In this document: piece after piece, positions 1-51,240 of the stretch | How positions within the stretch are numbered: position 1 is the first letter of the stretch | How the letters are laid out: each line of letters begins with the position of its first letter | From: Bacillota bacterium | Lineage (GTDB): Bacteria > Bacillota > Sulfobacillia > JAJZYS01 > JAJYTV01 | Reading direction: 5' to 3' | Assembly: GCA_021793215.1 (NCBI GenBank) | Contig: JAJYTE010000017.1 | Location: forward strand, 1 to 51,240 | Length of the DNA: 51,240 nt | Position numbers and translations under genes: made by a program | The notes under the pieces: model-generated | Told to the model about the DNA's origin: nothing | Databases searched by the model: none | Seen by the model: only the letters and a program-made list of their open reading frames with translations

Positions 1-207
1 CAGGATGCGGCAGCGCATCGGCTGCTCCGCGCGAACGCGCGGCAGGTACTTACGGGCGATCTGCTCCGGCGTCGGCGCAGCCCCATGCGCGTACCACGTC
101 AGGGCGGGCTGCGCGCTCAGCCAGGATAGAAGGAGGTCGAGATCCTCGGCGCGCAGCGGCCGGAAGGAGAGCACGGGCCTGTCCCCCCACGTCGCCTCTC
201 CGCGCAC
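1..207 (-). CDS. AAC(6')-like GNAT acetyltransferase, truncated by the window edge
   Basis: Sixty-nine N-terminal codons are visible; the rest lies beyond base 1. The GTG start at 207-205 follows an AGGAGG ribosome binding site with 7 bases of spacing. The reading frame gives FRPLRAEDLDLLLSWL and then PTPEQIARKYLPR, which matches the opening of aminoglycoside 6'-N-acetyltransferases: a beta strand FRPL, a helix ending in WL, then PT...YLP. Family members transfer acetyl from acetyl-CoA to an amine. The acetyl-CoA loop is not in the window, so substrate and activity cannot be judged. It is divergent from the J-domain gene at 295. Confidence 0.72.
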   Translation of the reverse strand, partial: MRGEATWGDRPVLSFRPLRAEDLDLLLSWLSAQPALTWYAHGAAPTPEQIARKYLPRVRAEQPMRCRIL

Positions 208-294
208 CCCATCCCCTCCTCTCCAGCCGCGACCTGCGAAGGTGGTGCACCTAGAGCGCGCGAAGTGAGTCTCATCAGGCTGCAGGCGCGAAGG

Positions 295-612
295 ATGATG
301 CAGATGCCGGATCCCTACCGCATGCTCCGCGTGCGCCGCGGGGCCACGGATGAGCAGATACGTTCGGCCTACCGGCAGCGGGCGAAATCGCTGCACCCGG
401 ACCGGTTCCCACCGGAGCGGCGGACGGAGGCCACGAGGCGCTTCCAGGAACTGCAGGAGGCCTACGCCACGCTTTGCAACCCGCGGCTGCGCCTCGCGTA
501 CGACGCGTCCCATCCCGCGGCTCCCCGCCTGGCCTGGCGCCGGCCGCGCCGCCGCGAGCTGGAGGCGGTCGAAGACTTCTTCGTCAACCTCTTGCGCGGC
601 ATGATGCGCTGA
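295..612 (+). CDS. Small J-domain (DnaJ-like) protein
   Basis: About 105 residues. A J domain runs from DPYRMLRVRRGATDEQIRSAYR through the diagnostic HPD motif (in LHPDRFP) to NPRLRLAYD. There is no G/F region, zinc-finger domain or C-terminal substrate domain, so this is a stand-alone J protein that would stimulate the ATPase of an Hsp70 partner rather than a full DnaJ. The start is uncertain: in-frame starts are GTG 265, ATG 295, ATG 298 and ATG 304, and the purine-rich GAAGG at 290-294 best serves ATG 304. The gene is isolated between oppositely oriented neighbours. Confidence 0.8.
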   Translation: MMQMPDPYRMLRVRRGATDEQIRSAYRQRAKSLHPDRFPPERRTEATRRFQELQEAYATLCNPRLRLAYDASHPAAPRLAWRRPRRRELEAVEDFFVNLLRGMMR

Positions 613-624
613 TCCTGCGCAGCG

Positions 625-1461
625 TCAGAAGTCACGGCGGCGCAGGCTCCAGACAGCGGCTCCCGCCACCCCGGCGACCCAGAGCGCACACCAGATGTAG
701 AAGGCTGTGGGCTCTGGGGACGCGGCGACGAAGGGGTCCGCCCCGACGATCCCCTTGAGGTGTAGGATCGCCACCACCGAAGGCGGCTCAAGGTAGTACT
801 CCGCCGCCTGCCAGAGCCCGTTGGTGGGCACAGCGAGCTGCGAGACCGCACCGGCGACCTGCAGCGTCGAATTGTGCAGCGCGACGCCGAGCGCACCCCC
901 GACACCGGCCATCCAGGCCAGGAAGAAGAGCGCGACGCTGAGGATCGCGGCGGTGATGCTCGATAGCCGCGTGCTCAGCCAAAGCCCCAGCGTCATGAGC
1001 ACGAGCGCCTGGGCGCCGAGCGCAGCCAGCGCCGCGAGCGGATCGGGCGGAACGAACCCGGCCGACCAGAACGCGACGAGGAGTTCGAGCGCGCCGGACA
1101 GCAGGGAGAAGCACGCAACGAGCGCCGCGAGTCCGAGCCACTTGCCGAGGACGTAGCCGCTGCGCGTCAGCGGCCGCGCGAGCAGCGAGATAGCCACCCC
1201 GGACTCGAGTTCCGGGGAGATGGCGGAGGCCGACAGGAAACTCGCCGTGAGCGCGAGCATGCCGGAGAAGACCAGCATGACGAATACGAGCTGCTCCGAC
1301 GCGTACAGCCGCGCCTCACCGGCCGGGCCGTAGGAGTGGACGAGCGCGTGGAAGGCCCAGCCGCTCAGCGCGATGAACGCGAGGACGGCGATCGCCAGGG
1401 TGAGTGTCGCCCGGCGACGCAGCATCTCGCGCAGCGTGAGCCCAGCGATCGCGCGCATCAT
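625..1461 (-). CDS. ABC-2 type exporter permease
   Basis: About 278 residues with six hydrophobic segments, including TLTLAIAVLAFIALSGWAF and LVFVMLVFSGMLALTASF. The loop ISPELESGVAISLLARPLTRSGYVLGKW is typical of ABC-2 permeases (long periplasmic loop after helix 1; 'E..SG....LL..P..R' motif). The first ATG (1461) overlaps the stop of the ATPase gene by 4 bases (ATGA), and the GGGAGG inside that gene also fits the ATG at 1458. Translationally coupled to the ATPase, it should form the membrane half of an exporter. The substrate is unknown. Confidence 0.88.
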   Translation of the reverse strand: MMRAIAGLTLREMLRRRATLTLAIAVLAFIALSGWAFHALVHSYGPAGEARLYASEQLVFVMLVFSGMLALTASFLSASAISPELESGVAISLLARPLTRSGYVLGKWLGLAALVACFSLLSGALELLVAFWSAGFVPPDPLAALAALGAQALVLMTLGLWLSTRLSSITAAILSVALFFLAWMAGVGGALGVALHNSTLQVAGAVSQLAVPTNGLWQAAEYYLEPPSVVAILHLKGIVGADPFVAASPEPTAFYIWCALWVAGVAGAAVWSLRRRDF

Positions 1462-2387
1462 CTCCCTCCCATCAGCCCGAGGAAGTGCTCCTCGAGGCTC
1501 GGGCGACGACTTTCCACCGCGTAGACCTGCGCGCCGCGCGCGACGAGCTCCGCGACGAGCGCCGGGATGTCCTGGCGGCGGATCCCGTCCACCTGCAGCT
1601 CGGTCCCGCGCAGGAAGATCTCTCCGAACCGCTCGAGGCCCTGCAGCGTCCCGGACGTCACCCCATCGGCCTCGATGCGCACGCCGGTCGAAGAGAGCAG
1701 CACGTCCAGGCTGCCCTGCGCCACGACCCGCCCTGCGCGCAGGATGGCGACATGGTCGCAAACCTGTTCGACCTCGCCGAGCAGGTGGGAGTTGAGGAAC
1801 ACCGTGACGCCGCGCGACTTGAGGTCGTGGATGATCTCCCGGACGTCGTGGCGCCCGGTCGGGTCGAGCGCGGAGGTTGGCTCGTCCAGCACGACGAGTT
1901 CCGGCGCGCCGAGCAGCGCGACGGCGAGGCCGAGGCGCTGCTGCATGCCCTTTGAGAAGGTCCCGACGCGGTCCCGAGCCCGCCCGGCGAGCCCGACGAC
2001 CTCGAGGACGGCCTGGGCTTCGCCGCGCCGTGCGGCGGACGGCCGCGCCGCAAGCGCGCCGTGCGCGAGCAGCACCTCCTCGGCCGTCAGCCAGTCCTGG
2101 TAGCGGAACAGTTCCGGCAGGTAGCCAACGCGCCGACGCACGGCGACGTCGCCCAAGGGCTCGCCGAGCACGAGGCCCTCACCTGCGGTCGGACGCGCCA
2201 GACCGAGCAGCAGCTTCACGGCCGTCGTCTTGCCCGCGCCGTTCGGTCCGAGAAAGCCGAAGACCTGACCACGCGGAACGGTCATCGTAAGGTCCGAGAG
2301 CGCAGCCTTGCCCCCGTACTCCTTGGACAGTTGCTCTGTGAGGATCGCGGGCTCCGCCCTACGCGCCGCTCCGATCGTCCCAGGCAT
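1458..2387 (-). CDS. ABC transporter ATP-binding protein (exporter type)
   Basis: 309 residues. Walker A is GPNGAGKTT (near residue 48), the signature is FSKGMQQR, Walker B is LVVLDEPTSALD, and the H-loop histidine is in NSHLL. The C-terminal 80 residues resemble the regulatory tail of multidrug/bacteriocin-type ABC-2 ATPases. The ATG at 2387 follows a G-run (AAGGGGGG). Only 18 bases separate the hairpin at 2406-2432 from the start, too few for a promoter. The gene is therefore probably transcribed from further upstream, through the hairpin, with the sigma/anti-sigma genes. Confidence 0.93.
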   Translation of the reverse strand: MPGTIGAARRAEPAILTEQLSKEYGGKAALSDLTMTVPRGQVFGFLGPNGAGKTTAVKLLLGLARPTAGEGLVLGEPLGDVAVRRRVGYLPELFRYQDWLTAEEVLLAHGALAARPSAARRGEAQAVLEVVGLAGRARDRVGTFSKGMQQRLGLAVALLGAPELVVLDEPTSALDPTGRHDVREIIHDLKSRGVTVFLNSHLLGEVEQVCDHVAILRAGRVVAQGSLDVLLSSTGVRIEADGVTSGTLQGLERFGEIFLRGTELQVDGIRRQDIPALVAELVARGAQVYAVESRRPSLEEHFLGLMGGR

Positions 2388-2405
2388 CCTGTCCCCCCTT
2401 GCGCG

Positions 2406-2432
2406 CGGGCCCGGTCCGCTGGACCGGGCCCG
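2406..2432 (-). terminator. Perfect 12-bp GC hairpin, attenuator-like
   Basis: CGGGCCCGGTCC, loop GCT, then GGACCGGGCCCG form a perfect stem downstream of the secreted-protein gene on the minus strand. No U-tract follows on that strand; TCTCGTTT follows on the plus strand. It may lower, rather than stop, transcription into the ABC exporter genes. Confidence 0.45.
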
Positions 2433-2471
2433 TCTCGTTTCCGCCTGATTCGCCGCAGGGCTGCCGCGTTC

Positions 2472-3476
2472 CTAGTTCTGCGGTGCGGTCAGCTGCATCG
2501 CGAGCTTGTTGCCGCTGCATGCGGGCACAGCGCGCGATGCCTGGAGCGCGAACCCGGTCCAGTCGTAGGTCACGTCGACGGCCGGCAGCGATGGGGCGTA
2601 CATCGGATCGTTCGGTCCGTAGCAGGCGAACTGCAGCGTGACGCTGCCGCGGGACGATGAGACGATCTTGACCTGCGAGGACTCTTCGCCGAGGTTCGGG
2701 AGGGTCGCGAGGCGGTCGCTGCCTATGAGCGTTGCATCGTCCCACAGCAGCACGTACTGGCCGTAGCCGTCGGCAGACGGCGAGCGCACGACCGGCACCG
2801 CGTCCAGCGTTCCGCCCTGGCCGTCCGGGACGGAAACGATCTTCCCGTTCAGCGCGAGGTGCAGACCGGTCTGTCCCTCGGTCGCGCTGGCGAGTACCGA
2901 GAGCACGTTCGCGCGCGTCAGCTCTCTGCCGTCGGTCCTGGGCAGCGTCATGGCGAGCCCGTTCCCGGCGGAGAGCGAGACCGCTTGCGAGGCGACCAGT
3001 CGGCTGCCGTCCCAGCGGTAGGTGACCTGCTCGGGCGGGAGCGATGGGGCGACCATCGGGTCGCTCGGGCGGTAGCGCGCGAACTGCACGGTGATCGCGT
3101 CGGTCGCTGAACGCACGATGCCGGCGCTGATCGCTTCAGCGCCCAGCTGCGGCAGCTTCGCCAGCCGGTCGCTGCCGAGGAACGTCTTGTCGTGCCAGAA
3201 GAGCACGTACTGACCCAGGCCGTCGGCCGTCGGGAAGCGGACGGCCAGCACGGCGGTCAGCGTCCCGCCGCGGCCGTCCGGCACGGTCACGATCTTGCCG
3301 TCGAGCGCGAGGTGCTCGCCGCTCGTACCGACCTCGCTCGCCGCGTGCAGCACGGTCAGCACCTCGGACCGGGTCAGTCCCTGGTAGCCGGCGGCCTCGG
3401 CGGCCGGCGCGGCGAACCAGGGCATCAGAAGCAGGGTGGCGGCGGCAAGCGACGCGGGGAAGGACCGTAACTTCAA
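2472..3476 (-). CDS. Secreted protein with two tandem LppP/LprE-like domains
   Basis: 334 residues from a TTG start at 3476. The GGGAGG at 3485-3490 sits 7 bases upstream of it but would overlap the longer GTG start at 3485. A Sec signal peptide (KLRSF, a hydrophobic core, then APAAEAA) precedes two homologous copies at roughly residues 33-180 and 185-330. Each copy contains 'LALxGKIVxVPDGxGGTL', 'GQYVLxWxD', a GSDRLAxLP segment and 'YxxxDPMxAPSLPxxxVTYxW'. The last pattern resembles the LppP/LprE lipoprotein family of Actinobacteria, though there is no lipobox cysteine. It lies 37 bases after the anti-sigma gene, so it is probably in the same operon and could be an envelope-stress effector. 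Confidence 0.75.
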   Translation of the reverse strand: MKLRSFPASLAAATLLLMPWFAAPAAEAAGYQGLTRSEVLTVLHAASEVGTSGEHLALDGKIVTVPDGRGGTLTAVLAVRFPTADGLGQYVLFWHDKTFLGSDRLAKLPQLGAEAISAGIVRSATDAITVQFARYRPSDPMVAPSLPPEQVTYRWDGSRLVASQAVSLSAGNGLAMTLPRTDGRELTRANVLSVLASATEGQTGLHLALNGKIVSVPDGQGGTLDAVPVVRSPSADGYGQYVLLWDDATLIGSDRLATLPNLGEESSQVKIVSSSRGSVTLQFACYGPNDPMYAPSLPAVDVTYDWTGFALQASRAVPACSGNKLAMQLTAPQN

Positions 3477-3513
3477 ACGGGGCACCTCCCGAGCCTCATG
3501 GCGGATCCGCGGA

Positions 3514-4617
3514 TCACTTCAGACCCTGCGCCACCTGCAGGATCTGGGACTGCGGCAGGCTGCCGACGACGGCGTAGACCATGCCGTCCTTCTGCCAGAC
3601 GACGCCGCTGCCGACGCCCGTCTGGTCGCCGATGGCGACCCCCTGCACGCCCTGCACCGCGACGGTCTGCGAGAGCGCCTGCCCGATCGGGATGGGGATC
3701 GGCAAGGTGCTCTCCGGCGCGCCGATCGCCTTGATCGCCGCCGCGAGCTGCGGCGGGAACCCGGGTGTCGAGAGGAAGTAGCTTTCCATCTCCGCAAGCG
3801 TTGCGCCGGTCGAGTAGACCTTCGGAGCCGGCGCCTGCGCGATCAGCAGGTCCGGCAGCTGCGCCGAGGCGCCCGAGAGCGACCCGAGCGAACCGCCATA
3901 CACCGAGACGACCGCCGGTCCCGTCGTGACGGAGATCGTGCTGCCGTCGATCGCCGCCGGCAGCGGCGGCATCTTCTGGTGCGCCTGGGCCGCGTACGCC
4001 GCGATCTTCGACGAGCTGAGCGTCAGCGACTCGGTGTGGCTCGGAAGCACGCCGAACACCGGCGCGTCGGCGCTTGACGGCACGCCGGGTCCGGCGACCG
4101 CCACGTGGTAGCCCGCCGCCGTCTGCGCCGCGGCGCGGTCGGCCACGGGCGAGAGCCGCAGGTTCGTGACGCCCTGCAGCCGGCCGAAGGCCCGCAGCTG
4201 GCTGAGGCTGGATGCGAACTCGGACGGACCGATCGGGATTGCGGTGAACGACTTCGGCTGGAAGATCAGCAGCAGGCCCTTCGCGTAGCTGCCGATCGGC
4301 GTGAACGCCACGGCCAGCACAAGGGCCGCTGCCGCCGAGAACCCGGCGATCCTCCAGTAGGGCGGGCGCGCTGCCCGCCGCAGCCGGCGCACCGGCGACG
4401 GGCGGAGTTCAAGGGCGCGCAGCCGCTCGCGCGCAGCGACGGCGTCGCCAGGCTCGCGCTCGCTGAACCGCCCCGCGATGGCCATAGAGTCGTCACGCAT
4501 CGCCGCGACGAGGTCGCCGCAGCGCGTGCACCCCTCCACATGGCGCCGCACCGACGATGCCACCGCCCACTCCTCATCTACGAGCCGGCGCAGATCACCG
4601 TCCCTGGGATGACGCAT
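3514..4617 (-). CDS. Zinc-finger anti-sigma factor with extracytoplasmic domain
   Basis: 367 residues. The N-terminus carries a ZAS-type zinc motif, HVEGCTRC (H-x3-C-x2-C), typical of anti-sigma factors that hold a cognate ECF sigma factor. A single transmembrane helix lies around residues 95-120 (IAGFSAAAALVLAVAFTPIG). A long extracytoplasmic part ends in a DUF4367-like sensor region (GVWQKDGMVYAVVG-type ending). The ATG at 4617 follows AAGGAG with 7-base spacing and overlaps the sigma gene by 23 bases, implying coupled, near-stoichiometric synthesis. By family knowledge, it would release the sigma factor when the sensor domain detects envelope change. Confidence 0.87.
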   Translation of the reverse strand: MRHPRDGDLRRLVDEEWAVASSVRRHVEGCTRCGDLVAAMRDDSMAIAGRFSEREPGDAVAARERLRALELRPSPVRRLRRAARPPYWRIAGFSAAAALVLAVAFTPIGSYAKGLLLIFQPKSFTAIPIGPSEFASSLSQLRAFGRLQGVTNLRLSPVADRAAAQTAAGYHVAVAGPGVPSSADAPVFGVLPSHTESLTLSSSKIAAYAAQAHQKMPPLPAAIDGSTISVTTGPAVVSVYGGSLGSLSGASAQLPDLLIAQAPAPKVYSTGATLAEMESYFLSTPGFPPQLAAAIKAIGAPESTLPIPIPIGQALSQTVAVQGVQGVAIGDQTGVGSGVVWQKDGMVYAVVGSLPQSQILQVAQGLK

Positions 4618-5119
4618 GCTCAAGCTCCTTTCGCAGCGCGAGTTCCGCCCGGCGCAGCCGGGTGCCGACCTGATCCGCAGGCAAGCCAAGCGCCTGGGCA
4701 ACCTCCTGGTAGCGCAGTCCCGCGTAGCGCATTGCGAGGATCGCGGCGCTCTGCGGGCGAAGTCGCGAGAGCGCCGCCCGAAGTTCGTCGCGGGCCTCGC
4801 GCTCCACGAGCTCGGCGGCAGGGTCCCCCGGCGCAGGCGCCGGTGCCGTCGCCGCGTCGCGTCGCTCCCGGCGGTCTCTGCGCTGCTCGGCGCGCAGCGC
4901 GTTCAGCGCGAGGTGGGTCGCCGCGGCGTAGAGCCACGGGCCCGGGCGGTCCGGCAGCTGGTCGCCGAAGCGCCGGTGGAAGGCGAGGAACGCTTCCTGC
5001 GCCGCGTCCTCGGCCATGGCGCCCGGGCCGAGCACGCGCTGGGCGATCCGAACCACCTTCGGCCACTGCGCGAGGAACAGCGCATCGAAATCCGCCCCCG
5101 GATCCGCCGTGCGCGTCAT
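4595..5119 (-). CDS. ECF RNA polymerase sigma factor
   Basis: 174 residues, the usual ECF size. Region 2 is FDALFLAQWPKVVRIAQRVLG with the EDAAQEAFLAFHRR core-binding helix. Region 4 is LRPQSAAILAMRYAGLRYQEVAQALGLPADQVGTRLRRA, a clear helix-turn-helix for the -35 element. I chose ATG 5119 because GGAGG lies 5 bases upstream; the alternative GTG at 5125 would overlap that site. First gene of a probable five-gene operon (sigma, anti-sigma, secreted protein, ABC ATPase, permease). Autoregulation is likely by analogy, but I could not define its promoter. Confidence 0.92.
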   Translation of the reverse strand: MTRTADPGADFDALFLAQWPKVVRIAQRVLGPGAMAEDAAQEAFLAFHRRFGDQLPDRPGPWLYAAATHLALNALRAEQRRDRRERRDAATAPAPAPGDPAAELVEREARDELRAALSRLRPQSAAILAMRYAGLRYQEVAQALGLPADQVGTRLRRAELALRKELEHASSQGR

Positions 5120-5260
5120 GGCCACCTCCGCCCCCGCCTCCCTTCAACACGTCAGCACCGCCGAGCGGCCGCATGTGACAAAGGTCCTGCGAACCGGCGA
5201 GCCGAGGGACGCAGGGTCCGCTACGTTTGGCGCGAAACAAGCTTCGGGAGGTTAGTCCAC

Positions 5261-6424
5261 GTGTCGGAAGAAGAGCATTCGGCGACGCGGTTCGTCCATC
5301 CCGGCACCGAGCGGGATCCGGCGACCGGCGCGGTCATCCCGGCCCTGTACCGCAGCGTCAGTTTCCACCACCGGGATCCCGAGACGCCGCTGCGCTACGA
5401 CTACTCGCGCTCGGGCAACCCGACGCGCGAAGCCCTCGAGCGCGCCGTCGCGCTGCTCGAAGGCGGCGAGCGCGCGTTCGCGTTCGCCTCCGGAAACGCC
5501 GCGCTCGCCTCTGCCTTCCTGATGTTCCAGACCGGCGACCACCTGATCGTGACCCGCGACTGCCAGGGCGGGACGCAGCGCATGCTGCGCGCCGTGTTCG
5601 CCCGCTTCGGACTCTCGGTGAGCTACGTCGACACCGACGACCTCGCCGCCCTCGACGCGGCGCTGCGCCCTGAGACGCGTGCGGTGCTCGTCGAGAACTA
5701 CTCGAACCCGTTCCTGCGCGTCACCGACATCCCGTCCGTCGCCGCCTGGGGGCACCAGCACGGGCTCATGCTGCTCGTGGACAACACCTTCCTCACGCCC
5801 TACCTGCAGGCACCGCTCGCCCTCGGCGCCGACGTCGTCCTGCACAGCGCAACGAAGATGATCTCGGGACATGGCGACGTGACGGCGGGCCTCGCAGCCG
5901 TGCGCGGGGAGGAACTCGCGCAGCGACTCTACACGGTGCTGAACGCGGCCGGGGCCATCCTCTCGCCGGACGAGAGCTACCTCGTCCTGCGCGGGCTGCG
6001 GACGCTGCCGGTCCGGATGGAGCGCGCGATGGCGACGGCGGGAGAGCTCGCGCGCTTCCTTGGGGCGCAGCCGGAAGTTGCTTCGGTCTACTACCCGGGC
6101 CTCGCCGACGACCCCGGCCACGCGGTCGCGGCCCGCACCTCGCGCGGCTTCGGCAACATGGTCACCGTGCGCCTCTCGCGCGAGGACCTCGTGGCGCCCT
6201 TCGCCCGCGCACTCCGCTTCATCGAGGTGGGCGCCGGCTTCGGGGGCACGTCGACGAGCATCTCACTGCCGCCGCTGCACTGCCACGCCGCGCTGACGTC
6301 CGAGGAGCGCGCGGAGCGAAGCATCACGCTCGACATCCTGCGCTTCTCCATCGGTCTCGAGGACGCCACGGACATCGAGGAGGACATTCGGCAGGCACTC
6401 GACCACGCGCTCGCAGAGCGCTAG
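5261..6424 (+). CDS. mccB: Trans-sulfuration PLP enzyme, probably MccB-like cystathionine/homocysteine gamma-lyase
   Basis: 387 residues of the Cys/Met-metabolism PLP family. The PLP lysine is in HSATKMISGHGDVTAG; YSRSGNPTR binds phosphate of the partner subunit; FASGNAAL and VDNTFLTPYLQ are family blocks. GTG 5261 follows GGGAGG with 9-base spacing. The family also contains cystathionine gamma-synthase and beta-lyase, which sequence alone separates poorly. The adjoining MccA-like gene favours a reverse transsulfuration role: cleaving cystathionine to cysteine, 2-oxobutyrate and ammonia. Its stop overlaps the stop of that gene by 4 bases, so their 3' ends are antisense. Confidence 0.85.
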   Translation: MSEEEHSATRFVHPGTERDPATGAVIPALYRSVSFHHRDPETPLRYDYSRSGNPTREALERAVALLEGGERAFAFASGNAALASAFLMFQTGDHLIVTRDCQGGTQRMLRAVFARFGLSVSYVDTDDLAALDAALRPETRAVLVENYSNPFLRVTDIPSVAAWGHQHGLMLLVDNTFLTPYLQAPLALGADVVLHSATKMISGHGDVTAGLAAVRGEELAQRLYTVLNAAGAILSPDESYLVLRGLRTLPVRMERAMATAGELARFLGAQPEVASVYYPGLADDPGHAVAARTSRGFGNMVTVRLSREDLVAPFARALRFIEVGAGFGGTSTSISLPPLHCHAALTSEERAERSITLDILRFSIGLEDATDIEEDIRQALDHALAER

Positions 6425-7329
6425 TCGTAGATGCCCTTCGTGAGGTAGCGGTCGGAGCCGTCCGGGAAGATCGTCGCGATGTTTGCGCGCCCCATCGCCT
6501 TCGCCGTGCGCAATGCCGCGACGTAGGCGGAGCCGGAGGAGCCGCCCGCGAGCACCCCGAACTCCCGCGCCAGGTCCTTCGCGGCCTGGAACGACTCGTC
6601 GTCCGGGATCGTCTCGACGCGGTCGACGAGCGACATGTCGAGCGTCTTGGGGATGAACTCGTTGCCGATCCCTTCGACGCGGTGCTGGCCGGCAGGTCCG
6701 CCGGCGAAGACGGAGCCCTCTGGCTCGACGAGCACGATGCGCACCTTCGGGTTCTGCTCGCGCAGGTATCGCGCGACGCCGGTAAGCGTTCCGCCGCTAC
6801 CGCCGCCCGCGACCAGGGCGTCGATGCGGCCGTCGAGCTGCTCGTAGAGTTCCGGCCCCGTGCTGAGGTAGTGCGCCTCGGGGTTCTCCGGGTTCGCGAA
6901 CTGCTGCGGTACGAAGCCGCCGGTCTCCTTCGCGATGCGGTGGGCCTCCTCGATCGCCTGCGTCATGCCGCCGCTGCGCGGCGTCGAGACGATCTCGGCG
7001 CCGAGTGCGCGCATGATCCCCTGCTTCTCCTGCGAGAAATGCTCCGGCACGACGAAGATGACGCGCAGCCCGCGGCCGATCGCGGCCAGCGCAAGGCCGA
7101 TGCCGGTGTTGCCGGCCGTCGGCTCGATGACCGTGCCGCCGGGCCTCAGCGACCCGTCGCGCAGTGCGGCCTCGATCATGTGGCGCCCCAGGCGGTCCTT
7201 GATGCTGCCCCCGGGGTTCATGTACTCCAGCTTGGCGAATAGGCGCACGCCGCTTGGCAGCGCGTGGGGATGGAGTTCCAGCACGGGAGTCTGGCCGATC
7301 AGGTCGAGGATGCTCTGCGCGACCTGCAC
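6421..7329 (-). CDS. mccA: MccA-type cystathionine beta-synthase / cysteine synthase family
   Basis: 302 residues of the fold-type II PLP family. The PLP lysine is in NPGGSIKDRLG, the substrate loop is PTAGNTGIGLAL and the phosphate loop is GGGSGGTLTG. Segments SGVRLFAKLEYMNPGG, VEGIGNEFIPKTLD and the C-terminal DRYLTKGIYD follow Bacillus MccA and cystathionine beta-synthase more closely than CysK. The expected reaction is O-acetylserine plus homocysteine to cystathionine. GTG 7329 is preferred: GGAGG lies 10 bases upstream and the start MQVAQSILDLIGQTP matches the family. An ATG at 7350 has no ribosome binding site. Convergent with the MccB-like gene. Confidence 0.88.
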   Translation of the reverse strand: MQVAQSILDLIGQTPVLELHPHALPSGVRLFAKLEYMNPGGSIKDRLGRHMIEAALRDGSLRPGGTVIEPTAGNTGIGLALAAIGRGLRVIFVVPEHFSQEKQGIMRALGAEIVSTPRSGGMTQAIEEAHRIAKETGGFVPQQFANPENPEAHYLSTGPELYEQLDGRIDALVAGGGSGGTLTGVARYLREQNPKVRIVLVEPEGSVFAGGPAGQHRVEGIGNEFIPKTLDMSLVDRVETIPDDESFQAAKDLAREFGVLAGGSSGSAYVAALRTAKAMGRANIATIFPDGSDRYLTKGIYD

Positions 7330-7491
7330 GAAGAAGACACCTCCGCTCATCGTTGCACCGCGGGCTTGTCCCACCCGATGGCGCGCAAACCCAACGTCTA
7401 TGATAGCCTTGCTGGTGGGAGGTGGCGACAGCCAGGAGGCCGAAGCCGCCCAGCCGAAGGTCTCGAATGCCACCGCCAAAGGAGTCCTCAC

Positions 7492-8160
7492 ATGCGGATC
7501 ACATGGTACGGGCAGTCTGCCTTCCACCTCGAGACCGCGGAAGGCAGCGCGTTCATCGACCCGTTCGGCGTGTTCCAGAAGGACGCCCGCCCCTCGATGC
7601 AGTTCGACTACCCGGCGATCCCACGCCTCGCAGTCGATCTCCTCCTGATCACCCACGAGCACTTCGACCACAACGGCAAGGAGGCGCTCGAAGAACCGAA
7701 GGCCCTCGTGCGGTCGACGGCGGGACGCTTCAAGACGCCGCTCGGCGAGGTTACGGCCGTCGCGTCGGAGCACGACCCGGTGGCGGGCACGCAGAGGGGC
7801 CCGAACAGCATCTTCGTCTTCACGCTTGGCGGCCTGCGCGTCTGCCACCTCGGCGACTTCGGCCAGTCCGGGCTCCGCCCGGAGCAGCGCGACGCGATCG
7901 GCGAGGTCGACCTGCTCTTCGTGCCGGTCGGTGGCGGGCCCACGATCGGCGCAGCGGGTGCCCACGAGGTCGCGCGGGCACTCTCCGCCAAGGTCTTGGT
8001 GCCGATGCACTACCGCACACCTGCGGTCAACTTCCTCGAGACGGCCGATGCGTTCCTCGCCTCGTGTGCGAACACCGTCCACGTGGCAGCCGCCTTCGAC
8101 ACCAAAGATCTGCCGTCCTCCCGCCCGATCTGCGCGGTGCCGGCCGTCCCCGTCGGGTAG
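7492..8160 (+). CDS. MBL-fold metal-dependent hydrolase (UlaG/UPF0173 type)
   Basis: 222 residues. The metal-binding HxHxDH motif is THEHFDHNG (near residue 59), with further ligands in HLGDFG and PMHYRT. The compact size and the start MRITWYGQSAF place it in the COG2220 group of MBL hydrolases, whose substrates are mostly unknown. ATG 7492 follows AAAGGAG with 7-base spacing. A possible -10 (TATGAT, 7399-7404) lies upstream without a good -35. It opens a plus-strand run with MarR, a Kelch lipoprotein and an ABC exporter. Confidence 0.88.
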   Translation: MRITWYGQSAFHLETAEGSAFIDPFGVFQKDARPSMQFDYPAIPRLAVDLLLITHEHFDHNGKEALEEPKALVRSTAGRFKTPLGEVTAVASEHDPVAGTQRGPNSIFVFTLGGLRVCHLGDFGQSGLRPEQRDAIGEVDLLFVPVGGGPTIGAAGAHEVARALSAKVLVPMHYRTPAVNFLETADAFLASCANTVHVAAAFDTKDLPSSRPICAVPAVPVG

Positions 8161-8281
8161 AGAGGCGCGAGTCGAGGCGGCATCACCGCCCTCGGAACCA
8201 GGGTCACCACAGGCGCGCGAGGGTTCTGGCGGCGGCCGCCAACATCGCCGCGTCGACGAAGGCGAGGAGGTCCACGGCGTC

Positions 8282-8740
8282 ATGAAGAGCGATGCGCCCC
8301 CGCCCGAGGTCCGCGAGCTCCTGCGCGCGTACGTCGACGCGGTCCTGCTCGCAGAACCGCTGCAGCTCCGCCTTTGGCAGTCCGCCGGCGTCACCTTGAC
8401 GCAGCTGCGCATCCTACGCGTGCTGCGCGACAAGCCGTGCACCGCGAGCGGGCTCGCCCAGGCGGCCGGCCTGTCGGCACCATCGCTGACGCGCGTCTTG
8501 GACCGCCTCGAGGAGCTCGGGCTCGTGGAACGCACACCGGATCTCGCCGATCGGCGCCGCGTCGGCGTGCAGATCAAGGAGGCGGGGCTTGCCCTGATCG
8601 GCGGTCAGAGCATCTGGCACGGGACGGCGATCGCCGAGGCCGCCGAGCAACTCAACCCCGCGGATCGGCGCGTGCTGATCGATGCCCTGCGCCGCTTCGT
8701 CGCCCACGTCGTCGCGGTGCAGAAAGCCTCAGAGACGTAG
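8282..8740 (+). CDS. MarR-family transcriptional regulator
   Basis: 152 residues. The winged helix-turn-helix reads LTQLRILRVLRDKPCTASGLAQAAGLSAPSLTRVLDRLEELGLVER, followed by the MarR wing signature DLADRRRVGVQI. Flanking helices would form the dimer interface. GAGGAGG lies 11 bases before ATG 8282, a long but usable spacing. Its position ahead of a lipoprotein and ABC exporter suggests it controls that cluster; family members usually repress neighbouring efflux or stress genes and respond to small phenolic or thiol-reactive ligands. Confidence 0.92.
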   Translation: MKSDAPPPEVRELLRAYVDAVLLAEPLQLRLWQSAGVTLTQLRILRVLRDKPCTASGLAQAAGLSAPSLTRVLDRLEELGLVERTPDLADRRRVGVQIKEAGLALIGGQSIWHGTAIAEAAEQLNPADRRVLIDALRRFVAHVVAVQKASET

Positions 8741-8782
8741 GGCCCGCCCACGGGCGAATCCCCGCCAACAGGAGGTCGCAAC

Positions 8783-9757
8783 GTGCGCCGTTTCACCTGG
8801 CTCCCCCTTCTCGCCCTCCTCCTGACCGGCTGCGGCCATGCGGCCGCACCGGACCCGCATCACGCGCAGCACACCGCGCGGCCGAGCGCATCGAAGCGGA
8901 CGCTGCCTGCGGTGAAGGGCTTCACCCTGCACCGCCTCGCGGATCTGACCGTCGCCACCGACCGGCTGTCCGCCACGGCGATGGGCGGCGACGTGTACAT
9001 CTTCGGCGGTCTGCGCGCGGCGGGCTCCACGACGGCGATCTACCGCCTAAGGGGCAAGGCCCTCTCCGCGGCGGGAACCCTGCCGCTTCCCCTGCACGAC
9101 CTCGCCGCCGCGCCGCAGGGCGGTGCGATCCTCGTGATGGGCGGCGGCCAGGTGGCGAGCTCTCCGAAGATCTTCGGCTACAAGCCTGCCGACGGGTCGC
9201 TCTACCTCGACGCGAACTTCCCGACCCCGCTCTCGGACCTCGCGGCCGCGACGCTCGGCCAGGACGTCTACGTCTTTGGTGGCTTCACCGGCAGCGTCTT
9301 CTCGCAGGCGGTGTACCGCATCTCTCTCCAGGGGTCCATCTCCCGCGTCGCCACGCTGCCGCTCGGGCTACGCTACACCGGCGCGGCCGCCTTCCAGGGC
9401 AGCATCTACCTCTTCGGCGGCCTCGGCCAGGCCGGCTACCAGTCCGCGATCTACCGCTTCACGCCCGGCAAGGGCGTGACGAAGGTGGGATCCCTTCCCG
9501 CCGCCGTCGCGGCACCGCTTGTCGCGCCGGCGCAGGACGGCGTCCTGGTGCTCGGGGGGGAATCAGGCGTCAACACCGACGTGTCGAGCGTCTACCTCTA
9601 CACGCCCGGCACGGGTCTGCGCAGGATCGGCAGCCTGCCGAACCCGCTCGGGTACGGAGCGCTCGTGGCGATGGGCAAGGACAGCTACGACGTGATCGGC
9701 GGCGAGGACGGCGCCCAGCGCGCCACCGGCATCTACAGCCTGCAGCTCACGCGCTAG
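8783..9757 (+). CDS. Kelch-type beta-propeller lipoprotein
   Basis: 324 residues. A lipoprotein signal peptide (RRFTWLPLLALLLTGC) ends in the lipobox LTGC. The body contains about six Kelch-like repeats with the pattern 'DVYIFGG', 'AIYRL', then a new blade (VYVFGGF, IYLFGGL, VLVLGGE, YDVIGGE). Kelch propellers usually bind partner proteins or glycans. GTG 8783 follows AGGAGG with 7-base spacing. Its stop is immediately followed by the ABC ATPase frame, so it is likely co-expressed with the exporter and may be its extracellular accessory. Confidence 0.85.
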   Translation: MRRFTWLPLLALLLTGCGHAAAPDPHHAQHTARPSASKRTLPAVKGFTLHRLADLTVATDRLSATAMGGDVYIFGGLRAAGSTTAIYRLRGKALSAAGTLPLPLHDLAAAPQGGAILVMGGGQVASSPKIFGYKPADGSLYLDANFPTPLSDLAAATLGQDVYVFGGFTGSVFSQAVYRISLQGSISRVATLPLGLRYTGAAAFQGSIYLFGGLGQAGYQSAIYRFTPGKGVTKVGSLPAAVAAPLVAPAQDGVLVLGGESGVNTDVSSVYLYTPGTGLRRIGSLPNPLGYGALVAMGKDSYDVIGGEDGAQRATGIYSLQLTR

Positions 9758-9783
9758 GGGAGATCGACACGCCCGAAGAGGCA

Positions 9784-10452
9784 CTGCGCGCCGAGGACCT
9801 CAGCTCCCGCTACGGCTCCTTCGTCGCCCTATCGGACCTGCGCCTGACGCTCTACGCCGGGACGATCGATGTGCTCTTGGGCCGCAACGGGGCGGGCAAA
9901 TCGACGCTGCTGCGCTGCCTAGCCGGCTGGCAGCGCATCGACAGGGGCAGCATCTCCCTCGGCGGGAGGCCGCTCCGCGAAGTCCAGCCGCATGCGGGCC
10001 GCCCCGTACTGGTGCCGGATACGCCGTCATTCTACGCCGAGCTCACCGCGTGGGAGCATCTGCAGTTGCTGGGGCAGCTCCGCGGGCTGCGCGGCTGGAA
10101 GGATGCGGCCGACCGCCTCCTCGAGGTCTTCGGGCTCACGGCGCACAAGGGGGCCTACCCGTCCTCCTTCTCCCGCGGAATGCAGTACAAGCTCGCGCTC
10201 TCCATCGCGCTCTTGATGCAGCCACGCGTCCTGCTGCTCGACGAACCGTTCGGCCCGCTAGACGCCGACTCCGCGACCGCGCTGTGGCACGAACTGGAGC
10301 GCCACGCGCGGGACGGCGGCGCCGTGCTCATCGCGGCGCACCAGATGCCGGAGGTCGTCAAGCCGCACCGCTTCCTCCGCCTCCTGGACGGCCACCTCGA
10401 GGTCGGCGACAAGCCCGACGCCGAGCGGCCGCTCGCGCCCGAGGGACCCTGA
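9784..10452 (+). CDS. ABC transporter ATP-binding protein lacking a canonical start codon
   Basis: About 222 residues. Walker A is GRNGAGKST, signature FSRGMQYK, Walker B VLLLDEPFGPLD, H-loop AAHQM. Homology begins at LRAEDLSSRYGSFVAL. No in-frame ATG, GTG or TTG lies between the preceding gene's stop and the Walker A region; the first is GTG 9871, which would delete strand 1 of the fold. The best noncanonical candidates are CTG 9784 (chosen) and ATC 9763, which directly follows AGGGGAG. Translation may depend on coupling to the upstream gene. Forms an exporter with the permease that starts 2 bases after its stop. Confidence 0.8.
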   Translation: MRAEDLSSRYGSFVALSDLRLTLYAGTIDVLLGRNGAGKSTLLRCLAGWQRIDRGSISLGGRPLREVQPHAGRPVLVPDTPSFYAELTAWEHLQLLGQLRGLRGWKDAADRLLEVFGLTAHKGAYPSSFSRGMQYKLALSIALLMQPRVLLLDEPFGPLDADSATALWHELERHARDGGAVLIAAHQMPEVVKPHRFLRLLDGHLEVGDKPDAERPLAPEGP

Positions 10453-10454
10453 GC

Positions 10455-11951
10455 GTGGCACGCACAAGCAGCACGTCCGCCGCGGTGGTCGCGTTCCACC
10501 TGCGGCGATGGGACCACGCCGTAGGGCGCTGGCTCTTCTCGCTCGGCTTCCTGCCGGACCGCGACGCCTCGACGCTCGGCCGCATCTACGCCTACTACAC
10601 CTTCCTGCTGGGCGCCTTCTGGCTGCTCGCCAGCTGGGGAGGCGTCCTGACGCTTACGCTCCAGGCCAGCCGTTCCGCGCCTCAGCTGCAGGCCGCGATG
10701 CGCACGGCGCTTCCCACGCTCTTCGGCCTCTCGGCCATGGGGCTCGCGGTGCTCGCACTCGCGCGTTCTCCCATCACGCTCTCCGCCGAGGACGCCTCCT
10801 ACCTCGCACCCTGTCCGGTGCCGCGCCGCAGCCTCGCGCTGGTGCGCTTCGTTCCGTCCTGGCTCGGCGCGCTCGGGTTCATCGTGCCGCTCGCCGGCGT
10901 CGCCTCCGTGCTCGCGAGCGGCACGCCCGCCCACTACCTCGCGGCCATGGCGGCCAGCGTGCCCCTCGCGCTCGGCGCCCAGGCCTTCGCCTGGGCGATC
11001 GGCCTTCGCCGCATGGGCTTTGCGTCCCGCGCGCGGCGCATGGCGCTCTGGGCCCCGCCCTTCCTCCTGCTCGCGGCCATCGCCTTCCGCGTGCCCTTCG
11101 CGCTCGCACCGGGCCGCTGGCTCACAGCGGTGGCGATTGGCGGGCGCGTGGCCACGGGTGGGCTCCTCGCGTTCGCGGCTGGCGGCGTAGCACTGCTCAT
11201 CGCCTTCGCGTCTTCCTACGACCTCACACTCGTGACCGACGAGAGCCTGCGCCGCTCCTTCCTACGCAGCATCGCCGCCGGGCGGCGCTACAGCCCGGCG
11301 GGTGCAGCGCAGCAGAAGAAGGCGGCCGCGCTCAGCCGGCGCCGCGCGCGCTTCCGCCTGCCGTCCTCCTCCGGAACAGCGCTGCTCTTGGCCCGGGCCG
11401 CGATCGTTCGGCTGCGGTACCCCGCGTCGCTCTGGGGCACCCTGCGGACGGCGGTCGTCCTGATCGGCGGGCTGGACCTCGCGGTGCTCCCGACGAGGGG
11501 CAACGCATGGCTCGCGTGGGTTCTGATCGTCATGCTCTTCCCGCCCAGCGCGCTGGCGGAAGACTACGCCGCGGACGCGCGTCCCTTCCTGCGCCAGTTC
11601 CTGCCGATGAGCGCGCTGCGACTCGCGGCGGTGGACGCGTTGCTGCCCGCGGCCATCGTGGCAGCCGCGGGACTCGTTGAACTGCTTTTCATACCCCTGC
11701 CGGCCGCCGGCGTACTCCCGGCGTTCCTGCTGCTCATGGCGCTGATCGCCGTGTCGACCGTCTCGCAGGCCCTGCGCGAGGCTGGGCCCGACGTGGTCGC
11801 GAGCCGCCTGCCGGCTCCGGATCTCCTCTCCGCCGCGGTGGGCTACGGTCTGTTCATCTGGCTCGGCGTCGCGGAGCACGCCGTCATGGCGGCGGCGGTC
11901 GTCCTGCTGATCGCCGCCGCCGCCATGACGAGCCTCCTGCGCCCGGACTGA
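10455..11951 (+). CDS. Large ABC exporter membrane protein
   Basis: 498 residues with roughly ten to twelve hydrophobic segments, for example LLGAFWLLASWGGVLTLTL, LGALGFIVPLAGVASVLA and AAIVAAAGLVELLFIPL. The segment LAPCPVPRRSLALVRF resembles the 'P..RR.L...K' loop of putative ABC-exporter membrane proteins such as PF16949/EcsB-like proteins. GTG 10455 starts 2 bases after the ATPase stop, with GAGGGA about 8 bases upstream. It is convergent with argH, with a single base between the stops. The exported substrate is unknown. Confidence 0.78.
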   Translation: MARTSSTSAAVVAFHLRRWDHAVGRWLFSLGFLPDRDASTLGRIYAYYTFLLGAFWLLASWGGVLTLTLQASRSAPQLQAAMRTALPTLFGLSAMGLAVLALARSPITLSAEDASYLAPCPVPRRSLALVRFVPSWLGALGFIVPLAGVASVLASGTPAHYLAAMAASVPLALGAQAFAWAIGLRRMGFASRARRMALWAPPFLLLAAIAFRVPFALAPGRWLTAVAIGGRVATGGLLAFAAGGVALLIAFASSYDLTLVTDESLRRSFLRSIAAGRRYSPAGAAQQKKAAALSRRRARFRLPSSSGTALLLARAAIVRLRYPASLWGTLRTAVVLIGGLDLAVLPTRGNAWLAWVLIVMLFPPSALAEDYAADARPFLRQFLPMSALRLAAVDALLPAAIVAAAGLVELLFIPLPAAGVLPAFLLLMALIAVSTVSQALREAGPDVVASRLPAPDLLSAAVGYGLFIWLGVAEHAVMAAAVVLLIAAAAMTSLLRPD

Positions 11952-11952
11952 G

Positions 11953-13324
11953 TCAGACTCCGAGCGCAGCGTGGGCGCGGGAGATCTGCTCTCGGACGCG
12001 CGCAGGCGCTGTGCCGCCCTCGACGGCCCGGCGGGAGGCGGCCCGCAGCGGATCCATCAGTTCCCCGAGGGCCCGGGACGTGAAGTGCGAGGAGATCGCG
12101 AGCCAGTCCTCCCGGGAGAGCGCGAGGAAGTTCCCGCCCCGCTCCACCGCGGTCCGAACAGCCTGTCCCACGAGGTGGTGCGCCTGACGGAACGGCACCC
12201 CCTGGCGCACGAGGTAGTCCGCGAGTTCCGTCGCGAGCATCAGGTCCCCCTGCGCGACGCCGGGCGGCGTGAACGTCGCCGCCTGCAGCATGGCGGCCGT
12301 CAGCTCGAGTCCGTCTCCCAGGGTGTCGACGATCTCGAAGAGCGCCTCCTTGTCCTCCTGCAGGTCGCGCACGTAGGCGAGCGGCAGTCCCTTCAGCACC
12401 ATTAGCAGGCCCACGAGCCGTCCGACCACTCGTCCCGCGCGCCCGCGCAGGAGTTCGGCTGCGTCTGGGTTCTTCTTCTGCGGCATCATCGAGGAACCGC
12501 TCGAGAAGGCGTCGGGCAACTGGATCCAGTCGAAGGGCCGCGATGCCCACAGCACGATCTCCTCGCCGAGGCGCGAGAGGTGCAGCGCACAGAGCGATGC
12601 GGCGTACGCGAGGTCCAGGGCGAAGTCGCGATCCGACACGGCGTCGATGCTGTTCGGGTACACATCCGAGAGCCCGAGCGCCTTCGCCGTCGCGCGTGTA
12701 TCGAGCGGCAGCCCGGCGCCGGCGAGGGCGCCGGCGCCGAGCGGCGAGCGGTCCGCCTGGTCCGCCGCCCAGAGGAGGCGTCGGCGGTCGCGCTCGAACA
12801 TCCAGAAGTAGGCCATGATCTGGTGCGCGAAGAGGACCGGCTGGGCTTCCTGCAGGTGCGTCATGCCGGGGCAGAGCGCTTCGCCGAGGGCCTCGGCCTG
12901 GGCGAGAAGCGCCGCCTGCAATCCGTGCGCCAGCCCGGCGAGCCCCTGCGCCGACTCCTTGCAGAAGAGGTGGAAGTCGAGCGCCACCTGGTCGTTGCGG
13001 GAGCGCCCGGCATGCAGGTACTCCCCCGCGGGGCCGAGGAGGCGCTCGATCGCGCCGTGGACGTCCTCGTCCTGCGCCGTGATCGCGAGCGCCTCCCCCG
13101 CAGCGAGGCGCTGCGCGAGAGCCTGGAGGCCCTCGCGCAGCGCTCTCGCCTGGGCATCGTCGATGATCCCCGCCGCATGCAGGGACGCGGCGTGCGCCAG
13201 AGAGCCCCGGATGTCCTGCGGCGCCAGCCGCCGATCCCACTCGACCGAGCGTCCATAGGCGAAGAAGCGGGGGTCCGGCGGCTGCCGGAACCTCCCGCCC
13301 CAGATCTTCGACGTTCCGTCGAAG

Positions 13325-13335
<11 letters not shown>
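11953..13335 (-). CDS. argH: Argininosuccinate lyase
   Basis: 460 residues, normal length. The fumarase/aspartase-superfamily signature GSSMMPQKKNPD is present (catalytic serine loop), as are AGRSRNDQVALD and TDRD-type helices. It cleaves argininosuccinate to arginine and fumarate, the last step of arginine synthesis. ATG 13335 lies inside argG and overlaps it by 11 bases, so the two are translationally coupled. Last gene of the argF-argG-argH operon. Confidence 0.97.
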
Positions 13336-14527
<1,192 letters not shown>

Positions 14528-14539
14528 CGAGCTTCCTCC

Positions 14540-15457
14540 CTAGTCCCCAAGGATCGCGAACAGCACGGCCTTCTGCACGTGCAACCGGTTCTCCGCCTCG
14601 TCGAACACCACTGACTGCGGCCCGTCGAGCACGCCGTCCGTCACTTCCTCGCCGCGGTGGGCCGGCAGGCAATGCAGGAAGATCGCGTCGGAGTCCGCCT
14701 TGGACATCAGCGCCTCGTTGACCGTGAAGCCCTCAAACGCCTTGCGCTTCTGCTCGGAGTCCCGCTGCCCCATCGACACCCACGTGTCCGTGATCACGAC
14801 GTCCGCGCCCCGCACAGCGTCCAGGGGGCTGCGCAGGATGGTCGGCGGGTGCGCGGCGACGATCGGAAGCGACATCACCTTCGGGTCCGGGTCGCAGCCC
14901 ACGGGGCAGGCGGCGCGCAGCCCGATCCCCAGTTTGGCTGCCGCGACGATCCACTCCTGCAGCATGTTGTTCCCGTCGCCGACCCAGGCCACCTCCAAGC
15001 CGGCCAAGGTTCCCTTCGCCTCCAGCACGGTCTTGAGGTCCGCGAGCACCTGGCAGGGGTGGAAGCGGTCCGTGAGGGCGTTCACGACGGGGATGCCCGC
15101 CGCCGCGGCGAACTCCTCGATCTCGGAGTGCGCACCCGTGCGCACCACAAGCGCCTGCAGGTAGCGGGAGAGCACCCGCGCGGTGTCGGCGACCGTCTCG
15201 CCGCGCGACAGCTGCGTCTGGTCCTCCGTCATGTAGATGCTGTGCGCGCCGAGCTCCAGCGCCGCGACCTCGAAGCTGACGCGGGTGCGCGTGGACGGCT
15301 TGCGGAACAGAAGGCCGATCGTCTGACCCTGCAGCGGCGTGTCCTTCACGCCCTCGAGCTGCGCGGAGAGGCTGAGGAGGTCCAGGATCGCCTGGGCGGA
15401 GAGGTCGTGCAGCGTCAGGAGGTCCGATCCCTGGATCCCGATGTCGGTCGCGAGCAT
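14540..15457 (-). CDS. argF: Ornithine carbamoyltransferase
   Basis: 305 residues. The carbamoyl-phosphate site FRKPSTRTRVSFE, the FHPCQVLAD block and the ornithine-binding FLHCLPAHRGEE are all present. It condenses ornithine and carbamoyl phosphate to citrulline. ATG 15457 has AAAGGGG 8 bases upstream (15466-15472). That ribosome binding site can pair with the segment at 15487-15497, which is itself part of a leader hairpin (see the leader entries). First structural gene of argFGH; anabolic rather than arginine-deiminase context, since argG and argH follow. Confidence 0.97.
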   Translation of the reverse strand: MLATDIGIQGSDLLTLHDLSAQAILDLLSLSAQLEGVKDTPLQGQTIGLLFRKPSTRTRVSFEVAALELGAHSIYMTEDQTQLSRGETVADTARVLSRYLQALVVRTGAHSEIEEFAAAAGIPVVNALTDRFHPCQVLADLKTVLEAKGTLAGLEVAWVGDGNNMLQEWIVAAAKLGIGLRAACPVGCDPDPKVMSLPIVAAHPPTILRSPLDAVRGADVVITDTWVSMGQRDSEQKRKAFEGFTVNEALMSKADSDAIFLHCLPAHRGEEVTDGVLDGPQSVVFDEAENRLHVQKAVLFAILGD

Positions 15458-15486
15458 CCTTACAGCCCCTTTCCTTGGATCGTGCG

Positions 15487-15544
15487 CAAGGCAAGGACCC
15501 GCCTCCCCCCTCCCGACGGGTGGGGGTGCCTGCGGCGGGTCCTT
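15487..15544 (-). promoter_or_regulatory. Leader RNA hairpin with competing anti-SD pairing before argF
   Basis: On the minus strand AAGGACCCGCC (15544-15534) and GGCGGGTCCTT (15503-15493) form a perfect 11-bp stem, with a further CCCCC/GGGGG and CCC/GGG inner helix. The 5' arm begins inside the leader-peptide stop codon. The 3' arm continues into UCCUUGCCUUG (15497-15487), which can instead pair (10 of 11 positions) with CAAGGAAAGGG (15477-15467), the argF ribosome binding site. No U-tract follows, so control of translation initiation fits better than classic termination. Confidence 0.6.
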
Positions 15545-15599
15545 ATCGTCGTGCGGCGGCTGTGGCTGGGAGCGCGCAACGTGGCCTGCAAGCGACCAT
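15543..15599 (-). CDS. Putative arginine-rich leader peptide of the argFGH operon
   Basis: An 18-codon reading frame, MVACRPRCALPATAAARR, starts at ATG 15599 with AAGGGGGAG (15614-15606) 6 bases upstream, an ideal ribosome binding site. It starts about 25 bases from the predicted transcription start. Four of 18 codons are arginine (AGG, CGT, CGA, CGA), with two adjacent CGA codons just before the TAA stop. The stop lies within the first arm of the 11-bp hairpin. This is the layout of ribosome-mediated attenuators. That it senses arginine is an inference. Confidence 0.6.
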   Translation of the reverse strand: MVACRPRCALPATAAARR

Positions 15600-15630
15600 C
15601 TGGCACTCCCCCTTCGTTCCTGATGGAGAG

Positions 15631-15659
15631 AGTATACGTGGTGATGCATTCTCATGCAA
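15631..15659 (-). promoter_or_regulatory. Promoter of the arginine operon
   Basis: On the minus strand, -35 TTGCAT (15659-15654) and -10 TATACT (15636-15631) are separated by exactly 17 bases, giving a predicted start near 15625. It lies in a short AT-richer patch within GC-rich DNA. Confidence 0.65.
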
Positions 15660-15660
15660 T
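15643..15660. promoter_or_regulatory. ARG-box-like operator overlapping the argF promoter
   Basis: TGCAT-TCTC-ATGCA is a perfect 5-4-5 inverted repeat. It fits the ArgR/AhrC box pattern TGnATn4ATnCA and overlaps the -35 hexamer. A weaker half-match begins 3 bases further on, at 15664, the spacing seen for paired ARG boxes in enterobacteria. Binding by ArgR is an inference. Confidence 0.45.
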
Positions 15661-15823
15661 AGGTATGCAGTAATGTGTACTGGCTTGAACGTAGAACGCA
15701 GTGCCGACGCAGGAGGCTTGCGGGCTATCACTGCATAAGCGCATGGACGGTCCACGCTGCGACAGCCCCGAGCCAACGCCGAATGTTGTCGGGGCGCCAG
15801 CGCGCAGTGGGCACACTGCCCGC

Positions 15824-16246
15824 ATGGGAACGATCTTCGCACTGCTCTCCGGCGTCGCGATGGCACTGCAGGGTGCGATGAACGCGCAGCTCTCGCGGCC
15901 GCTCGGCCTCTACTGGATGCTGACCTCCGTGCAGTTGCTCGGAGTCCTCACGTCAGTGGGGCTCGCCCTTGCCCTCACGCCGCGACTCGCTTCGCCGCTC
16001 TCGGCGCCGGCCTACCTCTACCTCGCCGGTCCCTTGGGCGTCGCGATCACCGCGCTCGTGGCGCTCTCCGTGCCGCGGCTCGGCATGGTCCGGGCGACGA
16101 CATTCATCCTCGTCGCGCAGTTGCTCACCGCCGTCTTGCTGGACCACCTCGGCATCCTCGGCCTGCCGCAGCGCACCTTCCCGGCGTGGCGGCTCATCGG
16201 GGTGGCCCTCCTGGCCGCCGGCAGCCAGATCCTGCTGCGCTCCTAA
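15824..16246 (+). CDS. Small DMT-family transporter (YdcZ/DUF606 type)
   Basis: 140 residues, almost entirely hydrophobic, with about five transmembrane helices (GTIFALLSGVAMALQGAMNA, LTSVQLLGVLTSVGLALAL, YLAGPLGVAITALVALSV, FILVAQLLTAVLLD, LIGVALLAAGSQILL). Length and the N-terminal AMNAQLSRPLG match the YdcZ/PF04657 half-size drug/metabolite transporters. Substrate unknown. ATG 15824 has no clear ribosome binding site. Its stop overlaps the stop of the convergent CAP-domain gene by 4 bases. Confidence 0.82.
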   Translation: MGTIFALLSGVAMALQGAMNAQLSRPLGLYWMLTSVQLLGVLTSVGLALALTPRLASPLSAPAYLYLAGPLGVAITALVALSVPRLGMVRATTFILVAQLLTAVLLDHLGILGLPQRTFPAWRLIGVALLAAGSQILLRS

Positions 16247-17802
16247 CCGGCATGGGCGGCGCCTGCCGCGACGTCGGCGCGAAGCCCGAGCAGACGGGCG
16301 AACTCCTGGGCGGGCACGCGAGGGTTCGGCCCACCCCCCAGGGGGACGTGGGCCAGGCGGACGGGACGCCCGTCGAGCGTGGCGTAGAAGCTGCGCCGCG
16401 AGAAGCGGAGCCTTTTGCCGCCGTAGATCGCCGTTGCGAAGTCCGGGTTCTGCGCCGACCAGGCGAGCGTCCCGCCCGCTGCGGACAGCATGCTGCCGGC
16501 CCGCACGTAGGCTATCCCCGCCGCGACGCGCCCGGGGAGCTTTCCGCCACCCGCCACCGGAACGAAGACGGCGCGGCTGAGCGCGGGCACAGGGGCCGTG
16601 GAGAAGCTCCAGGTGTACGAGAAGGAATGCCAGCCCGCCGGGTCCTGATAGCTGCCGCGGAACGAAGCCTCGTACACCTGGTTCGCCTTGAGGGGCGAAC
16701 TCGGGATGAGCGCGGCGTTCATCCCGAGTTCGGCCTTGTTCCGTTCGTTCCGCGGCGTGAGGAGGTAGGCGGGCACGCGCGCGCCGCCCGCCGTCAGGGC
16801 AGCGCTCGCGATGCGCAGGGCTTCAACGCGCTGGCCGAAGAAGGAGATCGTCACCGGGTAGCCCGCCGGGTAGCTCGCGCCCGGGAAGTTCTGCAGCGGA
16901 TCCGGGATCTCACCGCCCTCGAACGCCAGGGGGATCCCCACGAGGCCGCGCGCGGGCCACAGCACGCCCGTCTTGTCCGGGACCTCGGCGGATGCGAGGT
17001 AGCCCGCGTCGATCGTCGTCACGGGAAGGTCCCGGCTCTCGGACGGCCTGCCCGAGATGCCGTAGCCCATGTCCACGAGGCCGGGATCCAGCAGGCCGAA
17101 GCGGTGGTAGATCGAGTCGATCCAGAGCTTCACGCCCTCGCCGATCGGCACGCCGAACGCCATCACCTCGCTGTCGCCGTCGCCGTTGAAGCCGAAGGCG
17201 ACATCGCGGCTGTAGGGGCTGCGCCCGACGTACCCCGGCCAGCTCGGCTGCTCCTGGTGCACGGAGACGGTCAGGTCGCTGCCGTAGCGGGCGAGGTTTC
17301 GGTAGAAGAAGCGGCTGTGCGCGCGCGCGGCGCCCTCCAGCGAGAGGTCGAGGCGCATCGGACGCTCGCCCCCGAGCGCGCGGTAGGCGTTCACGTCGGC
17401 CAGCGCCGCGCGCGAGCTCGCAGCCCACAATCTGACCGACTTCTGCGCCCCGCGGTTGACGGAGAAGCGCCATGCGTAGTCCCAGGCGAAGCCGGGGCCG
17501 AAGACGTAGGCCGTCGCCCGGTGGGTGCCCGGTGCGAGCGGCGAAGGCGGGAGGAAACGCACCACCGGGGTGATCCCCCCGGCTGCCGCCAGGTGCCCAT
17601 CGAGCAGGATCGCGTACTCGCCGTGTGGCTGCGCCTCGCGGAGGTGCAGCGAGATCGGCACGCGGGCGAGCATCAGCTTCGCGTTCGGCTGGGGCGTCAC
17701 GAACGCGAGCTGCGGCGCCTTGTAGTGACCGGTCCTCGGCGTCAACGCGAGGGCCGCGGCCGCCAGAGCGACCGCGGCCAGCGCGATGGCACCCGGTTTC
17801 AC
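16243..17802 (-). CDS. Secreted CAP/SCP-domain protein with copper-amine-oxidase-N-like C-terminus
   Basis: 519 residues. An N-terminal hydrophobic signal (AIALAAVALAAAALAL) is followed by an Ig-like stretch. A CAP (SCP/PR-1) domain spans about residues 130-250, with NAYRALGG, AARAHSRFF, HQEQP, EVMAFG and SIYHRFGLLDPG. A second beta-rich module follows, and the last 95 residues resemble the stalk domain of copper amine oxidase N-terminal proteins (VPVAGGGKLPGRVAAGIAYVRA and RVPAQEFARLLGL). It is exported and probably acts at the cell wall. GTG 17802 overlaps the arginase stop (GTGA), so it is translationally coupled to a seemingly unrelated cytoplasmic enzyme. Confidence 0.78.
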   Translation of the reverse strand: MKPGAIALAAVALAAAALALTPRTGHYKAPQLAFVTPQPNAKLMLARVPISLHLREAQPHGEYAILLDGHLAAAGGITPVVRFLPPSPLAPGTHRATAYVFGPGFAWDYAWRFSVNRGAQKSVRLWAASSRAALADVNAYRALGGERPMRLDLSLEGAARAHSRFFYRNLARYGSDLTVSVHQEQPSWPGYVGRSPYSRDVAFGFNGDGDSEVMAFGVPIGEGVKLWIDSIYHRFGLLDPGLVDMGYGISGRPSESRDLPVTTIDAGYLASAEVPDKTGVLWPARGLVGIPLAFEGGEIPDPLQNFPGASYPAGYPVTISFFGQRVEALRIASAALTAGGARVPAYLLTPRNERNKAELGMNAALIPSSPLKANQVYEASFRGSYQDPAGWHSFSYTWSFSTAPVPALSRAVFVPVAGGGKLPGRVAAGIAYVRAGSMLSAAGGTLAWSAQNPDFATAIYGGKRLRFSRRSFYATLDGRPVRLAHVPLGGGPNPRVPAQEFARLLGLRADVAAGAAHAG

Positions 17803-18695
17803 AGGATGCGCTGGCCGAACGCGGAGAGGGCGAGCTCGGCCGCAAGGCGGCCGGTGCGGTTCGCGATGTCCAGGATGGGGTTCACCTCGACGATCTCGAG
17901 CGATGTGAGGACGCCCGCCGCCGACAGCATCTCCATCGCAAGGTGCGCCTCGCGGTAGGTGATGCCGCCCTGGTGCGGCGTCCCGACGCCGGGAGCGTCG
18001 TCGGGGTCCATGACGTCCATGTCAAAGCTAACGTGCACAGATGACGCGCCTTCGATGTCGCGGAGTGCGCGCTTCATCACCTCGCGCATGCCGAGCGCGT
18101 CGATATCGGACATCGTGTAGACGCGCACCTCCGATTGCTGCAGCGCCTGGCGCTCGAGGGGGTCGAGTTCCCGGATGCCGATCATCACCAGACGGCTCTC
18201 CTTGATCGGCGGCGCACCGTCGCGCCCGGCCAGCAGCGCCGGGTTGCCGCGCCCGACCGAGGCGGCGGCCGGCATTCCGTGGATGTTGCCCGACGGGCTC
18301 GTCTCGTCCGTGTTGAAGTCCCCGTGGGTGTCGAACCAGAGCACCGCAGCATCGCTGCTCGCCCTCGCGACGCCCGCGATCGTGCCGAGCGCGATCGCGT
18401 GGTCCCCGCCCAGTACGAGCGGCACCCTTCCCTGACGCAGAACGTCCTCGACGGTGCGGCCGAGTTCCCGGCAGACGCCGACGATCTCGTCGAGGTACTT
18501 CAGCTTGGGGTTGCCGTGGTGCGACTCCTCAGGGATCGGGACCCGCAGGTCGCCGAGGTCGTCGACCTCGAGCCCGAGCCGCTCCAGGCGCTCCTCGAGC
18601 GCCGCGTAGCGGATCGCGGAAGGTCCCATGTCGACGCCCCGGCGTCCCGCTCCGAGGTCCATCGGCACCCCGAGTACGCTGATCGATCGCTTCAA
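17799..18695 (-). CDS. rocF: Arginase
   Basis: 298 residues, the bacterial arginase length. Manganese ligands lie in GGDHAIALGT, WFDTHGDFN and SFDMDVMDPD; the segment GNIHGMPAA is arginase-specific within the ureohydrolase family. It hydrolyses arginine to ornithine and urea. TTG 18695 follows AGGAGG with 8-base spacing. It lies about 2.3 kb from the arginine biosynthetic operon, so synthesis and degradation are side by side. An inverted repeat at 18726-18741 just upstream may be its operator. Confidence 0.95.
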   Translation of the reverse strand: MKRSISVLGVPMDLGAGRRGVDMGPSAIRYAALEERLERLGLEVDDLGDLRVPIPEESHHGNPKLKYLDEIVGVCRELGRTVEDVLRQGRVPLVLGGDHAIALGTIAGVARASSDAAVLWFDTHGDFNTDETSPSGNIHGMPAAASVGRGNPALLAGRDGAPPIKESRLVMIGIRELDPLERQALQQSEVRVYTMSDIDALGMREVMKRALRDIEGASSVHVSFDMDVMDPDDAPGVGTPHQGGITYREAHLAMEMLSAAGVLTSLEIVEVNPILDIANRTGRLAAELALSAFGQRIL

Positions 18696-18725
18696 GGCTG
18701 ACTCCTCCTAGGGCATCACGTGGTG

Positions 18726-18741
18726 TATACAAGCAAGTATA
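18726..18741. promoter_or_regulatory. Inverted repeat upstream of arginase
   Basis: TATAC-N6-GTATA, in an AT-rich island about 30-45 bases before the arginase start. The minus-strand reading contains a -10-like TATACT (18741-18736) but the expected -35 position is pure GC. That is consistent with an activator-dependent promoter or an operator. Confidence 0.35.
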
Positions 18742-18787
18742 GAGTGGGCCGCGCGGCGCGCGCCATCCGCCGAACGGCCTTCCGCAG

Positions 18788-19876
18788 TCAGATGCCGGTG
18801 TAGGTGCCGATCCGGGCGTCCTCGGGGTAGCCGCGCACCTCCCAGTACCCAAGCACCTGCTCCTTGCCGACCCAGATGCCGTCGAGCCACTTCACCGACT
18901 TGTAGCCGTACATGCCCGGCACCACGAGCCGCACGGGCGCGCCCTGGGCCCGCGGCAGCGCCTGCCCGTCGATCTCCCACGCGATCAGCGGACGGTACTG
19001 CCGAATCTGGGCGGCGCTCATGCCGTCGGTGTAGACACCGTCCCCGGAGGCGAAGCCGACCCAGCGCTCGGTCCCCTCGTTCCACCCGTACTGCTGAAGC
19101 AGTGTCAGAAGGTCGACGCCCCGGAAGTCGACGCCCGCGACGGACCATCCCGTGACGCAGGTGAAGTCGAGCTTGCGCAGGATCTGCGGCATCGCCAAGA
19201 GCTCCTGGAAGCCGATGCTCGCCGGCGCTTTGTCGAGGCCGCGCAGGCGCAGCCGCCACGTGGCGCGGGGAATGTCGGGGAAGCCGGATACCACCGTGTA
19301 GGGCACGAAGCCGGGAAGGGCGCCTGAGGCTTCGCTGAAGACGGCCTTCGGGCCGCTTCGCCATACTCCCCCGCCCAGCAGGCGCAGCACGCCCGGCAAG
19401 GAGTAGAGCGCAGGCAGCGCAAGCAGTGCACCGGCTCCCCAGCGCAGCACGGCACGCCGTGTGAGGCCGGGCCCAGTCACTTCGACGTGGCGGGGCCGCT
19501 CGCGCCAGAGGTGCACCGCGAGCCATGCGACGAGGCCCGCCGCCGACGCGGCATGCACGAGCGTCGCAACGTCGCGCGTCGCACCGTTGCCCACCAGCAG
19601 CCCAAGACCGCTCAGCACGAGCAGTGCGACAAGCGCGAAGGCGACGCGGTGCTGGTTCTCCCCGCCCTTCGGCGGCCAGGGGAAGAGGCGCAGCGAGGCC
19701 ACGAGCAGCCCCAGGCCATAGGCGATGCCGCCGTAGGTGTGCACGAGTTGCGTCGCCGGCAGGAGCGAGCCCAGGGCGACGCGTGCAGACGGCAGGAAGA
19801 GCCCGAACCCCGTGAGCAGCAGCGCGATCAGGAGCGCCGCATTGCGCCAGTGGCGCGCGAAGAAGGTCCGGCCCAA
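18788..19876 (-). CDS. Membrane-anchored sulfite-oxidase-family molybdopterin enzyme
   Basis: 362 residues. The first 125 residues contain four transmembrane helices resembling a cytochrome b561/ferric-reductase-like domain (LLIALLLTGFGLFLPSA, THTYGGIAYGLGLLVASL-type, ALVALLVLSGLGLLVG, AASAAGLVAWLAVHLW). A twin-arginine-like segment follows (TRRAVLRWGAGALLALPAL), then the oxidoreductase domain with the Mo-coordinating cysteine in FTCVTGWSV and the conserved MYGYKSVKWLDGI. It probably oxidises or reduces a sulfur or sulfoxide substrate outside the membrane, with electrons passing to the membrane domain. TTG 19876 follows GGGGGAG with 6-base spacing. Confidence 0.85.
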   Translation of the reverse strand: MGRTFFARHWRNAALLIALLLTGFGLFLPSARVALGSLLPATQLVHTYGGIAYGLGLLVASLRLFPWPPKGGENQHRVAFALVALLVLSGLGLLVGNGATRDVATLVHAASAAGLVAWLAVHLWRERPRHVEVTGPGLTRRAVLRWGAGALLALPALYSLPGVLRLLGGGVWRSGPKAVFSEASGALPGFVPYTVVSGFPDIPRATWRLRLRGLDKAPASIGFQELLAMPQILRKLDFTCVTGWSVAGVDFRGVDLLTLLQQYGWNEGTERWVGFASGDGVYTDGMSAAQIRQYRPLIAWEIDGQALPRAQGAPVRLVVPGMYGYKSVKWLDGIWVGKEQVLGYWEVRGYPEDARIGTYTGI

Positions 19877-19930
19877 TCATGACTCCCCCGGTGGGTCTTT
19901 CCTCCATTCTACCGCATCCGAGGGGTAGCG

Positions 19931-20563
19931 CTAGCGTTGCGCGAGCAGCATTCCCAGGCTGTCCGCCTGGAGGTGCTCACGCTGCGCGAGGTCGAGGACC
20001 GCGCGCAGCTCCTTGTACCCCTCCATGTCGTCGCGGACCGACACGATGTCGCCGGGGTGGAGTTTGGCCGGGAGCTTGCGCAGCGCCTCGTCGGTGTCGC
20101 CGACGTTCCAGAGCACGATGCGCAGGTGGGCGGTCCGCGCCGCGCGTACCACGCTGCGGTCGACCGAGCCGAAGGGGGGCCGGAGGTACGGGCCAGAGAT
20201 CGGCACGGCCGCCGAGATCAGCGTCGCGGTGCGGCGCACCTCGCTGGCGATCTCTTGGTAGGGCCGGCCTGCGAGGCGCCGATGGTGGAACCCGTGGTTC
20301 GCGATCTCGCAGCCTGCAGCGCGGATCTCGAGCAGCATCTGCGGTTCGTCGCGCAGCGCGTCCCCGTTCACGAAGAACGTTGCGCTCGCCCCGCGCTCCC
20401 GCAGGAGGCGGAGGATCATCGGCGTGACGCGGCCGTCGGGCCCGTCGTTCACCGTCAGCGCGACCGCGCGGCGGTGGGTCGGCACATGCATCAGCCCGGC
20501 GGCGGGATGCGTTCGCACCATGGGCAGAAGACTCAGGACGATGGCCAAGAGCGCAGGCAGCAA
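19931..20563 (-). CDS. NodB-like polysaccharide deacetylase with altered catalytic residues
   Basis: 210 residues with an N-terminal signal/anchor (LPALLAIVLSLLPMV). NodB-fold motifs are recognisable: motif 1 reads TVNDGPD instead of TFDDGP, so the catalytic-base Asp is Asn; motif 2 is NHGFHH; motif 3 is RPPFG; motif 4 is WNVGDTDE; motif 5 ends GDIVSVRDD where LHHD or MHD is usual. Two catalytic positions are therefore substituted. It may be inactive, or a binding/regulatory protein, as for some sporulation deacetylase paralogues. TTG 20563 follows GGGAGG with 7-base spacing. Divergent from the L,D-transpeptidase. Confidence 0.82.
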   Translation of the reverse strand: MLPALLAIVLSLLPMVRTHPAAGLMHVPTHRRAVALTVNDGPDGRVTPMILRLLRERGASATFFVNGDALRDEPQMLLEIRAAGCEIANHGFHHRRLAGRPYQEIASEVRRTATLISAAVPISGPYLRPPFGSVDRSVVRAARTAHLRIVLWNVGDTDEALRKLPAKLHPGDIVSVRDDMEGYKELRAVLDLAQREHLQADSLGMLLAQR

Positions 20564-20691
20564 CGCGATCCCTCCCAGGCCGGAGTGTACCCAGCGCCCG
20601 CGAAGGGAAGCGGCCCAAATCTTGCCCGTATCGCCCTGCCTTCCGCTCGCACCTTAGGTTGGGGTCGATTCCATCCGGGAGGTGTACGCGC

Positions 20692-21435
20692 TTGCTCCCC
20701 ATGCTCCTGGCGCTTCCCATCACCGCGCCGGCGCCCACCACCCCGCCGCGTGAGCCCGTTCGCATCGTGATCGACGCAGACCATCGGACGCTGACAGTCT
20801 ACTCGGGCGATGCGCCCTACAAGGTCTTCCCCTGCGCCGTGGGCAAGCCGTCCACCCCGACGCCGCTCGGCGAGTGGGCGATCCAGGAGAAGGCGCACTG
20901 GGGCGGCGCCTTCGGCACGCGCTGGATGCGGCTGACGATCCCATACGGCATCTACGGCGTCCACGGCACGAGCAACCCGGGCTCGATCGGCAGCTTCGCG
21001 TCGCATGGCTGCGTGCGCATGTTCAACCGCGACGTCGAGCAGGTCTACTCCTGGGTGCAGGTCGGGACTCCCGTGTCCGTCGTGGGCACCCCACCGCGGC
21101 GCACGGTCTACGAGGGCGACCGCGGCTCCGAGATCTCGGACGTGCAGCTCGCGCTCTCCCGCATGGGCTACTACGAGGGTCCCGTCTCCGGGATCTTCAC
21201 GCCCCAGCTCGCGGAGGCGGTCTCGCTGTTCCAGTCGAAGCACGGCATCCGTCCGGACGGCATCATCGGCCGATCGACCTACGAGGCGATGGGCCTCTAC
21301 CCGCCTCGCCGCACCCACCCCAAGTGGCAGCCGCTGCCGCGGCGCACGGAGCCGCCCAAGGAAACTCCGGTTCCCAAGGGCGCCTTCCGAAGGAACCCTC
21401 TCGCCGACTGGTGGCGCAGGCGCGTCGTCGGCTGA
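20692..21435 (+). CDS. L,D-transpeptidase (YkuD) with C-terminal peptidoglycan-binding domain
   Basis: 247 residues. A short hydrophobic N-terminus (LPMLLALPITAPAP) precedes a YkuD domain with the catalytic motif HGTSNPGSIGSFASHGCVRM (cysteine near residue 109). A PG_binding_1 repeat follows (DVQLALSRMGYYEGPVSGIF...VSLFQSKHGIRPDGIIG). It makes or edits 3-3 peptidoglycan cross-links or attaches proteins in the wall. TTG 20692 is preferred because GGGAGG lies 9 bases upstream. The last 45 residues are proline- and basic-rich. Confidence 0.92.
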   Translation: MLPMLLALPITAPAPTTPPREPVRIVIDADHRTLTVYSGDAPYKVFPCAVGKPSTPTPLGEWAIQEKAHWGGAFGTRWMRLTIPYGIYGVHGTSNPGSIGSFASHGCVRMFNRDVEQVYSWVQVGTPVSVVGTPPRRTVYEGDRGSEISDVQLALSRMGYYEGPVSGIFTPQLAEAVSLFQSKHGIRPDGIIGRSTYEAMGLYPPRRTHPKWQPLPRRTEPPKETPVPKGAFRRNPLADWWRRRVVG

Positions 21436-21495
21436 GGATGGATCCCGAATCTGCGCCCAGAGGGCGGCGGCGGTCCAGGAGGGCCAAACTGGCAG

Positions 21496-21524
21496 TTGAC
21501 GCGCGGCCGCGCAGGCGTTAGATT
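21496..21524 (+). promoter_or_regulatory. Promoter of the riboswitch-gltB transcript
   Basis: -35 TTGACG (21496-21501) and -10 TAGATT (21519-21524) with a 17-base spacer. The predicted start near 21531 lies about 40 bases before the lysine aptamer. Confidence 0.65.
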
Positions 21525-21568
21525 GCTGTCTTAACACCCAGAGGTCGCCCTGAAAAGGCTCGCCCCTG

Positions 21569-21760
21569 GGGAGATAGAGGCGCGAACGCCAAGAGTAACG
21601 GCTCGGAGGATGGCACCGAGGAAGGGCCGTGGAAGGGGCGCTCGCCGAAACGCCGGAGATGCCGAATCTTCGCGCGTTGGGCTTGCATCCAACAGGTGCA
21701 GGTCTGTCACTGGATTCTCTCGCCGGCAAGACGCGAGGGTACGGTGGAGCGCTATCTCGT
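21569..21760 (+). ncRNA. Lysine riboswitch (L-box) aptamer
   Basis: P1 is a perfect 7-bp helix: GAGATAG (21571-21577) with CTATCTC (21752-21758). All five lysine-box landmarks appear in order: AGAGGCGCGAACGCCAAGAGTA, GGAGGATGG, GGGGCGCTCGCCGAA, a TGCATCCAACAGGTGCA kissing-arm region with CTGTCAC, and TGGAGCGCTATCTC. The order and spacing follow the Bacillus lysC leader. Downstream, a GC hairpin (21774-21799) and CCTCC (21832-21836), able to pair with the gltB GGAGG (21861-21865), form a plausible expression platform acting on translation. Confidence 0.92.
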
Positions 21761-21773
21761 TTGCGTTTGGTAC

Positions 21774-21865
21774 CGCGGCGGCGATCATCGCCCACCGCGA
21801 GGGTGCAACTGGATACAGGAGCGCCGCCATTCCTCCGAGATGCCCATCGCAGCCCAACAAGGAGG
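21774..21865 (+). promoter_or_regulatory. Expression platform between the lysine aptamer and gltB
   Basis: Hairpin CGCGG-C-GGCG-AUCAU-CGCC-CA-CCGCG at 21774-21799 has no U-tract. CCTCC at 21832-21836 is complementary to the ribosome binding site GGAGG at 21861-21865, with GATG/CATC able to stack between them. Sequestration of the start site is therefore more likely than termination. Confidence 0.45.
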
Positions 21866-21873
21866 GGTGGCTT

Positions 21874-24800
21874 TTGTTGTACCCAATCGGCGGTGGAAGG
21901 GGCCTCTTGGATCCGCGCGACGAGCGTGACGCGTGCGGGGTAGGCTTTGCCGCCACCCTTCATGTCGGGTCGCACGAGATCCTGCGGCTGGGACTCTTGG
22001 CCCTCGAGCGCGTGGCGCACCGCGGCGCGGTAGGCGGCGACGGCGCTACGGGCGACGGCGCCGGCATCATGACCCAGGTTCCCCGCGGTCTCATGGCGGA
22101 GGAGCTCTCGCGACTGGGATGGGACCCGGCCGCGGCGGACTCGATCGGCGTCGGCGTCTTCTTCCTGCCGCAGGACGACGGCGAGCGGGCCGCTGCCTGC
22201 GCCGACGCGGAATTCTCGGTGCGCGCCCAGGGCGTTTCGTCGTTCGCCTGGCGCGAAGTGCCGGTGCAGCTCGATCTTCTGGGGGAGACTGCGCGGCGCA
22301 GCGCCCCCGTCCTGCGCCACCTGCTCGCGGTCCGACCGGAGGCGGATGACGACGACGCGTTCGAGCGGCGACTCTACCAGGCGCGCCGCGACATCGAGCG
22401 GTCCTTCGCCGCGCGCGGCGCTGGCCGCGACGACCTCTACATCGCGTCGTTCTCCGCGAAGACGATCGTCTACAAGGGGCTGCTCTCGGCCGACCAGCTC
22501 AGCCGCTTCTACCTCGACCTGCAAAGCCCGCTCTACGAAACCCAGATCTGCATGTTCCACCAGCGCTTCAGCACGAACACCGCGCCGAACTGGAGCCGCG
22601 TCCAGCCGTTCCGTCGGCTCGCGCACAACGGCGAGATCAACACGCTGCGCGGCAACGTCCTCGCGATGGAGGCCCGCCTGCCGGGCGTCGTGGACGCGCA
22701 CACCTCCGACTCGGGCATGCTCGACAACGCCGCCGAGCACCTCAACCTCTTCTCTGCGCGCGATCTGCGCCACGTCCTGATGCTGCTGGTGCCCGAGGCC
22801 TGGGATGCCGTGCCGGATCTCGCGCCAGAGCGCCGGGCATTCCTGCGCTACCACGCGTGCCTGATGGAGCCCTGGGACGGCCCCGCCGCGCTCGCGTTCA
22901 GCGACGGGACACTCGTCGGAGCGACGCTGGACCGCAACGGCCTGCGCCCGATGCGCTACGCGATCACCGAGGACGGACTCGTCGTCGCGGGCTCGGAGGC
23001 CGGGATCTTCGACCTCGCCCCGAAGCGAGTGATGCGCTACGGCAAGCTCGGTCCCGGCCAGATGCTGGCCGTCGACGTCGCGCGCGGCAAGGTCCTCGAA
23101 CCGGACGAGAACAGGGCGGAGGTGTGCAAGCGTCAGCCCTACGGCCGCTGGGTCGACGAGCAGACCGTCACGTTCGGTCAGCTGGAGATCCCGCTCAGCG
23201 GGCTTCCCCAGCTCGCCGCGGACGACCTCGCCCGCCTGCAGACCGCCTTCGCCTACTCCTCGGAGGAGATCGCGCAGGTGCTGGGGCCGATGGTCGCGCA
23301 CGCCAAGCCGCCGAACGGCGCGATGGGCGACGACACGCCCCATGCGGCGCTCTCGGCACTCGAACGCCCGCTCTTCCACTACTTCAAGCAGCGGTTCGCG
23401 GAGGTCACGAACCCGCCGATCGACCACCTGCGCGAGGCGCTCGTCTTCTCGATCCAGTCGCGCCTCGGCCCGCGCGGCAACGTGCTCGAGGAGACGGCGG
23501 ACCACGCCCACCTGATCGAGCTGCCGAGTCCTTTGCTGAGCGACGCGGAGCTCGCATCTCTGAGGGCGTGCGGCGACCAGTATCCCGCGTTCGCCAGCCG
23601 AACGCTTTCGACCCTCATGCCGCGCGTCGAAGGCCCTCTTGGACTCCAGGCGGCGCTCGCGCGGCTCTGCGCCCAGGCGCAGGAAGCCGTCGACGAGGGT
23701 GCGGGCCTCCTGATCCTGAGCGACCGCGGCGTCGATGCGGACCAGGTCCCTCTGCCCTCGCTTCTGGCGCTCGGTGCGGTGCACCACCACCTCGTGCGGC
23801 AGGGGCGGCGCATGCGCGCCAGCCTGATCGTCGAGAGCGGCGAACCCCGAGAGGTACACCACGTCGCAGCGCTGCTCGGCTTCGGCGCGAACGCCGTCAA
23901 CCCGTACCTTGCGCTCGGCATCGTGCGCGATATGGCGGAGCGCGGTCGCGTACGCGGCAGCCTGCCGGCGGCGGAGGCGGAGCGAAACTACCGCCGCGCC
24001 CTGGAGGACGGCCTGCGCAAGGTGATGTCGCGCATGGGCATCTCCACGGTCGACGGCTACATCGGCGCCCAGATCTTCGAGGCCGTGGGCATCGGCCCCG
24101 AGGTGATCGCGCGCTGCTTCCCCAAGACCCCGTCCGGCATCGGCGGCATCGGTTTCGCCGAGATCGGCGAGCGCATGTTCGCCTGGCACCGCCGCGCGTT
24201 CGCGGAGCCCGCCGAGAAGCCGGCGCTGAGCGGCTTCTACCAGTTCCGCAAGGGCGGAGAGAAGCACGAGTTCAGCCCGGGCGTCGTCGCGGCAATCCAC
24301 GCCGCGATCGAGGAGGCGCCCTCCGATCCGCTGGCCGCGGCGGCCGATCTCGAGAGCACGGCAGCCTACGGTCGCTACCAGGAGTTCAAGGCGCTCCTCG
24401 CGGGTGAGGCCCCGAGCCAGATCCGCCACCTGCTCGCGCTGCGCTCGGATCGCCAGCCCGTCCCCCTCTCCGAGGTGGAACCGGTCGAGGCGATCGTGGG
24501 CCGCTTCTCCACCGGATCGATGTCGCTCGGGTCACTCTCGCCGGAGGCGCACGAGACGCTCGCGATCGCGATGAACCGGCTCGGCGGACTCTCCGGATCC
24601 GGCGAGGGCGGCGAGGACCCCTCACGCCTGCGCGACGAGCGGAGCAGCGGCATCAAGCAGATCGCGTCCGCCCGCTTCGGCGTCACGCCCTCCTACCTGA
24701 CGCACGCCCGGGAACTCCAGGTCAAGATGGCCCAGGGCTCCAAGCCGGGCGAGGGCGGGCAGATCGCCGGCAACAAGGTCACGGAGTACGTGGCGCGGCT

Positions 24801-26358
24801 TCGCCACACGACGCCCGGCATCACCTTGATCTCGCCGCCGCCGCACCACGACATCTACTCGATCGAGGACCTCGCCCAGTTGATCTACGACTTGCGGCAG
24901 ATCAACCCGCAGGCGCGCATCTCCGTCAAACTCGTCGCGGAGTCGGGCGTCGGCATCATCGCTGCCGGCGTCGCGAAGTGCCACGCGGATGTCATCCTGA
25001 TCAGCGGGCATGCGGGCGGCACGGGCAACTCGCCCCTGGACTCGATCAAGAACGCCGGCGTGCCCTGGGAGATCGGACTCGCCGAGACGCAGCAGACGCT
25101 CCTGGAGAACGGCCTGCGCCAGCGGGTCGCGGTGCGGGTCGACGGCGGCCTGCGCTCTGGCAAGGACGTCCTGATCGCCGCCCTGCTGGGCGCGGACGAG
25201 TTCAGCTTCGGCACGGCCGCGATGGTCGCCGAGGGATGCACGATGATGCGCATCTGCCACACCGACAACTGCCCTGTCGGGGTCGCGACGCAGAAGGCCG
25301 CCCTGCGCGCGAAGTTCACCGGAACGCCCGAGAAGGTGATGCTCTTCTTCCTGCTGGTCGCCCAGGAAGTGCGCGAGCTGCTGGCCACACTCGGCTACCG
25401 CAGCCTCGACGAGGTGATCGGCCGCACGGAGCTCCTCGCCCAGCGCGAGCCCGCCCTGCCCGGCGGCTTCGACCTCTCCCGGATGCTCCACGTACCGCAG
25501 GCGGCGGGCGACGAGCCGAGGCGCCACCTCGGCATGCGCAACGCGCCGCCGTCCGAGCCGCGCCTCGACGACGCGATCGCAGCAGCCGCCGAACCCGCCC
25601 TCGACAGAGGCACGCCGCTGCGCATGTGGAGCCGCATCAGCAACACCGACCGCACTGTCGGTGCGGCCCTCTTCCGCCGGATCGCAGAACTGGAAGCGGA
25701 ACTGCCCGACGGTACGGTCTCCGTCGCCTTCGAGGGGACGGCCGGCCAGTCGTTCGGCGCCTTCATGACGCCGGGCGTGTCGTTCGCCCTGACGGGACTC
25801 GCGAACGACTACGTCGGCAAGGGCATGGCCGGCGGGGAGATCGTGATCCGCCGCCATCCCGGCATGCGCGGCGCGACGCACGAGCACGTGCTGCTCGGCA
25901 ACACCGTGCTGTACGGAGCGACCGGGGGACGTCTCTTCGCCGCGGGCCGCGCCGGTGAGCGCTTCGCCGTGCGGAACTCCGGCGCCACGGCCGTCGTCGA
26001 GGGAGTCGGCGACCACGGCTGCGAGTACATGACGATGGGGACCGTGGTCGTGCTGGGCACGACGGGCCGCAACTTCGCCGCAGGCATGACGGGCGGCGAG
26101 GCGTTCGTCCTGGACGTCGACGGCCAGTTCCTGCGGCGCTGCAACCCCGACCTCGTGGCCCCGACAGATCTCCTGCCGGAGGACGAGGAGCGGCTGTGTG
26201 ACCTGATCGAGGCGTTCGCCCGCAAGACCGGAAGCGCCCGCGCGCGGGAGATCCTGAAGGAGTGGCCGCTTTGGCGCATGCGTTTCGTGCGGCTCGCCCC
26301 GAAAGCGGAGCGCCGGGAGATGCCCGCCGATTCCGAGGAGGCAGGGTCGATCGCCTAG
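21874..26358 (+). CDS. gltB: Glutamate synthase large (alpha) subunit
   Basis: 1494 residues, standard for GltB. The N-terminal class II glutaminase exposes its catalytic cysteine in RDACGVGFAA after removal of a short propeptide. The central and FMN domains contain GHAGGTGNSPLDSIKNAG, and the 3Fe-4S cysteines lie in MMRICHTDNCPVGVATQ. The C-terminal beta-helix follows (GGEIVIRRHP, NSGATAVVEGVGDHGCEYMTMG). It converts 2-oxoglutarate and glutamine to two glutamates. TTG 21874 follows AAGGAGG with 8-base spacing. No gltD (small subunit) is in the window; the island begins directly after. Expression is apparently under a lysine riboswitch, an unusual pairing. Confidence 0.96.
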   Translation: MLYPIGGGRGLLDPRDERDACGVGFAATLHVGSHEILRLGLLALERVAHRGAVGGDGATGDGAGIMTQVPRGLMAEELSRLGWDPAAADSIGVGVFFLPQDDGERAAACADAEFSVRAQGVSSFAWREVPVQLDLLGETARRSAPVLRHLLAVRPEADDDDAFERRLYQARRDIERSFAARGAGRDDLYIASFSAKTIVYKGLLSADQLSRFYLDLQSPLYETQICMFHQRFSTNTAPNWSRVQPFRRLAHNGEINTLRGNVLAMEARLPGVVDAHTSDSGMLDNAAEHLNLFSARDLRHVLMLLVPEAWDAVPDLAPERRAFLRYHACLMEPWDGPAALAFSDGTLVGATLDRNGLRPMRYAITEDGLVVAGSEAGIFDLAPKRVMRYGKLGPGQMLAVDVARGKVLEPDENRAEVCKRQPYGRWVDEQTVTFGQLEIPLSGLPQLAADDLARLQTAFAYSSEEIAQVLGPMVAHAKPPNGAMGDDTPHAALSALERPLFHYFKQRFAEVTNPPIDHLREALVFSIQSRLGPRGNVLEETADHAHLIELPSPLLSDAELASLRACGDQYPAFASRTLSTLMPRVEGPLGLQAALARLCAQAQEAVDEGAGLLILSDRGVDADQVPLPSLLALGAVHHHLVRQGRRMRASLIVESGEPREVHHVAALLGFGANAVNPYLALGIVRDMAERGRVRGSLPAAEAERNYRRALEDGLRKVMSRMGISTVDGYIGAQIFEAVGIGPEVIARCFPKTPSGIGGIGFAEIGERMFAWHRRAFAEPAEKPALSGFYQFRKGGEKHEFSPGVVAAIHAAIEEAPSDPLAAAADLESTAAYGRYQEFKALLAGEAPSQIRHLLALRSDRQPVPLSEVEPVEAIVGRFSTGSMSLGSLSPEAHETLAIAMNRLGGLSGSGEGGEDPSRLRDERSSGIKQIASARFGVTPSYLTHARELQVKMAQGSKPGEGGQIAGNKVTEYVARLRHTTPGITLISPPPHHDIYSIEDLAQLIYDLRQINPQARISVKLVAESGVGIIAAGVAKCHADVILISGHAGGTGNSPLDSIKNAGVPWEIGLAETQQTLLENGLRQRVAVRVDGGLRSGKDVLIAALLGADEFSFGTAAMVAEGCTMMRICHTDNCPVGVATQKAALRAKFTGTPEKVMLFFLLVAQEVRELLATLGYRSLDEVIGRTELLAQREPALPGGFDLSRMLHVPQAAGDEPRRHLGMRNAPPSEPRLDDAIAAAAEPALDRGTPLRMWSRISNTDRTVGAALFRRIAELEAELPDGTVSVAFEGTAGQSFGAFMTPGVSFALTGLANDYVGKGMAGGEIVIRRHPGMRGATHEHVLLGNTVLYGATGGRLFAAGRAGERFAVRNSGATAVVEGVGDHGCEYMTMGTVVVLGTTGRNFAAGMTGGEAFVLDVDGQFLRRCNPDLVAPTDLLPEDEERLCDLIEAFARKTGSARAREILKEWPLWRMRFVRLAPKAERREMPADSEEAGSIA

Positions 26359-26450
26359 CTTGCTCCCGTCGGCGCGCCGGGGATTGCGAAGGGCAGCCGA
26401 CAGCCGCGTGATCTTCGAAGACGGATTCTCGGGCACCGGCATGGTAAGGA

Positions 26451-26487
26451 GAGGAGGTATCGGGTTCAAATCCTGACGTCAGCTCCA
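26451..26487 (+). other. 3' end of a tRNA/tmRNA-like gene, probable attachment-site remnant
   Basis: GGAGGTA is followed by a T-arm: stem TCGGG (26460-26464), loop TTCAAAT, stem CCTGA (26472-26476). CGTCAGC-T-CCA then resembles the 3' acceptor strand ending in CCA at 26487. No matching 5' acceptor, D-arm or anticodon arm is found upstream. The ending CAGCTCCA also resembles the 3' end of tmRNA. Such 3' fragments are left where integrases insert into tRNA/tmRNA genes, and the accessory region starts here. Confidence 0.5.
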
Positions 26488-26510
26488 GAACTCAAGGCCC
26501 AGAGCGGTTT

Positions 26511-26546
26511 CGGGGATCGGCGCTGGTCAGGGCCGATCCCCGTTTT
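26511..26546 (+). terminator. Intrinsic terminator after gltB
   Basis: Perfect 11-bp stem CGGGGATCGGC / GCCGATCCCCG with a 10-base loop, followed by TTTT (26543-26546). It ends the plus-strand transcript from gltB through the tRNA-like remnant. Confidence 0.8.
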
Positions 26547-26612
26547 GGTGCTAGTCTGGTAACATTTATATTCTCGGAATGAGGGCGTAGACTGACCGAC
26601 ATGACCGACAGC

Positions 26613-27098
26613 CTACAGTCGTCGGTCAAGTGATAGAGCAAAAACGGAAAACCCCATTCGCTCATAGAGACGCAGAGCATGTTCGTTTCCGCTATAAACG
26701 TGCAGCGCCACGCGACTAACCGCCTGTGCTCGGAGCCATTCCATGGCAGTTTGCATCAGGGCAGTGGCAATGCCTCCGCCTCGCTGCTCCAGTACGACAA
26801 ATACTTCGTCGATGAACCCGACTGAACCGGCCTCGTTTTCGGAAACGGCGTCAGGCTCGTAGACTTCCGCACTTATGTACCCGATCGCGCGGTCACCTTG
26901 GTGGGCAAGCCAGATAGGATGGATGTCATCTTGTGAGTCAAGTCGTGCAGATGCTTGCTGTTGGCGAGGTGCCGTGATCTCTGGCAAACGTTCGGGAATC
27001 CCAAAAGATTTCGCCTGGAACTGGGTGAACGCCCAACTAAGGTCAATAAAGTCTTGCCTGTCTTCCGCGCATGCTCGACGAACGGTGTAGCTTGGCAC
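26613..27098 (-). CDS. GNAT-family N-acetyltransferase
   Basis: 161 residues. The acetyl-CoA loop is EQRGGGIATALM (motif A, Q/R-x-x-G-x-G/A), preceded by the beta-4 strand VGFIDEVFVV and followed by ALHVYSGNEHALRLYERMGF, the classic GNAT C-terminus. Substrate unknown. GTG 27098 has AGGGGG about 7 bases upstream. First gene inside the accessory region; base composition is clearly lower in GC than in gltB. Confidence 0.9.
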   Translation of the reverse strand: MPSYTVRRACAEDRQDFIDLSWAFTQFQAKSFGIPERLPEITAPRQQQASARLDSQDDIHPIWLAHQGDRAIGYISAEVYEPDAVSENEAGSVGFIDEVFVVLEQRGGGIATALMQTAMEWLRAQAVSRVALHVYSGNEHALRLYERMGFSVFALSLDRRL

Positions 27099-27222
27099 AT
27101 TGTTCCCCCTGGTTCGGCCCCCTATCGACAGGGGGTCAGTACGAGTCTCTCTCTGCCAAGCTCATGCAGTTTGGACCGGGCCGCGTCAGAGAAGATGTCC
27201 GATGATCGACGTGCATAGGTGC

Positions 27223-27438
27223 CTACTGAGCCACCTCGACGTAGGTGGTTGTGCTCGACGGATCTGGCACGGTCAGGCCATCCTCACGCAGTCCCCTTAG
27301 ATGCAGTGCAATGGCTTCCCGCATGGTCGCCAAGGTCTCCTCTGAGGATTCTCCGCTGGCGACGCAACCGGGAAGGTCTGGGACGTATGCGGAATAGTTG
27401 GCGCCGATGTGTTCAACGACCACGGCATACCGGCGCAT
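27223..27438 (-). CDS. Extra HicB-like antitoxin domain protein
   Basis: 71 residues. RYAVVVEHIGANYSAYVPDLPGCVASGESSEETLATMREAI is the partial RNase H fold of HicB antitoxins, with no DNA-binding tail. I chose ATG 27438 because AAGGAG lies 7 bases upstream; a second ATG at 27441 is closer. It lies 42 bases downstream of a complete hicA-hicB pair on the same strand and has no HicA of its own, so it may be an additional or decoy antitoxin. Confidence 0.85.
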   Translation of the reverse strand: MRRYAVVVEHIGANYSAYVPDLPGCVASGESSEETLATMREAIALHLRGLREDGLTVPDPSSTTTYVEVAQ

Positions 27439-27480
27439 CATCTCACTCCTTGAGACCGGTGGTAGACTCGTCACGTCCCT

Positions 27481-27903
27481 TTAGTCTACCAGGATAAGCC
27501 TGCGCCCAAGCGCGCGCATCACGCGGTCAACCGTGGCAAGAGTGGGGTTGGCGCCGGAACGCTCCCACTTTTGTACAGCTTGAAAGGTTACATCCAATCG
27601 CTTGGCTAGTTCGGCCTGGGTAATGCCAGCTCGCTCCCGCTCCAATCGGAGTAAAACCGGCCATGCAACGTGGGGATCCGGTTCAACCCACAGGGCATCA
27701 GAGATGCCCGCACCGTCGGGCGGTTGCGGGATAGGGTCACCACGATCTAGCACGGCGCCGAGTACGCCCGTTAGCGCTTCCCTCGCGGCTGCTCTGGCAG
27801 ATTCGTCATCCTCACCATAGGTCAGCACGTTGTCCAGGGGTGGCAGGGACTGCGCGTAGACAACGCCGTCCTGCGCCCAGGTGCGGAACGGGTATTGCAG
27901 CAT
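27481..27903 (-). CDS. hicB: HicB-family antitoxin with C-terminal XRE helix-turn-helix
   Basis: 140 residues. The N-terminal half has the HicB pattern (MLQYPFRTWAQDGVVYAQSLPPL...SARAAAREALTGVL). The C-terminal half is an XRE-type helix-turn-helix (LRLERERAGITQAELAKRLDVTFQAVQKWERSGANPTLATVDRVMRALG). It should neutralise HicA and repress the operon. ATG 27903 overlaps the hicA stop by one base (TGATG); GTG 27906 is an alternative start. The likely operator is the palindrome at 28097-28112. Confidence 0.88.
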   Translation of the reverse strand: MLQYPFRTWAQDGVVYAQSLPPLDNVLTYGEDDESARAAAREALTGVLGAVLDRGDPIPQPPDGAGISDALWVEPDPHVAWPVLLRLERERAGITQAELAKRLDVTFQAVQKWERSGANPTLATVDRVMRALGRRLILVD

Positions 27904-28085
27904 CACGATAGTCTTGCCTCCCTCCGGATGGCGGTGACCAAGCCAGGCGGCAGATCCCTCGACCCGTGAACGGGTATGGCGATCGGTCGCCTCCCTGCTT
28001 TCACCATGATGTGATGGGAGCCCTCGATCCTGTCCAGGAGCCAACCTTGGCTCTCCAGTTCCCTGATCAAGTCCTTCCCCATCAT
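27903..28085 (-). CDS. hicA: HicA-family mRNA interferase toxin
   Basis: 60 residues. MMGKDLIRELESQGWLLDRIEGSHHIMVKAGRRPIAIPVHGSRDLPPG is the HicA double-stranded-RNA-binding-like fold, with the catalytic histidine in the GSHHIM motif. Expected activity is ribosome-independent mRNA cleavage, neutralised by the adjacent HicB. ATG 28085 (or 28082) has no ribosome binding site; the predicted -10 (28097-28092) places the transcription start at or next to the ATG, so the mRNA is probably leaderless. Confidence 0.9.
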   Translation of the reverse strand: MMGKDLIRELESQGWLLDRIEGSHHIMVKAGRRPIAIPVHGSRDLPPGLVTAIRREARLS

Positions 28086-28091
28086 GTCAGT

Positions 28092-28112
28092 AATATACAA
28101 CCTAGAGGTTGT
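28092..28112 (-). promoter_or_regulatory. hicA promoter and palindromic operator
   Basis: The perfect inverted repeat ACAACCT-N2-AGGTTGT (28097-28112) abuts the -10 hexamer TATATT (28097-28092), sharing one base. The -10 lies 6 bases before ATG 28085. A helix-turn-helix HicB bound here would block RNA polymerase. No good -35 is visible. Confidence 0.55.
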
Positions 28113-28509
28113 CACGCGAAAGCTCGAGTTCCGTCTTTGACTGCGTCGCTTTGATACTAAGGCGGCGAGGCCTAGCTGCTGAACCAGGGGTCAGCCGGAT
28201 GAGGCAGAGGAATGGGGCCAAAAATGGCAGTACGGCATGGAACTTGGTGTAACTGGCTGGAACCTACTGCACATCAGGCCGATGCGCAGCGGGCAAGAAA
28301 ACCGCTTCGGAAGCGCACTCGCGGCAGGATGAAAATTTGCTTGCGGATCACCGAGGTTCACCTCACGATCTGGGACCTACATCTACTACACGTGTTGGAT
28401 CGGCGTGACACAACGTTGACGCGTAGCAGTGCTTCGACGGCCGCCTGCGATCCGCCGCAGCGCGGGGCCATTGGGGGCTAGCAAGGTTGCAGGCAAGCCA
28501 CTGCCCTCT
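28113..28509. other. Gene-free stretch upstream of hicA
   Basis: About 400 bases between hicA and the NUDIX gene. A plus-strand frame at 28212-28481 lacks a ribosome binding site and has no domain; its RHGTWCNWLEPTAH stretch looks like the spurious translations often seen beside tRNA 3' ends. No terminator with a U-tract was found. Confidence 0.5.
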
Positions 28510-28962
28510 CTAGCCGTTCTGGCCAAGTGCCCGTCCCACGGTGCGACGCATCTCATCGGTCATTGGGTAGTTCCTGTAGTCTTCTGCACCAACCCAAGCG
28601 TGGGACTGGTGCTCAGGATGTACGAGCGCAGACGTCATCTCCGCCCTCACGTAGAAGTTCCATTCACGAGTTGCGTCCCCGGCTTCACCGTCATAATCGA
28701 ACGCGTCGACGAAGCCGATGATCTCCTGGAGCATCCAGCCTGTCTCTTCCTGGAGTTCTCTCGCGATAGCTTCTGGTATGGATTCGCCAACCTCGACGTG
28801 CCCACCAGGGATCTCCCAAAGGTTCGGTTGGAAGTCATCAGGCTTGCGCTGCAGCAACAGAATCCGAGAATCCCGACGCACGGCGATCCCTACGACGGTG
28901 TGCTGGACGGCGTCCCGCTCTGCGCCTTCCTGCAGTCCCTCATAGTCGGTTGCCTTCATCAT
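28510..28962 (-). CDS. NUDIX hydrolase
   Basis: 150 residues. The Nudix box is complete (GGHVEVGESIPEAIARELQEETGW, matching G-x5-E-x7-R-E-x2-E-E-x-G). Surrounding strands VVGIAVRRDSRILLLQRK and WEIPGG fit the fold. Such enzymes hydrolyse nucleoside diphosphates linked to another moiety. ATG 28962 follows AAAGGTGG with 6-base spacing, 20 bases after the nucleotide-sugar dehydrogenase stop, so it is probably co-transcribed and might act on nucleotide sugars. Confidence 0.93.
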   Translation of the reverse strand: MMKATDYEGLQEGAERDAVQHTVVGIAVRRDSRILLLQRKPDDFQPNLWEIPGGHVEVGESIPEAIARELQEETGWMLQEIIGFVDAFDYDGEAGDATREWNFYVRAEMTSALVHPEHQSHAWVGAEDYRNYPMTDEMRRTVGRALGQNG

Positions 28963-28982
28963 GTGGAACCACCTTTCACTGC

Positions 28983-30314
28983 TCAAGTGCCATGTTCTCT
29001 AGCTGGGCTGATCATTCCCGCTCCGTTCAGGGCCTGACCCGGCAGCGCATGTGGGTGCGGGGCGAGGTCAAGAAAGAGCGGAGAATCCGCGCGGATGAGG
29101 GTGTAGTCGAGGGACGGATGGGCCGTCAGAACAACGACCGCCGACATCCCCTTGCCCAACTCGGCATCGAAAGGCGTGGATGCAAGGCGCTGACCATCAA
29201 CCAGGAGCTCAGGCACGAGCGGGTCGTGGTACGAAACGACGGCGCCCCGGCGCTGCAGTTCAGTGATCACACGCAGGGCGGCGGAGTTCCTCGTATCCCT
29301 GACGTTCGGCTTGTAGGTCACGCCCAGGACCAGGATGGGCGCTCCGGGCAGACGTACGCCCGCGGAACGCAGCGCTGCTTCAATGCGATCCACCGCGTCT
29401 ACGGGCATCCGGTTGTTCACGCTGATCGCGTGTTCCAGCACGGACATGGGTTCGCCGATGCTCCGGGCGAACCAAGCAAGGTACACGGGATCGACGGGGA
29501 TGCATTCTCCTCCGACCCCGACGCCAGGATAGAACGGCATGAAGCCGAACGGCTTGGTGGCTGCGGCTCGGATCGCCTCGTAGACGTCGACGCCGACCCG
29601 CTCGCAGATCCTCCAGAACTCTGAGACGAGAGCGATGTTCACGTTGCGGAACGAGTTCTCGAGGAGCTTCGCCATCTCCGCCGTCTCCGGGGAGGACACG
29701 ACGTGGCATTCGGCCACGATGCTGGAGTAGAGAGCGCTCGCCGCCGCCCCGCAGCGGGGCGTCAGGCCACCGATGAGGCGCGGGATCTCTCGGATCCTCT
29801 GGTGGCTTGCCGGGTCGATCCGTTCAGGGACGCAGGCGAGGAGGAAGTCCTCTCCTGGACGGCCGAGCGCCGACGCAAGTTTCGGCAGGAGGAGCCTGCG
29901 GGTCGTGCCTGGATAGCTGGTGCTCTCCAGGATGATCAGCACTCCGCGCCCGGCGTGGTCGGCCACAGTGGCCACGGCGGATTCGAGCGCGGAGGTGTCC
30001 GGCAGACCATCGGCCCCCAGCGGTGTGGGTACCGCAATGAAGATCGCCTTGGAGGTGCAAAGGACCGAAGGGTCGATCGTCGGCACGAACGAGCCCGATG
30101 CGAGGGCACTTCCTAGGGCATCGGGCGTCACGGTTTCGACTCCGGGAATACCATGCTGCAGTTCCGCGACACGCGCAGGGTTGGCGTCGTAGCCTGATGT
30201 CGGGTAGCCGGCGCCCGACAGGGCGAGGGCGAGGGGAAGCCCGACATAGCCGACCCCGACCACCGAAACGTGCGTTCCGCGCGGCAAGCGGATTGGCGGC
30301 TCCGACCCCTGCAT
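28983..30314 (-). CDS. Nucleotide-sugar 6-dehydrogenase (WecC/UDP-glucose dehydrogenase superfamily)
   Basis: 443 residues. The NAD-binding GxGxxG is VVGVGYVGLPLA; the middle domain has ETAEMAKLLENSFRNVNIALVSE; the catalytic cysteine is in VGVGGECIPVDP, where the usual GGHC reads GGEC; the C-terminal domain has LGVTYKPNVRDTRNS. It oxidises a UDP- or GDP-hexose to the uronic acid. The features resemble the UDP-HexNAc dehydrogenase branch, but substrate cannot be fixed. ATG 30314 follows GAAGGG with 9-base spacing. Divergent from the epimerase. Confidence 0.92.
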   Translation of the reverse strand: MQGSEPPIRLPRGTHVSVVGVGYVGLPLALALSGAGYPTSGYDANPARVAELQHGIPGVETVTPDALGSALASGSFVPTIDPSVLCTSKAIFIAVPTPLGADGLPDTSALESAVATVADHAGRGVLIILESTSYPGTTRRLLLPKLASALGRPGEDFLLACVPERIDPASHQRIREIPRLIGGLTPRCGAAASALYSSIVAECHVVSSPETAEMAKLLENSFRNVNIALVSEFWRICERVGVDVYEAIRAAATKPFGFMPFYPGVGVGGECIPVDPVYLAWFARSIGEPMSVLEHAISVNNRMPVDAVDRIEAALRSAGVRLPGAPILVLGVTYKPNVRDTRNSAALRVITELQRRGAVVSYHDPLVPELLVDGQRLASTPFDAELGKGMSAVVVLTAHPSLDYTLIRADSPLFLDLAPHPHALPGQALNGAGMISPAREHGT

Positions 30315-30409
30315 ATGACCCATCCCTTCACCCATGGGGTATGCGAGGTAGCGTGGTTATGTCACGCCAGGTACGCCCGCGTATACCCTGGGAGGGAGGA
30401 AGTGGTCGC

Positions 30410-31405
30410 ATGCGCGTGCTCGTCACCGGGGGTGCGGGCTTCGTCGGCGCACAGTTGGTACGGCGCCTCCTGCAAGCAGGTCATGCGGTATCGATGCTGG
30501 ATGACTTCAGCACGGGCCGTCGTTCCCTGCCGCAGGGAATCCGGGTGATCGAGGGCGACGTCCGGGACAAGGCAACCGTCCGCAGCGCGATCCACGACCA
30601 GGAGGCGGTCTTCCATCTGGCCGCAGTCGTCGGCGTCCCGCACGCGATCCATCGGCAGTGGGACTCCCTGACGACGAACATGCTCGGTACGGTCGAAATC
30701 CTCCAGGCGATCGAGGGAAGGGATATCCCCCTCCTGCTCTGCTCCTCGTCGGCGGTCTACGGCAAGACGCCGCGCGTGCCTGTCGGCGAGGAGGACGATG
30801 TCGTGCTCGGCAACACCCACTTGCCGAGCTGGACGTACTCGTACGCAAAGCTCGTCGAAGAACTGCTGGCGCGGTCCGCAGCGCGAGAGCGGGGCATCGG
30901 CGTCAAGATCGTGCGGCTCTTCAACGTGATCGGTCCCGGGCAGACCGGACGCTACGGGATGGTCGTCCCAAGATTCGTCGCGCGAGCCCTCGTGGGGCAT
31001 CCGCTCCCGGTATACGGGGACGGGCGGCAGACCCGGACCTTCACCGACGTGCACGACGCGATCGCCGGCATACTGCTGGTGTGGGAACGGGGGGCATGGG
31101 GGGACGTGTACAACGTCGGCGGGCAGGAGGAGATTACGATCCTTGGCCTTGCGGAGAGGATCATCTCACTCACAGCCTCACGGTCGACCATTCAGCTGTT
31201 GCCCTATCGAAGCGTGTTCGGAGACGACTTCGAGGAGACGCAGCGGCGCGTCCCTGCGATCGACAGGGTCCGTGCCCTGGGCTACCAACCGCGCATCAGC
31301 TTGGACGAGACGATCTCGTCCATCGCCCGCTGGCTTGCGAGCGCGGAAGGGCGGGCGGTCGAGCGCACTCTGGCAGACGATGCGCACGAGCTTCCCGCGC
31401 CCTGA
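30410..31405 (+). CDS. NAD-dependent sugar-nucleotide epimerase/dehydratase
   Basis: 331 residues of the extended SDR family. The Rossmann motif is TGGAGFVG (residues 6-13); the catalytic triad is SSSAVYG and YSYAK; NVIGPGQ and YGDGRQTRTFTDVHD are typical of UDP-glucose/UDP-GlcNAc 4-epimerases. ATG 30410 has GAGG 10 bases upstream. With the divergent dehydrogenase it would supply modified nucleotide sugars for the glycosyltransferases to the right. Confidence 0.92.
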   Translation: MRVLVTGGAGFVGAQLVRRLLQAGHAVSMLDDFSTGRRSLPQGIRVIEGDVRDKATVRSAIHDQEAVFHLAAVVGVPHAIHRQWDSLTTNMLGTVEILQAIEGRDIPLLLCSSSAVYGKTPRVPVGEEDDVVLGNTHLPSWTYSYAKLVEELLARSAARERGIGVKIVRLFNVIGPGQTGRYGMVVPRFVARALVGHPLPVYGDGRQTRTFTDVHDAIAGILLVWERGAWGDVYNVGGQEEITILGLAERIISLTASRSTIQLLPYRSVFGDDFEETQRRVPAIDRVRALGYQPRISLDETISSIARWLASAEGRAVERTLADDAHELPAP

Positions 31406-31597
31406 CCCCGACTGGCACAGGTGAACCAACGTCGGAACTCGGCTCCCGTGTCCCGCCCACGTGTGGGGCGCAGGCCAAGGTCTCGCAGATGCGAGTGCCC
31501 TGGCAATGGGATTCAGCGTCATCGCCCGACAGAAGATGCCCGGCCCCAAGCGGCAGGCTGCAGCGGTCGTGAGCGCTCCGATAGGGTGTGCAAAGGC

Positions 31598-32341
31598 ATG
31601 GCAGAGTTGATCGTGAACGCCGACGACTTCGGCCTGACGCCCGGCGTCAACCGGGGCATCCTCGAAGCGTGCGAGCGCGGCATCGTGACGAGCACCTCCC
31701 TGATCGTCAACCTGCCCGGACTTGCGCCGTCAGTCGCCTGCCTCCGCACGGGACCCGACATCGGAGTGGGCCTGCACCTCAACCTGACGCAAGGCCGCCC
31801 CGTCAGTCCGCCGAGCGACGTCCCCTCGCTGGTGGACGCAGACGGCCTCCTGCAAGGCGACCACGACCGGATTGCGGCGGCCTGGACGACGGACGACGTG
31901 CGTCGCGAACTCACGGCGCAGTGCGACCTCTTTCGCGCGACCGGCTTTCCGCTGAGTCACCTGGACGCGCACAAGCACATTCACCGCCATCTCCACGTGC
32001 TCGATGTGGTCATCGACCTCGCACGCGCGCTTCACCTCCCCGTGCGCCCCCTGCACCGGGAGCGCCTGACTGCGGCGAACATCGCGTCCCCCGTGCGCTA
32101 CGTCGACGCCGTCTACTTTGAGAAGGACAGCAGGGAGCGGCTGCTAGAGCGACTTCTGGGGCTCCCGCCGGGCGTCACCGAATTCGGGTGCCATCCAGGT
32201 TACGCGGACGCCTTGCTGCGGGATCGCTCCGTCTGGGTCGAGGAGCGCGAACGGGAACTGGCGCTCCTGACCGCGGACGACGTCCGCACCGCCGTCCGCG
32301 ATCTCGGCATCACCCTCGTCGACTACCGCACCTTCGCCTGA
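31598..32341 (+). CDS. ChbG/HpnK (YdjC-like) carbohydrate deacetylase
   Basis: 247 residues. The metal-binding NADDFGLTPGVNRGI motif, DAHKHIHRH and the C-terminal CHPGY match the YdjC/ChbG deacetylase family, which removes acetyl groups from N-acetyl sugars, including lipid-linked hexosamines (HpnK). ATG 31598 is preceded by AAAGG only 1 base away; GTG 31586 is an alternative. Lies in the glycan cluster, so it may deacetylate a glycan or precursor. It ends 22 bases from the convergent GT-D gene. Confidence 0.9.
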   Translation: MAELIVNADDFGLTPGVNRGILEACERGIVTSTSLIVNLPGLAPSVACLRTGPDIGVGLHLNLTQGRPVSPPSDVPSLVDADGLLQGDHDRIAAAWTTDDVRRELTAQCDLFRATGFPLSHLDAHKHIHRHLHVLDVVIDLARALHLPVRPLHRERLTAANIASPVRYVDAVYFEKDSRERLLERLLGLPPGVTEFGCHPGYADALLRDRSVWVEERERELALLTADDVRTAVRDLGITLVDYRTFA

Positions 32342-32363
32342 CTTCGCCGGAACGACCATTCGC

Positions 32364-33113
32364 CTACTCTTCCGGCGGCTTCTCCCTCTGCTCACCGAAC
32401 ATCCAGCCATACCGCGGCACCTCGGGCCAGTCCCAGGCCATCTGCCCGTCGCCATCCGACTGGATGCAGGTGTCGACGGCATTTCCGATGTCGAGGCCGA
32501 TGTGCCCCGTCTCCTTCGCGTGTGCTGCAAGGATCTTGCCGGCCAAGCCGGCGCCGACGAGGGCAACTTGATAGTCATGTCTGTCCATCTCTGCCCGGGC
32601 TTTGTCCAGCTTGTCCCACTCCCATTGCGGGACCACCCCGACGACGCCTTTCCAGCCGTAGCGGCGCTCGAGCACCGCGCGGTAGGTCTTTCCTTTGCCG
32701 CTGACGATGAGCACCTTCACATCCTGGAACATGTCGTAGAACTCAGGCAGCTTGCTGATGTAGTAGTTCTCGAAGGCGTAGAAGAAACGTTCGGGTTTGA
32801 TCCCGTAGTGGTCGATGACCATATCCGAAAGGGGCCGGAAGTACCAATTGTGCTGCGTGAGCACGCCGAGGTAGTCCGCCTCGCGCAGCGCCCGTACGAG
32901 CAGGTCGCGGGCCCGGGCATCGGGCAGGGTCAGCCCGTAGTACGGCCCGTCCGCCCATGCGTACATGCGCTCGATGAACCGCATGGTCAGAATCTCTTCG
33001 TGGGCAGCGACAACGGCCTGCACATCGCCGATGCGGATCGACGCATGTGGTCGGTTCTCGGCCACGATATCGCGCCAGGACGCGAGCAGTTGGTGGGTCG
33101 AGAGCATCTCCAC
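32364..33113 (-). CDS. GT-D-fold-like glycosyltransferase, copy 1
   Basis: 249 residues, paralogous to the protein at 35484-36266. The characteristic segment is ASIRIGDVQAVVAAHEEIL (residues 24-42), similar to the 'RIGDGE' motif of GT-D/DUF1792-type glycosyltransferases. Conserved blocks shared with the paralogue are YYGLxLPDxRAR, WYFRPLxxMV, ERRYGW and AGKILxAHAKxTGHxGxDxG. GTG 33113 follows GGGGAG with 5-base spacing. Probably cytoplasmic; sugar donor unknown. Confidence 0.72.
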   Translation of the reverse strand: MEMLSTHQLLASWRDIVAENRPHASIRIGDVQAVVAAHEEILTMRFIERMYAWADGPYYGLTLPDARARDLLVRALREADYLGVLTQHNWYFRPLSDMVIDHYGIKPERFFYAFENYYISKLPEFYDMFQDVKVLIVSGKGKTYRAVLERRYGWKGVVGVVPQWEWDKLDKARAEMDRHDYQVALVGAGLAGKILAAHAKETGHIGLDIGNAVDTCIQSDGDGQMAWDWPEVPRYGWMFGEQREKPPEE

Positions 33114-33240
33114 GTCATCTCCCCTCTATCGACGCGGTCGGGGGCTCTCCAAGCAGCCGCGCAATGAGCTCCGCCGCATCGTGGACGTCGGCGGCGTCCC
33201 GCCGCATGTGGTCACGACGACGCTTCCGCCGGGATCGGGC

Positions 33241-34350
33241 TCATCTTCCGTCCTTCTCCCGCCGGACGGCTTCGATGGCATCGCGGATCAGTTCGTAGCG
33301 AAGCTGCCAAGAGTTCTCCCTTGCCACGGCCTGCCGCTCCATGGCCCCCCGTCGATCCGCTACGGCCTCCCCGATGGCCGCATCGACGCAGTGCAGGAAC
33401 TCCTCCGGTGTGCGACCCACCTTGATCAGCGGCTCTCGCTCCGCTTCGGGGATCGCGGTCGACACCACGGGTTTCCCCGTCGCGAGGTACTCGTACATCT
33501 TGATCGGGTTCGTCGCCCGCGTCAGCGGGCTGTCGACGAACGGGATCGTCAGGACATCCATCCGCTTGAGGTAGGCAGGGAGCGCCTCGTACGGACGCAT
33601 GCCCAGGTAGTGGACGTGCGGGTGCACGATGACCTGATCGCCGAGGTGTGGTCCTACGAGGACCACCTCGTAGCGCTCTGCGATGCGCGCGATGATGTCG
33701 GGGTCGAGCCAGTGACCGAGGGCTCCCACGTAGCCGACGATCGGCCGGTCTGGAGGAATGGCGGGCCAGTCGGGCGGATCTGGCACCGATGCGAGCTCGC
33801 TGAACCGCTCATACTCGCAGGCGTTCCGGACGAGAATCACCCGCTGGTGCTGTTCTCGCATCTTGTGAAAGAGCGTTTCCGAGGTGGCGGTGACGAGGTC
33901 GACGCGCGGCAGGATCAGGTGCTCGGCGGGTGCCCATTCGGGGAAGTCATCGAGGCAGTCGTAGACCGAGATGTCCGGGTGGATGCGATCGATCCATTGG
34001 CTGGACTCAGACCACGTCATCCAGAGCACCACCGGGTGGCTGCGAGGCAGCCCGTGGATGTCAGCCGCCCGATGCACGACGAACAGGTTCGGCCGAACCT
34101 CCCGCGGCGGAGCCTGCGTCTCCCAGATGTTCAGGTAGTAGACGCGGTGCCCATCGGCTGCGAACTGGTCCATCAGGTGCTGCGGCCGCTGCTTCATGTA
34201 GTCGTAATTGATCGTCGGAGGGTAGATTACGGTGTACTTCGAATCCGCCGGCAGGGTGAGCGACGTCGGTGCGGCAAGCGGCGCCGCTGTCTTGGGTCTG
34301 CCGAGAGGTGGTGGGTAGAAGCGCTGCACCCCAGGGAGGTCGGGCTGCAT
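33241..34350 (-). CDS. GT4-like glycosyltransferase
   Basis: 369 residues. The N-terminal half opens with YPPTINYDYMKQRPQHLMDQFA, typical of GT4 enzymes that act on surface glycans. The GT-B C-terminal domain contains VGYVGALGHWLD and the donor-site E-x7-E region in NPIKMYEYLATGKPVVST. ATG 34350 follows AAGGAGG with 7-base spacing. It would transfer a sugar from a nucleotide donor to a growing glycan. Confidence 0.9.
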   Translation of the reverse strand: MQPDLPGVQRFYPPPLGRPKTAAPLAAPTSLTLPADSKYTVIYPPTINYDYMKQRPQHLMDQFAADGHRVYYLNIWETQAPPREVRPNLFVVHRAADIHGLPRSHPVVLWMTWSESSQWIDRIHPDISVYDCLDDFPEWAPAEHLILPRVDLVTATSETLFHKMREQHQRVILVRNACEYERFSELASVPDPPDWPAIPPDRPIVGYVGALGHWLDPDIIARIAERYEVVLVGPHLGDQVIVHPHVHYLGMRPYEALPAYLKRMDVLTIPFVDSPLTRATNPIKMYEYLATGKPVVSTAIPEAEREPLIKVGRTPEEFLHCVDAAIGEAVADRRGAMERQAVARENSWQLRYELIRDAIEAVRREKDGR

Positions 34351-34661
34351 GGATCGGCCTCCTTTTTGAGATCGGCTGCGTCGGGCATGGTCCGACTTGG
34401 CCTCGCACGATTCATAACTACGCGACAAGAAAGGAAGCCGTGCGCCGGCAACCGCACGACGGTCGTTTCGCCCACTGTGGAGCATCAAAGACCAGGTCGG
34501 ACCCCTGCAGGGCGGGCTGGATCGGCGGTTCCCAAACCGGTTTCGCTCTGCACCCTCAGGATGGGGCGAGCCTCGGTGGTCCGCCAGTCCATCTGCGGCC
34601 ACCCTGTCGGTACGCTGGCGCCGGCTGCCAGTGCGTCAAAGGTCCGGTTCGGTTGCATTAC
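34351..34661. other. Gene-free stretch between glycosyltransferase genes
   Basis: 311 bases. It contains the GT4 ribosome binding site and presumably its promoter, but I see no clear -10/-35 pair, repeat or terminator. Confidence 0.5.
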
Positions 34662-35411
34662 TTACCGTCGGCGCACGGACGCGTACCAGTCGCGCCCTTT
34701 CGGAAGTTCATCGATGCGGTACACGTGGTAGGCAGGCAAGTGGGTATCAAGAAAAATGGGGATGCCGAGCACGGCCGCGCGAAGCTGCAGCGCCCTGTCC
34801 TCGCCGAACCAGTTCACGTACGGCACCGGAGAGTAGCTGAGTCCCTTGCGAATGGCGCTGGCTCGGATCAGGGTGCATGCGCCCGCTCCTCCGACCCGGT
34901 ATTGCCCGGGCTTGCGCCATTGCCGCAGCGACTCTGGCGCGAGCCCGTACTGGTCGAAATCCCAGGCGTTGGGCAGCTTCGGACCATCTGGTTGCCAACG
35001 CGTCCAGAAGACTTCAACGATGACCTCCCTGCCAGAGGCCCAGAGTTGCTGCAACGTCCGGGGCTGGAGCAGGAGATCGCTGTCGACCATGAACACCGCG
35101 TCGCAACCGTGATCCACCGCGTAGTTCAAAATAGTATTTCTCATATTCGCCATGTCGCGGACCAGAGGCACCGTCCAATGGTGAGTGCTCTCATCCCTGA
35201 CGTATCGATTGGGGGTGCGGTACGAAGTCGCTGCAACGTCCGCCGCTGGCGGCGCATGTTGCGCCAAGATGGCTTTGCCCTCTTCCCAATTGTGAAAGAC
35301 GAAGAGGTGCCTGATGTCGATGCCCTCCGTATCGAGACCAAAGAGTGATTCGAGGAAGGCCCTGAAGATTTCGGGGTGCTGTCTCGCGCATACCCCCACC
35401 AGCACCGTCAA
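34662..35411 (-). CDS. GT2-like (GT-A fold) glycosyltransferase
   Basis: 249 residues. The N-terminus TVLVGVCARQHPEIFRAFLESL and the metal-binding DxD in DAVFMVDSDLLL are typical of GT-A fold enzymes. GGAGACTLIRASAIRKG and NWFGEDRAL form the acceptor side, the ED being the expected catalytic acid region. TTG 35411 has a G-run 6 bases upstream. No membrane segments. Part of the same minus-strand glycan cluster. Confidence 0.85.
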   Translation of the reverse strand: MTVLVGVCARQHPEIFRAFLESLFGLDTEGIDIRHLFVFHNWEEGKAILAQHAPPAADVAATSYRTPNRYVRDESTHHWTVPLVRDMANMRNTILNYAVDHGCDAVFMVDSDLLLQPRTLQQLWASGREVIVEVFWTRWQPDGPKLPNAWDFDQYGLAPESLRQWRKPGQYRVGGAGACTLIRASAIRKGLSYSPVPYVNWFGEDRALQLRAAVLGIPIFLDTHLPAYHVYRIDELPKGRDWYASVRRR

Positions 35412-35483
35412 CTCCGACCCCCCCTAACTCGACGGGAACGGGGCAATCGCTTCGCTCTCCCCGTCGGGACCCTGCCGCCAGCG

Positions 35484-36266
35484 CTACGCGTTGGCGCCAC
35501 CGTTCTCGCCGGCGCCGAAATCAGGCGCGCTTGCGACATGTTCTCCATCAGGCCAACTGTACTTGGGGAACTTCTGCCAGTCCCAGGCATACAAGCCGTC
35601 CATGTCCGCCTGGATGCAGTTGTCGGAACCGCTGCCGAAGTCGATTCCGACATGACCTGTCTGCTTCGCGTGCGCCGTAAGGATCTTTCCTGCGACGCCT
35701 GCGCTCACGAGCGCCAGACGGTATTGGTGTTGGTCCATCTCTGCGATGGCATGGTCGAGCTCATGCCAGTCCCACTGGTAGACGGTTCCCACGATGCGGC
35801 GCCACCCGTACCGGCGCTCCAGGACCTCCCGGAGTCGGTCGGCTTTGCCGCCGACCAGCAGCGTGGGAGTCTCGGCGAAGTACTCGTAGAACTCATGACT
35901 TTTGCTGGCGTAGTAGTTTGCGAACGCGTAGAACATCCGTTGCGGCTGGATGCGGTAGTATGACAGAACCATCTCGGCGAGCGGCCGGAAGTACCATTCC
36001 GTTTGCCTAAGAATGCCGATGAAGTCCGCCTGACGGAGCGAGGCGATCAGCAGCTCCCGCGCCCGGGAATCCGGCAGTCGAAGGCCGTAGTAGTTGTCAG
36101 TCCATGAGTAGTTGCGACGGACGAACGGCATCGGGAGAATTTCCTCGTGCGCGGCGATGGCAGCCTCGACGTCTCCGATGCGCAATGACGCATGAGGCAG
36201 ATCACCCTGCACGAGGTCCCTCCAGTGCGCCAGGAGCTCGCTCGTGGTGAGCCATGGTTCCTCCAA
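35484..36266 (-). CDS. GT-D-fold-like glycosyltransferase, copy 2
   Basis: 260 residues, closely related to the protein at 32364-33113 along its whole length, from ELLAHWRDLVQGDLPHASLR to AGKILTAHAKQTGHVGIDFG. Its C-terminal tail (ASAPDFGAGENGGANA) is unique. TTG 36266 is chosen because AAAGGG lies 8 bases upstream and the resulting start aligns with the paralogue. GTG 36275 is possible. The two copies bracket a GT4 and a GT2 gene. Confidence 0.72.
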   Translation of the reverse strand: MEEPWLTTSELLAHWRDLVQGDLPHASLRIGDVEAAIAAHEEILPMPFVRRNYSWTDNYYGLRLPDSRARELLIASLRQADFIGILRQTEWYFRPLAEMVLSYYRIQPQRMFYAFANYYASKSHEFYEYFAETPTLLVGGKADRLREVLERRYGWRRIVGTVYQWDWHELDHAIAEMDQHQYRLALVSAGVAGKILTAHAKQTGHVGIDFGSGSDNCIQADMDGLYAWDWQKFPKYSWPDGEHVASAPDFGAGENGGANA

Positions 36267-36723
36267 CGATCTCACCCTTTCCGCGCGGCTGTGGCCGGTG
36301 CCATGTTGGGTGGACAGGTCAGACCAGGATCGGCCAGCACAGCGCAGGTTCGCCAGCCGTGTGCACCCTAGGGATATACCTATGCATCGTTCGCCGCGTT
36401 GCGTGGCGCATGAATGGGCTTCAGCAAGCGGTGAAGGGAGGCGCGCCAAGCGACGTGCATCCTTCCCGCACTCCACTGGAGTCGCCGCTTTCCCTAGACC
36501 TGCGCGAGCGCAAAGACCTAGACAAGCAGCAGGAGCTGCCCCGAAAGGGCAACTCCTTGGCGTCCAGGGATGTCACATCATCGATGCTGTCACATTCGCA
36601 TTACGGTTCTGTGGAGCGTTCGGCTACCCGCTTTGCGCCCAGATGCTGCTAGGAAGGCGAGAAACTGTGCGCGGTGCATTGCTCACGGAGCCTGCAACGA
36701 GTGCTCGAGTGGCATACCTGTCC
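36267..36723. other. Gene-free stretch with a hairpin
   Basis: 457 bases between the LCP stop and the GT-D start. An 11-bp stem with one mismatch lies at 36531-36557 (AGGAGCTGCCC / GGGCAACTCCT, loop CGAAA); it could end the LCP transcript on the minus strand but has no U-tract. No gene is recognisable. Confidence 0.45.
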
Positions 36724-37959
36724 TTAAGGACCGTGGACTGTGACCTCGGAAACGGAGCCGGGCGTGACGAGTTCGTTGCCGGCCCCGAGCGCGCGCGCCA
36801 CGACGAAGCCGTCCACGGGCTTCCCGTTCGGGAAGACCACCGTCAGCCTGCTGCTGGGACTGGCGGTTGAGGTCTGGGTGACGGGGAAGCCGGCCTTCTG
36901 CAACAGGGCTACGTACGCCGAGGACCCCTCGACCGCGACGGGCACGTTCGTCTGCGGCGGGAACGCCGGCAGGCCGGTCCAGGCGCCGGTGCTGCCGTAG
37001 GGCTTCAGCACCTTGGTCACGTCGGCCGGGCTCAGAACGTCGTAGTACGCACCGGCGATCTGGTTCTCCTCGTTGATCCCAGGCAGTGGCATCGGTGCGA
37101 GATCCATGGAATCGCCGATGCTGCCGAGCGTGATGTGCTGCACGTGGCTGTGGGCGAGGGAGAGTCCGAGCGACAGAAGCTGGCTCTTCGAGAGGTTGGT
37201 CGCGACGTCCTTTCGCCACGTGGCGACGAGTGCCGGAAGGTGCAAGGCAGCCTGCACCGGGTTGTTGAGCAGCTTGTCCTTGAGTGCGAAGAGCACCTGG
37301 GCCTCCGCATCCATGCGCTGGAAGTCGGTAGTGCGGTAGCTGTTGGCCGTATTCTGGCGAACGCGGATGTATGCGAGCACCCAAGGGCCCGAGAGGCAGT
37401 GGATGCCAGGCTGGAAGTCTGCCTTGCTGTGCAGCGGGTCATAGATGCGGGCGGGAATGTCGATGTTGACGCAGCCGACGGCGTCCACGGCATCGATGAA
37501 GCCGTTGAAGTCGGTCGCGATGTACGCCTTGACCGGCATGCCGGTGAAGTGGCTCACGACCTGCATCGCCAGCTCGGGACCCTGCGCGGGACCCTTCTGC
37601 AGGCCGAGGAACAGGGTCTCCTTGATCTTCGGCACGGTGTCGCGCCACTGCGGTAGGGCAATCAGGAGGTCGCGCGGGATCGAGATGAGAGTGACCTTAT
37701 GCTTGTGGGGATCGATATGCGCGAGCATGAGGATATCCGCCTCCCCGGCGGACGTGCCAAGCGAGAGTGGGCCGGTGGCCTGCCGCGCGTTGTTGCCGAT
37801 GAGCAGGATGTTGTACGGGACGTTCGTGGCCACGGCTGCGACATGGCCGCCAGGGCTCGATGAGGAGCTGAACCAGCTCTTCAGGTAGGCGCCGGCCCCG
37901 ATCAGTACGAGGACGGTGACCAGGAGCCAGATGAACCTTGGTCGCAGACGCTTCTTCAA
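36724..37959 (-). CDS. LytR-CpsA-Psr (LCP) family glycopolymer transferase
   Basis: 411 residues. A single N-terminal transmembrane helix (IWLLVTVLVLIGAGAYL) is followed by an extracellular LCP domain with ADILMLAHIDP, the conserved arginine in ISIPRDLLIALP, and the RVRQNTANSYRTTDFQRM block. A C-terminal LytR_C-like region follows (NVPVAVEGSSAYVALLQKAGFPV). LCP enzymes transfer lipid-linked glycopolymers to peptidoglycan or protein. TTG 37959 follows AGGAGG with 7-base spacing. Its place beside the glycan cluster suggests it anchors that product. Confidence 0.9.
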   Translation of the reverse strand: MKKRLRPRFIWLLVTVLVLIGAGAYLKSWFSSSSSPGGHVAAVATNVPYNILLIGNNARQATGPLSLGTSAGEADILMLAHIDPHKHKVTLISIPRDLLIALPQWRDTVPKIKETLFLGLQKGPAQGPELAMQVVSHFTGMPVKAYIATDFNGFIDAVDAVGCVNIDIPARIYDPLHSKADFQPGIHCLSGPWVLAYIRVRQNTANSYRTTDFQRMDAEAQVLFALKDKLLNNPVQAALHLPALVATWRKDVATNLSKSQLLSLGLSLAHSHVQHITLGSIGDSMDLAPMPLPGINEENQIAGAYYDVLSPADVTKVLKPYGSTGAWTGLPAFPPQTNVPVAVEGSSAYVALLQKAGFPVTQTSTASPSSRLTVVFPNGKPVDGFVVARALGAGNELVTPGSVSEVTVHGP

Positions 37960-38301
37960 ACCTTGACCTCCTGCGTCCAGGCTCGCCGGCCCCTCGGCGA
38001 ACGCTTCGTGGCGGACCCAGCCCGAGCCGGTCCGCTCTCACACGGGCATCGTCGAGCTTTCGCCACTGCTATCCCAGACCCTTCCACGCCAGGCCCGGAT
38101 AGCCATTCTCTACCTCTGGCACACCGACACTTCCGATCCCAAGTGACCCCATGATCGGCGAAGTACGCGTACTTGTTAGCACGGTGCCGGCGGTCAAGCC
38201 GCCGGCGGGCGTGAGCTTCAAAATTCTCGGATAGAGGATATTACCGGTTCGCAACAAACCCCTTGCTAATGAACGGCCCCTGGCGAACGGGGGATTCGGC
38301 A
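37960..38301. other. Divergent intergenic region with palindromes
   Basis: 342 bases between the LCP gene and a lipoprotein gene. It contains the 14-bp perfect palindrome AAGTACGCGTACTT (38161-38174) and an 8-bp-stem hairpin GCCGGCGG/CCGCCGGC (38186-38206). These are candidate operator and RNA structures; promoters could not be assigned. Confidence 0.45.
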
Positions 38302-39390
38302 GTGAAGGCAATGAGTTGGCCGACCCTGCGGACGACAGGAGTCGCCTTCGCAGCAGTGTTGGCGCTTTCAGGTTGCGCTCCAAGCACCGCACCGGAAGCG
38401 AAGCCTGCTCTGCCTCAGCGCGTCGGCGACTTCACGTTACAGTGGGTGAAGGGGAATGGAGCACTCCTACGCTCGCCGCAGTCCATCTCCACAGGCAACG
38501 CCACGTTCACAACTGGCTCCGAACCGACGCACCTCATCACCGCTCGCATGTCTGATGGTCGACTGAGCGCTTCCGAGCCCGCCGCATGCCCTCCCACGCC
38601 GGTGTGGCAGGTAGATCTCCTCTGCCCAGAACCCGGCATGCTCTGTCGTGAGTCGGAGGCGCTAGTGCTCGAACTCCTTTCGTCCAATGGCCCGGGCGAG
38701 CCACTTGGGGCGTCAGCGGGAGACATCATTCGGGGGGGGCCGCCGACTGTACTCGGCCCGAATAGTCTTGGCGGGTACATCGTTGCGGCCGACGTTGTAT
38801 GGTGGCTCAAGGCGAGCGATGGGACAACCCTCGACTTCGGCGTTTTGAGCACCTTGACATCCGCCTCCGCCGCGCTGCCCGCACAGCTACTTCCTTCTGG
38901 CGGCGGGACGAGACTGCTGTCCCTGAGCGACCAGCCCTATGTCCTGCAGCCCTTCTCCTCTGGCTACGACGTTTCGCACCTTGTCGCACGGAATCCCGAC
39001 CACCCGGCGGTCGGCCTCGATCCGCTGGGGCAAATCCCCGGAGGGCACGTCTGGGCCATCGACCAAAATGGTGGCGTGTGGATGACGGTAAAGCAGGGCG
39101 CAGATCGGATCGGCTTGTTGCTGGCCGTGCCCGGAAAGTCCAAGGTAACCACCTGGAGTGTCAAGGGACGGCTAATCGGGGCGGGGCCGGGTTTTCTGGC
39201 CTATCTTACCTCGGTGGGAGGCGCAACAGCTCTGCACCTCACGTTTCCGCTAAGCCACCGCACCGTGGTCGTGAGCGGGCTTCGTAGCCCGTTCGCTTCC
39301 GCGCAACAGGCCCAGGATGGAAGTACACACCTCCACCTGCGGATTGCCACCCACTGGCGGGTAGTGCGGATTGTGTGGTCACCAACGTAG
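38302..39390 (+). CDS. Lipoprotein of unknown function
   Basis: 362 residues. The signal peptide (LRTTGVAFAAVLALSGC) ends in lipobox LSGC. The mature part is beta-rich (VWAIDQNGGVWMTVKQ, GFLAYLTSVGGATALHLTFPL), suggesting a propeller, but I do not recognise a family. GTG 38302 follows GGGGGA with 8-base spacing; TTG 38263 is possible. It lies 21 bases before the frameshifted Asp-box gene, so they were probably one operon. Confidence 0.7.
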   Translation: MKAMSWPTLRTTGVAFAAVLALSGCAPSTAPEAKPALPQRVGDFTLQWVKGNGALLRSPQSISTGNATFTTGSEPTHLITARMSDGRLSASEPAACPPTPVWQVDLLCPEPGMLCRESEALVLELLSSNGPGEPLGASAGDIIRGGPPTVLGPNSLGGYIVAADVVWWLKASDGTTLDFGVLSTLTSASAALPAQLLPSGGGTRLLSLSDQPYVLQPFSSGYDVSHLVARNPDHPAVGLDPLGQIPGGHVWAIDQNGGVWMTVKQGADRIGLLLAVPGKSKVTTWSVKGRLIGAGPGFLAYLTSVGGATALHLTFPLSHRTVVVSGLRSPFASAQQAQDGSTHLHLRIATHWRVVRIVWSPT

Positions 39391-39411
39391 TGTCGATGGG
39401 GGGACTCGGCT

Positions 39412-40604
39412 GTGGGACCCGGACGACACGAGGAAGCACGCAGAACATTCGGAGCCCTCGTCTGGGTCGGTGGCATCGTCGTTGCAGCAGCCATTGTGAC
39501 GGCCGTCATCTTGTCGAGGCCCTCAGCACGACAGACCTCATCGCAACCGATTCTCACCGTGGATTCGGTGCAGACTGCTATTCCCTCGCCGAACATCAAG
39601 TCGGCGTATCTCCTCGACATGACTCGCCTGAGACGGGTTGGATGGCCCGGAGCAGCGTCAACAAGCAGGGCGAGCCAGCGGTGGCGAGGACGACTGACCA
39701 GGGCCGCAGGTGGATCAACGTCACGCCACGTAAGGACCTGGCAGGCGCGAAGCTGGCGCTGACGCCGGTCGGGGCTAGAAAGGCATTTCTGGTTGTGATC
39801 CGCCCCGGGATATCCGCGATCGTATACGTGACAACAGACGGCGGTAAAGCGTGGATGCACGGCAAGCGGGTTGCTGTGCGGTACGGTACTGGCGGTGCGT
39901 ATCTCGCGGCGCGGGGCAAGCATCTTTGGTTGGAGGTCGGCAACAACGGCGGCCCCAACGCAGCGGCCCAGTTGTTCACGTCGCGCGATGGCGGCATGAC
40001 GTGGCAGCTCGTCTCGCGGCATACTCTGAGTGGCTCGGGCACCTTGCCGGGATTCGGTTGGCTGGTATTCACAAGTGCCCATGATGGGTTCACAAGCACC
40101 GGCCTCGGCAACGCCGCTATTTACAGAACAGACGACGGGGGCACCACGTGGACACCCGTCCCACCCGGCCATTGGCTGGAGATTGACCCGCCCCAGATCG
40201 AAGGAGAGGACGGTCTGGCCCAAGTCCACTTGGTCAGTTCCCCGGGTAGCTTGACAGAGTTCCTGCGCACAACCAACGGTGGACAAACATGGAGCGAGGT
40301 GCTCTCGAACCTGACCCAACAGACCCCCATGGCCGGCGACGTAGTGAACGCTGAAACAGCTCTGCTCGCCGACGTCGCCGGCGACCTCCACCGCACTACG
40401 AACGGCGGCCTTTCCTGGCAGACGATCTCGCCTGGGTCATCGTCGAAAAGCCTTCTGCAACATAACGTCATTGTGTACCTGAGCTTCAATTCGGAAAGGG
40501 TGGGGTGGGCGGTCATGGTGGCGAGATCAGTCCGATTGCAGGGTCCCCAGACGCTCTACCTCACCACCGAAGGCGGGCGCTCCTGGACAGAGGTAGCCAA
40601 GTAG
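39412..40604 (+). pseudogene. Frameshifted Asp-box (BNR/Ycf48-like) propeller protein
   Basis: Two overlapping frames make one protein. The first (GTG 39412, G-run 7-8 bases upstream) supplies a membrane anchor, TFGALVWVGGIVVAAAIVTAVIL, and runs to about 39650. The second frame continues with seven Asp-box repeats, for example TSRDGGMTW, RTDDGGTTW, RTTNGGQTW and RTTNGGLSW, ending at 40604. The upstream part of the second frame looks non-protein-like. The change near 39620-39660 is a -1 (or +2) shift. It may be a true disruption, a sequencing error or, less likely, programmed frameshifting. Intact relatives are secreted seven-bladed propellers. Confidence 0.7.
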
Positions 40605-40915
40605 CAGCCGCTGTGCGGGTCTGGTTGGCCAAGCCGCTGCGTATTTCAACATTGGGTAACCGCGTTTCGTAACCTAAGCATTCCGGGCTCGGGGAAGTAC
40701 GCGCGATCAACACTAAGTACTTCGGTGGCCACTGGACTGCTCGCACACAGCCCGAGGTACTATGAAAGGCAACCCTCCCTTCACGAAGCGTGTGTCGGAA
40801 TACGAGGGGACCGCGCCTCTTCGATCACGGTAACGGTAACGTCCCCATGGTGTTAACGATGACGAAACAACTTCTTGAAGCTTGCTGGTGCCTCCTGGCG
40901 ATCGGAGGTCGAACA
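40605..40915. other. Gene-free stretch with repeat copy A
   Basis: 311 bases holding direct-repeat copy A (40668-40703) and the leader of the next lipoprotein gene. No clear promoter was identified. Confidence 0.45.
40668..40703 (+). repeat. 36-bp direct repeat, copy A
   Basis: Matches copy B (41897-41932) at 29 of 36 positions; the core TCCGGGCTCGGGGAA is identical. The pair flanks the lipoprotein gene at 40916-41737 in the same orientation. Confidence 0.7.
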
Positions 40916-41737
40916 ATGAACCGTTCCTTTGTTGGAGTAGTAATCACGTCGACCAGCGTACGCCGCTCCGCCGTCTTTGCCGTGCTCTGCGGCCTACTCC
41001 TCGCAGGTTGCGGCGCCACCCCCGCGAGCGGGCCGGCTCTGTCTGTGCGCAAGGCGCATGCAGCCCTGACCGCCACCCCTAGATCAGTGCGGGGAGTGCC
41101 CGGCGGCCCTCTGCATCCCGAGGCGCAAGGTACGGTGACGGTCGCTCTCCCGGTGACAAAGGTCCCGGTCGAGTTTGCAGTCACAGAGACCAAGGCGATC
41201 CCGCGCACACTGTCCGTCACCATCCCGGCTGCCTGGCAGGGAGCCGTCGGCGCCTACTGGGCGGGCTTCCTCTTCATCGGTCCAGTTGGCTGGAGCGGTA
41301 AGGGCGTCTTCGGCGCAGACGGCAGCGGCGGCGTCACCCTCTACCCGCCCGGCGCGAATCCGGGCACCGCACCCTACCACGGACCGGAGATCACAATCAG
41401 CACGGCCGGCGGGTGCCTTGGCTGCGGCAACGAGTCCGCTGCGCAGTTCTTCCCCTATGTGCGCCAGCACTGGCAGAGTTACCAGGTGATCGCCGGGCCG
41501 GCACCGAAGCCCGCACAGGTACTCTCGCAGGTGGCGCTCTCGCAGGACGTCGTTGCCTACCGCCTGCCCGACACCCCCACCGGGTTCGCGGTCAATGGCG
41601 TCGCGTACTCCCAACTCCCGAGCGGCGGCGGATTTCCCTTCGAGCAGATGGACACCGTGCTCCCCGCGAAGGACCACGGCCTTGCGACTGTGGTCCTCAA
41701 CTACTTCCTTGCACACGACCTCACGAGCCTGCCCTGA
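40916..41737 (+). CDS. Lipoprotein, possibly DUF4850-like
   Basis: 273 residues. The signal peptide (VRRSAVFAVLCGLLLAGC) ends in lipobox LAGC. The mature region has KVPVEFAVTET, VTIPAAWQGAVGAYWAGFLFIGPVGWSG and ADGSGGVTLYPPG, then a CLGCGNE cysteine pair. The pattern reminds me of DUF4850 proteins, but this is from memory and uncertain. ATG 40916 follows CGGAGG with 7-base spacing. Flanked by 36-bp direct repeats, so it may have been acquired or duplicated with them. Confidence 0.68.
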   Translation: MNRSFVGVVITSTSVRRSAVFAVLCGLLLAGCGATPASGPALSVRKAHAALTATPRSVRGVPGGPLHPEAQGTVTVALPVTKVPVEFAVTETKAIPRTLSVTIPAAWQGAVGAYWAGFLFIGPVGWSGKGVFGADGSGGVTLYPPGANPGTAPYHGPEITISTAGGCLGCGNESAAQFFPYVRQHWQSYQVIAGPAPKPAQVLSQVALSQDVVAYRLPDTPTGFAVNGVAYSQLPSGGGFPFEQMDTVLPAKDHGLATVVLNYFLAHDLTSLP

Positions 41738-41896
41738 CACCGGGCGACCCCTCCAGCGGATTGATCGTCGGAGACAGAAGGTCGGTCCCATCCTCGACTC
41801 CCAGTGCCGCAGAATGGCGGGGCGAAGCAGCTCACTGCCACGGGAAGCGGCGTCGGCATTCTGCGCCCTTGTTCCTATATTGGTGGACACGCATTA

Positions 41897-41932
41897 CGTG
41901 TCCTAAGCGATCCGGGCTCGGGGAAATCGGCG
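41897..41932 (+). repeat. 36-bp direct repeat, copy B
   Basis: Second copy of the repeat at 40668-40703. Its first bases form the 3' arm of the hairpin at 41885-41903, a feature missing from copy A. Confidence 0.7.
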
Positions 41933-42011
41933 TTTGCCAAGATGCTGACCAGCACGCATGCCCTGTCGATTTTCAAAACGGGTAAACGGCAAAGCAATTT
42001 TTGTTGTGGTC

Positions 42012-42047
42012 CAAAAAGGGATCGGGCCTGCGCGGCCCGATCCCTTT
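42012..42047 (-). terminator. Intrinsic terminator of the VOC gene
   Basis: Perfect 14-bp stem AAAGGGATCGGGCC / GGCCCGATCCCTTT with loop TGCGC. On the minus strand it is followed by TTTTTGG, a standard rho-independent terminator downstream of the gene ending at 42122. Confidence 0.88.
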
Positions 42048-42121
42048 GCGTCCGCAACGGTCCGCTGCCATCGCAAGGCAGGGACGCGAGTCAAGTTCGA
42101 TGGACCGCGGTGGCAGTGCGG

Positions 42122-42493
42122 CTAGCCCACGGTGCCGTCCTTGCGCTGGTGCAGCATGACGGAGTTGCCGAAGGGATCCGAGACGACCGCCATGTAGCAC
42201 GGCGGATACTCCTCGACCTCCTGCAGCACCTTCGCTCCGCTCCTGCGAAGCTCCTCGACCGCCCCGGCGATGTCCGCGACGGCCAGCGCGAGCGTGGCGT
42301 TGCGCTGCGAGGGGTCTCCTGCGACGGCGCTTTCGTCCCGGTACAGCGAGACCGTCACGTTACCGGCGTCGTACTCCGCCCACGCCTCTCCCTCGCTCGA
42401 CGGTGTGAGCCCCAGCGTGTCCCTGTAGAACGCCTGCGCCTTCGCCATGTCCGGTACCGCGACCCCGACGAAATCCACTCCACGCACCTGCAA
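42122..42493 (-). CDS. VOC-superfamily (glyoxalase-like) protein
   Basis: 123 residues with the two beta-alpha-beta-beta-beta modules of the vicinal oxygen chelate fold: FVGVAVPDMAKAQAFYRDTLGL and the C-terminal YPPCYMAVVSDPFGNSVMLHQ. The usual first metal histidine is not evident, so it may be a binding protein or a lyase with other ligands. TTG 42493 is preferred because GGAGG is 7 bases upstream; ATG 42526 would give a longer start without homology. Confidence 0.87.
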   Translation of the reverse strand: MQVRGVDFVGVAVPDMAKAQAFYRDTLGLTPSSEGEAWAEYDAGNVTVSLYRDESAVAGDPSQRNATLALAVADIAGAVEELRRSGAKVLQEVEEYPPCYMAVVSDPFGNSVMLHQRKDGTVG

Positions 42494-42605
42494 GGCGATC
42501 CCTCCATCGCTTCCGACTGCTTCCATGATGTCCGAACTTATGTTCTGCTGCAAGCGTTCTCGCTCAGTTCTCCCGGGCGGCAGGTGCCACGGCGCCCCTG
42601 GCCTC

Positions 42606-43733
42606 TCAGACCAGGGGGCGCGGGTCGCGCCACAGGCGCCCGAGTTCCTCCATCTCCAGTCTGCCGATCTCTTCCGCCGCCGCGCCGCGATCCAGCGCGA
42701 GGTCCATTCCACGCAGCGACAGCCGATAGCGGTCGATCACGCCCTCGCGCCCGAACATCCGCGCGAACGCCTGCAGTCTCGGGCCGCCACCGGCGCGGAC
42801 CACCTCGAGCGCCGCCTGCGCGCCGGACTCCGCGAGGGCCTGCCGCCAGCGCGCCCGTTCCGGGGTGGCGCGCACAGCATCGCGAAGCGCCAGCGCCTGG
42901 GAGATCTCCCTACGCGCCGCATGGGGCCAGGCGAAGCGCTGCGCGGCATCCAGCACGCGCTCTGCGCTCGCAGCCTGCGACCATGCCAGCACCCGCGGGA
43001 TCCGCCCATCGGCCGGATGCGTCGGGCGCAGCCACGGCGCGACGACGCGCAAGACGCCGTCGCGCTGCGCACGGCGCAGCGCGAGCAGCGCACCTTCTCC
43101 TGCGAGCAGTCGCCAGACCTCCTCCCCGACCCGCTCGGGCGCCACCTCCTGCAGTTCGGGGGCCAGTCGCCGCGCCGCAGCGCGCAGCGCAGTCGCCGGC
43201 CGGAAACCAAGCTCCGCGCACAGCCGGTAGGCGCGGAGCACGCGCAGGAGGTCCTCCCGAAGCCGCGTCTCCGGCGCACCCACGGTCGCGAGGCGCAGGC
43301 GCCGCAGATCGCGGCGCCCGCCGAACGGGTCCACGATGCTGCCGTCGCGGCGAAGCGCCAGTGCGTTCACGGTGAAGTCGCGCCGTCCGAGATCCGCCGC
43401 AAGCGTCGCGCCGAAGCGAACCTCGTCCGGGCGGCGCCGGTCCTGGTACCCGCTCTCCTCGCGCATCGCCACCACCTCGAGCGCGAGTCCAGGCGCGCGC
43501 AGGCTGCCAAAGCGCCCTCCAGGACCCTCGGACCAGCCCAGGATGCGCTGCGCCTCCTCCGGCCGCAGCGACGTCGCGAGGTCGTAGTCGTGCGGCGTAC
43601 GGCCGAGCAGGATGTCACGCACCGCGCCCCCGACGAGGTACGTCTCCCCGTGGGCACCGAGCCGGTCCCAAACGTCACGCGCCGCTTCCGGCACGGCGGC
43701 GATGCGCTTCGCGCGGGTCAGCCGCGCAGCCAC
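42606..43733 (-). CDS. CCA tRNA nucleotidyltransferase / poly(A) polymerase family protein
   Basis: 375 residues. Class II nucleotidyltransferase motifs: LVGGAVRDILLGRTPHDYDLAT (GGxxRD and the DxD metal site), RRDFTVNALAL, and the RNA-binding domain block DLLRVLRAYRLCAELGF. It would add or repair the 3' CCA of tRNAs. There is no HD phosphodiesterase domain. GTG 43733 overlaps the HAD gene by 16 bases. A CCA-adding and a poly(A)-adding function cannot be separated by eye, so no symbol is assigned. Confidence 0.9.
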   Translation of the reverse strand: MAARLTRAKRIAAVPEAARDVWDRLGAHGETYLVGGAVRDILLGRTPHDYDLATSLRPEEAQRILGWSEGPGGRFGSLRAPGLALEVVAMREESGYQDRRRPDEVRFGATLAADLGRRDFTVNALALRRDGSIVDPFGGRRDLRRLRLATVGAPETRLREDLLRVLRAYRLCAELGFRPATALRAAARRLAPELQEVAPERVGEEVWRLLAGEGALLALRRAQRDGVLRVVAPWLRPTHPADGRIPRVLAWSQAASAERVLDAAQRFAWPHAARREISQALALRDAVRATPERARWRQALAESGAQAALEVVRAGGGPRLQAFARMFGREGVIDRYRLSLRGMDLALDRGAAAEEIGRLEMEELGRLWRDPRPLV

Positions 43734-44557
43734 GTCAAGAGCTCGCGCGTCGAGGGCGCCACGACCTCGGCGCCGCGCCCGCGCAGGATGCGTTCGGCGT
43801 CCTCTCCCAGGGCGCCGTTCTCGATGCCGCAGAAGTGGTACTCGCGCCCGGGGTCGATCTCCTGGGCGTGCAGCGCGGTCTCGAGGTCGTCGACGTTGTC
43901 GCCGACCATCAGCACACTGCGGGCGCCGGCAGCCTGCGCCAGGTAGACGAGCCCGGCGCCGTCCGGCTTCCGGTAGGGGCCGTCGCAGGTCACGCGGTAG
44001 TTGTCGGGGAAGTGCACCGAGAAACCGAAGCGGCCAAGCGCAGCTGCGAGTTCCCCGAGCGTGCGGCCGGTGTAGATCGCCTTCGGCACAGGCAGGAGCA
44101 GCAGCTGCGCCGGCTCGATCAGCGCGCGCTCGGACTGCCATACGCCCTCCTCGGCCGGAGCGAGCGATGGCGAAAGCCCGAACATCTCCTCGACGCGCGC
44201 GCTCCCTGCGTACACCTCGCTCGCGATGCGCTCCACCTCGGAGAGGGACGGCTCGCGCGCCGCGATCCCAAGCCGCGCGAGCGCCGCAAGTCCGCCGCCT
44301 GCGGCCCGCGCGGCGCGCGCGACCGCCACGAGGTCCGTGCGGCCGTCCCGCTGCGCCCAGATCACGGCCGCCGCGAGATCCCAGTCGGAGTTGAATCCAC
44401 CGGCCGCCTTGAGCGCAGCCATCTCCTGCGGCGTCACCCAGCCGTCCGACCGCGCGCTGAGGAAACGCTCCGCCGTGCGCGCGATGGCGGCCGGGTACGA
44501 CGAAGCGACGTCGACGAGCACTCCGTCGACGTCGAACACGATCAGGTCGATCTCCAC
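43718..44557 (-). CDS. HAD-superfamily IA phosphatase (TIGR01548-like)
   Basis: 279 residues. HAD motif I is FDVDGVLVDV; the cap contains ALKAAGGFNSDWDLA, diagnostic of the TIGR01548 subgroup; motif II is IYTGRT; lysine and motif III/IV are PYRKPDG and VGDNVDDLETA. TIGR01548 proteins are putative phosphatases sometimes linked to histidine biosynthesis; the substrate is unknown. GTG 44557 has a G-run about 7 bases upstream. The end overlaps the nucleotidyltransferase start. Confidence 0.9.
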   Translation of the reverse strand: MEIDLIVFDVDGVLVDVASSYPAAIARTAERFLSARSDGWVTPQEMAALKAAGGFNSDWDLAAAVIWAQRDGRTDLVAVARAARAAGGGLAALARLGIAAREPSLSEVERIASEVYAGSARVEEMFGLSPSLAPAEEGVWQSERALIEPAQLLLLPVPKAIYTGRTLGELAAALGRFGFSVHFPDNYRVTCDGPYRKPDGAGLVYLAQAAGARSVLMVGDNVDDLETALHAQEIDPGREYHFCGIENGALGEDAERILRGRGAEVVAPSTRELLTWLRG

Positions 44558-44582
44558 GCGAAAAGCCCCCCGGAAAAGGTCC

Positions 44583-44602
44583 GGCCCCGCCGTGGCGGGG
44601 CC
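44583..44602 (-). terminator. Terminator after rpsI
   Basis: GGCCCCGCC / GGCGGGGCC, 9-bp perfect stem with a 2-base centre. On the minus strand it is followed by GGACCTTTTCC. It lies 8 bases past the rpsI stop, closing the ribosomal-protein operon before the HAD gene. Confidence 0.7.
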
Positions 44603-44609
44603 AGCTCGG

Positions 44610-44999
44610 TTAGCGCTTCGAGAACTGCGGGCGCTTGCGCGCGGCCTTCAGGCCGTACTTCTTGCGCTCCTTCATCCGCGGGTCCCTCGTGAGGAAGCCC
44701 AGGCGCTTGAGCGCGATGCGGTACTCTGGGTCGATCGTCAGGAGCGCGCGCGCGATGCCGTGGCGCACGGCGCCGGCCTGACCGGCCACCCCGCCGCCTT
44801 CGACGCGGCAGATGACGTCGTAGCTTCCCTCGGCGCCGACGGTGCGCAGCGGCGACATCACGAGGGTCTGCAGCGTGCTGATCGGGAAGTAGTTCTCCAT
44901 CGGGCGCCCGTTCACGAGGACCCGTCCCTCGCCCGCGACGAGGCGTACGCGTGCGGTTGCGTTCTTGCGGCGGCCGGTTCCGTACATCTGTGCGGCCAT
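44610..44999 (-). CDS. rpsI: Ribosomal protein S9
   Basis: 129 residues. [15 protein letters not shown] and the C-terminal [17 protein letters not shown] are S9 signatures; the basic tail reaches the P-site tRNA in the 30S subunit. ATG 44999 overlaps the rplM stop by one base (TGATG). Confidence 0.98.
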
Positions 45000-45445
45000 C
45001 AGCTGCTCGTGCCTCCCAGCTTCAGTTCCTGCGGCTGCTGCGCCATGTGCGGATGGTTCGGTCCCGCGTAGACCTTGAGTTTGCGGAAGAGGTCGCGGCC
45101 GAGCCGGTTCTTCGGCAGCATGCCGCGGACGGCGATCTCGATCACCCGCTCCGGGTGCTTCTCGAGCATCTGGCGCAGGCTCGTCTCGTGCAGACCGCCC
45201 GGATATCCAGAGTGTCGGTAGTACTTCTTGTCCTCGACCTTGTGCCCTGTTACCCGCACCCTCTCAGCGTTCACCACGATCACGTGGTCGCCGTTGTCGA
45301 TGCTCGGCGTATAGGTAGCCAAGTGCTTTCCGCGCAGCACGTGTGCGATCTCGGCCGCGAGCCGGCCGAGCACCTTGCCTTCGGCGTCGACGATGTGCCA
45401 ACGCGAAACGACATCCTCGCGTCTTGTCATGAGCGTTCGTTGCAA
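44999..45445 (-). CDS. rplM: Ribosomal protein L13
   Basis: 148 residues, normal for L13. [31 protein letters not shown] and [12 protein letters not shown] are diagnostic. I start it at TTG 45445: the sequence [16 protein letters not shown] then aligns without gaps with Firmicute L13, and GGAGG lies 10 bases upstream. The internal ATG 45430 would remove five conserved positions. Co-transcribed with rpsI. Confidence 0.97.
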
Positions 45446-45503
45446 AGCGGGCAAGCCTCCCTGAAGGGTGCCATCGGCATGATGGCGCATAATGTCATGT
45501 TAG

Positions 45504-46265
45504 TCATCGGACCTGTCTGCTGTCAAGCGGAAACGGCGGTCCATAGGCGATCCCGAGAAGTGTGAGGCCGCATGCCGGCGCGAGTTTGATGCCCGCGGGC
45601 GGTGGCCCGCCTTCGAGTATGCGCTGCAGGAAGCCCTCGTCCTCGCGACCCTCGCCGACGCGGAGCGCGGCTCCCACAAGGTTGCGCACCATGTGGTAGA
45701 GGAATCCGTTCGCCGTGAAGCGCAGCTCCGCCGAACCGTCTCCAGGGCGGACCTCGGCCTCGCGCAGCGTGCGCTCCGTCGTGCGCGCGCCGCCGCCCGC
45801 CGACGCGAAGTGCCGGAAGTCATGGCGTCCCAGGACGCCCCCGAGGGCGCGCTCCATCGCGGCGAGGTCGAGGTCGCCCGGTTGGTGCAGCGCGAAGCGG
45901 CGGGTGCGCGGGTCAGGCGCCGCCCCGAGGTCCAGGCGGTAGACGTAGGTCTTCTCCAGAACGCCCTGCAGCGGAAGGAAGCGTCCCTCGGTCAGGTCGC
46001 AGCCGCGCACGCGGATGTCCTCGGGCAGGAGGGCGTTCAGGGCGCTGCGGTAGCGCTGCGGATCGAGCGGGCGGTGCGTCTCGGCCCAGGCTACCTGACC
46101 GAGCGCGTGCACGCCGGCGTCGGTACGCGATGCCCCGAGCGCACCGACCGCCCGCGCCTCGAGCCGGCTGAGCGCCGCCTCGAGCGCGCCCTGCACCGAG
46201 GGCGCGTTCGGCTGCCTCTGCCAGCCGCTGTAGCGCGTCCCCTCGTACGCGACGACGAACCTCAA
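45504..46265 (-). CDS. truA: tRNA pseudouridine(38-40) synthase
   Basis: 253 residues. The catalytic aspartate is in GASRTDAGVHALGQ, with YEGTRYSGWQRQP at the N-terminus and GFLYHMVRNLVG near the end, all TruA hallmarks. It isomerises uridines 38-40 in the tRNA anticodon arm. TTG 46265 overlaps the ecfT stop by 4 bases (TTGA). Confidence 0.96.
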   Translation of the reverse strand: MRFVVAYEGTRYSGWQRQPNAPSVQGALEAALSRLEARAVGALGASRTDAGVHALGQVAWAETHRPLDPQRYRSALNALLPEDIRVRGCDLTEGRFLPLQGVLEKTYVYRLDLGAAPDPRTRRFALHQPGDLDLAAMERALGGVLGRHDFRHFASAGGGARTTERTLREAEVRPGDGSAELRFTANGFLYHMVRNLVGAALRVGEGREDEGFLQRILEGGPPPAGIKLAPACGLTLLGIAYGPPFPLDSRQVR

Positions 46266-46930
46266 CGCGCCCCCGCCGCCCACGCGAGCGCCAGGGTGGC
46301 CGCCGGGAGCCAGAGAAGCCGGAGCCCCCGCCAGTCGATCTCGGCCGTCCGCTCGCCCTGCCCGAGTCCGCGCCCGACGAGCGCATCCGCCGTGGCCGCC
46401 GCTTGGCGCAGGGCCGCGGCGATCCAGGCCGAGGCGAGCATGCCCCACTCCGTGATCCCGGAGCGCGCCCCGAGGTACCTGCGTCCCAGCAAGACGCTGC
46501 GCGCGCTCGCGGTCATCGCGGGGAGCAGGCGCAGCGTCACGAACACCATCAGCTCCGCGTCCTGCGCGCGCAGCCCGAGCGCCCCGAGCGGCGCGCACAG
46601 CCTGCCGACGCCCTGCGCCACGCCGCGGGCGCCGAGCATGGCGTAGACCGCGCGGCCCTCCGCGAGCATCGCCACGAGCCGCAGCGCCGTCGAGACGCCG
46701 GACCAAAGTCGCACGTCGATGCTGCCCTGCCCCAGGAGGTGTGCGAGGAGCCCCAGCGCGGCGAGTGCCGCCACCGCCCGCAGGCCGAGCGAGGACAGGG
46801 CGCCCTGCGCGTAGAGGTAGCCGAGCGCGAGGGCAAGGCTCAGCAGGGCGGCGAGCGGCGGTGCCGCCCACCAGGTCGCCGCGGCCCACGCGATGCCTGC
46901 CGCGATCACCCCTGGCGCTCTCGTGCGCAT
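46262..46930 (-). CDS. ecfT: ECF transporter transmembrane (T) component
   Basis: 222 residues with five to six hydrophobic helices and the two cytoplasmic coupling helices. The typical Ala-Arg-Gly motifs appear here as SVLLGRRYLGAR and DALVGRGLGQGERT. It couples the ATPase pair to exchangeable substrate-binding S components encoded elsewhere. ATG 46930 lies inside the upstream ATPase gene, a 25-base overlap. Confidence 0.88.
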   Translation of the reverse strand: MRTRAPGVIAAGIAWAAATWWAAPPLAALLSLALALGYLYAQGALSSLGLRAVAALAALGLLAHLLGQGSIDVRLWSGVSTALRLVAMLAEGRAVYAMLGARGVAQGVGRLCAPLGALGLRAQDAELMVFVTLRLLPAMTASARSVLLGRRYLGARSGITEWGMLASAWIAAALRQAAATADALVGRGLGQGERTAEIDWRGLRLLWLPAATLALAWAAGAR

Positions 46931-47619
46931 CGCGCATCCACCTCCTGCTCGAGCCTGTCCATATCCGCTCCGACCCCGAGTGCCCAGGCGAGCTGGGCGA
47001 GCGGCGAAGGCGGCCAACCGGCGCGCGCGCTGAGGGAAGTTGGCAGGATGCTCCCGACGACCGGCTGTGCGTCGCCGCGCCCACCAAGCGCCACCAGCAG
47101 ATCGCAGCGGAGCGCCTCGGCCTCGTCGAGGGCGGCGACGATCGCGCAAGTGCCCGCTCCGCGCAGCGCGGACCAGAACTCCTGCTGCCCCTGCGGATCC
47201 AGGCCTGCGGTGGGTCGGTCGAACAGCAGGAGCCTGCGTCCGCTGCCGATCACTGCAGCCAGCGCGAGCCGCCTTCGCTCGCCGCTCGAGAGTTCGAGGA
47301 AGTCGCGCTCCAGAAGGTGCTCGCCGCCCAGAGCGCCGAGGGCCGCGAGCGCTCCCGCGCCGCGCAGCGCGTCCCGACCGGTGCGGCCGAACAGGATCTG
47401 CTCCGGTTCATCCGGTGCGTAGGCGATGTCCCGCGCGCTGCGGCGCCGCCCATCCACCTCCACGACGCCGCCGTGGCGGGCGCTGCCCGCGGCGGCCTCG
47501 AGGAACGCGCGGCCGGGCCCGCCGTCCCCACCGATGATGCCGAGAACCTGCCCCGGTCCGAGCGCGAGGTCGTAGGGCCCTCCCGCGCCGCGCGGCGCGA
47601 AGCCTTCTAGCCGGATCAC
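46906..47619 (-). CDS. ecfA2: ECF ATPase subunit with degenerate nucleotide site
   Basis: 237 residues in the position of EcfA2. The Walker A is destroyed: IIGGDGGPGRAF replaces the usual IIGPNGSGKST, so the lysine and Ser/Thr are lost. The Walker B reads LLLFDRPTAGLD, with Arg for the catalytic Glu, and the H-loop histidine is missing (VAALDEAEA). The signature LSSGERRRLALAA is intact. It cannot form its own ATP site but can complete the partner's. GTG 47619 overlaps the partner's stop (GTGA). Confidence 0.88.
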   Translation of the reverse strand: MIRLEGFAPRGAGGPYDLALGPGQVLGIIGGDGGPGRAFLEAAAGSARHGGVVEVDGRRRSARDIAYAPDEPEQILFGRTGRDALRGAGALAALGALGGEHLLERDFLELSSGERRRLALAAVIGSGRRLLLFDRPTAGLDPQGQQEFWSALRGAGTCAIVAALDEAEALRCDLLVALGGRGDAQPVVGSILPTSLSARAGWPPSPLAQLAWALGVGADMDRLEQEVDARCARERQG

Positions 47620-48332
47620 GGGCGCAGGAGCGCCCGCAGCGCCGCGCTCGCGTCAGCCGCGAGCGGCAGCGCGGGCAGCGCTGCAAAGATCTCGGGAGCG
47701 CGCAGCGCGCCGCGCGCAACGGCTTCCTCCAGCGAGACGCGAGCCAGGGTGCCCTCCGCGACCAGCCAGAGACAGTCCGCCCGCCGGGCGAGGTCCGGGT
47801 CGTGCGTCGCGGCCACGACGGCCGCTCCCGCGGCCGCCAGCCGCCGCAGGGCGCGGTAGGCGACCCCTCGCGACGCCGGGTCGAGACGCGAAGTGGGTTC
47901 ATCGAGCAGGATCGCCTCAGGACGCATCGCCGCGAGGCCCGAAAGGGCCCGGAAGAAGACCTCGGAGCGGCCTTCCGGTCGCTCCTGCGGCAGATCCAGC
48001 AAACGCTCGATCTCCGCGAGGTGCGTCGCGGCGTCCTGCGGGTCGCCCAGGAGACCGAGCGTCAGCTCGACCTCGGCGAGGCGACCTGCTCCGAGCGCCG
48101 CGTCCTCGCTCCGCGCAGGCAGATACGCCACAAGCGGCGGGCGTACGCTTCGCCCGCCGCACTCGATCTCGCCCTCGCTTTGGCGCAGTTGACCCGCGAG
48201 CAGGCGCAGCCACGTCGTCTTGCCCGCGCCGTTGCGTCCCACAAGCGCGTGGAACTCCCCAGTGCGGGCCTCGAAGTCGCCGCGCAGCGCGAACTGCCCG
48301 CGGCGCACCAGGGCGTCGCGGGCCGAAAGCAT
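47616..48332 (-). CDS. ecfA1: ECF ATPase subunit with intact Walker motifs but altered signature
   Basis: 238 residues. Walker A GRNGAGKTT, Walker B AILLDEPTSRLD and H-loop VAATHDPD are intact. Where LSGGQ/E is expected, the aligned residues are GRSE followed by VFFRALSGLAAMRPEA, so the signature is degraded. With the neighbouring subunit this gives one complete ATP site (its Walker motifs plus the partner's LSSGE) and one dead site. ATG 48332 overlaps the rplQ stop by one base. Confidence 0.88.
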   Translation of the reverse strand: MLSARDALVRRGQFALRGDFEARTGEFHALVGRNGAGKTTWLRLLAGQLRQSEGEIECGGRSVRPPLVAYLPARSEDAALGAGRLAEVELTLGLLGDPQDAATHLAEIERLLDLPQERPEGRSEVFFRALSGLAAMRPEAILLDEPTSRLDPASRGVAYRALRRLAAAGAAVVAATHDPDLARRADCLWLVAEGTLARVSLEEAVARGALRAPEIFAALPALPLAADASAALRALLRP

Positions 48333-48670
48333 CAGACGAGCTCGAGCACGGCCATCGGCGCGGCGTCGCCGCGGCGCTGGCCGAGGCGCACGACGCGGGT
48401 GTAGCCGCCCTGGCGCTCCTTGTACTTGGGGGCGATGTTGACGAACAGCTTGCGCAGCACGTCCTCATCGAGCAGGTACGAAGCCGCCCGGCGGCGCGTG
48501 TTGATGTTGTCCTCGCGCGCCATGGTGATCAGGTGCTCGGCGATCGCCGAGACCTCCTTCGCCTTGGCTTCGGTGGTGACGAAGCGCTCGGCATTCAGGA
48601 ACGACGTGACCTGGTTGCGAAGCAGCATCTTGCGCACGTCCGCGCGTCGGCCAAGCTTGCGCATCGGCAT
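48332..48670 (-). CDS. rplQ: Ribosomal protein L17
   Basis: 112 residues. RKLGRRADVRKMLLRNQVTSFL, TTEAKAKEV and GGYTRVVRLGQRRGDAAPMAVLEL are L17 signatures. ATG 48670 has GGGGGGAG about 5 bases upstream. It follows rpoA by 22 bases and is coupled to the ECF module. Confidence 0.98.
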   Translation of the reverse strand: MPMRKLGRRADVRKMLLRNQVTSFLNAERFVTTEAKAKEVSAIAEHLITMAREDNINTRRRAASYLLDEDVLRKLFVNIAPKYKERQGGYTRVVRLGQRRGDAAPMAVLELV

Positions 48671-48692
48671 CGGGTCTCCCCCCTCTCTTTTG

Positions 48693-49640
48693 TCAGTCCT
48701 CGGACTTCTGCAGGCTCAGGCTGAACTGCTCGAGCTTGGCCTTGACCTCTTCAAGCGACTTCTTGCCGAGGTTTCGGACCTTCATCATCTCTTCGTCGGT
48801 GCGCGAAACGAGCTCGGCGACCGTGTTGATGCCGGCGCGCTTGAGGCAGTTGAACGAGCGCACCGAGAGCTCGAGCTCCTCGATCGGCATCTCGCGGAGT
48901 CGGTCGCGCTTGTCGGTCGGTGCCTCCTGCGCGGCTTGCGGGCGCTGCGCGTCGACGGAGAGACCGGTGAACAGCGAGAGATGATCCTCGAGGATCCGCG
49001 ACGACTCGACGAGCGCCGTGTCCGGCCGGATGCCGCCGTTCGTCCAGATCTCCATCGTCAGCTTGTCGTAGTCGGTGACCTGCCCGACGCGCGTGTCCTC
49101 GATCGCGTAGTTCACGCGGGTGATCGGGGAGAACATCGCGTCCATCGCGATCACGCCGATCGGCTGGTCGGGCCGCTTGTTGCGCTCGGCTGTGACGTAG
49201 CCGCGGTTGCGTTCAATCGTCACGTCCATCACCAGTTCGGCGCCCTTGTCGAGCGTCGCGATCACCTGCTCGGGGTTCAGCACCTCGAGCTCGGGATCCT
49301 GGATGGCGTCGCCGGCGAGCACCGGGCCCTCCTCGCGGGCCTCGATCCGGAGGTTCTTCGGGCCCTCGCCGTGCATGCGCAGGGCGAGCGCCTTGAGGTT
49401 CAGAACGATGTCCGTGACGTCCTCGCGGACGCCGGGCACCGTCGAGAACTCGTGCAGTACACCCTGCACGCGCACCGAGGTCACTGCCGCGCCCGGGAGC
49501 GACGACAGCAGGATGCGCCGGAGGCTGTTGGCCAGCGTGATGCCGAAGCCGCGCTCCAGTGGCTCCACCACGAAGCGGCCGTATCCGGTCTCCTCGTTCA
49601 GTTCAACGCACTCGATCTGAGGCTTCTGGAACTCGTTCAC
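48693..49640 (-). CDS. rpoA: RNA polymerase alpha subunit
   Basis: 315 residues, exactly the usual Firmicute length. The N-terminal dimerisation domain (GFGITLANSLRRILLSSLPGAAV) and the C-terminal domain (ELSVRSFNCLKRAGINTVAELVSRT, with the UP-element/activator contact residues) are both present. GTG 49640 follows GGGAGG with 7-base spacing. Confidence 0.99.
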   Translation of the reverse strand: MNEFQKPQIECVELNEETGYGRFVVEPLERGFGITLANSLRRILLSSLPGAAVTSVRVQGVLHEFSTVPGVREDVTDIVLNLKALALRMHGEGPKNLRIEAREEGPVLAGDAIQDPELEVLNPEQVIATLDKGAELVMDVTIERNRGYVTAERNKRPDQPIGVIAMDAMFSPITRVNYAIEDTRVGQVTDYDKLTMEIWTNGGIRPDTALVESSRILEDHLSLFTGLSVDAQRPQAAQEAPTDKRDRLREMPIEELELSVRSFNCLKRAGINTVAELVSRTDEEMMKVRNLGKKSLEEVKAKLEQFSLSLQKSED

Positions 49641-49658
49641 GTACCGTCCTCCCTCGTC

Positions 49659-50291
49659 TTACCGGGAGTAGAGCTCGACGATGAGGTGCTCCTCCACGGG
49701 GACGTCGACATCTCCCCGCTCCGGAAGGCGCACGACGCGGCCCTTGTACTGATCCCTCTGCACCTCGACCCAGTCGGGCGTCGGGCGAGCGCCTCCGCGC
49801 TCCACGATGTCCTTGATCGATTCACGGGCGCGCGAGCGCTCCCGGACCTCGACCTCGTCCCCCTGGCGGATCAGGTAGGACGGGATGGACACCTTCTGAC
49901 CGTTCACCGAGAAATGACCGTGGCGGACGAGCTGACGCGCCTCAGGGCGCGAGAGCGCGAAGCCCATGCGATACACGACGTTGTCCAGTCGGCGCTCGAG
50001 CAGCGACAGCATGACGTCGCCAGTGCGGCCGTGGCTGCGCTGGGCGCGGTCGACGTAGCGCGCGAACTGCGCTTCGAGCACGCCGTAGAAGCGGCGCACC
50101 TTCTGCTTCTCGCGCAACTGGATGCCGTACTCGGACATCTTGCGCCGTCCCAGGCCGTGCTGGCCGGGTGGCTGGTTGCGCTGCTTCTTCACGATCGGAC
50201 ACTTGTCGGAGAAGCAGCGATCTCCCTTGAGGAACAGCTTCATGCCTTCGCGGCGGCACAGGCGACAGGTCGGACCTGTATGGCGAGCCAT
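49659..50291 (-). CDS. rpsD: Ribosomal protein S4 (zinc-binding form)
   Basis: 210 residues. The N-terminus keeps the four cysteines of the C+ form (CRLC and CFSDKC), and the S4 RNA-binding domain reads [32 protein letters not shown]. It nucleates 30S assembly and often autoregulates its operon. ATG 50291 has a G-run 7-8 bases upstream. Confidence 0.98.
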
Positions 50292-50307
50292 CTTTCTTCC
50301 CCCCTCC

Positions 50308-50706
<399 letters not shown>

Positions 50707-50724
50707 TCTTCCGCCTCCTTGCGC

Positions 50725-51099
50725 TTACTTCGTCTTACGCCGCACGCCGACGGTCCTTGCGGGACCCTTGCGCGTGCGCGCGTTGGTCTGGGTGCGCTGG
50801 CCGCGTACCGGCATTCCCCTGCGGTGGCGAAGGCCGCGGTACGAACCGATCTCGATCAGGCGGCGGATGTTCAGCTGCACCTGGCGCTGCAGTTCGCCCT
50901 CCACCCGGTACTGCTTGTCGATCACCTCGCGCAAGCGGGAGACCTCATCCTCGCTGAGGTCGCGCACGCGCGTATCGGGGTTGATTCCCGTCTCGGAGAG
51001 GATCTTGCGGCTGAGGCTCCAGCCGATGCCGTAGATGTACGGGAGCGCCGCTTCCACCCGCTTCTCGCGGGGCAGGTCGACGCCTGCAATTCGTGCCAA
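50725..51099 (-). CDS. rpsM: Ribosomal protein S13
   Basis: 124 residues. [25 protein letters not shown] and the C-terminal [25 protein letters not shown] are S13 signatures; the tail contacts the P-site tRNA. TTG 51099 follows AGGAGG, which itself overlaps the rpmJ stop (TAGGAGG). Confidence 0.98.
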
Positions 51100-51110
51100 C
51101 TGCCTTCCTC

Positions 51111-51224
51111 CTAGCCTTGCTTCTGCTTGTGCTTCGGGTTTTCGCAGATCACCATGACGACGCCGTGTCGCCTAATGATCTTACACTTCTCGCACATGAC
51201 TTTCACGGACGGTCGCACCTTCAT
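51111..51224 (-). CDS. rpmJ: Ribosomal protein L36 (zinc-binding form)
   Basis: 37 residues beginning [17 protein letters not shown] and ending PKHKQKQG. Cysteines 11, 14 and 27 and histidine 32 make the C3H zinc site of the C+ form. ATG 51224 follows AGGAGG with 6-base spacing. The upstream neighbour, expected to be infA, is outside the window. Confidence 0.97.
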
Positions 51225-51240
51225 GAGATCCCTCCTACTT

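Follow-up and report, generated by a model that had tools for sequence, protein, structure and literature searches.

A candidate arginine-specific ribosome-mediated attenuator beneath an ArgR-type operator at the argFGH operon of a Sulfobacillia family

The window analysed here, a 51,240-nucleotide stretch of a Bacillota genome of the class Sulfobacillia, carries an arginine operon on its minus strand: argF (ornithine carbamoyltransferase, 14540..15457, ATG at 15457; TIGR00658, 356 bits, cut-off 280.85), argG (argininosuccinate synthase, 13325..14527; TIGR00032, 485.7 bits, cut-off 268.2) and argH (argininosuccinate lyase, 11953..13335, with the start inferred from the family match; TIGR00838, 498.4 bits, cut-off 279.5). 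An arginase gene at 17799-18695 lies near these three, all within 11953-18695. carA, considered as a further arginine target in this genome, was dropped because it adjoins pyrB.

The region upstream of argF, read along the same minus strand, opens with a predicted ARG box, the operator of ArgR (TTGCATGAGAATGCA, 15645..15659), a palindrome recognized by its sequence pattern that overlaps a -35 element, TTGCAT (15659-15654). The -10 element TATACT (15631..15636) follows at a spacing of 17 nt, and GTATACT is found in all nine family members. Next come the strong Shine-Dalgarno sequence of a putative leader ORF (AAGGGGGAG, 15606..15614) and the ORF itself (15543..15599, ATG at 15599 and TAA at 15543), whose 18 codons spell MVACRPRCALPATAAARR and include four Arg codons, the final two being CGA CGA (15546..15551). 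A predicted hairpin, which we call hairpin 1 (15568..15612), pairs the leader Shine-Dalgarno with the middle of the ORF. A second, the candidate attenuator hairpin (15493..15544), has a perfect 11-bp outer stem (AAGGACCCGCC/GGCGGGTCCTT, 15544-15534 with 15503-15493). The first arm of this stem starts within the stop codon, and with its inner hairpin the structure has a predicted energy of about -36 kcal/mol. A U-poor tail (GCCTTGCG, 15485..15492) and the argF Shine-Dalgarno region (AAGGAAAGGGG, 15466..15476) complete the leader. The -35 and -10 elements, Shine-Dalgarno, 18-codon ORF with four Arg codons, terminal CGA CGA and 11-bp stem had all been named in the original prediction, and each was found in its place. 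The promoter needs qualifying: its 17-nt spacing stands, but the -35 is weak, matching TTGACA at 3 of 6 positions, and a promoter scan made no call there; its real distinction is its location in the ARG-box palindrome.

We compared the leader with 20,000 dinucleotide shuffles, using criteria set after the sequence had been seen: a Shine-Dalgarno-preceded short ORF ending RR-stop together with a perfect stem of at least 10 bp at the stop occurred in none, whereas RR-stop alone occurred in 84 and the stem alone in 486. The fold of the whole leader showed no significant gain in stability over shuffles (z -0.87).

A search of the window's order yielded 15 genomes, 14 of them with argF. The window's family, f1, comprises two genera, the window's own (L001, L003, L004 and L005) and a second, g2 (L006-L010). 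A putative leader ORF precedes argFGH in all nine f1 genomes with argF, with 18 codons in four and 20 in five; its length is constant inside each genus, and its apparent Shine-Dalgarno, start and stop are conserved in frame. The 18-codon peptides of the window's genus (MVACRPRCALPATAAARR, MASCRPCRTQSLTAIARR, MATRSARLASPLTTNARR and MEMSLCLPALPASQSARR) share their length, start and ARR end. Those of g2, for example MLKGRRQAASPVSLAISTRR, are well conserved and follow MLKGRRQ..SP.SL...RR. Every f1 leader ends CGA-CGA-stop with the stop codon within a strong hairpin, and CGACGATAR is invariant at the nucleotide level. The terminal Arg codons are thus CGA in 18 of 18 cases, although the share of CGA among Arg codons is 4.5% across seven window ORFs treated as genes and 2% across the nine argF genes. 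Within the window's genus, all three nucleotides are invariant in the start codon and in each CGA, two in the stop (TAA or TAG) and zero to two in the codons of the body, leaving the start and the two CGA as the only fully invariant codons. Because the body drifts while CGA-CGA stays fixed, what is conserved in this genus is the position of two rare Arg codons rather than the peptide. The nine genomes are related, and their shared features do not amount to nine independent events. The proposed check of relatives' argF upstream regions found CGA CGA, ORF frame and hairpin pairing conserved in all nine f1 genomes with argF, which supports the idea of an Arg-codon leader placed before argFGH so as to sense arginine.

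The hairpin at the stop codon is paired in all nine f1 genomes, with sequences that differ between the genera while the pairs are kept. Whole-pair swaps in the outer stem include C-G to G-C at pairs 5, 7 and 8 and C-G to T-A at pair 9. Counted over the nine genomes, the split is five C-G to four G-C at position 5, five G-C to four C-G at position 8, and five T-A to four C-G at position 9. The strongest of these contrasts fall between the two genera and therefore represent few evolutionary events. A covariance model over both genera was set aside, as it held just four pairs, a consequence of stems that differ in sequence between genera. Rfam scans at the cut-off and under relaxed settings returned no family at cut-off over 15400-15750 or in the relatives' argF leaders that were scanned, and a T-box leader (RF00230) for argF was rejected because no match there reached the cut-off. 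Elsewhere in the window, a lysine riboswitch (21567-21762, 112.9 bits) lies directly 5' of a glutamate synthase large-subunit gene (21874-26358, plus strand, 1597.9 bits), a combination of riboswitch and target that seems unusual.

A terminator-like U-run follows the hairpin in six of the nine genomes, namely G002 of the window's genus (TTTATGTT) and all five of g2 (TCATTTTATG, TCGTTTTATG or TCTCTTTATG; the L009 tail, read by eye, is CTCTATTTTATG). The tails of the window genome (GCCTTGCG), G003 (CTATGCC) and G001 (CCTTGCCC) are U-poor, and termination at these three may be inefficient or depend on help from Rho. The trpE leader of the window genome resembles a T-box and ends in a T-rich terminator with a long T-run. 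That the same genome uses a T-rich terminator there makes the U-poor argF-leader tail a real caveat for the window species; at the same time, a T-box-like trpE leader with a terminator means that leader-controlled termination fits this cell. The trpE leaders of f1 genomes (L299, L301, L295, L296 and L298) show an apparent T-box, with GGGTGGCACCGCGG and a T-rich terminator, below the Rfam cut-off, and one trpE leader of family f4 (L306) contains a T-box above it.

We consider it likely, with a probability of about 0.7, that the argFGH leader is an arginine-specific, ribosome-mediated transcription attenuator working beneath an ArgR-type operator. The ORF, its codons, the hairpin geometry, the conserved pairs and the operator-like box can be read from the DNA; from these we infer translation of the leader, termination at the hairpin, an arginine response with its sign, and binding of ArgR. 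A ribosome would begin the leader ORF behind RNA polymerase. With plentiful Arg-tRNA it would pass CGA-CGA, end at the stop codon and leave, whereupon the hairpin rooted in that codon would fold and polymerase would terminate before argF. With scarce Arg-tRNA it would wait on CGA-CGA and sit over the foot of the first hairpin arm; closure of the hairpin beside the release site would then be prevented, and polymerase would continue into argFGH. Of the two triggers originally put forward, this favours scarce Arg-tRNA, in which case stalling should turn the operon on. Because the sensor codon pair sits at the very foot of the hairpin, a separate antiterminator would be unnecessary, and no such (2:3) pairing was seen when the folds predicted for the f1 leaders were inspected.

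The modelled ribosome footprint was placed relative to the first base of the A-site codon, reaching 17 nt upstream of it and 12 nt downstream. With either CGA in the A site, the hairpin is predicted to lose 4-11 pairs across the nine genomes, starting from its foot and including tail-adjacent pairs in every genome, and 4-10 unpaired nucleotides would be left before the tail. A footprint that removes the tail-adjacent pairs should allow the stalled ribosome to block termination directly. A ribosome at the stop codon would likewise cover the hairpin foot, so that the off state would depend on fast release, at a time when polymerase has yet to finish the hairpin some 50-60 nt beyond the stop. Hairpin 1, which appears in the predicted consensus fold of each genus and pairs the leader Shine-Dalgarno with the ORF interior, could limit repeated translation of the leader.

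Leader control had initially been contrasted with ArgR control, a contrast that does not hold here, as both an ArgR-family protein and an ARG box at the argF promoter are present. The exact pattern TTGCATNNNNATGCA has a single site in each of the four window-genus genomes, always at the argF promoter; the box is degenerate in g2 (TTGCATGAAATACAA), and in families f2 and f3 the box occurs, as such or as a close variant, and no leader accompanies it. The ARG box also overlaps the -35 of argC promoters in many relatives of the class. The ArgR-family protein of the window genome scores 76 bits against PF02863 and falls under the cut-offs of the ArgR equivalog models; no ArgR match was found in G002, a genome that is 82% complete. 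The predicted box together with this protein suggests that in the window's genus ArgR control is supplemented rather than replaced. The ArgR of the window genome and all readable ArgR sequences of f1-f3 read GERT where solved ArgR structures have GDDT, a motif that presumably holds the arginine-contacting aspartates. A change of effector binding is possible. The motif comparison draws on G000:C39:31265-31465 (L032) and L232-L243; readable class relatives have GDDT, GDNT, GENT or GEDT at this position, and ArgR of family f4 reads GTFAHGRR or GVFPHGQH.

The sister family f4 (L011-L013) has argFGH leaders of a different kind. Read from DNA, they encode MIGLGVAPTLRLTAAATRRARRKRAWAIL, MAQRRNGSATRRARLARAWVPLPHRIC and MMSIAVGSSLCAMAASTRRARVERARAILRLSIS, each ending at a stop codon, and all three share an AGG AGG GCC AGG block, in a setting where AGG accounts for 0 of 48 and 1 of 64 Arg codons in the arg genes of two f4 genomes. 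In predicted folds, region 2 pairs with region 3 at -21 to -24 kcal/mol, and alternatively region 3 would pair with region 4 to form a strong GC-rich terminator, the classical layout. The choice of AGG may be partly due to pairing, since these codons lie in region 1. ArgR matches in f4 are at 37.6 bits, at 26.9 bits and absent, against 69-80 bits elsewhere in the order, and no ARG box was seen at the f4 argF promoter. Judged by sequence, f4 appears to carry a different, classical Arg attenuator on argFGH, its ARG box gone and its ArgR degenerate or missing. A broader reading, which we regard as rather doubtful, is that arginine control in this order has moved from protein to ribosome: an ArgR in which GERT has replaced GDDT, and which perhaps does not sense arginine in the usual way any more, would stay on the argF promoter while a leader of the stall-on-terminator type does the sensing, and in f4 the shift would be complete. 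Were this true, arginine attenuators would have arisen twice in one order.

Across the rest of the class, 30 argC and about 40 argF loci revealed no convincing Arg leader outside f1 and f4, a weak negative given by-eye inspection, a simple ORF filter and some loci possibly out of register. The same survey of argC and argF leaders turned up ARG boxes and one T-box (99.1 bits, before argC in genome G093; L155, 1975-2205, minus strand). No ArgR was found in that genome, and its T-box is a third way of controlling arginine genes within the class. Genomes of families f1, f3 and f4 have argF, argG and argH, but no argC above the cut-off was found in these families, the window included. An in-frame TGA in argC of several class genomes was discarded, as it merely reflected a match extending past the true stop.

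The original prediction placed control at translation: a ribosome stalling where the leader ends would open the hairpin, whose second arm, once released, would pair with the argF Shine-Dalgarno and switch argF off. The 10-of-11 pairing does exist in the window species, at -19.6 kcal/mol, and the U-poor tail leaves space there for a readout other than termination. The significance of the pairing did not survive comparison with 200 shuffles in each of nine genomes: in the window species 7% of shuffles equalled its energy, and in seven of the other eight genomes 32-95% did, L006 alone standing out at 4%. The masking duplex is within chance in the window species and absent in most relatives. Terminator-like T-runs on six of nine hairpins also speak against masking of the argF start, and a stall on Arg codons that shuts arginine synthesis in shortage would have the wrong sign, unless excess arginine causes the stall. 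We consider such a switch very unlikely. The other proposal, that free arginine stalls the ribosome on the nascent leader peptide as in the fungal arginine attenuator peptide, seems even harder to credit. It could draw on the well-conserved g2 peptides with their terminal Arg-Arg, but hairpin 1, lying inside the ORF, also explains part of that conservation. The window-genus peptides have only the start and the ARR-stop end in common, whereas known arrest peptides require specific residues, and a stall at excess arginine would turn the operon on here.

It is also improbable, if somewhat less so, that ArgR alone controls the operon, with an ORF that arose by chance, a hairpin that is some ordinary RNA element, and CGACGATAR conserved as an RNA motif or a protein-binding site instead of as two codons. 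The strong ARG-box candidate overlapping the -35, the presence of the box without a leader in families f2 and f3 of the order, and the nucleotide-level invariance of CGACGATAR would all suit that account. It leaves aside that ORF length, frame, Shine-Dalgarno and start are kept per genus even as the body of the window-genus ORFs drifts, that the CGA codons fall outside the hairpin stem in most genomes, and that the unrelated leader of the sister family uses other rare Arg codons (AGG) on the same operon. These observations speak against control by ArgR alone. Two attenuator architectures on argFGH in one order, alongside relatives with an ArgR box only, form a natural series in which to ask how ribosome-based sensing supplements or replaces a DNA-binding repressor.

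For several amino acids, attenuation by a leader peptide is textbook knowledge (the trp, his, leu, thr, phe and ilv operons), and control of bacterial arginine biosynthesis is usually ascribed to ArgR or T-boxes. In fungi, the arginine attenuator peptide is an arginine-responsive uORF on an arginine biosynthetic mRNA, in which a conserved peptide arrests at high arginine and acts on eukaryotic initiation; the leader peptide of the window's genus, in contrast, is not conserved. Among the openly readable full texts searched, no published leader-peptide attenuator of arginine biosynthesis in bacteria came up. Actinobacterial ilvB, trp, leuS and cys operons have leader peptides with terminators (PMC1262725), as does the mycobacterial ilvB1 attenuator (PMC13236596), and the cys leaders resemble the f1 leaders in having control codons near the stop codon (PMC1262725). 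The former study describes no conserved RNA element before actinobacterial arginine operons and points to T-boxes for arginine in other bacteria (PMC1262725), and the main text of another makes no mention of arginine (PMC2965389). Two consecutive rare Arg codons sense arginine in the Salmonella orf34-speF leader ORF, where pausing raises expression (PMC6386406), but that leader controls ornithine decarboxylase via Rho, RNase G and RBS structure, its codons are internal (12-13), and it has no intrinsic terminator. In Staphylococcus aureus, the rbfL leader peptide ends in rare Arg codons and senses low arginine (PMC13009471). There, as proposed here, the paused ribosome itself covers the regulatory site, although it covers an RBS and represses a biofilm regulator, with no terminator and no role in arginine biosynthesis. 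The classical trp, his, leu, thr, phe and ilv attenuators likewise consist of a short ORF with codons for the end product and then a hairpin with terminator features before biosynthetic genes; the f4 leader further shares their predicted alternative pairings (1:2, 2:3 and 3:4). The amino acid here is arginine, unlike in these systems, and in f1 the control codons touch the stop, the stop lies inside the hairpin and no antiterminator was identified. With its control codons at the foot of the hairpin, the f1 form would be about the simplest attenuator that can be drawn, and one that lends itself to an easy reporter test.
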